From Proales similis (lineage: Eukaryota; Rotifera; Eurotatoria; Ploima; Proalidae), in the NCBI GenBank assembly GCA_019059635.1, contig JAGVRJ010000006.1:1984001-2048000 (forward strand): a stretch of 64,000 bases of DNA, written 5' to 3'. The position numbers were made by a program, and so were the translations under genes. Positions 1 to 64,000 of this stretch are shown one piece after another. The notes below the pieces were generated by a model. The model made no database searches. It had not been told where the DNA came from and saw only the letters and a list, made by a program, of their open reading frames with translations. Each line of letters begins with the position of its first letter. Within the stretch, counting starts at the first letter, position 1.

Positions 1-1789
1 GCCAATAAGCTGCGAATGCTTTCATTCTCTTGTCGCCATGCGAGAGCAGTTGTACAAGCGGGCCAAGTGCAGCCGCTTGCCAATTAAATGCTTATTGGCG
101 CCTGGCCTTATCTGCCCGGCCTAGCCGTGACGATAGAGGCGCTAGACGCTGGCCGGCCGCCGAGAATAGGCGAAATTGGGTCCTATTTGTTTTTGTGTGC
201 AAATTAAAGGGCATCCATTCATACATTTGCCAGCCGCTCACGATCGAGACGCGTCGCTCGCGGGCAGCATTTATAATTCACTTTGGCTGGCGACAGCCTT
301 GAACGCCTCTTGTGTTTGTCACCTCATTTTATTTTCAATAGTTTACTAAGTCGGTCGCCGTCGATCTTGTTGTCATCATAGTCATCGTAGTCTGAGCCGT
401 CGCCACCACCTTGAGCGCCACTTTCGAGGCCATTGTCGAGCACAATTCAAGATAAAATGCAAATTTCGAACGCATTTTTAGCCAAAGCCATAACGCTGCT
501 GCTGCTCATTGCTGCCGCTGATGCTTATCTAACGAGCTTGTGATTAATCGGCTCAAATGATTAACTTTTGCCCGTCACGGCGTTCACTTTGTGCTCCTCC
601 AAAGTGGCTACTAGCCATCGCTGCTCACTTGTCTGCTTGACTGCCCGATCAATTATGATATCAAGTATCGACTCAGCGCAGTAGCTCTCATCGTTTTGAC
701 TTTTAAGCGCTCAAAGCAGAAATCATCATCGAGCGGTTCACTGGCCTCTCAGTGCACTCGCTCGCTCTGCTCCTATTGCTTCTCAATCAAAATTAATCAT
801 TTCTTCTGCAAGCCGCCAACTCGCCTCTTCTAATGAATTTTGGTTTATTAGCAAGAGAGCCGAGCCGCGCAAACAAGTCGGCCAGCGGCGCAGGTGTGCT
901 CGTTAGAAAGCCATATGACGAGTTGACGCAGTGAGAGAATGAATAAACGTCCGGCCGGTCGCTAGCTCGGTGGCTCCAATTGGCGCTTGCGGCACGTTAA
1001 ATAATTAGGCGACTTGTAAGAATAAATTGACTTGTAATCGAGAGATGAAGCTGCGTTATGATTATGACCAGCATTGGGTCGTCAACAACAAGCACCGCCA
1101 CCATTGTATGGTCGACCGTTTGGGCACACGCCCTGCCCACACACACACACACCCGGTCGTTTGAAGCTCACACAATCTTACTTCCTCTGCTCGCTCGATA
1201 AGCCGCGGCCGAAGCGAGGCCACTTGAGCTCAACGCTAGCTCGCAAGCATATGAGATTATCCAATATTAAATATTTAGCTTGTTTGTGAGCGAGCGAGCT
1301 AGTCGGCAAGCGAACTGGCTAGCACAGATAGAAAAAGAGAGCAAGCTAGACCGAGTTGAGAGACGACGACTTTTACTAATGAATTTGCTTCAATCAGCTT
1401 GAGCCAACAATAAACAAGACAATTGTTTGATGGCGGCTGCAGTGGTTGCCTAAACCACCACGATGGTGATTCTTGTGTAGGACGATTGTTGCTCGAGCGA
1501 GTGAAAGTGCGAGTGATTGGCCGTGGCCCGATTGGTTGTTGGCCCGATGATCGTGTTCCTTTCATCTTTTAACTCAACTCTCATCATGTGTTCGTTTAAA
1601 TTAGATCATAATAGATAGATTTATGAGAACGCTCTTCAACTTCTTATTTTACGTAATTCAATAGCGCGCTTGCACGCCGCCGCTCGTTTCCTTAAGGGCT
1701 CGACCCAATTTATTGTTCTCTCTCTCTCTTACTCTTCCTCTGCGTTGCGTGGGAGTCTTGCGAAGTACAAAGTTAACCGCAACCAAACC
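1..1789. other. Upstream non-coding region of the PTP gene
   Basis: I see no convincing gene here. Short open frames near 30-302, 1074-1289 and 1299-1565 have low-complexity, arginine- and serine-rich translations and no recognisable domain. The stretch has many short runs of GCTCGCTCG and TCATCATCG type and a short AC repeat at about 1139-1152. It presumably holds the promoter and 5' UTR of the phosphatase gene that starts at 1790. A CT-rich run around 1720-1740 lies just upstream of the first coding exon. Confidence 0.5.
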
Positions 1790-4700
1790 ATGGAACAGTG
1801 CAGAGTCATGCAGACTTACTTGAACTTTTGCCGGTCCGATCAGTTCGAGTATGTAATGCAGGACGATTTTAATGTAAGTGCAAGACACATTCGCCGTCCA
1901 TCGGCATCTATTGAATCGATTGGAATTGGACAGAAACTGCGCGAAGTAACCGACCGCCTGCGCCAACTCAAGTCATGTCAGGAAGGCGAGAAAGGACCGA
2001 ACAAGAGGAAAAATCGCTACAGAGACATAATACCATGTAAGTTTGTGTGGTAGTCGATCTCAAAGTGCACGTCCTGTGAATAAACAAATGGCAAACTAGT
2101 CGACGAGAATCGCGTGCTACTCGACAACGACGGCTACATAAACGCGAGCATTGTGCGCAATTCGATCGACACTTATTACCGGTACATAGCTGCTCAAGGG
2201 CCGACCCAGGACACAGCCGCGGACTTTTTTCAAATGTTGCTCAAATACAACGTGCGAGTGGTCATTTGCGCATGCAACGAGTACGAGGGCAATCGAGTGA
2301 GTAGCACAACAAGCGGCTCCGGTCTGCTTCGGCTAAATGCGTTGATTTTAAAGCTTAAATGCCACCGCTATTGGACCGATCGAATGGACGAGCTGAACTT
2401 TTTCTCGCCCAGCAAATACGTACATCTGGTGGAGGAGCCGAGCACCCTTGACGGGTGCATAATCCGCAAAATGAGGATTTCGAGCTCAGTGTCGACCGAT
2501 GCGGGCAGTGGCCGGCTAGACTCACTCGAGCGGTTGAATGGATTCGAGTTCACTCAGTACCATTTGACTCACTGGCCTGACCACGGTGTGCCAGATCAAA
2601 TTGAGCCCATAATGAACATAATCGACTTGGTCAGAAAGCACATGCATCGAACTGCCTCGTCGGACGCGCGCGACGATTACATGGTCGTTCACTGCAGTGC
2701 TGGCTGCGGCCGAACAGGAACAATAATTGCCATAGACCAAACGTGGACCTTGATGAAAGAAGGAGTAAGTCTTTGTCATCCACTTTCTCTGCGTCTTTGT
2801 CTCATCATGTGCTCCTGTTTGCACAGAAATTGGGCATCGGATTCAATTTGTACGAGATCGCACGGTCGCTTCGCGAACAGCGCACCGCCATGATTCAGAC
2901 ATATGTGAGTTTGCCTTAGAGAAAATGAAGTTTAGTTCAAAAGTTTTTACCCAATTCACAGAGTCAGTATCACTTTTTCGCCATGGCAGTTCGCAGCCTG
3001 TTCGAGCAAGAGCTCAGCGAGAGAGAAAAGCCGGTTAGACAGAAAGTAATCTACAACCACAACAAGTCGGTGGCACCTCGGGCACCTGTGCCAACTGCGA
3101 CATCTAGCGTGAACGCGTCTGCATCCAGCAGCTTCCCGGATTCGAGCCAAATAGTGAAAAGTAGCGCAGCAAATTCCAATCGTCATTCTGTATTGACTAA
3201 TTCAAGCCCGTTGCCAGAGCCGCGTACACATCGACGACCGAGCGAGTTCACTGTTTTGAACAGTGTCAAGCAGAAACTGAATCGGATCGTTCCGCACGTC
3301 TACAATTTGTTTAATCCGCAGCCGGCAATACGAGCAACCGAAAGCTGCTCGAGCGCCAGCGTTTCCTCGCCCTATTCCACTTCGTCGGCGTCTTCGTCTA
3401 CCTCGTCGCGTGCCCTAAAAGGCGGCGAAAGTTCGTCAATCGAAGACATCCAGAGGCAGGTGCTGTCAGAGAAAGGCGGCAAGGCTCGCGAGGAGACCAA
3501 GTTGCGTCAAGCGTTCGACCTAAAAAAGCCGCCCAATCAGGCAGTGACAATGAGAGGCAAGGCGGCCAAAGATGCGTCCGACCATCAAGTGGCCGACTTG
3601 AGACCAGCCACAGCAGTCGCAGTGAGAAAAGCCACGCCACAGTTTGCTCGCAAAGTCTACAGTCCACAATTTGAATGCGAAAACAGCGGCCTATTCGACG
3701 ACGAAAAACTGCAGACTGCTTGCGAACGGGCGGCTGAGAGGCTCCGGCCACAGCTTCATGCGATCAGGACCGATCAGTTCGGCACCGTGAAAATGGACGA
3801 TTACGATTCGTCCAGACGCAACCCAGTCCACCGCCAAACAACCGAGTCCATTCCAAAGCCGCCCGAACGGACCGTGTCCAAGCAAGCCAACTACCAGGAT
3901 ATTGATAGCAGTTCAGCGGGCGAGAGCCCAAATGAAGCTGAAAAGCGGAGAGTGTTAAACAAGCCAATATCGACAAAGCAAGTCGAGATCCGGTTCAACA
4001 AGACTCCGCTGCCGCCGTTCAGACTCGAGGAGGACGCCGGACGCAATCATCGACACGCTCTCATTTTCGACTCCAACGATCCGGATGTGCCCAAGAGCAT
4101 TGACTCGAACGTAAGTAAACACTTTCCTCTTGGCTTTCGATCGTCGACCAGCAAGTTCTAAACAAATTTTGACTCTTTCCTCTCGATTCGAACAGTCAGG
4201 GAAAAATGAGTGTAAGTCCGGCGAGTCGAGCTTTTTTATTTTCTTATTTTTTTTTTCATTAGTTTTTTTTGCCTGTTAGACTGGCTCTTTGATTTGTGGT
4301 CTTGTGTGTGCGAGTGTGTTGTTGATTGGAACCTTTCTTGTCCTCGGATTTTTCACTTGAATGTGCACAACAACGAAAACAAGCAGAGAACGAATAGCGC
4401 TCTTTGATTTGAATGCATGGCTTCTTATTAGTTTAAGTAGTAGACAATCACTAAAGAAAATCTAGAACGAATAACTCGATTTGGGAAGCACGCGTCTAAC
4501 ATTTTGCTCTCATTTCAAGTAAGCAAGACGAGAACGCTGCCGTCAAGACGTTTCGTTGTGCCCAAGAGCTTTGCCGAACTTGACAAAAACAACACCAACA
4601 AGATAAACAGCCAAGTGAGCGAGAAAATCAACAGCTTTAATAACGCGAACGGCACCGAGTTGAATGTAATCAAGAGCAGCAAGCCCAACTGCACTTACAA

Positions 4701-4893
4701 CCGCTTCTCGTCGGTGAACGACCTTCAAATAAGCGATTTAAACTCGTTCCTTCTGCATCGATATCACATGAAGAATCGCCGCGCACAGCAGCGCAATTCT
4801 GAGGCCAAGTCGCCAGGCCAGAGTAACGCTTCTGCCGAAAATCTGAAGCAAACGCTCAACAAGCGCAGATCGAATCAAATATTCAACATTTAG
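1790..4893 (+). CDS. PEST-family protein tyrosine phosphatase (PTPN12/18/22 type)
   Basis: Cytosolic tyrosine phosphatase that removes phosphate from tyrosines of adhesion and cytoskeletal proteins. Exons by phase: 1790-2036, 2100-2296, 2354-2764, 2827-2904, 2962-4110, 4196-4211, 4520-4893 (823 aa). The start at 1790 gives MEQ, as in the family, and lies downstream of a longer open frame. Seen in the sequence: the KNRY motif before the first intron, the KCHRYW segment (second intron immediately before LKCHRYW), a WPDH loop, and the signature HCSAGCGRTG with catalytic Cys262; HCSAGCGRTG is diagnostic of the PEST subfamily. The catalytic domain ends near residue 310. The remaining ~510 residues are Ser/Pro-rich and low complexity, as in PTPN12. 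Exon 6 is a 16-nt microexon. If the intron after 4110 is retained, the frame stops at 4161, giving a shorter tail. Identification is firm; which of the three vertebrate members is closest is not decided. Confidence 0.93.
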
Positions 4894-5348
4894 CTGCCGC
4901 TCTATTCGCTCCGAGTATTATACAGTGTGAACCATTCGTTCGGCACATCTCGTCTCTCCATCCAAGACTTGCTTGTGCCATCATCATCATCATTCGAGGG
5001 CGGTCGATGCCGTATTCGCTATCTGACATCGCGGTCGCCTGCTCTCCTATTCGGAAATTAATTTATTTTTTTACAAATCCGTTTCATTTCTATTTAATTA
5101 ATGTTGTTTGAATGCTTAAATTCACGAATGTTTGTTTATAATTAAATACCAAGCAAAAGTAAAACATCTGCGTCAATCAAGAGCTCTTTTGAATTCACCC
5201 AACACTCGATCGTTGGACAGTGCCTCTTAGCCATTTATCGGCTGAGAGAAGGAATTAAGAGAAATCGACAATTGATTGAGACCATTCAGCTGATGTTGGT
5301 CAGGTTTATTGTTCAAGTTGGTCAAGTTTAAAAAACTGCGATGTTGAT
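4894..5348. other. Convergent intergenic region
   Basis: This is the 3' space between the phosphatase (+) and the first PAN gene (-). It is AT-rich around 5040-5165, with several AATTAAAT-type strings that could serve as polyadenylation signals for the phosphatase. No gene is visible. Confidence 0.5.
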
Positions 5349-8300
5349 TTACGATGACTCGTCGTCATGTGTATAGTTCGGATTGACGAATCTCATCACC
5401 GGAACAATGTCCTCTTTTTGATTCAGCTTCAGATAGACGAATGCCAGCAATGTGCCAAATAAAAGACCAGAAATGATGACCACGGCGCTCACTCCGAATA
5501 TTGTGCCTTTAGAAAGCGGCGGTGTCAAACGCTTGCGGTGCGGTTGGGCTCGGACGGGATCCACTTACCGGGCGAGTAGATGGGTTTGGTTTGGTCTCCT
5601 CCAAGAGGCGTGATTTGCTTCAAGACTCCACTCTCTTCATAGGTTTGTCCTTAATGACATAAACGAGTTGAGAATGAATGAATAAAGGAATGCCAAGCCA
5701 AGTCTAACTTGAGTAATGATTGCAGTTCACATTGGCTATGGTGCCAATCTTGTAGTAGAGCTTGTCGATCAAGTTCGCAGAGTAAATGTTACACGTTCGC
5801 TCAGAAGCAAAGTAGTCAAAGCTGCGGCAGAAAACGCTCTTGTCAAACACGCACAACTCTGCACAGCTCTCCAGACTCGTGTTCTGCGCCACAATGTCCG
5901 GCGACGCATCCAGTTGCTGGCCGGCAAACAGAGTAAAGTCGTTGATCGGATTTCCTACAAACGAATTTCGTGCAATTGAAGAAATGCTTAGCTTATGTGT
6001 TCACCCACTCGAATAGTGATCGCACAGCGCCGAAGTGGCAATCATCGGATTGTTCTGCGGGTTCAATGCCGAAGTTTGGCTCAGCAGACATTTGTATTTG
6101 GACGGATCGGATGGATTCTGGCAGAAATTGAAGCTGCGGCAAGTGAAATTCGTCTCCGAATTGCATTTGAACGCGCATTCGACCGCGTTTTCGACCAAGT
6201 CCTCTTTGAAGTCGACCAGAGACGTTACTTGCGATGGATACTTGATATAGTTCAAGAGCGGCGTTTCTAAAGTCGAGCATCAGCACAAGTCCTCATTGTG
6301 AGAGTCCAACTTCGAATCGGCTTACTCAGGTAGACCTTGAAGTCGGCGTCGACCTTGAGCGAGAAAAGAATCCTGTCGTAGGCGGTCGACGTTAGTTTGC
6401 ATTCAAGAGTGTTTTGCGAAAAGCTGATAAAGTGACATTCGAACGCTCTCTCACGAATGCAAAGACGGGCGCATTCGGCCAAGCTCTCGACGGTCAGATT
6501 GCGCACCAGCTCGCCAGGTCTCGATTTGATCAGATCCGCGTCTAAATCTGTCTCGTTCGCGAACAGTCTAAATTGCTCCAGCTCAGACTCTTAATTGTGC
6601 CCGAGATTGCTTCAGTCGATGAATGTGACGCACGTATTGGTTTACTTACGTCTGCCAGGCTGGTCGCTTTGGCTCTCGAGGCTTTGAACTCGATAGAAAT
6701 TGCTCGGTTTGAAAACGTGCTTTAATTTTAGAACAAATTACGATTCCAATTGAGAGAGAGAGCGTTTGATTGTTGGCCACTTGCCTGATCGAATTGATTC
6801 ATTAAAAATGAAAAGGTGCCCTTGGCCACCTCCTCTTCGATTGTTCGATAGAGATTTTCAACTGGCGCAGCGTCGAATCGCTCAACACTCTCTAAAGTCA
6901 TTTTATTGCTGCTTGGATTGACCTGGCACAGAGGAGCGCATTTACTCACTCGTGAAATGATTGCAAACAGGAGCAGTGGGCTCAATGGCTTCGGGATAGG
7001 TCTGCGTCGAGTAGTTGTAAAATGAGCAAAACAGCTGCCCGCTCTGCGACGGGCAAACGTCAAAGCTCATGCATTTGTAGTTGAATGCGTTGAAGGCGCT
7101 GTCAGTGAGACACATTCGAGCGCAGTCGGACGCTGAGTTGGCCGGCACTGCTTTCACTTTGTTGAGGTCGACGTTCGAAGCGCTGTTCAAACTGAAATGA
7201 TCTTAAACGAACAGGTTTAGAGTGAAACTTGCTTCTGACGGCGATCGAACGGCGAATTTACAAATCGGATCGGCGAACTGGTTAACGCCGCTCAAAATGG
7301 TAAAGTGGCGATCGCCGGTTTGAATTTGCGGCCAAACAAGTCGAAGCGGTGAAATGTTCATGAAGGCCAAGATCGACAAGACCTTTTCGATGAATGCCTC
7401 CTTCAGATGATTGCCATAGTTGCTGATGAACTCGGCATAGTCTATTGCGTATATCAGTCGCAATGCGCAGCGCACTCGAATTTCGACTGGGTTTACCCAT
7501 TCCGCGCGGATACTCGAATCGCATTGCGAACAGCATTTTGTCCTTGCCTTGAAAACATTGCGAAATGTCGAAGCGGTGTCGATGTAGGCTCGAGTCGAAA
7601 TCGAATACTCGAGTGTAACTTGTCACGTTTTGCTTTTCATCCAAATTAGGAGTCAGCTGATAAAATCAATGTGCAGTTGGTGTTTGACTCACCTCGCTGA
7701 CATGAACATGCAGAGCGATAGGAATGAGCTGTTGATCCGATTCAGATTGCTTTCAAACAGGAATCAGTTTGCGACAGAAAGAGAGAGAAGCTGAACGAAT
7801 GGACTACCTTGGCCATGTAGGCTTCGTAGAAGAATGACGTGTTTCCCACCGGAGTCTCAACTGTTTGTTGTGAGGCCCAAACTTGACAGAGAATTCCGCG
7901 ATCGTACCGCTGTCCGGCGTAGTAGAACTCTTGGTCGAGACGGAGAAATCGATTCGGATCGACCAGATCGATGAAGCTTCCGTACTCTGTCTCGTAGCTA
8001 AAATCGTCGTTCTGATCGACCAAAAAAGTTCCGAGCGTGTAAGTAGTGCAGTTGCCAATCACGGTGTCAATCACGTAGCCGACGCCTATTATTCATAAAT
8101 CACTAAGGAAAAGTGAATGTGAAAGTGATCGAGTGCACTCTAACCACTGTTAAAGTCTTGAATGAATTTGACTTTGTTGCGGTCTTCGATCGGAATGGCG
8201 CCTGGTATGATTCGACCTTCGCTGACCACTGCTTTGAGTGGATACGAATAGCTTATCCTGGCATGAAGAACGCTCCTGGTGATTGGCGTTATGACCTCCT

Positions 8301-9289
8301 GGGTGAATGACATTGTCTCTGGCAGACGAGGCAGGGGCTGGGTTGCCTTGTAGCCCTCGCAGTACAAACCGGCGGGCAACTTGAGACAAACACTAGATTC
8401 GGTTTTAACTTCAAAGCTGAAGTTGGCCTTACCCCGAACAGATCTTCGCGCTGCTCAATCTGGCTTCTGAACTCATAAAAGTGGTAAACGTGATCGACAG
8501 TTTGTGTCTGAGGCGCAGGCTCAACTTGGTTGACTACGCCTTTGATCTCCATTCCGACCAACGTCTCTGGCAAATCACCCTCGTACGAGATGGGCGGCTG
8601 GAACTCGGCCACTCGGAAGTAATACTCGATTCGCACATCGGCGTTTATTTCTGCCCACTTTTGACAGCTGCGGTAGTGATTCACTTTAATGCCGCGCCAT
8701 TCGGTTTGTTCAAGCTTCTGGAACGGCACGCCATTGTTGAAATGGAACAGATATGAGGGCGGCTTCATACTCAGGCCGTTCTGGTCCGCGACCAAACCAA
8801 AAAATATGTTCACATCTGTGCTCTCGTTGAGCGGCTTTGCGAAACACATTCCACCTGGGTTTCAACTCAACGCTCAACGAAAAGTTGAAGAATTCGGCCG
8901 AACAAACTTAAAGCAGTTACCGTCCACCATCCAGAACTCGTTCTTGTCGTAAAAGTAGACGTTCTTCTGCTGGGAACCACCCTCCACGTAAGACATTTCA
9001 GCGCGTCTGTCTGGATAGTCGTAGATGATGATCGCCTCGTTGCTCAGTTTGTTCAGTTTAAAGTTAAGCTCCATGCGCGTTTGGAACCTGTCGGGAAATT
9101 TGGGCAGTTCTTCTGGTCCTTGAGGTAAATTGGGCGAATTGAGCCGAGCTAAGCCTAGATTGAAATGCCAATTGGCCGCTTACTTATGTTGGCGACCAGA
9201 GTCTGACAGAGCGTATCGTCGAGCGAATGGGCGACGGACATCAGGGCCGTCAGAAGGCAAATGCTTGCCAGCATCTTGTGCGTCATCAT
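5349..9289 (-). CDS. Secreted/type I membrane protein with four PAN/Apple domains, paralogue A
   Basis: A 1023-aa protein in 16 exons, all with consistent phase: 9184-9289, 8921-9118, 8433-8854, 8145-8379, 7808-8085, 7693-7749, 7497-7656, 7262-7441, 6950-7201, 6785-6891, 6650-6719, 6326-6589, 6009-6266, 5709-5954, 5569-5649, 5349-5506. Order: signal peptide (residues 1-~23, hydrophobic MLASICLLTALMS), a ~520-residue extracellular module with few cysteines (LPKFPDRFQTRMEL, NHYRSCQKWAEIN), then four cysteine-patterned PAN/Apple-type modules (about 545-629, 688-776, 776-862, 862-944; pattern CARMC, CMSFDVC, FCSFY, CNHF), then one membrane helix (about 974-1000) and a short acidic tail. The N-terminal module resembles the LolA-like region of some invertebrate secreted proteins, but I hold that loosely. 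PAN domains bind protein or carbohydrate ligands. Intron 7657-7692 is only 36 bp, and intron 6720-6784 appears to use a GC donor. Role unknown; cell-surface adhesion or lipid/glycan binding is an inference. Confidence 0.82.
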
Positions 9290-9636
9290 TGAGCTTTTTT
9301 AAATTCGCCCTTTTTTCTTGTTGCTTATGAAATTGTGTGCGGCCTATCGACACTTTAAGCTTTAAGCTTTTCAAACAGATAAGCGCAAATCACTTGACTA
9401 ATGAACGCGATAAAATTAATTTATTTCTCAAAGTCGACTTGAGTTGAGCGACCCATCCGTGATCATGTGACCGTTCCATCATTGACCCACACTGCCCTCA
9501 CCAGGTCTGCTGCTGTTCAATTTCACTTGGTTTAGTTCAGAACGTCCTCATCTGGTCCCAGTTTATTTAAAATAAGAAATGAACAGAAATAAAACGATTC
9601 TCTCTCTTTTGAGTTTGTTAGATAGATTTAGAGGAT
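9290..9636. other. Intergenic region between the two PAN paralogues
   Basis: Spacer between the start of paralogue A and the stop of paralogue B (both minus). It should contain the promoter of A and the 3' UTR of B. No coding frame worth reporting. The duplicated pair is head-to-tail. Confidence 0.5.
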
Positions 9637-12600
9637 TTAGTTGAGCGAATCGATGTTCATCAGACTTGACATGTTTATTGAAATGTCGCCCTTGACTCTT
9701 GATCGTCGAATGTAATAAAAGGTGGCGACGTTAAGCGCCACTGCAATCGTAAGAACACCGACCAGAACGAGCACGAATACCACTTAAGAGAGATAGAGAG
9801 GGAGTTAAAGACGGAGAACGCATTAGATCACTGCCAGGTGAAAATTAGATTCTTACGCGGTGAAACGCTGCTTCCTTGGCGTTTGGCATTGCGTTCCAGG
9901 CCCAGGCGCATTCCGTTCTGAATCAGATACTCGCCTTGAAGCAAGAATTTCAGCTACTACTAGACTTGGATTTGATCGTTCTCATTCTTACGGACGTAGT
10001 GAGAGCTGTCTTGGTTTACAATCATAGACGAGGGTCGGTCGCTTAGGCTCGTGTCGTATAAATTGCATTGGAGCTGCTGGGTGAAAAAGTCAAAGCTGCG
10101 ACACACAAACGAGTCTTGGTACTCGCACAAAGCGGCGCATGCGTCCACTGAGCTGTTGAGGAACGAGGCTCGGACAGTTGCGTCGAGTTGGACCCCGGCA
10201 ACGGATTTGAAATCGCTGATGGTCTTCCCTTTTGAAGGTCATTTAGAGTGAACCGGGGTTAGATGACCACGCAAACGGTTGAGAAATACTTGCGAAATGA
10301 GTACAGAGGGCGGAAAAGACGGTGGTCTGACCGAGTTGAGGATTGTGGTAGTGAGCGTCACTCAGTAGACACCGACGCTTGGTTGAAGTTTCTCCTTCAA
10401 TTTTGCAAAAGCTGAAGCTTCGACATTTCACGCTTTGCTCTTTGTCGCACTTCAACGCACAGCTCCACTCGTCGGCGAGCTCGTACTCCACAAGGCCTTG
10501 CTCGGCTGCCACCAAGTACGGATATTCGTAATAATTGTGCAGCGGATTTCCTTTTCAGTCGGCGGCTTGAGGCCGTTCAGAAGCTCAGAAGAATGGTAAG
10601 GTCGTCTTACGCAAGTAAAGGTCAGTGTCGAATTCGTCCATCAAGAAGGTGTAGTTGTCCACGTTTAAATAGCTCAGCTCTCTCGGTATCGGGTAAGAGG
10701 ACCATTTACAGTCGGTGAGCGAAGGCTGATGAGTGAACGACTCACAAACGAACGAACGCTCAGTCAAGCAGAGGCGAGCACATTCGTCGAAGCTGGTTGA
10801 CCTGCGTTGTCTGAGCCAGACGCTTGGCTCGAGCAACATCGCCGACACGTTGTAGTCGAGACCAATATAGGCCAAGTCGAACTGATCTATGAAGCTTGCT
10901 GATCGTGATCAACCATTAAGCGAATAGGGCTCTTCTAAAATTCGACCAAGGCACAGCTTACTCGAACCGAATGAAAACACCGGATCCGGATTTACGTTCA
11001 CGTCCAAAGTGGCGAGGAATATCTCGTCGCCGTCAAAGCTCAAGCTCTAAACAGTTGAGAAGCTCAAGTCAGAGAACGCGCAAGTGCCGATTAGTGGACT
11101 CACCGTGGGCTCTTCGTCGATCAGAATCTGATGCTGTTTTCTCAGCACACTTTCCTCTATAACTTGCCAGATTTTCTCCTTTGGCGTGGCGTCAAGGCCG
11201 ACCACGGACTCTGGTAGGCCTCGAGGTTAGACAATCTCCATATTGAGAGTCGAACACTTACTTGTGTAATGAATGCAGCTCGTGTCCGGCTCGACAGTGG
11301 TCTCCAAGTCGGTTATGTACGAAGCGTTGTAGAATGAGCATCTGAAAGCAGCCGATGATGGATCGGGATTGGCGCACAAGTCAAAGCTGAAGCATTCGTA
11401 GAAAGGAAGCGGAATTTCGAGCGATTGCAAACACATCCGAGCGCAGTCATCGGCCGAGCCGCTCTCGGCTGAGAATGTGGCCACGGCCAAGTTGATTCTC
11501 ACGTCGCCGACCTTGTGGAAATATTCTTGGTGGCCGGATTTGAGTTTACGAGTTGATCGCGAGAGCGGCAACTTTGAGTTTTACTTATCGCTTCGACTCG
11601 GTCAAGAACGCCCGAATAAATGAAAAAATGCGACTGGCCCGTTCGGATCTGAGGAGGAACAATGCGCAGTGGAGAGAGAGCGTAAAACGCGTTCGACTCG
11701 AGTATGGGGACGTAGAACTGCTGCAGAACTCTTTCGGCATATGCAGCGTTCAAGGCGTATTCGCCTTCAAGCGAGTCAGACTAGAAGCTGAATCGAGCTC
11801 AAATCTCGACTTACTCAAGCCGGGCGGATAATCGTATTTGATGGCAAAGTCCACTCGGTCCTTTTTGGCAAAGCAGTTTGTAACGTCGAATGTGCGAAAC
11901 CAAAGGCCCGATTTGTCAAAGTCAAATATGTTGATGAACACGCGCTGATTGGTCTGTTCTTGGACCGACGATTTCAAGGTCAGATTTGTGAATGGATTGG
12001 ACAGCTACTTGCCTCTGGCGAGAAGAGTTTGATGGCAACCGGTGCGAACGGGTTCTCTTCCTCTTGGCCGAGCTCTTCCTGTCCGATCTGCAAACGCCGC
12101 TTTTTTTAAGTTAAATCAAAACGGAAAAGAGTAGAAAAAAAGCGTTTACGGCCATTATGAACAGCTCAGCAATCCAGTAGGACGGCTGCTCGGACAATTG
12201 CGAGAACTGGTAGTCTGTTCGATTGGACACGTAGACATCGCAGACGATCCCTCGTTCAACACGCTGCGGACGCGTTGATGGCAGATTTGTTTGGGAGCGC
12301 GTGTGGTTGCTCACTTACCTGGCCCTTGTAGAAATAGCTGCTCTTGTCGAGGTGAAGGAACTGCATCGGATCTTGGAGTTCAACCGGATAGTCGTAGCCG
12401 AACAGAGCGGGCGCCGTGTCAGACGTCGATGTCACAGCAGACGTGCTGCAATTTCCGGCCCCTTCGTCGGTTACATATGTAATTCCTGAAACGGTCGTTG
12501 ATTGTTGGTCGATTACTAAAAGAATGCTTCATTTGAGTGAGCTCTTACCGCTGTTGAAGTCTTGAATTACTCTGATCGGCGTGTTCGGGCTGTTGGGGTT

Positions 12601-13810
12601 GTAGCTTGACTTGAGATCGAAGCGCACCAGCTTCATCTCGTACGAGTAGTAAATCTGAGTTTAAATGGCATTAGTCAGAGCACTTGGCACAAGGCGTTGA
12701 TAAAGAGCACTTTGTAAACGTCCACTTGTTTGGTGCTTTCCACAAACACCTGAGCAGTGTACGAAAAGCTGGTCGGAAATTCAGGCAGGTCGACTTGAAA
12801 AGTCTGACCTTTGCAGTAGACGCCCTCAGGTTGCTAAGCGTTCGCTCAAATCAAGCAGTCTCAGTGGACAGATAGAATCGGTCAAACTAACCACAAGCAG
12901 ATGATCACGGATTTCGACTCGCGACTCAAACTCGTAGAAGTTGTATTCGTTGTCGATTGTGTACTCGCGGCTTGTCCGTGTGTCCTCGTAGACGCCGCGC
13001 ACTTGAGCTGCTAGCGGCACCTGCTTTACCTCCGGATCAAACGAAACCGACAAGTTGAAGTCTGGCGCCGAAAAGTAATAGTCAATAAGATACTGAGCGT
13101 TCAGCTCAGTCCAGTTCTGACAGCTCTGGTAGTGATCGGCCGGTATTCCTCGCCACACAGTTCGCTCTAATTTGAACTAGAACACGAATCAACCAGGAGA
13201 ATCGGCGATCATTCGTCCCGCGACTCACTGTTGGATAGTCGTTGTTGAAGTGAAGAACGTGACTTGGCGGCCTCATGTTCAGTTCATTGTTTTGATTTAC
13301 AAGTCCAAATATGTTGAAATCGGTCAGCTCATCTATTTTCTGAACGCTGCATTCTTGATCTTTTATTCGAGATCGCAATCGGATAAAATGAAGGAGAGAG
13401 GACGGAATCGACGGAGATGACCAACCCGAAATGGTGAAGAACTCGTTTAGATCGTAGTAGAATATCTGACGGATAGTCGATGAGCTCGTCGGATCATGAA
13501 TTATGATCTCAGATCTCTTGTCTGCGTAGTCGTAAAGTATGAGGGCGTCGGCAGCCTTTTGTTTGGAAACGCCAACTTGAATTCGAGTTTGAAACTCGTC
13601 GGTTAGCTTGGGCAGTTGTGACGGATCTGAACAAGAGGCTCAATTTGATTTGGAAAGCGAGAGCGACTGGCTGGCTTTCAACTGCTTACCGACCGCCTGG
13701 CCTAGAGCAGAAGCATCGCAGACTTGACTTTTCAGGGCTGCATCTGCTGCATTTGCTGAAAGCAGAAACAAGCAAACTGCCAACGCTGCTTTCAAGTACC
13801 GAACAAGCAT
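9637..13810 (-). CDS. Secreted/type I membrane protein with four PAN/Apple domains, paralogue B
   Basis: A 1031-aa paralogue of the gene at 5349-9289, in 19 exons: 13690-13810, 13426-13626, 13229-13359, 12892-13176, 12720-12833, 12549-12654, 12319-12485, 12150-12263, 12013-12087, 11815-11953, 11585-11764, 11262-11525, 11104-11219, 10962-11046, 10611-10886, 10290-10550, 9992-10228, 9857-9934, 9637-9782. Signal peptide MLVRYLKAALAVCLFLLSANA; shared N-terminal module (LPKLTDEFQTRIQV, DHYQSCQNWTELN, IQDFNSG, the last also in A as FIQDFNSG); PAN-type modules at about 544-632, 699-791, 791-878 and 878-957; membrane helix about 984-1010 (VFVLVLVGVLTIAVA). Most exon junctions match those of A in position and phase, but three introns occur only in B. 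The junction after 12013 can be read as a GC-AG intron (11954-12012) or as a GT-AG intron shifted by 4-5 nt. Function unknown; same inference as paralogue A. Confidence 0.82.
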
Positions 13811-14578
13811 GGTCGCTCTCGTCCTCTCTCTCTCTCTCTCTCAATGTAGATTGAGTCTCTTATTAAGGCATCAATCGCATCCGAAAGCTTCTTCTCGATT
13901 TAGGCCGCCTCTTGGCTTTATCTTATCACTTTTATTCGAGGTGTTCAAGTCACGTTCATTTTTTCTACGACTTTGCTTCTTGACGCTCTGCGCTTGTGTC
14001 GCCTTAATTGCCGAGCTAAGTCACAAAGCTAGATGCTCGTTTTTATTCGACTTTTATTCATCTAGCAAATTATGGCTCAAATTTTGCAATAATTTACAAT
14101 TAAAAATCCTTGAAGACTAGAAAAAAATGTTGAGATGGATGGAGCAACAAAGAGGAAAAAAAAGGCAACAACAACAAAATCAGAATGAAACCAAGAAATG
14201 GGCGAGAGAAGGGTTCGAAGTGGGGTTGAAGAAAAGTGAGCAAATGAATGCGATGCGTGTGAACCATCAATACTGGACAAAGACGAAAAAAGGCAGAAAT
14301 AAATTTTTGGTTTGAATAAGAAGCGAAAAGAAACAAAAACAACAGCAACAACAAAAAATGGGGTTTGAGCTTGATGAGCGATGACTCGATCAAGCCAGTC
14401 GACTGGTTCTCACAACTGCTGTTCGATGACCGTTTGAGTTGTTTCGGGCGTCGATTAAATAAGATTGGAAAGCAGCTTAATAGCACACAAAAGAGGCCAA
14501 CCGGGCGGACGTGTCTGACCAAAATGTTCGTGCACCAGTTGCCTCAGGTCGCTTTTTTTTTAATTGTAAAGTCAACAT
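13811..14578. other. Intergenic region with CT run
   Basis: This holds the promoter side of PAN paralogue B and, further right, the likely 3' UTR of the RRM gene. There is a CT repeat at about 13827-13840 and A-rich tracts at about 14110-14360 (AACAAC and AAAAA strings). Open frames such as 14100-14522 are low complexity (Phe/Leu- or Gln/Lys-rich) and are not supported. Confidence 0.45.
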
Positions 14579-15895
14579 TCATTTGTATTGGTCGAGGGCG
14601 CCGATGCTTGAGAAGGTCTCTTCGGCGATTTGAGCCAAGTTGGACGAAGAGAGTGTGTCGTAGTTTCGCTGCTGCATCAGGCTCATCTGGCCGGTGCTGA
14701 GTGAGCGTGGCATGCGTCCGACATTGTTTCCGCTGTTAGTGGTCTGCTGCCACTGATTGCGCGCTAGCAACTCCACCTGGCGCTCCCTTTCCTGTTCGCA
14801 TAGCTGCAGTTGACGCAAGTATAAATATTGCAAAAGTTGACGTTGCTGAAGTTGATTTTGAAGGCTGGCGAGTAGATCGGCCGACGGCTCTATACTCGGA
14901 GTAGAGCGTGACGTCGGAATGCCCATGCGACCAGTTGACGAGCCCTGGCTTGATTCGGACCAAAAGCCAAATTCGTCGTAGGCGCGTCGATTTGCAGTCA
15001 ATGGTCTCCCGGATCCAATCAGACCGCACGGGCCTTGCAGGTCTGGTCCACTCTTTAGACCTTCCCAAATTGACCTATTTGAGCTCATTGACGAGACTCC
15101 GCTTGCTAAATTGCGTCTTCTGGTTGTACCCTCTGTTTCGCTAGATCTCTTTCCTAAAGCGACTGTCAGACTCAAGATTCGACTGAGTGGCACAAATACG
15201 GTCTATTGTCGTTTACCTCTTTGTTTGTTAGTGTAGCCCTGGCTCGTTGAAAATTGTACTCGTATGTAGCGATCCTTGAATAAACTGTCGTTCACTTCCT
15301 CGAGCGCGACACGAGCGTCTTCGCGATTATAAAAATGTATGAATGCGTAGTTCTGATCCTTGACCACACTGAGCTTTTCGTTTACGGGGCCGTAACGCTT
15401 GAAAACAGCCAACAGCTCGGGCAGTGTGGTGCTGGTCGGCAAGTTGCCCACAAAAAGTTTGGTGCCGTTTTTGTCTTCGTTGCTTCGCTCAGTGCCCGAG
15501 TCGGTCTCGCCTCGGCTCGTGTCCACGCTGCTCGGCGAATAGTCGAACACTGAACCGACCCGATTCGAGGAGCACTCGGGCGAGGAGAACTCGTTTGAAG
15601 AAGACTTTGTCGGCGAGTAGCTGAACAAGTCGCTCGAATCGCTCAGATTAAGCGACCGTTGTGCGCCACTGTGCTTTTGATTTGCGTATGAGTAAGAAGA
15701 AGAAGAGTGAGAATCGGTGTTGAGATTCAATGCGTTCATGTTATTCAAGGGATCGAACGCGAACGTCGAGTTGGTGAGCGTCGAGCCGAACGCGTCTATG
15801 TTCAAAGCGGCTCGATTGGGCGCGTCGCCGAATAGACTCGGCGCCGGTGGCGGCGTTAAATTCAATTGTTCGTCTTTTGAATTCGGCTCAGACAT
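14579..15895 (-). CDS. RRM-domain RNA-binding protein (RBM4/Lark-like RRM)
   Basis: A 417-aa protein in two exons, 15217-15895 and 14579-15153, joined in phase 1 across a 63-bp intron. Residues 1-~140 are Ser/Asn-rich and disordered. One RRM lies at about 143-213, with RNP2 KLFVGNLP and RNP1-like NYAFIHF, resembling the first RRM of Lark/RBM4 proteins, where the RNP1 region follows VVK. The remainder is Ser/Gln-rich, with a Gln/Leu-rich stretch (LQNQLQQRQLLQYLYLRQLQL) at about 307-327 that may be a short coiled coil. No CCHC zinc knuckle is seen, unlike true Lark, so the family call stays at RRM protein. A role in mRNA translation or splicing is inferred from the domain only. Confidence 0.8.
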
Positions 15896-17562
15896 GGTCA
15901 GACAATGGACGGGATGGGCGCGCGACGGCTAAGCAAGCTGCTAGACAACGTGTTCAATCTGTTCTCTTGTTGGACGAAAAATTTGCGCTCAAATTTCTCT
16001 GTTCTTGGCGGTAGCAAATAAAAAAAGTGCCCAACACGATCTCACTATCTAAAACGGTGAAATTGTAGGTCAACAAATGGCTGAATCAATGCGAGCGAGA
16101 GAGAGACAGACAGAAAGCGAGAGAGAGAGAGAGACAGAGAAAATATTGAAAGACCGGTAGAGTTAAGGAGGAATAGAGAAATGAATAGGGCCGGCAAGAA
16201 AACGAGTGTGTTGTGTTCAAGTGAGGTGAAAGAGGTGGAGAAAAGAATTAAAATAAAGGCAAAACGAGTGAACATCAAAGAGAGAAGAGCGAGCGGGAGG
16301 GTGACGAATTGAAAAGCAAATCGGAATTGAAGAGCAATGATCAATGTGAGTAAGCGTCTACACAATTGAATTTGTTGCCGATATGAATTTCTCTTGTTGC
16401 TCTGCTCGTTTGCGTGTGTGTGTGTGTGTGCGCGTGTCTGCCTGTGTGTTTGTGTGTGTGCGTGAGTGTGTGCTAGTGTGTGTATTTGTGTGCGCGGAGA
16501 TGGTCACTCTAAGCGGTGTTGAGAGAAAGAGTCAACTCAGTTGGTGAGTGTTTTCAATATTTAAATGAATATATCACCGCATGTTGAACGAGCGAGAAAT
16601 TTATATGCTAGTCGCAGGCACAAAACTAAACTGTGGCCGAACGAGTTGAATTCAGGCGAACAAATGAACGACGAAATATTGAACGAGGAGGCTCTTGTTA
16701 TCGAAAAAGCAACTCGGGCGACCAGCTCGTGAATTTCGTGAATTTATGACCGCCCACCAATTTGCTTTCTACTTTCCTCTCTAACCTCTTACTTTCTCTC
16801 TCTCTCTCTTAGTCTCTCTCTTTCTCCCTCTCGTCTCCTCTCTCTCTCGCTCTCTTCTTTTCTACTTTCCTGTTCGTTGAATGGATGAGTTGAAAGTCAG
16901 ACGAGTTAAGAACAAGTGACGAGCGTTAAATATGGTTTGAATGAATTGAAGGTGAAATGCGTGATATGGAGAGAAACGCGTGCGGAGCAAGTGATCGCTC
17001 CCAACACTCAAACAAATAGTCACTTTCTCTAGCCACCGGCCTGCATCGCTTGCAGTATCAACAAAAACAACAACAACAAGAATGGGATGTGGTGGCTTTC
17101 GTTTTCACTCGTTTGAACGATCCGTTTGTGTGTGATATCAAACCCATGATTCGCTATTCATACTTTTCCTTCTCATTTTCGACCATAACGGTCATCACAG
17201 TTTTTGTCGGACACTCCACTCAAGATGAGGTCAACGCGAGCTGGCTGCACGTTTCGCCGCTCACACACACCCCGAAGAAAAGAGAAGCGCGCTCGGCTCG
17301 TCAACAGAAAAGCGCAGACAGACAGACAGACCGGCGAGCAGACACGCACCGAGTTAGCATGAACCAATGAGTTGAGTTTAAATTTGCTCTCTGCCTCTCT
17401 AAATGTCTAGTCTTCTTTCTTTCGTTTTTTTTTTTTTCATTTCACTTCATTTTATTGGTTTTTAATGTTCGCTATCGATATAACTGTAAATCTAAACTGC
17501 ACGCTGAGCTGAATCTAAGCCGAGTCCTAGACTCAGCTGATCACAGTCACCTCCGCAGCGGG
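15896..17562. other. Long intergenic region with dinucleotide repeats
   Basis: No gene is supported. It contains GA-rich DNA (16089-16140), an interrupted GT repeat (about 16411-16500), a CT-rich block (16790-16860), a CAA run near 17059-17080, and an oligo-T tract near 17425-17440. It separates the RRM gene's 5' end from the 3' end of FAHD1. The short frame at 17050-17370 is made of repeat-derived residues. Confidence 0.5.
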
Positions 17563-18392
17563 CTACTGTTGAAGCTCAATGACGGAGAATTTGATTTGAG
17601 TCAAATCGCTTAGAGCGCCCTCAAGCAAGTCGCCGTGTTTTACACCGGAAACGCCGGACGGAGTGCCGGTCAAAATCAAGTCGCCATGCTCTAGTTTGAA
17701 GTAGCGGCTGATATAGGAGATTAGGGTGGGAATTTTGAAGATCATGTTGCTTGTGGAGCCGTCTTGCTTCAAGTTGCCGTTGACCCAAAGCTTGAGCTGA
17801 AGATCGTGCGGATCGGACACTTTTTCCTTGGGCACAAACTCGCCAATCGGACAGGAAGTATCAAAGCCCTTGGCTAGCAGCCACGGGTGGCCTTTTTTCT
17901 TCAACTGCTCCTGAACGTCCCGTGCGGTCATGTCGAGCGCGAGCACGTAGCCCATCACGTGCTCCATCGCGTTCTCTTCGCTTATCTGCTTGCCCTCTTT
18001 GCCGATGACCACGCCCAGTTCGATTTCATGATGAAGCTCTTTCCATCCGTGCGGAATCTAAATCAAGCGAATTTAGCTCTTAAATACAGTCGCAAGGTTG
18101 GCTTGCTTGGCACACTCACCTCGATCGGGCCCTGAGTGATTATCGAGCTGATCGGCTTGTCGAATATGAGCGGAGTGTCGGTCGGCACTTGGTTTCCAAG
18201 CTCCTTTGCGTGCTCTCTTCACCACAGCCAGAGCAAGGCAGGACGATTGAAGGATTAAAAGTGAAAATTGGAATTTACCGACATTTATTCTTTTCGGTGG
18301 AATTAGAAAAAAGTAAAAGAAACGGCATACGCGTAATTTCTGCCGACTGCAATTATCTTGCGACAGATGTCTTTAACTCTAACGCCGGCCAT
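17563..18392 (-). CDS. FAHD1: Acylpyruvase / oxaloacetate decarboxylase FAHD1
   Basis: Fumarylacetoacetate-hydrolase-fold enzyme that hydrolyses acylpyruvates and decarboxylates oxaloacetate, usually mitochondrial. Three exons: 18331-18392, 18120-18216, 17563-18057 (217 aa, close to the ~220 of the family). Family landmarks: VGRNYAEHAKEL near the N-terminus, the metal-binding HHEIELGVV (E-x-E), LDMTARDVQ (third acidic ligand), KKKGHPW, and LTGTPSGV near the C-terminus. The first intron splits the Ala codon of NYA; the second follows GPIE. The start at 18392 gives MAGVRVKDICRK, a basic N-terminus that could act as a weak mitochondrial signal. It lies just downstream of two other minus-strand genes (unknown small protein and SEC22B). 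Confidence 0.95.
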
Positions 18393-18472
18393 TGCCTTTT
18401 CTTGCGTCGCTTTCGGCTTCTAATCTAAGCAAAAGAGCAAATACTGATTTGAACATTGGCCGTTCTGTTCGA

Positions 18473-18931
18473 TTAATGTTCGGTTTCACGCATTTGCAGA
18501 AACTTTTCGGAAATGTCGATGAACTTCTGGTCACGCTCAACTCGCTCGCTCATTGCGTTCAGATCTTGGCAAAGCTTCTGCATTGAATACTTCGCCTGAA
18601 CGCTCACTTCAGACTCGTTCAGATTGGTTTGCAAGATGAAATATTTCTCAAGTCGATCGAGCTCAGTCTGATCGGCGGCATTCGCTTCTTTCAAATTGAC
18701 ATCTAACAAGACGTCTTGTTTGTTCACTGCCACAGAGGCAACGTCTTCGCATATCTGCTTGAGAGTGAGCGGGCTCGGCTTCTCTTTCACTGTGCTCATT
18801 ATCTTGCTTTTCTCTTGCGAGATATGAGTTGATATCTGGGCTAGACGCTTGAGGAGAAAATTGAAGCGTGTGGCGCAAATCAGACAATCGCTGCCGAATT
18901 CATGCGACATGCCAACAGTTGTAACGGACAT
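18473..18931 (-). CDS. Small helical protein of unknown function
   Basis: A 152-aa single-exon frame; the start may be the first Met or Met8 (MSHEFGSDCLIC). The sequence is rich in Leu, Glu, Lys and Gln, with heptad-like spacing in the second half (TELDRLEKYFILQ, QKLCQDLNAMSERVERDQ), suggesting a coiled-coil subunit of a complex. The early CLIC segment is the only notable cysteine pair. I do not recognise the family; BLOC-1/BORC-type or dynactin-type small subunits were considered without a match. It sits between SEC22B (149 bp upstream) and FAHD1 (80 bp downstream) on the same strand; such tight packing could mean shared transcription. Confidence 0.6.
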   Translation of the reverse strand: MSVTTVGMSHEFGSDCLICATRFNFLLKRLAQISTHISQEKSKIMSTVKEKPSPLTLKQICEDVASVAVNKQDVLLDVNLKEANAADQTELDRLEKYFILQTNLNESEVSVQAKYSMQKLCQDLNAMSERVERDQKFIDISEKFLQMRETEH

Positions 18932-19080
18932 AAAAAGTTTTCGCTCGAGTGATGCTGTTATTTATTTCTATTCGCTGGACAATCAAACGCAATGACGCAA
19001 AGAAAAAAAAAAAAGGAGAAGATGACGACGGTGAAGACGACCACCACGAGGCTGAGATTAAGAAACCGGTCGACTGGAAT

Positions 19081-19908
19081 TTAGAATAAATAGTATTTGA
19101 AAACAAGCAGCAGGATGATGACAAGCACGACAATGGCCGCTATCTTGGCATATGTGGCCTGCATGTTGAGCTTGTGAGCGTTGCTGCGATATTTGTCGGA
19201 CATTGACCGCAAGTTCTGAGCTTTTGTGTCGAGCGCTTTGTTTTTTTAAGTGAAAAAGAATTGTTTGCCGGGATTTAAGCTGCCTGCTGGCTTACATGAA
19301 AGGGCGTCGCCGCGCTGGAGCACGTCCTCAATGTTCTGCACCATGATCTTGTGCACCTCCTGCAGCTCGGTGTTGAGCTTGTTCATGTTCGACTGACGCG
19401 AGTCGAGGTATTGCTTCTTTGTCTTCTGAATGTGTGTGTCTGGTCGACAGACTGGTCAGAGTACAGTTTGCAGCAGAACTCGCTCGTCTCGATGCCTACC
19501 GAACTCAATAAAGCTGTACGGCCGGGCGACCGTTTGTATTTTGGTTCCGTACTCGGCGTAGAACTGCGATGCCAAGTCTTCTAAGTAGGAAAACGCGGTT
19601 CGCCGTGAAAAGTTGTGCTCGCACATGGTCAGGTAGCAGACATCATTGTCAATGAAGTAGCTGTATTGCTTCTATTAATCAATAAGTTGCAGTGAACGTG
19701 AGTTAAAGTCAGCTCACTGAAATAAATAGGGTCCCGTCTCGACACTGCCTCTGCTCGGCGTGTTTGTGTTCATTCGTCTGAACAGCTGCTTAGCCTGGTT
19801 CTGGTACTCGACCATCGATCGGCCCGACTGCACATGTGAGTCATCATGAACGGACGCAGCCAACGGAAGCGCGTCGTTCAGTCGCGCGATCATCGTCATC
19901 AACACCAT
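19081..19908 (-). CDS. SEC22B: Vesicle-trafficking R-SNARE SEC22B
   Basis: ER-Golgi R-SNARE. Four exons: 19718-19908, 19500-19660, 19296-19439, 19081-19235 (216 aa; vertebrate SEC22B is 215). The N-terminal longin domain begins [19 protein letters not shown], followed by [10 protein letters not shown] and the VCYLTMCEH strand; the segment [19 protein letters not shown] closes the longin domain; the SNARE motif has [22 protein letters not shown] with the zero-layer Arg, and the C-terminus is a membrane anchor ([20 protein letters not shown]). The first splice acceptor was chosen because it restores the conserved His (F-H-Y). It is divergent to the TIMELESS gene, sharing a ~710-bp intergenic region. 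Confidence 0.97.
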
Positions 19909-20621
19909 TTTTTATTGCAATTCTCTAACAGAACACAAATTGATAGCAAATTAGTTGAAATCTGTCGCCAGCAAAGGTGGAGCAGTGCCTCTGAGCTGAG
20001 TGCAGTGTCGATGTTGGCGCGCTACGACAACGTTTACTTCGCCTAGTTGAGTATAATTCGATTGAAATTCATATTATACGCGAACGACGAATAGCAGCGA
20101 ATGCATGCATTTGTGCTCTAAACCAATTACGTGGCCCAGAAAAAAAAAGACATTTCGACATAACTTATGCTCGGATGCGGGGCTCGAATTTTTCGACTCG
20201 AAAAGACTTATCTAAAATCAAAGTTATTTGGCCTACTCCATTGGGCCATTGAAAGCACGACAACCACCAAAGGCATAAGCTTTGAAGGAAAATAGAGGCC
20301 GAGTTGACATCGCCTTCGCACATTGCCTATAAGCTTCAGTTCGGACTTTTGCTCAGTCCTTGGTCTCATCTCTTGGCTGCTTTGGGGTTTCTAAATTTGT
20401 TGGAGTTGTGGAAGATGGCGAGAGCGAAGATAAAGCAGGCCAAGTCAAAGAGACTCGGTCAAATTTAAGCTGACACCGTTTGGCTTGAGCAGAGCAAAGA
20501 GAATGTGAATAAAAGACTGTCAGAGTTGCTTGCCAGTGCGCTTGCGTATGAGTTGAAGAGGAAAAAGTGCACCGAATTTGAATCAGAGTAGAGAGACAGA
20601 GTTTGTTTGAGGCGAGAAGGG
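19909..20621. other. Divergent promoter region, SEC22B / TIMELESS
   Basis: About 710 bp between two divergently transcribed genes. No coding frame is supported. It is mixed composition with poly-A (20141-20150), and presumably contains both promoters. No clear TATA box was found on either side. Confidence 0.5.
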
Positions 20622-23600
20622 ATGTGCTCGAGTCACGAGCTTCAGGCTACTTTGAACGCGCTTGGCTACTTGGAAGACGGCGAATATTATCGAAGTCGCG
20701 ACTGCCTAAGTAAGAGACGCCTGCTAAAGGCTGATTGATTGCTGAAAAGTTTATTGACTCGGCTCATTGATAAGACGCGGCAAAAGACTTGGTTCGATTC
20801 ATTCGTCGCGACGATCCGAACGAGAAGCCAGTTAGACGCGAGCTGCTCAAGAGCGATGTGATCAGCAACGACCTGGTGCCGCTCGTTCGCACTTTGGACA
20901 GCAGTCGCCAAGACCAGGAGCTGTTCGACATTGCTCTGCGTCTTTTGGTCAATTTAACCCAGAACGCGTTCAACTGCTTCGAGCAGAAAGTGCCTGAAGA
21001 CAAATTTCATTTGAACATTTACTTGGGCATTGACCAGCGCTTGCAGCAGATAAAGGAAACGTTCGCCGACGACAAGTTCAATCAGGCGATATGCGACAAG
21101 CTGAACGAAATATTGGACAAAGAGTGGAGCGAGCGAGGAGAAGAGGAAGAGCTGGTCATCGAGCGCATTCTCTACTTGGTCAGGAACGTGCTGTTGATCA
21201 AGCCAACAAACGAAGAGCTGGAGAATCGACTTGACACGGATCTGAACACGAACGACAGAATCACGCTTTCGCTTCACAAGTCAGGTCTGCTGTCCAGCAT
21301 ACAGAGAATGTGCGGCTCGAGCGAGCACGCCAAATACTCGCTGCATTTGCTCGAGATTGTGAGTCTGCTGCTAAAAGATCAGTCGTCAGAGGAAATAGCC
21401 AAAGCGAACGAGAACGAACAGGACTTGAAATCGAAACGGTCAGAGCGTGAGAAGAGCAAGGACTTTGAAGAGCTGGAAGAGCTGCAGATGCGCGAGTCGA
21501 AACTGCGCAAACACCACAGAGTGAGAATGAACCCGAGACACTCGCGATTCATGGGCACGTACGTGGCCACCAACGTCAAGTCAATAAACGACGAGAACAA
21601 GCTGATTGTGCACAAACAGGCCACGAGCATGGCCGACTTGCTCAACGACGAGGCAAAGGTGAAAATGAAAAAGAGCAAGAACAAGATGATTCTGAACGAC
21701 GAGGGCGACGAGCAGCGCAAGTCGGTGAATTTCATTCGCGTGATCCTCAAAAAGTTCTGCAGCTCGTTCATGAACTCGGCCTATCAGGGCTTTCTGCGTC
21801 GCCTCAAAGATCTGAATCAGCGCAAGAAAATGCAGGACGAGGAGGTCAGTCACTTCTACTGGCTCATTCAGTTCATGACCGAGTTTGTGCGCAACTGCGA
21901 AAAAACCGAGCAGACAAAGCTCGAGCTGATCAAAGAGACCTTCTCGGTCGAGCTGTTTCACTCGATCGAGGTCTACATGCAGCGGTGCAAAGAGATGATC
22001 AAAGTCGACAAGAACGAGGCTCGTCTGTGGTCCAGGCGAATGCACGCGGGCCTCAAGTGCTACAAAGAGAACCTGCTCACGTTGTTTGTGATCGAGAAAA
22101 AGCTCAAGGACAAGCGGAAAGAAGACGAGCGTCTGAGCGCAATTGACACCAACAGTGCCGGCGAACTGGTCGATTTAGACCAGCCCGGAGAGCCTCGTTC
22201 CAATCATCTGAGTCTACTCGACCAGGCGTCGCTTGAGCTGCTGAACAAAATAAAAAACCAACTCTTCTACATGCAAGAGTTTCGCGAGATGTTCATACTG
22301 CTGCTGCGCGAGTTCGACGCCAGCAAGATGTCGAAGAGCTTTTTGCGCGACCTGATCGAGGCCAACCACGTGTTCATCTCACTGCTGGAGAACTACAGCC
22401 GAACGCACGGCGGCAAACTGAACGTGGGCATAAAGAAAAAGAAGCGCGCGCCCAAAGAAAAGAGAGAAAAGAAACAGAAGGAAAAGAAGGAGGAGAAGGA
22501 GAAGCGAATGCAGATCGAGAAAGAATATAGACAACGAGTGGACTATCAAGACGCCGACTTTAAGCAAAACACTTGGCAGTACAACTTCTCCAAGCTGGCC
22601 GCTTTGATTCAAGAGGAGAGGCCGCTGAACGTGCAAGACGACAATCTGATGCCGTTCGATTTCGTGGCCACCAGCAACGACGAGTTCAATCAGCACAAGG
22701 AGCAGGTGATTGAGAAAGTGCAGCGGCTGTTCATCGAGAACAAGGTGGACGATTCGCTGGCGCTGTGCAGAGAAGCGAGATGCCTGTGGCCGAACGACGT
22801 GTTCGGCGAGGCGAACGTCAACGGCGACGACGAGTTCGACGCGTTCCGCAAACTCTTCATGACGCAGCTCGAGATCAAAAAGCCAGAGAAAAAAAAGGCG
22901 CCAGAGCAGGCGCAAACGCAGATGGACGTAGATAAGGAGATAAACGACGAGGGCATAGAGGAGGACGATCTGTTCGGTGAAGAGGAAATGGACGAGAAAG
23001 ACCGAGAGAACTACGAACACGTGTTTGACCAAGAAGAGAACGACCAAGAGCTCGAGAACGAGGACGTAAAGTACGAGACTCAGGAGGAGAGCCTTGAACT
23101 GGACAAGTTCTTGTACAAATACATTCATCCGAATGTGCTGCGCTGCTATGTGATGATGCTCGGAGAGTACGGCAAAAACAGCGACTTTCTCAACCGCTGC
23201 TGCATGAACATGCTGGAGAGGATCGCCTACGACTGTGAGGCCACTCAGTTCCTCTATCAGCTGAGCCTGTTCAATTTAATTGACAAAATGTACAAGGACC
23301 CCATGTCTCGCTGTATAATGAACATAATGAAGGAGAACTCGAGCAGGAAACGCGCCATCGATGACGTTTGCGGCTGCACCTATTCGTCCGAGGACATGTT
23401 TGCGTTCTTTCGCAAACTACTGGCCAAATTCATTGAGCAGTCGAAGCAGAATCCGGTCCTATTTCTCGAGCTTCTCTTTTTCAAGGACAAGAAGATCCTC
23501 TACGAGCTGGGCGAGAGTTCAAACGGCTACGAAGCGTACGAGTCAAAGAGCACGAGCAAACGGGTTGCGTGGAGTCAAGAACAACAAGACGAGCTAAAGC

Positions 23601-24484
23601 GCCTGTTTGACAAGTTCCATTCTCGCTTTGACAAAGAGAACATGGAGAGAGAAAGCGTTCAAATAGAAGAGTTCGTTCCGACCGGTGCCGATCTAATTGA
23701 CCTGATTATGCTTCACATGTCGGAGGACGGTGGCCGTAAAAGACGCGATATTTGCAATCAGCTGGTGAACATTGGCTGCGTCAAGTCAATGGACGAGTTC
23801 AAGGACGGCCGCTATTCGTCCGAGAGCCATTTGGGTCGGGCGAGACTTTGGAGAGGAGAAGATCTAGAGGATCTGAAAACCGCATTCGAGTTGACCAAGC
23901 TAGAGGCCGAGCAAAAAGGCAAGCCGGTCTACAAGCTGCTCAATCAAATGATGGTCTGTCTCAAAGTGAAGCGAAGCAAGCATCTCATGATTGAGAAGAT
24001 TGCCGAGCTCGGGCTGGTCGACAGCAAACGCGAGCTTATCGAACCAAAGGTCAAAAAAGATCGCAAAAGTCAGCCGGACGAGGACGAGACGAAAAAAGCG
24101 ACTCGTGAAGAAGGAGATGACGATTTGTCGAGCTCGTCAAGCGAAAGCGAAGCAAGTGAGAGTGAGTCAGAAGAGGAAAAATCGTCAAGTTCAGACTCAA
24201 AGACGCCTGATGCTGACGAAGATGCAAGCGATGAGCGGGTCGAAGCTCCAACTTCTGAAGAAGTAAATAAGGCACCGGCTGAGCCAGCTCTTGAAGATGA
24301 TGAGTCTTCCAACGACCAGCCGATCAGAATCAAAGGCAATTCCTCGCTCAAACGGCTCGCCTCTGACTCGGAGAGCGACAAGTCAGAGCCAGAAGAAATA
24401 GACGAGAGACCGGCAGTCTCAAAGCCCAAACGACAGCGGCTCGTTCTAGGCGATAGCGACGAAGAAGACGATAATCACGAATAG
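20622..24484 (+). CDS. TIMELESS: TIMELESS (Timeout-type) replication fork protector
   Basis: Nuclear protein that, with TIPIN, stabilises stalled replication forks and supports the S-phase checkpoint. Two exons, 20622-20709 and 20775-24484 (1265 aa), separated by a 65-bp intron after codon 29. The N-terminus ELQATLNALGYLEDGEYY, then RDCLNAAKDLVRFIRR, IERILYLVRNVL and HLLEIVSLLLKDQ, match the conserved TIMELESS N-terminal domain of the replication form rather than the insect clock paralogue. Long charged linkers follow (KKKKRAPKEKREKK near residue 546). The C-terminal third has a second conserved block (about 850-1090) and then a Glu/Ser/Asp-rich acidic tail ending GDSDEEDDNHE. The rest of the gene is one 3.7-kb exon. 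An AATAATAAAC string at 24555 may be the polyadenylation signal. Confidence 0.95.
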
Positions 24485-24817
24485 TGATTTTAATTTAGCA
24501 AACGCTCTCTTGACGAGAGAAAGGACGATGACTATTTTTACGTATTTCGGTTGAATAATAAACAATTTTTACTAACGAGTCCAGTTTTGTTCAAACGCAG
24601 GGGTCACAGACAGGAGTCTTTCAGATCGATTGATCAACTAGATGAGACGTGGCTCAAGGTTCAATGGAGTCAGCGAAATCGCTCATATGACCAGTCAGCC
24701 AACAGAACAAAGCAAATGAGACCAAAATTTCGCTCATTTTCAAGTCTACGCGCGCTCATTTGAACGCCGAGGTTCGAATGACAATTTGAGAGCAGATCGG
24801 TCGCTGGCAAAAAGAAC
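24485..24817. other. Intergenic region TIMELESS-caspase
   Basis: 333 bp between two plus-strand genes. It contains the TIMELESS 3' end and the caspase 5' UTR/promoter. No other feature is seen. Confidence 0.5.
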
Positions 24818-25969
24818 ATGGACAAACTGAGCAGTTTGATGAGCCGATTTTCATCGCCTTCGCGAGGATCTCGTTCGTCTGAGCGCCGAGGAAAATCCCG
24901 AGAGAAGGGTCAGATTGAACAGACCGAACCAGTGAGAGGCCGCGACTCGGAGCCGTCGAGTAGCCGGCCAAGTTCTGTTTCGTCATCTGTTCCGTCATCG
25001 TCCAGCTCGCCGAAGCTCTCCTCTTCCAACGGTCGAATGAGCCGAATAACTGCTCAGTACAAGGTGCAGAACGACGAGTTCCAAGCGCGAATGATTGGCC
25101 TCAAACTAAGCGCCGGCCTTTCACTCGGCGCCGTTCAGAAAAGCTACTCAGTGAGTCCGTCAAAAAGCTCTCGAACGCCATTGGCAAAGTTTGTTCCAAA
25201 AACGAATCGTTTTGCCGACGAGCCCGTTTATCGAATGGACCACCCGAACCGGGGCTTGGCGATAATCATTAATAACAAGATATTCGACTCTTATCTTGAG
25301 ATGCCGGTCAGAGAGGGCACCGACCGAGACGCGGATGTACTGCAGCGAACGCTTGGCGCACTCGGCTTCAAAGTGCGTCTGTACCAGAACTGTACGGCCG
25401 AGATGATGCGCGAAATGATGCATCGATATGCCCGAGCAGACCACAGCGATTCTGACTGCTTCGCTTGCTTCATAATGTCGCACGGCGAGAACGGAGTGAT
25501 CTACGGCGTTGACAAGGAGATTGAAATCGACAAGCTGATTGAACCGTTCAAATACAATCGGTCGTTGGCCGGCAAGCCGAAGCTCTTTTTTGTCCAGGCA
25601 TGTCGCGGCACTAGGCTGATGGAAGGAATCGACTCAAATCCGTTCGAAGTTCAATATGTCAACAAGATACCGATGGAAGCCGACTTTTTGATCGCCTACT
25701 CGACCATTGCCGGCTTCTACTCGTGGCGAAATTCAACAAACGGCTCTTGGTTCATTCAGTCATTGTGCCACGTGTTGAACGAATCTGACACTGGCCGGAT
25801 GGAGATCATGCAAATACTGACCGCAGTGAATAGACGCGTGGCCTTCTTTTACGAGTCGAACACCACAGAGCCGCACATGCATGGAAAGAGGCAAGTGCCC
25901 TGTATAGTGTCAATGCTCACCAAAGAGCTTTACTTCAGACCCAAAATCTCTTCAAGCCAGCTTGATTGA
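24818..25969 (+). CDS. Caspase (executioner-type)
   Basis: Cysteine protease of apoptosis. Intronless, 383 aa. Residues 1-~115 form a Ser/Arg-rich prodomain without a CARD or death-effector fold. The p20 region runs from about 130 (YRMDHPNRGLAIIINNKIFD), with the catalytic dyad His222 in MSHGENG and Cys262 in QACRG. An Asp-containing linker (MEGIDSNPFE) offers a processing site between the large and small subunits, and the p10 subunit starts around ADFLIAYSTIAGFYSWR, with NGSWFIQSLCHVL and REVPC-like KRQVPCIVSMLTKELYF at the end. All substrate-binding features visible are consistent with an active protease. Lack of a recruitment domain favours an effector caspase. The gene is close-packed between TIMELESS and TERT. 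Confidence 0.95.
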   Translation: MDKLSSLMSRFSSPSRGSRSSERRGKSREKGQIEQTEPVRGRDSEPSSSRPSSVSSSVPSSSSSPKLSSSNGRMSRITAQYKVQNDEFQARMIGLKLSAGLSLGAVQKSYSVSPSKSSRTPLAKFVPKTNRFADEPVYRMDHPNRGLAIIINNKIFDSYLEMPVREGTDRDADVLQRTLGALGFKVRLYQNCTAEMMREMMHRYARADHSDSDCFACFIMSHGENGVIYGVDKEIEIDKLIEPFKYNRSLAGKPKLFFVQACRGTRLMEGIDSNPFEVQYVNKIPMEADFLIAYSTIAGFYSWRNSTNGSWFIQSLCHVLNESDTGRMEIMQILTAVNRRVAFFYESNTTEPHMHGKRQVPCIVSMLTKELYFRPKISSSQLD

Positions 25970-26243
25970 AGCCGTTGGCACCGAACCGAGTCGGTTGCGA
26001 ATCTAATTGACGTTTTATCAATTTTTCTTTTTGCCCTAATTTATTCTGAGTTGAGAACAATACGCATAGAACGAGGCGGACAATCGTCATGCGAGTCGAA
26101 TAAAAAAAGAGAATTTTTTTAAATCAGAAATGAAGAATGGAGGGAAGAGAGAAAGCAAAGGGAATGTTGAGAGTTGATCTAAAGACAACACACAGAGCGA
26201 GTCATTAAGAGCTGCATGCTTTCGAACAAAGCGAATATTCATC

Positions 26244-29200
26244 ATGAACAAGTGTGTGGCTCAGACGAAGAATTTCCTTCTGAACTACTTCGACACAATC
26301 GATTCGGTGGAGAGCTTCCTGCTCAAATTGGACTACGGAAAACAGGACGAGCAGCATGTGCAGCGTCGCAAAGAGATCCTGCGCAAGTTGTCCACGATCG
26401 TCGTGGCGTTCGACTTCAAGTTCGAGGGCAAATTCAAGACCAAAATCAGCCGCCGCTATTCGTACGAGAAAATGCTCTTCCTCTGCTACCTGAAAGTGAA
26501 CGAGTCCGAGCTGCCGTTTTTCGCTCAACATTTGCTGCGCGACACCAGCACAAAGTCATCGAACGGACGGAACCAGTTCAATCGGGGCTCTCGCGCCAAA
26601 GAGAACCGAGACGAGAGCAGCAGCGCCCTGTTGAACATGAGTGACGCGGATGTGGTCCAGTTCTTGGGCAAAAGTGAAAACCTCTGCCTCCGCTATTTCA
26701 TGAGCAAATCGGACGAGGGCAAGTGCTGGCGAGAGCTGTTCGATTTGACCGGCTGTGTGATTATGAAATACATTTGGCTGTACGCGAGTCTCTTTCGTCT
26801 GCTGTCGACTATGAACGGCGAGAACTATGTTCAACTCAGCGGTCCCAAGTTCAACGCCATCTGCCGACATCTGGTCGAACGTCGACTCGATCAGTGTGAG
26901 CAGAGCATTCAGCGCAAATTTCTCCAAAAAGCTGGCAAAGAGGCGAAAAATAAGGAGAAGGACGAGGACGCCTGTTTGAACTGTCCCAGCCTCGAACAGC
27001 GTCAGCTCATCCAGCAGGTGTTTAATAATCGCGAAGAGGAGATGAGAATGGAGCACGAGTCACGGTTCAGCGTCGAGTCACAGCTCAAACGTTTGGGACA
27101 CGAGCGAATAAATCGAAAGCTCATTCTGTACGATCGGTGTCTAACTCACAAGTTTCCGAAAAAACTCATGTACAGCGACCCACAGCTCAAACTGAACCAT
27201 TCAACAGCCGGCCAAATCGCGGAGAAGTTCATTTGGAGTAGAATAAGCCTGGATCAAATGGACAAGCCGGTGGTGGGCCGCGAGATGATGAAAGCCAGAC
27301 TGAACGAGTTTATTCTTGAATTCGCTCGGCGTCATAGGTCTTGTCCCTACCAGGTGAGAGTTTGACTCGGCCTCTCTCTCTCTCTCTTTGCCCTCGAAAG
27401 CTTCTACTTGCACTGGTGTCAAGGCTTTCCTCAGGAGCTATTGCCGGCCCCAGTTAGAGCCGCTTCGAAAGGGTGTAAAGCGCGACCACAACGGCCTGGC
27501 CAAGAACGAGTCGAATTTAGGGCAGGAGAAGCCGATCGACAAGAAGTGCGTGTTTCAGTTCATTCGACGATGCCTCATGTACACTCTGGACCACTCAGAC
27601 AAGGCGAACCAGGATCGAAGCTGTGCGCTCATTGGCGGCAAGCAAAATTTCAAAAACTTCCTACGAAACATCAAAGAGCTGCTAAACGGACTCAAATACG
27701 ACGTGTTCATACTGAACCCGATGTTGCACAAGTTGAAATTCTCTTCTGTGATCTACTTGAGCTCGTTGAAATGTGACAAAATCAAACGACTGGTGCTGCT
27801 CGCCGTGGTCAGATGGCTTATTGAAGACTACGTTCTGATGTTGATTCGAAGTCAATTTTATGTTACGGACACAACCAAGACTAACTATGAGCTGTTCTAC
27901 TTTTTGAAATCGACCTGGAGCGCCCGAGTGAGCTGTCAGATGCAGGAGCTGCGCGAGTTCAGCAAAAACTACAAATTGGAACGAATCACACACGCGCAAG
28001 CGGTCGATTATGCCGTCAAGCGAGAAACGCACGGCATTCACATGGGCCGTCTGCTGCCCAAAGACGTGAACAAGACCGAGTGCCGGATAATAAGCGGCTC
28101 TCGCATATCGGACCCTCGCACGAACAAAATATTCGACGCCAGCTTTCGATTTGTCACCCTAAACACTTGCCTCAGCTGGCTCATCCGTCACGACCGTTCG
28201 TTGATCGGCTTCGCCTGCAACAATCAGACTGAGCTGCACTTGAAGTACAAACGCTTTGTAAACGTCAACTATTTGAGTCGAGCCGAACTCAATCCGCTGA
28301 AGAAATGGAATTTCATCAAGTTCGACTTGGAAAAGTGCTACGACTCGATAAACATAGGCGAGTTGTTCCAGGTCATTTGTGAGCTGTTCGATCGAAAGCT
28401 CGGTCTGGACTATGTGTTCAGTCTGCTGCGGTTTGCCACAGTTGTGCCCGATTTGGACCAGAAGCATCTTGTGGTCAAATATCGAACCATGGCCGTGCGT
28501 CATCTGGTTCACGAGCGCGGCTTCTCAAACGCCATCTCCGATCTTGTGCGTCTAATCGAAAGACCGCGTCTGAGGAGTCGGCCAAGCTGGAGTGTCTATG
28601 TGCCGATCAAAGTGCACGAGTCGAATGTGACCAGTAGACGACTCAAAGACATGCTGGACAAATGCCTGAATCATGTGATGATCAAGCTGCACGATCACAT
28701 ATTCGAACGGGTCGGGGGCATCCTGCACGGCTCCATTTGTTCTCGCAGTCTGTGCGATCTCTACTTGGGCTGGATAGAGAATCAGTTGTTTACCTACGCG
28801 GGCAATCAAAGCCGCTTTCAGCTGAGAGGGCACGACGAGCTGGTGCTTCGCTTTGTCGACGACTATTTGCTCATCGGCACTGACTTGGACCGATTGAGAG
28901 CAATCAGAAACCTGATCGGACAGCGGTTGAAATTCAACGCAGAGAAAACCGAGTCACATGAATGGCAGCCAAGTCCCGGTCGAGATCGACTCTTGCTCGC
29001 TCCGGACTGGTATGAAACGGACGCGGTCGATATAGACTGGCTCAGTTCTCATTCGGGCGTTTACTTTGCCTGGCTTGGCCTCGACTTTGACGTTCACACT
29101 CTTGACTTGTACTCGAACTACGACAAGTACGCAGACGGCTTGCACAATCGGCTCAATGTTTCCAACAACATTCGCTGGCCGTTTCACCAATTCAACTTGA

Positions 29201-29697
29201 AGCTGCTGCGCCTGTTCTATTACGGATCGAACGGCATGCTGCTCGACCACAGAGTGAACAGTCTGCAGGCCATAGTCAGAAATTTCGTCAACATATTCGC
29301 GCTGAGTTCAGTGCGCCTGGTCATTCTGAATCGCTTCATGCCTGACCAAGTGAAAGAGAACGCCAGGCTTCAATTTCGACTTTTGATAAACGCGTGCCAT
29401 CTGCTGGACAACAAACTTGAGAAGCGTTTGGTCAACGAGCTGACGCGTAACCATTTCTTTCGCACATTTGTCCTGATCAAGTACATTTGCCTGCGAACGT
29501 ATGCGCGCCTACTCAGACACTTCAAGGCGTGTACATACTCGCGTCTGCTGAGGCTGATCGAGAAAAATCTAACAAGCAGCGTACTCTACGAGCAGAATAT
29601 TCGCTCTCACTCGAGCGTTTATATCGAGCAACTGGACACACTGATCGAGCAGCAGCTGAGTAAGTTTATGCAGTGCCGACTAAAGGCGAGCAACTGA
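26244..29697 (+). CDS. TERT: Telomerase reverse transcriptase
   Basis: Catalytic subunit of telomerase. Two exons, 26244-27353 and 27424-29697 (1127 aa). The 70-bp intron splits CPYQ from AFLRSYC; this junction restores the seven-residue spacing of the family CPY-x7-C segment. The RNA-binding domain includes ILYDRCLTHKF. In the RT domain: motif T region QFIRRCLMYTL, motif 1 SQFYVTDTTK followed by FYFLKSTW, motif 2 CRIISGSR, motif A FDLEKCYDSI (Asp671), motif B' GGILHGSICSRSLC, motif C LRFVDDYLLIGT (Asp849, Asp850), motif E-like WLGLDFDVHTLDLYSNYDKY; then the C-terminal thumb. All three catalytic aspartates are present. The usual PQGS of motif B' reads LHGS here. Whether a full TEN domain is present in the first ~120 residues is unclear. 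Tandem polyadenylation-type strings follow at 29739-29757. Confidence 0.95.
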
Positions 29698-32600
29698 TCA
29701 GCTCATCGAATCCGAGCCGACATTCTAAACCGATGATCAAATAAACTTCAATAAAAACTCATTTCCCGCCTCGCTTTGGACACGCATGCCTCGCGGGCCT
29801 AATGCGTTCTTAATGTTCTCGTTCATTAAATGAAGTTGGCTTGCGATCGAGCGGCAATCCGGCCAGAGCCGAGATATGAGTCTGCCTGAACGAAAATGAA
29901 TGAGTGAATGAACGATCGGGCCAATTGAACTGAGCGACTGGCCGCAGTGTTGCGGGCATTCAGTAAAACAATCAAACGAAAGCGTAATTCGATCGATCGC
30001 TTATCTCACGTCCCACGGCTCACTCTCTACTCCCTGCTCTGTGTGTGTATCAAATGAACCGTTCAAGTAGTCTTCGCTCTGTTTGATCGATGCAAACAAA
30101 GTCGAAAAGGCGCGAAGCCATATTTTGTTCGCCCGTCTGAAGTCGACAGGGACAGTTTGCTTAAGCAAGAGGGCGCCTCTTGGAGAATTTAGGGCTCTAG
30201 AGCGTATAAGCTGCTTTGAAACGTCAATTTGAATTGCAAATACTTTTCGCCTGCTCTGGTCTGTGTGTGTTTTTCGTTGTTTGTGTGCAGCCTAGGAGAG
30301 GTGGTCTGCATGATACGCAATATATGAACCTCTTCCCTCTCTCCCTCTCTCTCTGCCTTATTTTCCTCGTTAGTTTTTGTTTCTTTTCATCATTTTGCCT
30401 CCTCGTCGTCGTCGTCGTCGTCGCGTTTTCTAACCAACAACGACGTCAATTCACAAGGGCCATCGGCAAGTTCTCGCATTAGTCAACGCGGTCGTCGATA
30501 TTAACCACCGCCAGTGCTGCTCGTTATCCGCTTACGTAATTGTTTCAAATGTTAACACAACACAATCTGGCTTATTGAGAGCTTAGAGGCGAGCAAAATG
30601 TCAATTGAATTCACCATTTGTTTGCTTGCCGATAAATTCTAATCGGCGGCACGCGCTAATTTTAATCCAAGCTTGACCAGCCAACCCGGACAAGTGAGCC
30701 ACACCATTCAAAAAGGAAAGCCGAACGAAATTAATTCCAGTCCGCCTGATCTGGTCCCATGCGAGCGAGCAAGCAAGCGGACAATAAAGCAACAATTGAT
30801 TAGAGAGAGCGCCGCTCGCAAATATTTAAGTTGTTTGATGATTACATTTTTCCTTTCAGCCCACTCGCCTAACCAACGAGCATTTGAGCAAACGCACGAC
30901 GCGCATATTGCGCTCGCTCGCGAATTCCAAAGGTTTCTGTGTCCGACGCAAATCATCGTTCATTGTAATAGAGCAGTTGTTTGCTGAACGCGCCTCAGTC
31001 AATCAGATGCAGAGGCTGACTTGTTGGCCGCCGCTTCTCATCACACTCGCAAGTGCTTTCTCAGATTTAAGTGACTGGGCCGGAAGTCAATCACTATGTT
31101 TACCCGCCCGGTTGCCTGCCTGCCTGACGCTTTTCGACACCAGATCAGCAATCGAAGCCATTGAGCGAGTACGCTTGACATTTTGACATTTCTCTGCGAC
31201 CTCGCCACCAAGCCGGCCAGTTCGGCATCGCGTCTCAGTGAAGACCCTGACTGCCTCAGGTCAAAACCTGTTTACCCGCGCGGTCGAGCTAGCCCACTTT
31301 GCTCGAGGTTAAAAAGTCGATTCTTTTCTCGTTTTCGTTGCTAGTTTCAGATTAAAGCCCTTTTCTCGCGTTCCATTTAATCTGTCGACATCTCGGCTCG
31401 AGTAATTTGATATCTTCGCCGTCTAGCCATGTGAACGATCTGCGCGATAGGGCGCGATTGTGCCATGAATCAATTTTTATCGCTAGAAACAGGCCGCGGT
31501 TTGGAAATAGATTTCGAACGCAAACAATCGCCTGAGCCTTGAACAAATAAGCGCTCGGCCCCGACACGACAAGCCACACTCTCATCGGTACACACACGTT
31601 TCGAAGAGAAGCAGGTGGTCAAGATTGGTGCAGTTGGCTTAAGCTCGACTCGCTTCGTGAGCTGTTCGCTCATCGGACCTCGCTAGAGCGCACTCTCGCT
31701 GTTTGCATCGGTCTCATTAGCCGCCACAGCAATCGGTTAGACGTGCTCGAGTGCACGATTTCACACATAGTCGTGAACACGCCCCAACTGGGTCGAGGAC
31801 ACGGTTGCTGCAACTCCTCTTCGCTATCCTCCCCAGGTCTAGTTTGCGAGGCCTCAGGCAGTCGGACCGTTTATTTTCTCGGACCAGCTCAAATGTTGAG
31901 TGAACTCTCGCTGACTTGATGATTATGAGAGTTTCGACATCGCGGCCGCCGCCGCGGTCACTTTATTTCTGGCCTTTATGCAACTCGGTACACTGCGCGC
32001 ATAATCGTTTCGGCCTTATCGCCTTGGCACCATCGGATATGCTTCTCCAATCGGATTTGTCCATGCCCCAAGTACATCTCAATTAGAGTCAAATTAAGAG
32101 CAATGTGCATTCAGGCATGAAGCGTTCGGTCTGCTGCATGCGTTTCCACACTGCCCGCTTCTTATCAGATGATGTCAGTTAGCACTTGGCAGTGCGATCA
32201 AACATGCCAGTCCACAACGCCGGGGCCCAAGCGCTCATGTACACCTCGCATCGGGAGCTGCCTGAAAGGCTACAAGCTACTGCTTCGATTGAGCTCGAGC
32301 TAGAGCCAACTGCGCAAACTAGTCAAGAAGTACGAGCCTCTGAACAATAGCTGCTGAGTATTACTCTACTCAGCCGCACTGCAAATAGGACCAGATTAGC
32401 CGAGCTATAAAAACCGGCGCCTTGAGTGATAAGCCGCTGGCTTCCGTTCGTCTACCTGTTCAAACAAATTGTGCGAGCTTTGGAAATATTTGCTCGTTGA
32501 TTACGCAATGCAATTGTGGCCTACACAATGAAAACACCGAATTACAAACTTGGGCAAGCGCCGAGGCCCAGTCGTTAGTAGTGACTTGTATGTGGCGGGC

Positions 32601-33955
32601 TCGGGCTCGCTCGCCATCTGAGCGCTCGCGCGTGTGTGTGTGTGTGCGTGCATTCGTAAGAGAGCGCCTAGTTGTAACAATAAGCTCTCAGGTTCTTGCC
32701 TTCGTAACCCAAACAAACCGATCGCTCTTTTTTTTTTCTTCATTCAATAAGCTCTCTGGGCCCGTCCATGTGGACAAGAATGCAATTATGGTCAAAGTCG
32801 ATGATGAGTAGGCCGATGAAATGATATTACAAGCCAATCTTGAATTCAAGAAACGAAACAAAAACTCACTTGAACTCTAGATGCTAGCGTTTCGTTTGAT
32901 TTTGGTTTCGTTTGGATAGAGTTCGGCTAGTGAACAAAACAACCACTCTCGCTAGTGGCTACCACTTTGCTTGTGTCTTTTTCGCCTCAGTCTTTTTGTT
33001 TTCCATTGCGGCTCTGGCCGCAACCAAAGGAAAAAAGAATCGCACAAACACCTAAAGTGAAAGCCCTCGCTTAAGCGGCAACAAACCGTATCTTAATGAC
33101 ATTAAGTTTGAAGCTGCTTTGAATTCGTTTTTAATGATGTTCATGAGCTCGTTTGAGTGACAACACGTCTTGTTTGCGCTCTTCAACCTCCAAATTATTC
33201 AAACAAAAGCAGATTGGTTGTTGTTGCTGTTGAGAAGCTGTGCCAAGTAACATTTTAAAAGCTTAAGTGAGCATCCAATTTTAATGCCATTCAACACAAA
33301 CACACACACACAGCCCAGAACACAACGAGAGGCAGACATAGGCAGCATTGAGCGCTATTCACTTGGCGTGTTTGTCAATACATCTCAGCCCGTTTTCAAT
33401 TCGACTCATTCGTTATTCAGCAGCGGCAGCAGGGGAGACAGCTGATTGACAACGAACGCGGCACCGATGAGCAAACTGGCCACATGACCCATTTATTTGA
33501 GTGCGCGTTTTGATTCGACCTTTGATTTGGAAATTAATTGCCGTGCAGGCGCAACGTTCTGTCCAGCCAGTATCGCTGGGCCCGTTCTCCCTCTGCCCGC
33601 TCTTTTTCTCTGTGGCTTGCGCGCTCGCTTGCTTTTTATTCATTCTCGCTCTGAATTAATTCGAGCGCTTGAGCTCTCTTTCGTCCATTTTATATTTCGT
33701 TATCACTTTTATCTCCAATCGAGACCAGCCATTCAAAACCTTTCACCCAAATAGCGTGTCCTTAATCGTCATAAATATTTTTAAGCGGTCAATGGTCCGC
33801 TCGATCTTATCGCGTCGGTCGAGAACAAGCAGGCCACATCTTAGATGTTTTACTCTGCCGCTCTGCTCTTCTCTCGGCGCATCCGACTTGTTTAGCTTTT
33901 AGAAGCTCAAGCTCGTTTCGAATTTGAAATATTCATTTTGCCCTTCGTTTTAGAG
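29698..33955. other. Large non-coding region
   Basis: About 4.2 kb, the longest gene-poor stretch of the window. Open frames (30216-30482, 30673-30987, 32422-32811, 33497-33902) lack domains and are repeat- or composition-driven. Visible features: a GTC trinucleotide repeat at about 30403-30423, a short GT run at 32635-32646, a TATA box at 32406, and a CA run near 33299-33312. The right part probably contains the promoter and a non-coding first exon of the coiled-coil gene at 33956. The rest may be regulatory DNA for that gene; no RNA gene was recognised. Confidence 0.5.
32406..32413 (+). promoter_or_regulatory. TATA box (TATAAAAA)
   Basis: A perfect TATA element in the middle of the 4.2-kb gene-free stretch. 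If used, transcription would start near 32436. A GTAAGAG donor-like site at 32656 and an acceptor just before the ATG at 33956 would let this promoter drive the coiled-coil gene through a spliced 5' UTR. This link is inference. Confidence 0.4.
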
Positions 33956-35977
33956 ATGCTTATTGACCCAGCGCTGGGCAAGTTTCCGACCAGCGGTGTC
34001 CAGCCGCTGCATTTGGCCAAGTCGAACAACTCAGTGTCTTGTTCGCTATCGACGCATTCAGCATCATCGACTTCCTCTAGCTCGCCTAATGACTCGGCCT
34101 CGTACAAAGCCTATTGTGAGCAGGCCAGGAAGAAAGGCGCCAGTCAAATAGACAAATCAAGCGGCTTAAGGAGCGAGAGCCACTTTAACAATAGTCTCCA
34201 GTTGGCGTTCAAAGCCGCTAGTGACGCGCTCAAGCGCGCACAACCCAATGCGACCTGCTTTATAAAGCCGGCTAGCAACAACAAAAACATGATCATCGGT
34301 CGAGCGGTGAGTCAAAGCCAAGCCAAAGGCCAGCAGCGGTGTTTCAATAATCCAAGCAAATCGCCATTTCAACCCTACGAACGAGTGAAGAGGAACGCCG
34401 ATTACCACAGTAGCAGCTCTAATCTTCTAATGGCGCATGTTAACGATCCGAAACTTTTCAAAAACACCATCAATTTGATAATTGAGAATTCGAATGGAAT
34501 GAGAAAGCCGCCTCCCGACTACGAAAACCTGACGAGACTGCGGGCGTTCAACGAACAAGAGCAGGACATTAGCATTTCAGTGAACGTGCGAAGTGGCCGC
34601 CCAAACGAGCCTGAACAAGGTGCCTCGAGCGAAAGGGCGGCTCGATTGAAAAACAATGAAGTTCGTATGTTGAGTGCGACAGGCAATTGGCCTGGACTCA
34701 ATCGTCACAAGAGCGCGAGCAGCGAACATTTGAATCGGGCTGGCGGCCAATTTAGGCCCTCGAAGTTCAAGTCAACATTGCGACAGGTCAACGAGTGCTT
34801 GAATCAAAACTCGACCGAGTGCCAATCGGCTTCGGTAGAGCCACCGCCCATCCAGCCACTGAGCGGTGTCCTGAGCAAAAGTCTATTTTCAGTCGTTTGT
34901 AAACCGAAGCCCGTGAAACCGGTGATTAAGCAAAAACAACAGTCACAGCAGCAGCTTAAATCGCCTGTACCTTATGGCCTGGTCAAATCAGACGAAGAGG
35001 AAAGAAATGTGTTTAGCCGAGGAGGCAACGGCAAGTTCTTCACCAAGAAATGCATGTCAAGCACCAATCTGGCCACGAGCCCGATTGTCCACAACAGGGC
35101 ACGAAAATTAGCTGAGAAAAGCTGCTTGAGCAATTCTAAATCAGTTTCGTTTTTGGCCAACTGTGATGAAGTAGATTTGCTCAGCGACGACTCCCTTGGT
35201 CAAGACCACGAAGAGAACGCGGACAATGATGTCGACGACGATGAAGATGACGAAGTTGAAGATTTGAGCTCTAATTACGAGCTCGAGGTGATAGACGACG
35301 AGGACAACGAAAGAAGGCTTGAGAGCCGAGTAAGAGAGCTTGAGGCCGAGCTGAGGGCTCACAAAACAGAAGTGATTTCGTTGAGGCGTCAACTGAAATC
35401 TGGACCGAGCTGCGGCCGAAATTTAGACGAAATGGAGGAAGAGCGAGAAATTTACGAGCAAAAGCTGAATCTGATTCGATCTCATTTCAACAAGCAGTTG
35501 AAAATGTTCGAGCAAAATGAGCGACTTTTGATGCAGGAGAAGCTGGAAAACGCGCAAAAGCTGTACAAAGACCTCAAGTCGAACTACAAGAAGCACATGG
35601 AGAGCGAGCTGAAGTGCCTGAGGAGTAAACTGGTCGATTCAGAGAACTTGTCCAATCGGCTCTTGAACGAGTTGAATTCTCTTAAGAGCCGCGAGAGCAG
35701 CACCTGCGCGACTCAAACGGACGAGAGTCAGCTGCGCACCGAGGCCGATTTGTTTTTCTACATAAAAAAGCTCAAGGCTGAGAACGCCCAGCTACGCAAA
35801 GAGCTGAACGAGGAGAAGAGACGAAGCTTCGAATCGAGCAGTGTTCAACTCGCAAACAAGAGCGATCATTCGGGCAGTTCTAACTATGTGGGCATCAGAG
35901 TGCCCATCAAGTCAATCCAGCCTGCTTCTTCCTCGACCCAGAACAAAAGCGCTGAAGCTCGTCACGATTACATTTGA
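33956..35977 (+). CDS. Large coiled-coil protein of unknown family
   Basis: A 673-aa frame. ATG at 33956 follows directly on a TTTTAG acceptor (33949-33953), so an upstream exon probably supplies the 5' UTR, or extra N-terminal residues in frame. Residues 1-~400 are Ser/Asn-rich and disordered. An acidic block (DDDEDDEVED) lies near 425-435; then a long coiled coil, about 450-640, with heptads (ESRVRELEAELRAHKTEV, LRRQLK, KLYKDLKSNYKKHMESELK, LKAENAQLRKELNEEKRR) interrupted by SSTCATQTDES. This resembles scaffold proteins of the centrosome, cytoskeleton or junctions, but I do not recognise the family. The last residues are HDYI, not a clear PDZ ligand. A CCAATAAAAATG string at 36121 is a likely polyadenylation signal. 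Confidence 0.75.
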   Translation: MLIDPALGKFPTSGVQPLHLAKSNNSVSCSLSTHSASSTSSSSPNDSASYKAYCEQARKKGASQIDKSSGLRSESHFNNSLQLAFKAASDALKRAQPNATCFIKPASNNKNMIIGRAVSQSQAKGQQRCFNNPSKSPFQPYERVKRNADYHSSSSNLLMAHVNDPKLFKNTINLIIENSNGMRKPPPDYENLTRLRAFNEQEQDISISVNVRSGRPNEPEQGASSERAARLKNNEVRMLSATGNWPGLNRHKSASSEHLNRAGGQFRPSKFKSTLRQVNECLNQNSTECQSASVEPPPIQPLSGVLSKSLFSVVCKPKPVKPVIKQKQQSQQQLKSPVPYGLVKSDEEERNVFSRGGNGKFFTKKCMSSTNLATSPIVHNRARKLAEKSCLSNSKSVSFLANCDEVDLLSDDSLGQDHEENADNDVDDDEDDEVEDLSSNYELEVIDDEDNERRLESRVRELEAELRAHKTEVISLRRQLKSGPSCGRNLDEMEEEREIYEQKLNLIRSHFNKQLKMFEQNERLLMQEKLENAQKLYKDLKSNYKKHMESELKCLRSKLVDSENLSNRLLNELNSLKSRESSTCATQTDESQLRTEADLFFYIKKLKAENAQLRKELNEEKRRSFESSSVQLANKSDHSGSSNYVGIRVPIKSIQPASSSTQNKSAEARHDYI

Positions 35978-36432
35978 TCATCCTTACTTGACCGACTTGA
36001 CTGGACCGCGTTTCTGGTCTTTTAAACTTCGCTTTCCATTTATTTTTTTTGCATTCTGATTTCTATACTTTTCATTTTTTTTGTTTGCTGCTCCAGTTTT
36101 TTTGAAGGAATCAAAAACAAGCCAATAAAAATGAAGCAAGTTCGCGAATCTTATTGTCTTGGCAAATTTAGTCTAAGCTCAATTGATGGTCGCTTGGGAG
36201 CATGAGCAAGCAGTGATGGAGAGAGAACATCAAACTGAACTCGATGCATTCTCATTCTATTCGTGTCAATCAAACTCACCACCAATCAAGCAATCAATCC
36301 CAATCATCAGTTTACGAAAGCGAGCAATTTATTTGAGAGCCCTATAGAGCCTAAGACATAACGCACTTAGGAAGTAGAAATCATCCTCTCATCTGAGTGA
36401 GCTTGTATTATCAACAGTAAAAAGTACAGGAA
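35978..36432. other. Intergenic region
   Basis: Contains the 3' UTR of the coiled-coil gene (T-rich, 36010-36110) and the upstream region of the small membrane-protein gene. A repeated AATCAA string occurs around 36268-36304. No gene is seen. Confidence 0.45.
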
Positions 36433-37159
36433 ATGGTCATGAGCGTTCCATCATGGATGCGCGATTCGGCTCAGTTTGTTTTAAGTTTGATGGGCCACAA
36501 ATCGCGCAGCTCGTCATTCATCTGGCAGCCTTTTCAGTTCAATTTCTTGCAAAAACTCTTCGGCTTGGCCATTTTCAGCCGAATATACCAAGTTTGGCAG
36601 CAGTACTCGTTTTTACTCACCCTGATCAGCCTGTGCTTGTGGAGATTTGCGCCCAACCTTGTTCAATTGTGTGGCAATCTGATTCACAATCTCAAGCAAA
36701 GAGGTAACCGCAAGCATTTCGGAAAATTAATCGCTCGCCTAATAATGTCGGTTTGCTTCAGTGAGGAACTTGTTTCGGGTCCAAGCTGAGCTGGACAGAA
36801 GAAATGTCAACCCAAAAGTCCGAAAATTTTATGAAACTTTTCAAACTGAGGTGTTGAGCTCGTCAGAAGGAGCATTCAAAATGGCTGAACTCTTTTCAAA
36901 AACAATTTCAAATTCGGACTCAAAGTTCAACGATTGGTACAAAGTGATCGAACCAGCTCTACAAAAAGTCGTGGAACGTCTCTCGGAAAACAATGCTGTT
37001 CAAGCCCGATTAAAAAATTTAATCAAAAGCCAGCGCCCAACACAAACGAATTGTGGCCCACTTAAATCGCCAGAGTTGATCCACGAGCTGACAAAAACCA
37101 AGTTTTTTGCCAGCAAAGACCAACGAGTGACTGTCGACGATTCCCTTGAAACAAAGTAG
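36433..37159 (+). CDS. Small protein with N-terminal hydrophobic segments, unknown function
   Basis: Two exons, 36433-36703 and 36762-37159, joined in phase 1 across a 58-bp intron (GTAACC donor, TTCAG acceptor), give 222 aa. Residues ~35-75 are hydrophobic and aromatic (FLQKLFGLAIFSRIYQVWQQ, YSFLLTLISLCLWRFAPNL) and may form one or two membrane segments or an amphipathic anchor; residues 85-220 are polar and predicted helical. No known domain is recognised. A membrane-anchored adaptor is one possibility, without direct support. Confidence 0.6.
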
Positions 37160-37400
37160 TGATGATATTTGAATAAGCTTAATTTAAATTAAATTTGAAA
37201 TACACTGGCGTGCAAAAGTCTTTGGACAGATTGTCTTTTTTTTTGTCTTTTGAGTGTGGCCAAAATATTTTAAATTCTATGAATATATAACCTACACCAT
37301 CTTTTAGCGTTTTTATAGCTCTCAATCGCTATGTGAAACTTGAGTATTCTGTGGATGAATCAGGTGAAACGAGCTCTCAAACTGAATTAGGTTGATTTTT

Positions 37401-38167
37401 TTAGGGTTTTGGTTTGAACGAAAGACTTCTGTCTATGGAAATTTCGCCTGGAAAATACACTGAAGGATCTCAAGTTACCAGTTGTCATAAGCAAACAAGT
37501 TTATCTCGATGACCAAAAGATAGCTGAACAGGATACAAAGGCACTTTGGATAATCACAATGGCAATTACGGACTCGATTTTAAGGTCTCATAAGAAGAGT
37601 AAGGCGCATGAGATGTGGTCTAGTCTGTACAACAAATATGAAAAGAAAGGCAGACTTGCATTAGACTTTGCTTGAGAAAAATTTCAACTGACAAAAGCAG
37701 CAAGACGAAAAAATGGAAGAATTTATTCAGAGACTGGAAACTCAACGTGATGATTTAGAAGCGGCAGGCGTGGAGATTGGGGATGACATGATGATATCGA
37801 GAATTCCTAACGGAGCAGTAAAATCCTTTAAACAGCTCATCTCAGCAATCTTAGTGAACAAAACTACCAATGAGGTTGACCTGGATGGCTTTAAGAGCCA
37901 AATCATAGGAGAAGACGAGGGAAGAAGAGAAGAAGATAAAACTGAGAATGGATATGAAGAAACTTCCTTGTTGAAGGCAAATACAAATATAATCATCAGT
38001 ACGAAAATAAACACACGGCCAAAAATAATCATCAAGATAAGACCCGAGTATGCTATAAATGTCAAAAACCTGGCCACACAGCTCGAAATTGTTGGCCGAA
38101 CTACGAAAAACCTGGAAATGCAAATCAAGAGAAAAATTATGTGTGCCGATTAAATGAAAAACTAGAA
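37401..38167 (+). pseudogene. Decayed Ty1/Copia-type gag fragment
   Basis: Pieces of a retrotransposon capsid gene are visible in different frames. GNFAWK (gag N-terminal NF-xxWK pattern) is at about 37437; a long piece with ALWIITMAITDSIL and AHEMWSSLYNKYEKK lies at 37460-37674; EEFIQRLETQRDDLEAAG follows in another frame (37716-37769); then a CCHC zinc knuckle CYKCQKPGHTARNC near 38052-38093. At least two frameshifts and a stop interrupt it. No integrase or reverse transcriptase follows. It is a dead remnant; only its family is being described. Confidence 0.8.
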
Positions 38168-38189
38168 TGAAAAACTAAAACTAGAACAA

Positions 38190-38774
38190 CTAGAATGATT
38201 TGAGCCAATCGGCCACCTTGTTAGTTTTGGGATCGCTTTGGCTGCAGCTGTTGCTGGTTCTACTTGGGCTGCTGTTGACGTCTGAGTTTTCTTTTGATTG
38301 AATAGACGATTCACCGCAGCTACAGACATGACATTCCTGCAATAAACTGCTCTCGCCTCTGCCAAGTGAGCAAACGCTCAGACGATCGAACGACTGAACG
38401 CTCACGCTATCCAAGTTTTCAAGGTTCAGTGCGTCAAGCTGCTGGCAGCTCTTGATCAACTCGTTTCGCAAATCTAAACCGTGCGAATTGAACATTGAAT
38501 CGCTCAGACTATCGATTCTCGCTGTCGAAGATGCGTGTGCGGAAGGGATCATATGGCGCAGTCCGGCTAGATTAATTTTGGCTCGATTTTCGTTGGTCAA
38601 CTCGCTCATCCGATTGCTCAGATCGATCCTAGATAGACACTTGCGGCTGGTGTAGGCATTGGACATGTCCGTTTTCTGTTGAGAATTGCTCGAGTCGATA
38701 ATGGCCATCGAGCTCATTGGTAACGTTGATGAGATTGGGCCGCCAGCCGCGTCTGCTTGTGACAGCTTACTCAT
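38190..38774 (-). CDS. Ser/Asn-rich protein of unknown function
   Basis: An open frame of 194 aa, ending WLKSF. It begins MSKLSQADAAGG and is rich in Ser, Asn and Leu, with a short cysteine cluster (CHVCSCGES) near residue 148. A TATAA element lies at 38830-38826, about 55 bp upstream of the ATG, at a sensible distance for a short 5' UTR, and codon choice looks like that of neighbouring host genes. I do not recognise the family. It lies inside the repeat island immediately beside the Copia remnant. An alternative is that ATGAGTAAGC is a splice donor and the frame is fortuitous. Confidence 0.5.
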   Translation of the reverse strand: MSKLSQADAAGGPISSTLPMSSMAIIDSSNSQQKTDMSNAYTSRKCLSRIDLSNRMSELTNENRAKINLAGLRHMIPSAHASSTARIDSLSDSMFNSHGLDLRNELIKSCQQLDALNLENLDSVSVQSFDRLSVCSLGRGESSLLQECHVCSCGESSIQSKENSDVNSSPSRTSNSCSQSDPKTNKVADWLKSF

Positions 38775-38825
38775 TATATTCTATGAGCTTGTTAAGTCTG
38801 TGACTCGGATTTCCACGCAAAGCGC

Positions 38826-38830
38826 TTATA
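38826..38830 (-). promoter_or_regulatory. TATA box upstream of the Ser-rich ORF
   Basis: On the minus strand the context reads GATTTATAAGCGC. The expected start of transcription, about 30 bp downstream, falls near 38799, leaving roughly 25 nt before the ATG at 38774. Confidence 0.4.
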
Positions 38831-38962
38831 AATCGGGCGAAATTGAGTTCATTTCAATGCCAATCGCATAATTTGCTTCTGACATTACTTGATGCCCAAC
38901 TCTGATATACTAAGCAGATCATCTACAGACACAAGCTTCTAATAAATTATGGATTTTTTTAT

Positions 38963-39148
38963 TTATAAGCTTTTCGTCTGTCGCATGTCGCTTTCGTCTT
39001 TTTCGGGCAATCTTTCGCTCCCTCTACGGTTGTCTTCGGCATCGTCAACCTGCAGCTTTCTTTTAATCTCATCCCCAAACTCTAAAATATGTTTATCTAA
39101 TTGACGACATTGCCGTTTATTTGCCTTTAATTGGCTCAATTCTTTCAT
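38963..39148 (-). CDS. Possible 61-aa protein or exon
   Basis: A short Lys/Arg/Glu-rich frame (MKELSQLKANKRQCRQLDKH at its start) that looks helical. A CATAAAAG string about 45 bp upstream could act as a weak TATA box. No family is recognised, and a fortuitous frame cannot be excluded. Confidence 0.25.
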   Translation of the reverse strand: MKELSQLKANKRQCRQLDKHILEFGDEIKRKLQVDDAEDNRRGSERLPEKDESDMRQTKSL

Positions 39149-39156
39149 CCCAATCT

Positions 39157-39997
39157 CGATCTTTAGTTTTCAGCTTTTTGGTCGGCTTTTATGCGGTGTC
39201 ACTATAATCAGCTACTAAGATACTATTGCAAATATTCAAGCATAATTTATCAATTTTGCAGTTCGCCTTGTATCGATAACTAGCATTAATACACAGCTCT
39301 TCGATCCCAGTTACTTGAAGGTGATCGCCCCTCGAACGTTAGCGCACAACACGAACAAATCACTGCCACATGCAACTGTGGCACAGAATTGGTTCTTAAT
39401 TGTGTTGGGTGTTACGTGCGTTAGTCTTAATGCCCATGCATTAACGCTACTCCATTTCGTTATATAATTAATATATAAGTGAAAATCGATGAATTTTAGC
39501 ATTTGCTAACAGAATCCAAATAACTTTTTTTTCCTCAATTCAATGATGTTATGCGGAACCCATGCATTAGCATTCTCCCATTTGAAGAATATAAAAAAAA
39601 GCTAAGGCTCTAACAGGGTTGAAGGGTCAGTCCAAATACTTTTTGTAGTCACTGTATGTATCTCTTTCAGTTAAGCTTAATCGAATAAATATTTTAGGCC
39701 TTCTCTTAACGACTAACAGCTATTATCCCAAAATTTGAATTCAACGATCGCATGAGAAAAGTTTAATGGTAAAACCGAGAGGTGGAGAGCAGTTTAAATA
39801 TTGTTGCGCCACTCGCAAGGAGTGGTGAGCGATTATGCAGTAGTAAGAAGAAACAGTATTTATATGGGTTTTTGCATGAAGAATAAAGAGAGTGAGTAAG
39901 AAGCGAGAAAAGACTTGGCTAAGCCGAATCAAGAGCACGACAATATGATCAGAATTCGAAAAAAAGACTGCAGTGAGATAGGAGCGACGGAGGCGAG
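39157..39997. other. AT-rich non-coding DNA with a short direct repeat
   Basis: The string CCCATGCATTA followed by a CTCC-CATTT-like block occurs at about 39430-39455 and again at about 39560-39586, in the same orientation. The right mariner-like end is at 39627-39656. No gene is supported between the repeat island and the stop of the TIR gene. Confidence 0.45.
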
Positions 39998-41896
39998 TTA
40001 AGGAGGCTGCCAAGTCCAAGTGCCATAGGCAGGATCGCGAACAAACACTCGCTCAGAATCGATGTGCTCAGTATCGTCGCAGCCGGGCGAATTCTCGTGC
40101 TGTTGCATACAACAAACCCAATGAGGGGCCAGCAACTGTCCGCCCATGTAGTAGGCGCGATGCTTCCTGCATCCGAACAGAGTTTGATCGTCGAACTGCT
40201 TTGAGCATCTCGAGCAGACTCGGTGTCGTTTCACATTTAATTGCTCGGCCAAGGCGTCCAGCGCATCGTCCAGCAAATTTCTCAGCTCAATGATCTCTTC
40301 GGAGTATTCGAACAGGGCCAGGTCGGGCTGTGCATTTCCGTAATCTCTGATTGTCTGCGACACAATTTCGATGAACGGCACTCCGTTAATCAACTTGCCG
40401 GCCTCCTCAATCGAGTACAGCTCGAATTTGGGAAACTCTTTGAAGTGCGGCTCAATCCATGACTCGAGTTGAAGCTCTTTCTCCACTTGAACGAATATGA
40501 ACGGCTTTCCTCTGCTCACTGCGTATTTGAATTCGAGTCGACAGTTCTCCGATTTCATGTAGCTGTTGGACAAAAAGACTACGATCACCCGGGAGCATTC
40601 CACCGCCGTGGCCATTGACTCGTTTATATTGTCCTGCATGCCGAGCCAAATGTCAAACCAGATGTCTAGTCGTCGATAGTGAAAATCCATGTAAATATCT
40701 CTGACAAGTTTTTGATTTGCCCACTGGTAAGAGATCATGGCGTCGAACTTGTGCCGCACGGGCACTCCGAATTTGTCGAATAGAGACGGCGGCGGCGTAA
40801 AACCGAGCAACGTAGTCTCATAGTGCTGATACGGAAAGAAAAGATCGGACTTGAGCTCTCTTAGCTCCACTTTCACCGGCTTTTCTTCAGGCAGCTCTCG
40901 CAGTTTTCTAGGCGGAGGCCAACTCGAAAGTTTTCCTTTGCACTCATCGATGCGCTCGCGTAACGATTCAATAAGTTTTGTTTCGCGTTCGGTTTGGCCG
41001 GGAGTTGGCGATAGGGCGATTAGGATCGCATTGATGAGATCGCCCATCGGTGTACTCATGTTCTCTTCAAACGATGGCAAGAACGAGGGCTGGTACTTGG
41101 CGGTAAATGCCTGCTCTTTGCTGCCCATCACAAAGAATCGCTTGCCAGCAATAGCTAGTGCAAGCCAATTGTCTGGCTTCCACTTCTTGTCAACTTTGAT
41201 CGGAATCACGTTAACGGCCCTCTTTCGAGCAGATTCTACCACCAGACGACAGCTGACGCTCGTCTCGTACGCGTTGGTCATCATCACGATTAACAGCTGG
41301 CATCCATCTACTCCCGTGACCCCTTTCGAGCTGTTCTCTATTTCTTTCTGAATTGAATGCCGATCTAAAGCTTGGCCGATTACTTCCTCCATGCCTAGAG
41401 CATCGTCCGCATGAGAAATGAGTACTTGGCATCTTTTGGCAGTTTTCTGTAATTCGATTTCCGGCAAAAGATCTTCGTTCATGGTTAAGCTGGTTTCAGT
41501 TTGACTCTGATCCAGCTGTTGCGAGTCGATTGCCTCTTTTAAGTTGTTTAAATCGTTCTCGGTTGAGATCCTTAGCCAGCCAGGATCAACTCCCGCGATG
41601 ATTGCGCCCAAGGCACCAAATGGCCGATAGTCGCGAGCAAAGTTCACTCCCAATAGCTTCTTCTTCAAATCCTTGCCCAAGTGAAGAAGCTCCATACAAG
41701 AGTGCGTGAGTTGAAAAGCGCGTGACGCGACAACAATCATTAAATTGCATGCTTTTATGGCTTGAGCCCGACGAGAGAGTGATCTTGGCTGACTCTCGTT
41801 TAGTTGAACGACACCGAGCAAACCAACCGACTTGAGGTAGTCTTCAACCTTTTGCTGCTCAGCATGGCTGCTTGAATGTGCCACAATCAGAATCAT
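39998..41896 (-). CDS. Triple-TIR protein with C-terminal CHORD-like zinc module
   Basis: Intronless, 632 aa, no signal peptide or membrane helix. Residues 1-~105 (MILIVAHSSSHAEQQ, ACNLMIVVASRAFQLTHSCME) and ~155-265 (RCQVLISHADDALG, GCQLLIVMMTNAYETSVSCR) read as two degenerate TIR folds. Residues 383-~500 form a canonical TIR (FDAMISYQW, IWFDIWLGM, SRVIVVFLSNSYMKSENCRLEF), in which Glu455 sits where SARM1-type TIR NADases carry the catalytic Glu. The second TIR has Val219 at that place. The C-terminus has Cys561, Cys564, Cys576, His579, Cys595, Cys596, Cys606 and His611 with Trp593, close to the CHORD zinc pattern. Likely an intracellular immune or cell-death factor that may cleave NAD; that function is inferred. 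A TATATAA box lies at 41992-41986, upstream of the start. Confidence 0.85.
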   Translation of the reverse strand: MILIVAHSSSHAEQQKVEDYLKSVGLLGVVQLNESQPRSLSRRAQAIKACNLMIVVASRAFQLTHSCMELLHLGKDLKKKLLGVNFARDYRPFGALGAIIAGVDPGWLRISTENDLNNLKEAIDSQQLDQSQTETSLTMNEDLLPEIELQKTAKRCQVLISHADDALGMEEVIGQALDRHSIQKEIENSSKGVTGVDGCQLLIVMMTNAYETSVSCRLVVESARKRAVNVIPIKVDKKWKPDNWLALAIAGKRFFVMGSKEQAFTAKYQPSFLPSFEENMSTPMGDLINAILIALSPTPGQTERETKLIESLRERIDECKGKLSSWPPPRKLRELPEEKPVKVELRELKSDLFFPYQHYETTLLGFTPPPSLFDKFGVPVRHKFDAMISYQWANQKLVRDIYMDFHYRRLDIWFDIWLGMQDNINESMATAVECSRVIVVFLSNSYMKSENCRLEFKYAVSRGKPFIFVQVEKELQLESWIEPHFKEFPKFELYSIEEAGKLINGVPFIEIVSQTIRDYGNAQPDLALFEYSEEIIELRNLLDDALDALAEQLNVKRHRVCSRCSKQFDDQTLFGCRKHRAYYMGGQLLAPHWVCCMQQHENSPGCDDTEHIDSERVFVRDPAYGTWTWQPP

Positions 41897-41985
41897 GTTG
41901 AAGCGAGTGGATGCGCCGATTAAGAAATTATTTCATTCTAAGCGGGTTTCAAGTTGCCAAGGCAATCGTCAACCGAACGCAAATG

Positions 41986-41992
41986 TTATATA
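41986..41992 (-). promoter_or_regulatory. TATA box for the triple-TIR gene
   Basis: The minus strand reads GTTATATAAC, about 90 bp upstream of the ATG at 41896, in the short space between this gene and the NAT10 stop. The predicted start site is near 41960. Confidence 0.4.
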
Positions 41993-42134
41993 ACTTCTCT
42001 TTGCGGACTTTCCTAAATTGGCCAGTATTTCTTTTCTCTACATTTCCTGTTTTAGTAGCCCCTGAAATGGTCGTGCGAGAGACACGAGAACAAAATCGCT
42101 TATTGGCAGAGATGAGCATCAATCTGCGAGAATT

Positions 42135-45100
42135 TTATTTCGATTTTTTAAATTTTTTCCCATTTGCTTTTTTCTTGCTTTTTGAGTGCTTCTTGTCGGC
42201 CGGATGCGCAGTGTCCACAGCGGCAGCTTGTGCAGCAGCTGTGTCAAAGTGACTGTCATAGTCAACTTTACGCTTCTCTGTCATTCGCTTTACAGTCAAA
42301 TAGGAGCCTTTGAGCGGCAGCTTCAGCGCGTCTGTCCACTCTTTTTCGCTGCCTTTTATTTCGTACTGCTTGAGAAGCTCTTCGTTCATGAGTCCCTTCT
42401 TCTTCTCGGCCTCCTGAGCTTTTACTTTGTTCGACGCCTCCTTTAGCTCTTCTTCCAGCGACTCTTTCAGTGGCTGAAGTTTTTCCAGTGTTTTCTCATG
42501 CTCCTTTGCATCCTGATTCTTGAACAAAATCTCATCAATGCGGCTGACGTTAGCATCGTCTAATAGACTGATGAGCTTTTTAATTATTTTGTTGAACAGG
42601 GCCAATATTTGTCCGGGCGGAAGTTCAATCTCCTTCTCCAAGTCTTCAACGGTCTTAAACTGCAGACCCATGCCGATTAGAATGGCGGACTGAACCAACG
42701 ACAAGCTGAACTCGGCGCCCAGCTTGTTATTGAAGTAGAGTTTGGCTATCTCTGGCACCATGTCTACCACCAGATGATAGTCGACCAGGTTCTGGGCGTA
42801 CATTTCGAGTCGTTTTAAATCGTATGAGTTGAAACTGCGATCGGCATCTTCTTTGGCCAATTTGCACGACTCTTCCTCGTAGACAGTCTGCTTCATCATA
42901 GAAAGAGCCAGTGACGGAAGGAAACTTCTGAACTGATAGCCGAGCAGCGACGTGAATCGACGTCTGAAGTCGATAAAAAACTCGAGCGCCCACGGACGCT
43001 TGCTTTTTACTTCTTCTTCGTTCAGCTGTTTGACCACAATGCACGAATGCTCGCCGGTCAGCTCGTTCGCAGTCTGCCTCAAATAGACCGGCAAATAGCC
43101 GAGTTTTTTCCAAAACCGAAGCAAATCGTTGGTCAGACCGAACGACACGCCAAGGTAGTCGAGTCGCTCTGCTCTTCGCTCGCTCAGCTTGAGCAGCAAC
43201 GGCGGCAGGTTCTTTCTGGGCTGAATTTCCTCTTCGAGCAAATTGACCTCGCTGTCCTTGACCGCCTCGATCTTCTCCTTCGATCCGTTCAAATCGTCCG
43301 ACTTCTCGTCCAAGTTGAGAATTTTGCCCTCGTAGTATTCTTTGAGCAGATTCATCGCTCGTTGTCCGTAGCCCATGCCCTGGTATTCGGGATGAGTGGC
43401 GATTCGAACGACTCGGGCGCCGGCCAATTTAGGAAAGTCGTTGTCTTGAAACTGCTGTGAGACTGTCCATGGAATGAGATCGCCTGAGGCTCTCTTTCCC
43501 CGTTGCAGGTTCTCTTTCACAGTGCGCTCGCTGATTTCACCTTCTAGACACACTTGCACGACGCAGAGTATTTCCGGCAGACTGCTCAGCTTTTGGCTGT
43601 TGGGAATCGGGCCGAGCAGACAGAAAATGTGATGCGCAGGCGCGTCCGACAGCATTTGCAAGTCGTTGGGTGTGTTTTTGTAATGAGACGCTACGTAGAG
43701 CGACATGAGTCGTTGAAGAAACATTTCAGAGACTTTGTGGTAAGAGAAGAGCGTGTCACGATTCACATAGAACAGATCGCAAGAGTCGGGCGCAGGACAA
43801 CTGGCCGCGCCTCCTAGCAATTGCAAATCATTCGACAACTGACAGCAGTTTAAACAAAGCAGATCATTGAGCCACTTTTCGATCGGGTCGCCAGTGCCGT
43901 AGCGAATCGACTCGTTTAGCTGAAGCTCGTGCAGGGTCTTGCCGTTGGCCGTGCGCTGCAGCTGCTTTTTGATTTCGACGTTATTGCCGGTGAACGAGGC
44001 GCTCTGCTGCCGCAGTTGCTGAATGAGCTTGAGCGATAGCGAACGACCGGTGCCTTCATAGCCGTTTATGGTCGACGCCATGAACACAAGGTACGGCCCA
44101 AGCAAGTTCTTGACCAGAGGAAGCGGAATGGCGGCCGCCTCGTCGATCACCACCAGCTCGGCTTGGCCCAGTTTTATTGAATCAGACGGGTGTATGTATT
44201 GAATTGTTTGGCGGTGCTCTTTGAATATGTTCACTCTGATTATGGCCTTGTTGAACTCGGGATTAGTGGACTGGACTAGCTCGTAGTCGACGTGCTCTTG
44301 GTAGTCGAGTGCGTCGAATCCTTTAAAAACAAAGTCGAACAGAGTGCTGAGATTCTCGGGCGACGGCGAAGTGACAAATATGTTGGCGTAGCCGTAAGCC
44401 ACAGCGGATGCGATTGCCAGGCCCAGCGCAGCCGACTTTCCTCTGCCTCGGGCTGCAGTCAGGGCAACCGTGGCCCTCAGAGTTTTCTCCGAGATTGTGT
44501 CGATGAATTTAAGGACCGACGCAGCCTGGTCCACTGTTTTGCATTGGTTCACGATCGCTTGCGCTGGCTGCTTGCCTTCGATCGACTCTTTGAGCTCTCT
44601 GAGCTCAATTTCATTGGGAGATAGAGCGTCCTCGCTGCTCTTTGGCGGCAACGGCTCAATGTTCAGAGTCGATCTAGAGATTGGCAGCACGTTCAGCTGA
44701 TCGTCAACAACCAGGCAATTTTGACACGAGGTCAATGAGAGAATGAAACGCTCGTTGAATCGAGCAACCACTTCTTGATGGCTCTCGGTTCGGTATCGGC
44801 TGTGAACGTCCATGTTCATTGTGAAAAACTGCTTCAGTGAGTTGACAGTTTTGAGGAGAATAACGACCAGTCCGCCGCCCTCGACTGTTTCGATGGTTCG
44901 CGCCAGAAGGTTCGGCGTCATGGCCTCAAAGTCCTGAAGGACGAGCATGCCGAAGGTGTTGCCCAGAATCTTGTGCGTCTCGTTGTAGTAGCAGTAGCGT
45001 ATGTTGGTGGATGCCACGAATAGCTCGAACGGGTCGTCGTCTTTGACGTCCAGCTTGCCGCATCTAATCTTCTTCTGGATCTGTTTCATTCGCTTCTTGC

Positions 45101-45305
45101 GATGGCTGGAAAAGCCGAGCTCTTTTTTGTAGCACCACAACACGTTGGGTCGAGCTTTGACCTGAGCCTTGCTCAGCATATGGTGTAGAATGACAACCTG
45201 ATCACGGCCTTTGTCGCCGACCACGACGAACAGCGAGCGGTGAAACGCCTGCACTCCATTCTCAATGAGCACCCGAATGCGATTGTCGATTTTCTTCTTA
45301 ACCAT
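42135..45305 (-). CDS. NAT10: RNA cytidine acetyltransferase NAT10
   Basis: Nucleolar enzyme that makes N4-acetylcytidine in 18S rRNA and tRNA, using ATP and acetyl-CoA. Intronless, 1056 aa (human 1025). Very strong full-length agreement: N-terminal DNRIRVLIENGVQAFHRSLF, then GDKGRDQVVILHHMLSKA and ELGFSSHRKKRMKQIQKKI; the RecA-like helicase with Walker A ARGRGKSAALGLA near residue 285 and the DEAAAIPLPLVKNLLGPYL segment; the GNAT domain with RIATHPEYQGMGYGQRA near 640; and LDYLGVSFGLT plus the tRNA-binding C-terminal part. The last ~60 residues are Lys/Ala-rich, typical of nucleolar targeting. All ancestral introns have been lost. It is head-to-head with DE PDC5 at 206 bp. Confidence 0.98.
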   Translation of the reverse strand: MVKKKIDNRIRVLIENGVQAFHRSLFVVVGDKGRDQVVILHHMLSKAQVKARPNVLWCYKKELGFSSHRKKRMKQIQKKIRCGKLDVKDDDPFELFVASTNIRYCYYNETHKILGNTFGMLVLQDFEAMTPNLLARTIETVEGGGLVVILLKTVNSLKQFFTMNMDVHSRYRTESHQEVVARFNERFILSLTSCQNCLVVDDQLNVLPISRSTLNIEPLPPKSSEDALSPNEIELRELKESIEGKQPAQAIVNQCKTVDQAASVLKFIDTISEKTLRATVALTAARGRGKSAALGLAIASAVAYGYANIFVTSPSPENLSTLFDFVFKGFDALDYQEHVDYELVQSTNPEFNKAIIRVNIFKEHRQTIQYIHPSDSIKLGQAELVVIDEAAAIPLPLVKNLLGPYLVFMASTINGYEGTGRSLSLKLIQQLRQQSASFTGNNVEIKKQLQRTANGKTLHELQLNESIRYGTGDPIEKWLNDLLCLNCCQLSNDLQLLGGAASCPAPDSCDLFYVNRDTLFSYHKVSEMFLQRLMSLYVASHYKNTPNDLQMLSDAPAHHIFCLLGPIPNSQKLSSLPEILCVVQVCLEGEISERTVKENLQRGKRASGDLIPWTVSQQFQDNDFPKLAGARVVRIATHPEYQGMGYGQRAMNLLKEYYEGKILNLDEKSDDLNGSKEKIEAVKDSEVNLLEEEIQPRKNLPPLLLKLSERRAERLDYLGVSFGLTNDLLRFWKKLGYLPVYLRQTANELTGEHSCIVVKQLNEEEVKSKRPWALEFFIDFRRRFTSLLGYQFRSFLPSLALSMMKQTVYEEESCKLAKEDADRSFNSYDLKRLEMYAQNLVDYHLVVDMVPEIAKLYFNNKLGAEFSLSLVQSAILIGMGLQFKTVEDLEKEIELPPGQILALFNKIIKKLISLLDDANVSRIDEILFKNQDAKEHEKTLEKLQPLKESLEEELKEASNKVKAQEAEKKKGLMNEELLKQYEIKGSEKEWTDALKLPLKGSYLTVKRMTEKRKVDYDSHFDTAAAQAAAVDTAHPADKKHSKSKKKANGKKFKKSK

Positions 45306-45466
45306 TCTTGACTCGATCTTACTAACCTCGTGTTGGCTGCTCTAGAATCGTAGTCTCACACGATTCTCGCATCGTACCCAAAACAAACATAACATTGTCG
45401 CGACCAAGCATAAATATGGATGGATGTTAGAAGAGAAATGATAAGAGCCATGGAGTCGACAATGAG

Positions 45467-45474
45467 TATTTAAG
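45467..45474 (+). promoter_or_regulatory. TATA-like box upstream of DEPDC5
   Basis: TATTTAAG lies 45 bp before the DEPDC5 start codon in the 206-bp space shared with NAT10. The predicted start of transcription is near 45497, leaving a 5' UTR of about 15 nt. Confidence 0.35.
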
Positions 45475-45511
45475 ACCAGACTTGAGTAGTGCTTGCAGTA
45501 ATAAGTCAAAA

Positions 45512-48500
45512 ATGATGCAAAGACACCTGCCAGGAAGCCATCTAATCAGGTTTAACGGGCAGAAAAAATCTTCGGCTGCTCAGGACCAACTGAGCAAGAT
45601 AGGCGATAACCGCAAACTAAAAGTTCAACTTGTTCCCAACAACGTCGAGAGCCAAATATGCACCGGTATTTAGAATTTCATTTTTGTTTGCCTCATTGTG
45701 CTCAATCTCACTCAAGATTAATTGCATTCTTCTTCTTCTTCATGTTCAAACAGCAAGCGTTCAAATAAACCCCAACACATGGCCAGCGCTTGTGGTCGGC
45801 GATGTGCTGGAAATTTGCACTCACAAAACGGGCGACGAAGAAACGTGTCCGTTTTACGTTCAGCTGATACCTGACTCGTTCAACGACCGACTGCCAATGG
45901 ACACAATTCGCCTCGAGCAAATAGTGAGCAATGCTCCGTTCTCGATCAAATCGCTGGCGCACGCCAACGTGACCATTGTGGAAAAGACTGTAAAATTCGA
46001 TTGACTCCAATCTTGATCCCTTGTCTAAATGGTATTTGCCATAAAGGCTGTGGCGGTCGATCTTGTCGAACTTGTGTTCAAAGAGCAGTACTTGAACGGC
46101 AACGACATGTTTCGAATCAAAAAGTTCATGGAGAACTCGTGCATATTTGTGAAGAAGCCGATCGACTTTTGCGGCATGAAGTGTTCAGTGCGCAAAATGT
46201 GGGCAGAGGGCAACAAGCCCGTTTCTTCTGGCCACGTGAATGAAAAAACCCGACTCGTGTTCCGCTCCTTGTCGGCCATGTGCACAATTTACATTCAAAT
46301 GAGCAAAGAAATGTGGGAGTTTGACGTTAACGGCGAAATGCACCACGAGAAGGCGATCAGCTTTCTGGCCGAGCTCTTCTCCAAATGGAAGGTTCTTGAT
46401 TGTCTATTTGATTTTATTAAACATTCAAATTTAATGCAGCTTGCATGCGACAGGCTCAAACGTGCGCTCATGATGTGACAATCGCACTGTTCTCCCGCGT
46501 CTACTACGAGGCCGACTCGCTCAACGAGTTCCCGGCCTGTATAGCGCATGATATAAAAAGAGACCACAGAAACCGGTTCTATGAAGACTTTTACCGAATT
46601 GTGTATCAGAACGAGCGATATGAGGACTGGTCCTCAACTCTGGTTGTCCTTAAACGCCTGATAAAGGAGTACAGGGACTACTTGTTGAACTATTACACGC
46701 GTTCGCTTGAGCTCGAAGAGAACGAGCGAATGCCGCCCGCTTACTTGTCGAACGCGGCCGAGGGCAACTTCCTCGAGACATTGAATTTGTCGTCAAGTGT
46801 GTTCGAGCGTCATTACGTGGACAGGCCGTTCGATCGAACCGGTATGATGAGTCTGGTAATCACGCCCGGCAACGGCGTCTTCCAGGTTTCGCGTGAGCTG
46901 GCCAAAATCACCAAAGAGCGCGTGATTGACAACGGCATCGGCTCCGATCTTGTCTGCCTGGGCGAGCAGCCGCTACATGCTGTGCCCCTGTTCAAGTATC
47001 AAGGCAGCGACCAGGGCTTTAGCATACCGCACTGGATCAATCTAAGCTTCTACCAGTCGGCCGATTCGGTTCGCTTCTGCAATTCTAAATTTGTGCCCAG
47101 CTCACGAATTCGGACCACGCCCAACAGTAAAAAGAGCCCCGTCCTGCCAAACTACAACGTGGATCGTTCGAACTATTTGGAATCGCTCGAAGAAACCGAC
47201 TGCATATTTTCAAAGTACTCGAAGCTCAATCCCGATCCGCACAAATTCAATTCGATCGGCTCGCGCACAGAGATGATGAATAGAAGCTCGAGCTACATGG
47301 GCTCCAGAATGAACATGTTCGACAGTCAAATAGGAAACAAGAGCATTAGTATGATCAGCGAATGTGAAGCTCAAGAGAGCTGTTTCTACTCGTCGTCAGA
47401 TCTCGAGTCGGAGGCGGATGCCACCAGCAAAAAAGAGAAGCCCCGTCTAAATCCGTTCAATCCGTCCTCGATTAAACCGCGCATGTCGTTCGAGAGACGC
47501 CGCTGGGCCCACATATTCCCGCTGCGCGATGACGGAACGCCAATCTATCCGAATTGGACCTCGGTGCAGACCAGCGATGAGCCGGAGGTGTTTGCCGGCA
47601 GCGATTCGCTCGGCCTCGCCAACACGGCCTCGAGTTTTGAGTCGAGAAAAATGACCCCGGTCAAGTCGAATCGAACGTATCCTGTGAACGCGAGCGAAAC
47701 GAATTCGAAAATGAAAACCGGCGTCGCGTGGAAGTCGCTGACTATTCCTGCTTGCCTGCCGCTCACAACCGATTTCTTTCCGAGCGAGCAAGCCTGGAAC
47801 AACAAATTCGAGTTGTCGGGCAAGTACGATTTCATTCTCGAGGAGGTGAGAGACATGTTCGGCTACAAGAACTTTCATTACAACGAAATATCCATATCGC
47901 AAGTGTTTGCCGATTTGGTTGGCCACCGGCTCGCAATGGGCTTTCAGATAGTAGTGCCCAAGGATACGTTCACGAGCAAAACGCACCAGAAGAGCGAGAC
48001 AGGAAAAGGTAGAGTTTTGTCGAATGCGCGCGGCCTGCCACCAAGTCACTTCCTGGGCATTCAAAGCGGCGTGGCGAACAGCTCAATAAAACACTACTGC
48101 AAGCTGAGCTTGGGCCGCATCTACCATGATCTGTTCTGTGTGGTCGAGGACTCGCAGCAGTACATTGGCGTTGAAATCCGAGTGCCGAAGAAAAAAGAGA
48201 GCGGCCTGCTTGGAGAGGGTCTCGACTACACGTACAAGTTTCAAGTGCCAGACTCGAACGTCTACAACCTGTCCTGGTGCCAAATGAGCTGCAAGAGCGT
48301 GCAGAAAGTCAAGTGGAACTTGATCGACAGTTACATATCGATTCAAGGCAACGGCTGCATCACGCCCAACACGCTGGACAAGTGCTGGCGTCAGCGATTG
48401 TACTTGCTGCCGATCATGTACTTGCCTAACGATGTCTACGCGAGCAAAGTCAGCAGCCGAACTCGTTCAGGATCCGATCCGGTGCGATGCGATGTGTATG

Positions 48501-50721
48501 AAAGGAAGAGCGACTGCGAGCTGCAGTTCATGCGCGACTATCAGTTCATCAGATTCATGGAATGCCTGAACAAATTCAATCACCAAAGTGACAGGCGAGT
48601 GTTCAGCCGCTCGACCATCGAGTACGTCGAGACTGTGGCCGGGCAGCCGGATCAGGGCCTTGCAGTGCCCACCATAATGCGACAAATAAACAGCAGCAGC
48701 ACTTTGGGCAGTGGAGTAGGCTCCAATCGAGCTCAGCTGCCGAGCATTCCTTCGCCTAAAACTCATCAACTTGAGCCACTTGAAAGTCCTCGAGTCAAAC
48801 TCTATCCGATGATAAGACTCTACTTTCAAAAAGAAAACGAACTCAAGCAGCTCATGTCCGATCAGACCGTTGAGCTCGAATTGGTCACCAAGCTCGAGCT
48901 GACCATTCAGAATTTGTACGCGGAGATCTACGATTATCTGTGCAGTCAGTATCAGGGCCGAATGCTTCACTCGGAGCATGGCATTCCGTTTTTGCAGCAG
49001 CGCAACGACATACCGGAGAACTGCTTCATAAGCGCCGAAGCGGTTTGGTGGTGCATGTTCAACATAAAAGACATTGACACCGAGGCCGACGCCATCCAGT
49101 TCATGCAGGTGATTGGCGATTTTGACCTCATTCGCCACATCAGCAAGCAGTACAGGATATTCATTCACGGCTTCTTCCTCTACTACTTGATCGAGCCGGA
49201 CAAAAAGGCCCTCCAAAAGGAGATAAACGTCTACACAAAAGATTACTGCGAGGTCGGCTTTTGTGACATTGAGCGCGGCAAGCTTGAGCAGAACATGACA
49301 CTGAACGCTGTCTACAATCTGCTCACCGTGAGCAAAAATCAAACGTTCCCGCTCATCTCGAGCGAGTTCTTTCAGGCCTACATCTCGCTTGTGAAAAGCT
49401 ACTCGAACACCGAATTCTCTGAGATTTCGCCCGAGGCCATATTCAAGCTCGTCAACGTGGACGTAGATCCAAAGCGCAAGTCAGAACGAGTCGAATGGGC
49501 TACCGCTTCTTACCGTTCCTATTTTCATCAGATGTGCGCATTCGAGCTCGAAGTGCAATGGGAAATGGCCACCGGCGCACTTTTATCGCAGCTCACCGGT
49601 GAATGGTCCAAGCTGGCCAACCGATTCAATTACCACATTGTTCCGGCGCCAATCGACCCTTTCGCATTGCCAGTGGATGCAAACGCCGATCCACTTCGAG
49701 GCCCGATCGACATTCCGCTCAACATCACGGACATATTCGCTGACGAGCCGGTGCCGTTTGAAACAGTCGTTGAGCAAAAGTATGCGAATTTCGAGGCCGA
49801 CGTTGGCGACGTGAGTCAGAGAATCCTGGCAGTGTTCGAAAACGATCAAAGCTCAGATAAAAACGAACGAGCTCGTGAAGTGTTTGCCAAATTGAAAGAA
49901 AGCTATCCGGACTTTGACGAGTTCTTAAACAGAAAGATCAACAGTCTAGACAATCCGAGCAAAGAGTCGAGCGCAGCCCAAAATCTGGACACCGCTGATC
50001 CACTTCTAAACGATGGGCAGACGCGATCGAAGAAAAGCCGACCGCCAATAGACGAGTTTGCTTTGTTCAAGAAAATAGAAAAAGACGCCGAGTTCCTCAC
50101 CAGTCAGGTAAAGCTGTTCCTTGACCACGAGAAAAAAATTCGCCTTCAACAGTTCCAAGAGGCGATCTTGGAGAGGTGAGTAGAAGAGATGGCAGTGTGC
50201 TTTGAGTCAGTCGAGTGATTTCGCTTCGTCAAATTAGATTCGGTTTTGTTAGAAACGCGGCCGTGGTCAAAACTCTCACATGCGACGAGGATCCGCTCAT
50301 ATTCATTCATTCGTCGGGCGGCATGTTTGTTTACATAAAGAATGCGTTCGAATTTTACTCAATCAGATGCCGACATGTGTCGGCCAACTCGAACAGCGCC
50401 AAAAATCGCGACTACAGCAGCAAGTCGATCAGAAAACAGGAGAAGAAAGCGGCCAGTCGACAGAGGACCGAATCGATTCGAACCACAAGCGCTAAAGTGA
50501 GCGCCGTCTCCGGCCTCACGTCGCAGGGCAATTTGACCTACGATAGTGAGGTCGGCTTTTCCTGGTCGTGGAATTTCATGCTCGGCAAGCGATGGCGCAG
50601 TGCCTACACTGGCGACGAGTCGTTTCAAGACAACATGCTCGCCGACTTTACTCTATTCTGCTCGAATCGAGATGGTCGATTGGCCGAGTTCTTTTCCGAC
50701 TGTAAGAAATTGCTCGAGTGA
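45512..50721 (+). CDS. DEPDC5: GATOR1 subunit DEPDC5 (Iml1)
   Basis: GATOR1 component that turns down mTORC1 by acting on Rag GTPases at the lysosome when amino acids are scarce. Five exons: 45512-45665, 45754-45989, 46047-46391, 46454-50175, 50238-50721 (1646 aa; human ~1600). Each junction was fixed by family alignment: CTASVQINP, KTAVAVDLVELVF, KWKAQTC and LERFGFVRN. Landmarks: DLVELVFKEQY, FRSLSAMCTIYIQMSKEMWEFD, the IML1 domain with NFDRTG-like FDRTGMMSLVITPG and NGIGSDLVCLGEQPLHAVPLF, a WKSLTIPACLPLTTDFFP block, the DEP domain (about 1100-1165, FISAEAVWWCMFN), and the C-terminal SWNFMLGKRWRSAYTGDE. Three of its four introns are in the first quarter of the coding sequence. The start at 45512 has an adjacent second Met. 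Confidence 0.97.
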
Positions 50722-50892
50722 ACCGGTTTGTGTATTTACTCTCTGAAATTTTTGTTCGATTCTGTTATTACACGAGTTATTCACTTTTAAATTGCTTACA
50801 GAATTTGGACTTGAGAATTATTTATTTACGGCTTGAACAAAATAAAAAAAAAACAACTTAAAACTTGAATGAGCCCGAACTGAAGGCGAGTT

Positions 50893-52472
50893 TCAACTCT
50901 GCTTTGGAAACAAGAAGCCTTTGAACAGATTGCGTCGGCCAGTCAGCGAAAGTGGGTCCGAGTCGTATCTCAACTCTTCCTGATTGACCACACAATATTG
51001 GGCGAATATTTGCTCGGCACGCGAGTAGATCGAGTCAAAGTTGTGCGCGAAGCGATTCTCTGCGTTGAACTGCTTGAAAACTTCGTAGGCTTGGTAGTCG
51101 CCTTCGTGGCACTTGAACAACTCGTCTCTCATTGAATCGATCAACGACAAACACAGGAACAAGTCGAACGAATAGATCGACTTGACACTGATGCTTTTGA
51201 GCGAGGAGGCGCGAAATTCCGGAAAATGGGTGGCCAGTTTCTCGAAGCAACGCTGGTAGTCTTTGGTCGTGTCAAAGCACCGCTTGAAAAAGAGAATCAA
51301 ATACTCGTGACACATGGTCATATGCTCGACGCCGAGTCGTTTCATGTGCGCAAACAGGTCCGGGTCGGTTCGAGCAACCAAATACTTGAGATGCTTCAGT
51401 TTGTTTGTCATTCCCGTGTCACTGAAGTAGTGCGCCACGCAGGTTTTCAGCACGTTCTGCTCGTCGGCTTTGGCAGTGTTGAGCGTCAGACCGCTCAAGC
51501 TGTAGGTGTCGAGCAGCAGGAAATTTGAAAAGCACCAGAAGGCGCACATTTCGTCGTCGAACACGCTCAGGAACACACTGGCCAGCTCGTTCATTCTTCA
51601 ATGTGCTTGTTTGAAGAGTGCGCCTGAAATCGGAGCCAGAACTGTTACCCTTGGGTGTAGCCGAGGCCGCCTCCGTCACTTAGAGTTTGATTGAAGGCGG
51701 CGAACGTGACCAAAAGCTCGCGGAGCCGTGATGCTTGCCACTCTTGTTTTTTGCGATCCACTTCGCCGAGCTCTATGATCAGACCCGTTCGTTCGATGTC
51801 CTTCTCGATTTGCTTTATGTCCTCCACAAGCTTCTGTGGCTTTATGTTGATGCGAGAGAAGCGCAAGAGCGCCTGCAGCTTTATATAGTCAACGTTCACA
51901 TCCTGGGGCTCGGCCAAAATTGTTTTCTCTTTCTCACTGCTCGTCTTGACGTTCAGCTCGACCGTAAATGGAATGGGCATATTGAACGATTCAATATCTT
52001 GGAGAAGATCTAAAAGCAAGCCGTTTTTTGCAGATAATCTTTGCGCTCAAACCTGGATTCTTTTCACATTCGGCGCAGATTTGATTCCACCGATACTTCA
52101 TGAGTAAGTAATCGACCTCGCGTTCACATTTTTTCAAATACCTTTCTCTGTGGTGGATTTAAAACGAAATAAGCAGCGATTCGACATTTTGAGTCGCTGT
52201 TTTGAGCGACGAAAATCACCTTGGAGTTGAATTGAATTCGTAGAAAGCAAACAAAAACATCCAGGCGCTCTGTCTGATCTGCTCGGATACGCCGCCTTTC
52301 AACACAAAACTTGAACAAGTCGCTCTTCAAGTCGATTTTAAGTTTTACCTTTGAATATTGTCTGTCTAAACTCAAACTCTTTGACAAGCCGGAAATCAGA
52401 GTCGAAGAGTCGAGCAAACATTTCCTGACTCAATTCTGCGGCCGGTGAATCATTCTCGTTCTCTCCACTCAT
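50893..52472 (-). CDS. TBC-domain Rab GTPase-activating protein
   Basis: Five exons: 52349-52472, 52220-52295, 52053-52147, 51649-52009, 50893-51595 (452 aa), all phases consistent. The TBC fold is read from FDSDFRLVKEFEFRQTIFKGG, QSAWMFLFAFYEF, YLLMKYRWNQI, the catalytic-Arg helix IEKDIERTG, then the Gln finger GYTQGMNELASVFLSV and DEMCAFWCF, and finally KHLKYLVARTDPDLFAHM. An insertion of about 60 residues sits between the early TBC helices and the Arg finger. Candidate closest relatives are TBC1D15/16/17/25; which one is unresolved. Both catalytic residues (the Arg of IERTG and the Gln of YTQG) are present. It is convergent with DEPDC5 and head-to-head with MAT1 (about 200 bp). Confidence 0.9.
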
Positions 52473-52674
52473 TTTAGAGAAATTTTCCGAATAAAATGGA
52501 AGCGAGCCGAGCTTGGGATCGTCTTTTTCTCTCATCTCGTCTGGTCATATGATTTGTTCAGTGGCTCGTTGATTGTTAAATTAATTTTAAAACTCAAATT
52601 GACTATGCATCGAGCAGCCAGTTCAAATACTGGCTGCTTGATAAAGCTGCTGGCAATCTGAAGCAGTTCCTAAA

Positions 52675-53574
52675 ATGGACGAGAGTGACACATGTCCACG
52701 TTGCAACACCTCGAAATACCTCAAGCCGAGCATGAAGCTGCTGATCAACACTTGCGGCCATCCACTGTAGGTCGAGCATCTCTTTGTCTCCTCTTCTTCT
52801 CGCGCTTTTCATCTCGATCGTCCAATTGCACGCTCTAAAAGATGCGAGAACTGTGTAGAGCAGCTGTTTTTCCGCGGCTCGGCTAAATGCCCCAAATGCT
52901 CGCGAATAGTGAAAAAAAGCGACTATCGCGAGCAAGTGTTCGAGGACACCTACATCGAAAAGGAAGTGGCCATTCGCAAAAAGTTCATGAAAGAGTGAGT
53001 TTATCAATGAGCAACAATAGTAAGAAACGGGTAAACAGCTTCAGACCGATGTGCAGCTTGATTCGAGACGAGGCCGAGTTTCCCAGTTTGCGTGAATTCA
53101 ATGACTACCTCGAAACGGTAGAGACGTTAAGTAAACGGCTTTCTTGCTTGACCACTACGATCGTCTGACTGAACAAAACTCGAAAAGTATTCAATCTGGC
53201 CAATAACATCGAAGAAGAGGAATCGCTCGAGCAACTAGAGAAGCTCAAGAAGGAAGCCAAAGAGAGCTCCAAAGACCGGCATCGTGTAAGGCTCTGTCTG
53301 CGCTGCTCAGCTCTGACTGCGAATACCCAAATTAATTCAAATCAAAATTTAGTTCGTCACCCATGCCAAGAGGGAAAATCCGCTGTTCGTGTACAAGCCA
53401 CTTTCCATATTTCACCTGGGCCCCAGTCTGCCCGATTTGGACACCGTCGATCGAAGCTATGCGCAACATGTGCACTCGTCACCGATGATGCTGGCGGCCG
53501 GCTTTCCTCCGGCAGTGCCAGTGACTCGTCTTCTCCAAGACTCATTCTCCGATCTCTACAATTCTGTTCGCTAA
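52675..53574 (+). CDS. MNAT1: CDK-activating kinase assembly factor MAT1 (short form)
   Basis: RING protein that assembles CDK7-cyclin H and docks it to TFIIH. Five exons: 52675-52766, 52842-52994, 53045-53130, 53188-53285, 53353-53574 (216 aa versus 309 in human). The N-terminal RING has CPRC, CGHPLCENC and CPKC; then [11 protein letters not shown] and [16 protein letters not shown], with IFNLANNI after the third junction. The C-terminus [12 protein letters not shown] matches the CDK7/cyclin H-binding end of the family (ALQDAFSGLFW). About 90 residues of the usual central coiled coil are missing between NLANNI and the C-terminal domain. The exon phases leave no room for a hidden large exon. 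A TTAATAAAAATT string at 53672 is a likely polyadenylation signal. Confidence 0.92.
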
Positions 53575-53815
53575 TTATTATTTTCAATTGCCCCTCTCTG
53601 AATCTGGCCTATTTCTTCTTTCTTTTTATCCCTCTCATTCTCTCGCTCTTGCCTATTTCCTCTCTTAAATTAATAAAAATTCTGTGGTCGAAACGAAAGA
53701 CAATTTTCTATTGCGACGTGTGTCATCCTTCACTTTGCATGGATATTAGCGCATACGTGTGAACTCGGCTCGTTTGATTTGAAAGGATTCAATTTGAATT
53801 TGTTGTTGCCGAAAA

Positions 53816-64000: not shown

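Follow-up and report, generated by a model that had tools for sequence, protein, structure and literature searches.

We found that a 64-kb window of the rotifer Proales similis genome (the whole stretch of DNA analysed, 64,000 nucleotides) carries on its minus strand a real and complete gene for a protein in which three TIR-like modules precede a zinc-type Cys/His tail, and in which the glutamate position of SARM1-type NADases is occupied by glutamate in the third module and by other residues in the first two. We consider it moderately probable, from sequence comparison, that the product is a conserved TIR scaffold or sensor protein of monogonont rotifers, probably cytosolic, with Glu-less TIR1 and TIR2, a Glu-bearing TIR3 and a zinc tail. 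The original prediction of a single intronless frame with three TIR-like modules and a Cys/His tail was borne out, and the full-length homologs start and end at matching residues, with the exception of P0002 from Brachionus plicatilis, which has an extended C-terminus. The coordinates are collected in Table 1. A NAT10 gene, assigned by Pfam, lies upstream on the same strand at 42135-45305, 238 bases away, and downstream no frame of at least 100 residues is listed before 38190-38774. Beyond the TIRs and a BTK motif, the Pfam scan of the whole protein returned sub-cut-off matches only (Med22, Mcm-like_N and DUF3618); plain membrane helices are not reported by Pfam, and the cytosolic location is to be read as putative.

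Table 1. Features of the triple-TIR gene (positions in the window; residue numbers of the Proales protein)
Feature	Position	Strand	Basis or remark
TIR1-TIR2-TIR3-zinc-type tail gene, 632 aa, one open frame	39998..41896	-	frame list and matching homolog ends
TIR1, residues 1-128	41513..41896	-	Glu position is Leu70
TIR2, residues 150-262	41111..41449	-	Glu position is Val219; profile match to TIR3
Conserved linker, residues 300-365 (ERE...EECK.KL..WPPP...KPVKV)	40802..40999	-	29-53% identity to the Proales protein in the 14 relatives covering the region
TIR3, residues 380-525, best conserved module	40322..40759	-	
Glu455 codon, within CRLEF	40532..40534	-	Glu in 19/19 aligned sequences
Predicted helix, residues 533-553, TIR3/tail junction	40238..40300	-	from the secondary structure of the model, at moderate confidence
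Zinc-type tail, residues 555-632; ligand positions C561 C564 C576 H579 C595 C596 C606 H611	40001..40234	-	invariance and BTK motif match

The first protein-database search returned three relatives, including P0002 and a partial protein of B. calyciflorus (P0003); a profile search added two more partial relatives and a single-TIR protein of the bdelloid Rotaria magnacalcarata (P0006), and the TIR3-plus-tail part of P0003, used as a query, retrieved 14 proteins, of which seven are 613-635 residues long. The resulting family alignment comprised 10 full-length copies, among them the Proales protein, its paralog and P0002, together with 9 partial sequences. The paralog was found in the searches of the Proales assembly (32,716,893 bases, 15 contigs), where it occupies a single open frame on another contig and shares 28% identity over the full length. 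The domain order that had been proposed for comparison in relatives is complete in all 10 full-length copies, both Proales paralogs included. The named matches of these three protein searches were rotifers only, in two of the searches among the 7997 candidates with most shared words, which alone were scored; the family is so far named in Proales and two Brachionus species, and the remaining copies are presumably of rotifer origin too. The tree has one supported group for TIR1, another for TIR3, and one for TIR2 except for L035, a very long-branched segment of the Proales genome. Since each module groups by type, the three-module layout probably predates the split of the sampled copies. The database name of P0002 is 'General transcription factor IIH subunit 2', and Pfam finds in it a TIR and a sub-cut-off BTK motif; the end of its sequence departs from that of its relatives, as if the gene model had overrun the true end.

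TIR3 is a member of the TIR domain superfamily by fold and profile match, and its model matched adaptor TIRs (MyD88, IL-1R family) and NADase TIRs (SARM1, RUN1) with tied Z scores. TIR2 matched TIR3 in the profile comparison (97.8%, E 6.5e-12), and the isolated module matched TIR_2 (PF13676) at E 0.0018, below the curated cut-off. The assignment of TIR1 to the superfamily comes from its model fold and its profile match to TIR2, the direct profile match to TIR3 being not significant (5.1%). The whole-protein model, built on a 5-sequence alignment, had a pLDDT of 62, and its structural matches fell mostly on TIR3, so that it barely tests the fold of TIR2. The fold comparison suggested with the original prediction thus held for TIR3, the model of which matches the SARM1 TIR, and for the TIR1 fold; it gave no confident model of the tail (AlphaFold2, 15 sequences, pLDDT 63), and the PDB search of this model, which had no match (best E 5), is uninformative either way. 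Sugar-isomerase-type entries in the top Foldseek rows, covering several modules with an rmsd of about 19-24, were dropped as multi-Rossmann alignments. A search of solved structures with the whole single sequence gave no match.

The glutamate position separates the three modules. The residue is L, M, V or I in TIR1 of 10/10 full-length copies, paralog included, and V, L, I or M in TIR2 of 10/10, while TIR3 has Glu in 18/18 sequences, and in 19/19 of the larger alignment. It had been predicted that only the third TIR keeps the residue (Glu455), with Val219 in TIR2 and a Glu69 out of register in TIR1; this holds family-wide, Glu69 being one place off and Leu70 the aligned residue. The 22 other TIR segments of the Proales similis genome, a set without two stop-containing segments, the 55-residue L033 and the TIRs of both paralogs, carry Glu in 20 cases, Gln in one and Leu in one, the single Leu being that of L035, which is very long-branched and may be misaligned. 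In the part of a published TIR survey available to us (PMC7075850), over 70% of all TIRs have this Glu. Because it is so common there and in 20/22 of the other genome segments, the Glu of TIR3 does not discriminate for NADase activity; judged by sequence, what is informative is that TIR1 and TIR2 consistently lack it, the Glu of TIR3 being the default state. The conserved combination of TIRs with and without Glu in one chain would offer a natural test of whether this Glu serves assembly or catalysis.

An NADase activity of TIR3 is possible. As a tentative alternative to the scaffold reading, TIR3 would be an NAD-cleaving enzyme acting through Glu455, kept inactive by the pseudo-TIRs TIR1 and TIR2 and with the zinc tail as its switch, and the protein would be a defence or cell-death factor that depletes NAD or produces an NAD-derived signal. 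The high conservation of TIR3 fits such an enzyme as well, and in the same part of the survey Glu exceeds 90% in the plant NB-LRR and SARM1 groups, both with reported NADase activity (PMC7075850). The survey text also gives more than 90% for the TLR1/2/6/10 subgroup and states that Glu frequency need not track enzymatic activity, and the frequency of Glu among TIRs in general and in this genome counts against the enzyme. So does the neighbouring position: according to that text, a SARM1 Trp (W71 in its numbering) four residues N-terminal of the Glu binds ligand (PMC7075850). If the alignment is gap-free here, the equivalent residue is Asn451 in Proales TIR3, and Asn in 18/19 and Arg in 1/19 of the sequences, in place of Trp. 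We take the conserved W204 of AbTir to be at the same position as the SARM1 Trp before the Glu. Its replacement by Ala significantly lowered NADase activity with product still formed, as described in the consulted part of PMC10937652. The SARM1 loop is given in the survey as E-(R/K)-L-E-A-G, the first, second and sixth residues being called important for catalysis (PMC7075850, same portion). With the register set by hand, the first position is Trp in 18/18 TIR3 sequences, the second is Gly in 16, with Leu in the Proales protein and Arg in its paralog, and the sixth is Asp in the Proales protein and Gly in 14/18. In this putative, hand-set register the catalytic loop residues deviate from those of SARM1, which also argues against the enzyme. 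TIR3 shares with SARM1, an ARM-SAM-SAM-TIR NADase, the Glu at the C-D strand position, whereas the rotifer protein has three TIR-like modules, Asn for Trp, a Cys/His tail and no SAM or ARM match in Pfam before the TIRs, the short repeat models of which can miss such domains.

A rather unlikely alternative is that TIR3 signals solely through recruitment of other TIR proteins, MyD88-like or not, and that the tail is a Tec-kinase-like structural clamp on the neighbouring domain with no part in sensing. The best sequence match of the family profile among solved structures is MyD88 (E 0.00013), the tail has a BTK motif match, and the genome encodes a Death+TIR protein (L009), all of which fit this possibility. 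The MyD88 match is weak, however, and follows a common TIR pattern, TIR3 alone reaching only E 0.28, and the Glu that is constant in TIR3 is rare (less than 10%) in MyD88, TIRAP and the endosomal TLRs in the available part of the survey (PMC7075850). The tail has more ligand positions than the BTK motif, and the scans detected no PH domain N-terminal to it. In Tec kinases a PH domain stands before the BTK motif.

The C-terminal Cys/His module that had been noticed is confirmed by its eight Cys/His ligand positions, which are invariant in 16/16 tails, that is in all aligned sequences reaching this region, and from these invariant ligands zinc binding is predicted. The BTK motif (Pfam PF00779) matched in 13/13 distinct family proteins scanned, mostly under the cut-off: 5/5 members in the first alignment (E <= 5) and 10/10 of a second set at E <= 1, 3/10 of the latter above the curated cut-off, with the tail-bearing P0007, P0014 and P0015 outside these scans. 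Against a cut-off of 24 bits, the whole Proales protein scored 18.8, the tail alone 22.1 and the genome search 24.0, just at the cut-off. As in the Tec kinase motif, the match runs without net gap, residues 592-610 aligning on model positions 11-29; the rotifer tail differs in its additional conserved ligand positions, an extra Cys pair and a Cys-x2-His in front of the BTK-type core and a His at its end, and in a TIR instead of a kinase context. Compared with solved zinc domains, the profile of the tail-containing alignment matched ITK (E 0.011), BTK (0.63) and BMX (1.3), weakly, and no others. These BTK-family matches require the family profile, the tail as a single sequence giving no match in the solved-structure search.

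The tail had been read at first as CHORD-like, and part of this description stands: the ligand order is kept in 16/16 tails, with C-x2-H, W-x-CC and C-x4-H as in CHORDC1 and RAR1, and a four-sequence alignment of the tail with the genome's own CHORD segments has nine invariant columns. The spacing differs at two places, the first Cys pair being C-x2-C in the tail and C-x4-C in CHORD, and the CC-C spacing being 9 in the tail (CC-x9-C) against 15 in the genome's CHORD segments (CC-x15-C). No CHORD profile match was returned in the Pfam scans up to E 10 for the Proales protein and tail, or up to E 5 and E 1 for the relatives. At E <= 0.001, PF04968 gave two matches across the genome, both in one CHORD gene on contig C2 (best 1.0e-23), and did not find the triple-TIR gene. 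The tail alignment profile also failed to match the CHORD structures 2yrt and 2xcm, both of which were matched by the rotifer CHORD. On the profile searches and the spacing, the CHORD identity was rejected, and a genuine CHORD domain that binds HSP90-type chaperones is very improbable here. We call the tail a putative BTK-like motif extended to eight positions, with a CHORD-like order. Both the CHORD reading and the misnamed database entry P0002 are hereby corrected.

The order of TIR followed by a BTK motif is itself already known, contrary to the original claim that no family with such an order had been described. In the text available from a study of 2016 (PMC5094078), the sea anemone 'Novel Gene 2' (NG2) of six species has one or two TIR_2 domains upstream of a BTK motif. 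NG2 and the rotifer gene share a TIR_2 upstream of a BTK-type zinc motif, the BTK match of the rotifer proteins being near or below the cut-off in most members, but the rotifers have three TIR-like modules, two of them Glu-less, and an eight-position tail. This comparison is by description, from the part of that study consulted, and NG2 may have further divergent TIRs or extra ligands. Neither a three-TIR form in which two TIRs lack the Glu nor this rotifer gene was found in the CC-licensed PMC literature, searched mostly by listing, and the rotifer form is a variant that we did not find described. The TIR-plus-BTK-motif layout is thereby extended from sea anemones to rotifers, and would represent either an ancient kind of animal immune gene or an arrangement invented more than once. 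Of the outside rows in the tree, the TIR of P0006 stands closest to TIR3 (98/87); that protein differs by its single TIR and by another zinc finger, zf-CCHH (PF10283).

For the scaffold or sensor that we favour, the zinc tail, perhaps with the linker, would bind a partner, a ligand or a cellular site, and TIR1 and TIR2 would provide non-catalytic assembly or inhibitory surfaces. Upon activation, the molecules would stack by TIR-TIR contacts with TIR3 as the output surface. The output would be either cleavage of NAD by TIR3 or the binding of other TIR proteins, and the genome contains at least 22 further TIR segments. Of these two outputs, that of a scaffold is somewhat more likely. We regard it as decidedly unlikely that TIR3 is a single catalytic TIR held covalently by two conserved pseudo-TIRs in a zinc-gated enzyme, with NAD cleavage controlled by the zinc of the tail or by a ligand bound there; such proteins would form a family of animal NADases separate from SARM1.

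Over the whole Proales genome, the TIR_2 profile gave 27 matches; two contained internal stops and were set aside, and the other 25 were translated. The Cys/His tail pattern, searched as a regular expression in the same frame, occurred among the 25 frames in both paralogs only, 5/25 frames being cut at the end of the sequence taken around the match and separate exons escaping such a search. A protein search of the genome for other tail-bearing genes returned the triple-TIR gene, its paralog and a match at E 0.047 with stops in frame. Five matches to the BTK model were obtained: the triple-TIR gene, which scored best, its paralog and three that look like chance frames.

Some other TIR loci of this genome have their own layouts. 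On contig C4, 2025874-2026668 (L009, L034), one frame holds a Death domain and two tandem TIR_2 matches, with Glu in one TIR and Gln in the other, possibly a second Glu-bearing/Glu-less pair. On contig C10, 1656662-1659094 (L025, L026), two equal-scoring TIR matches lie on opposite strands within 2.5 kb with four stops each, and this inverted pair may consist of pseudogenes or of intron-interrupted genes. L012, L015, L017 and L018 have about 390-450 residues before the TIR without other Pfam match at E 0.01.

Other genes were recognised in the 64-kb window. The frame at 24818-25969 (+) encodes a caspase domain over the full model length (Peptidase_C14, E 6.8e-67). A telomerase reverse transcriptase lies at 27388-29697 (+), with Telomerase_RBD at E 8.6e-18, RVT_1 over and TERT_C under the cut-off; a divergent N-terminal part may be encoded by the preceding frame, 26244-27365, in which Pfam recognises nothing at E 0.001. 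Two adjacent hydrophilic repeat-like proteins, at 59156-59824 (-) and 60399-61145 (-), both match YtxH and apolipoprotein models; the former also has a weak LEA_4 match under the cut-off (E 0.00014), and both neighbours are possible LEA-like proteins.
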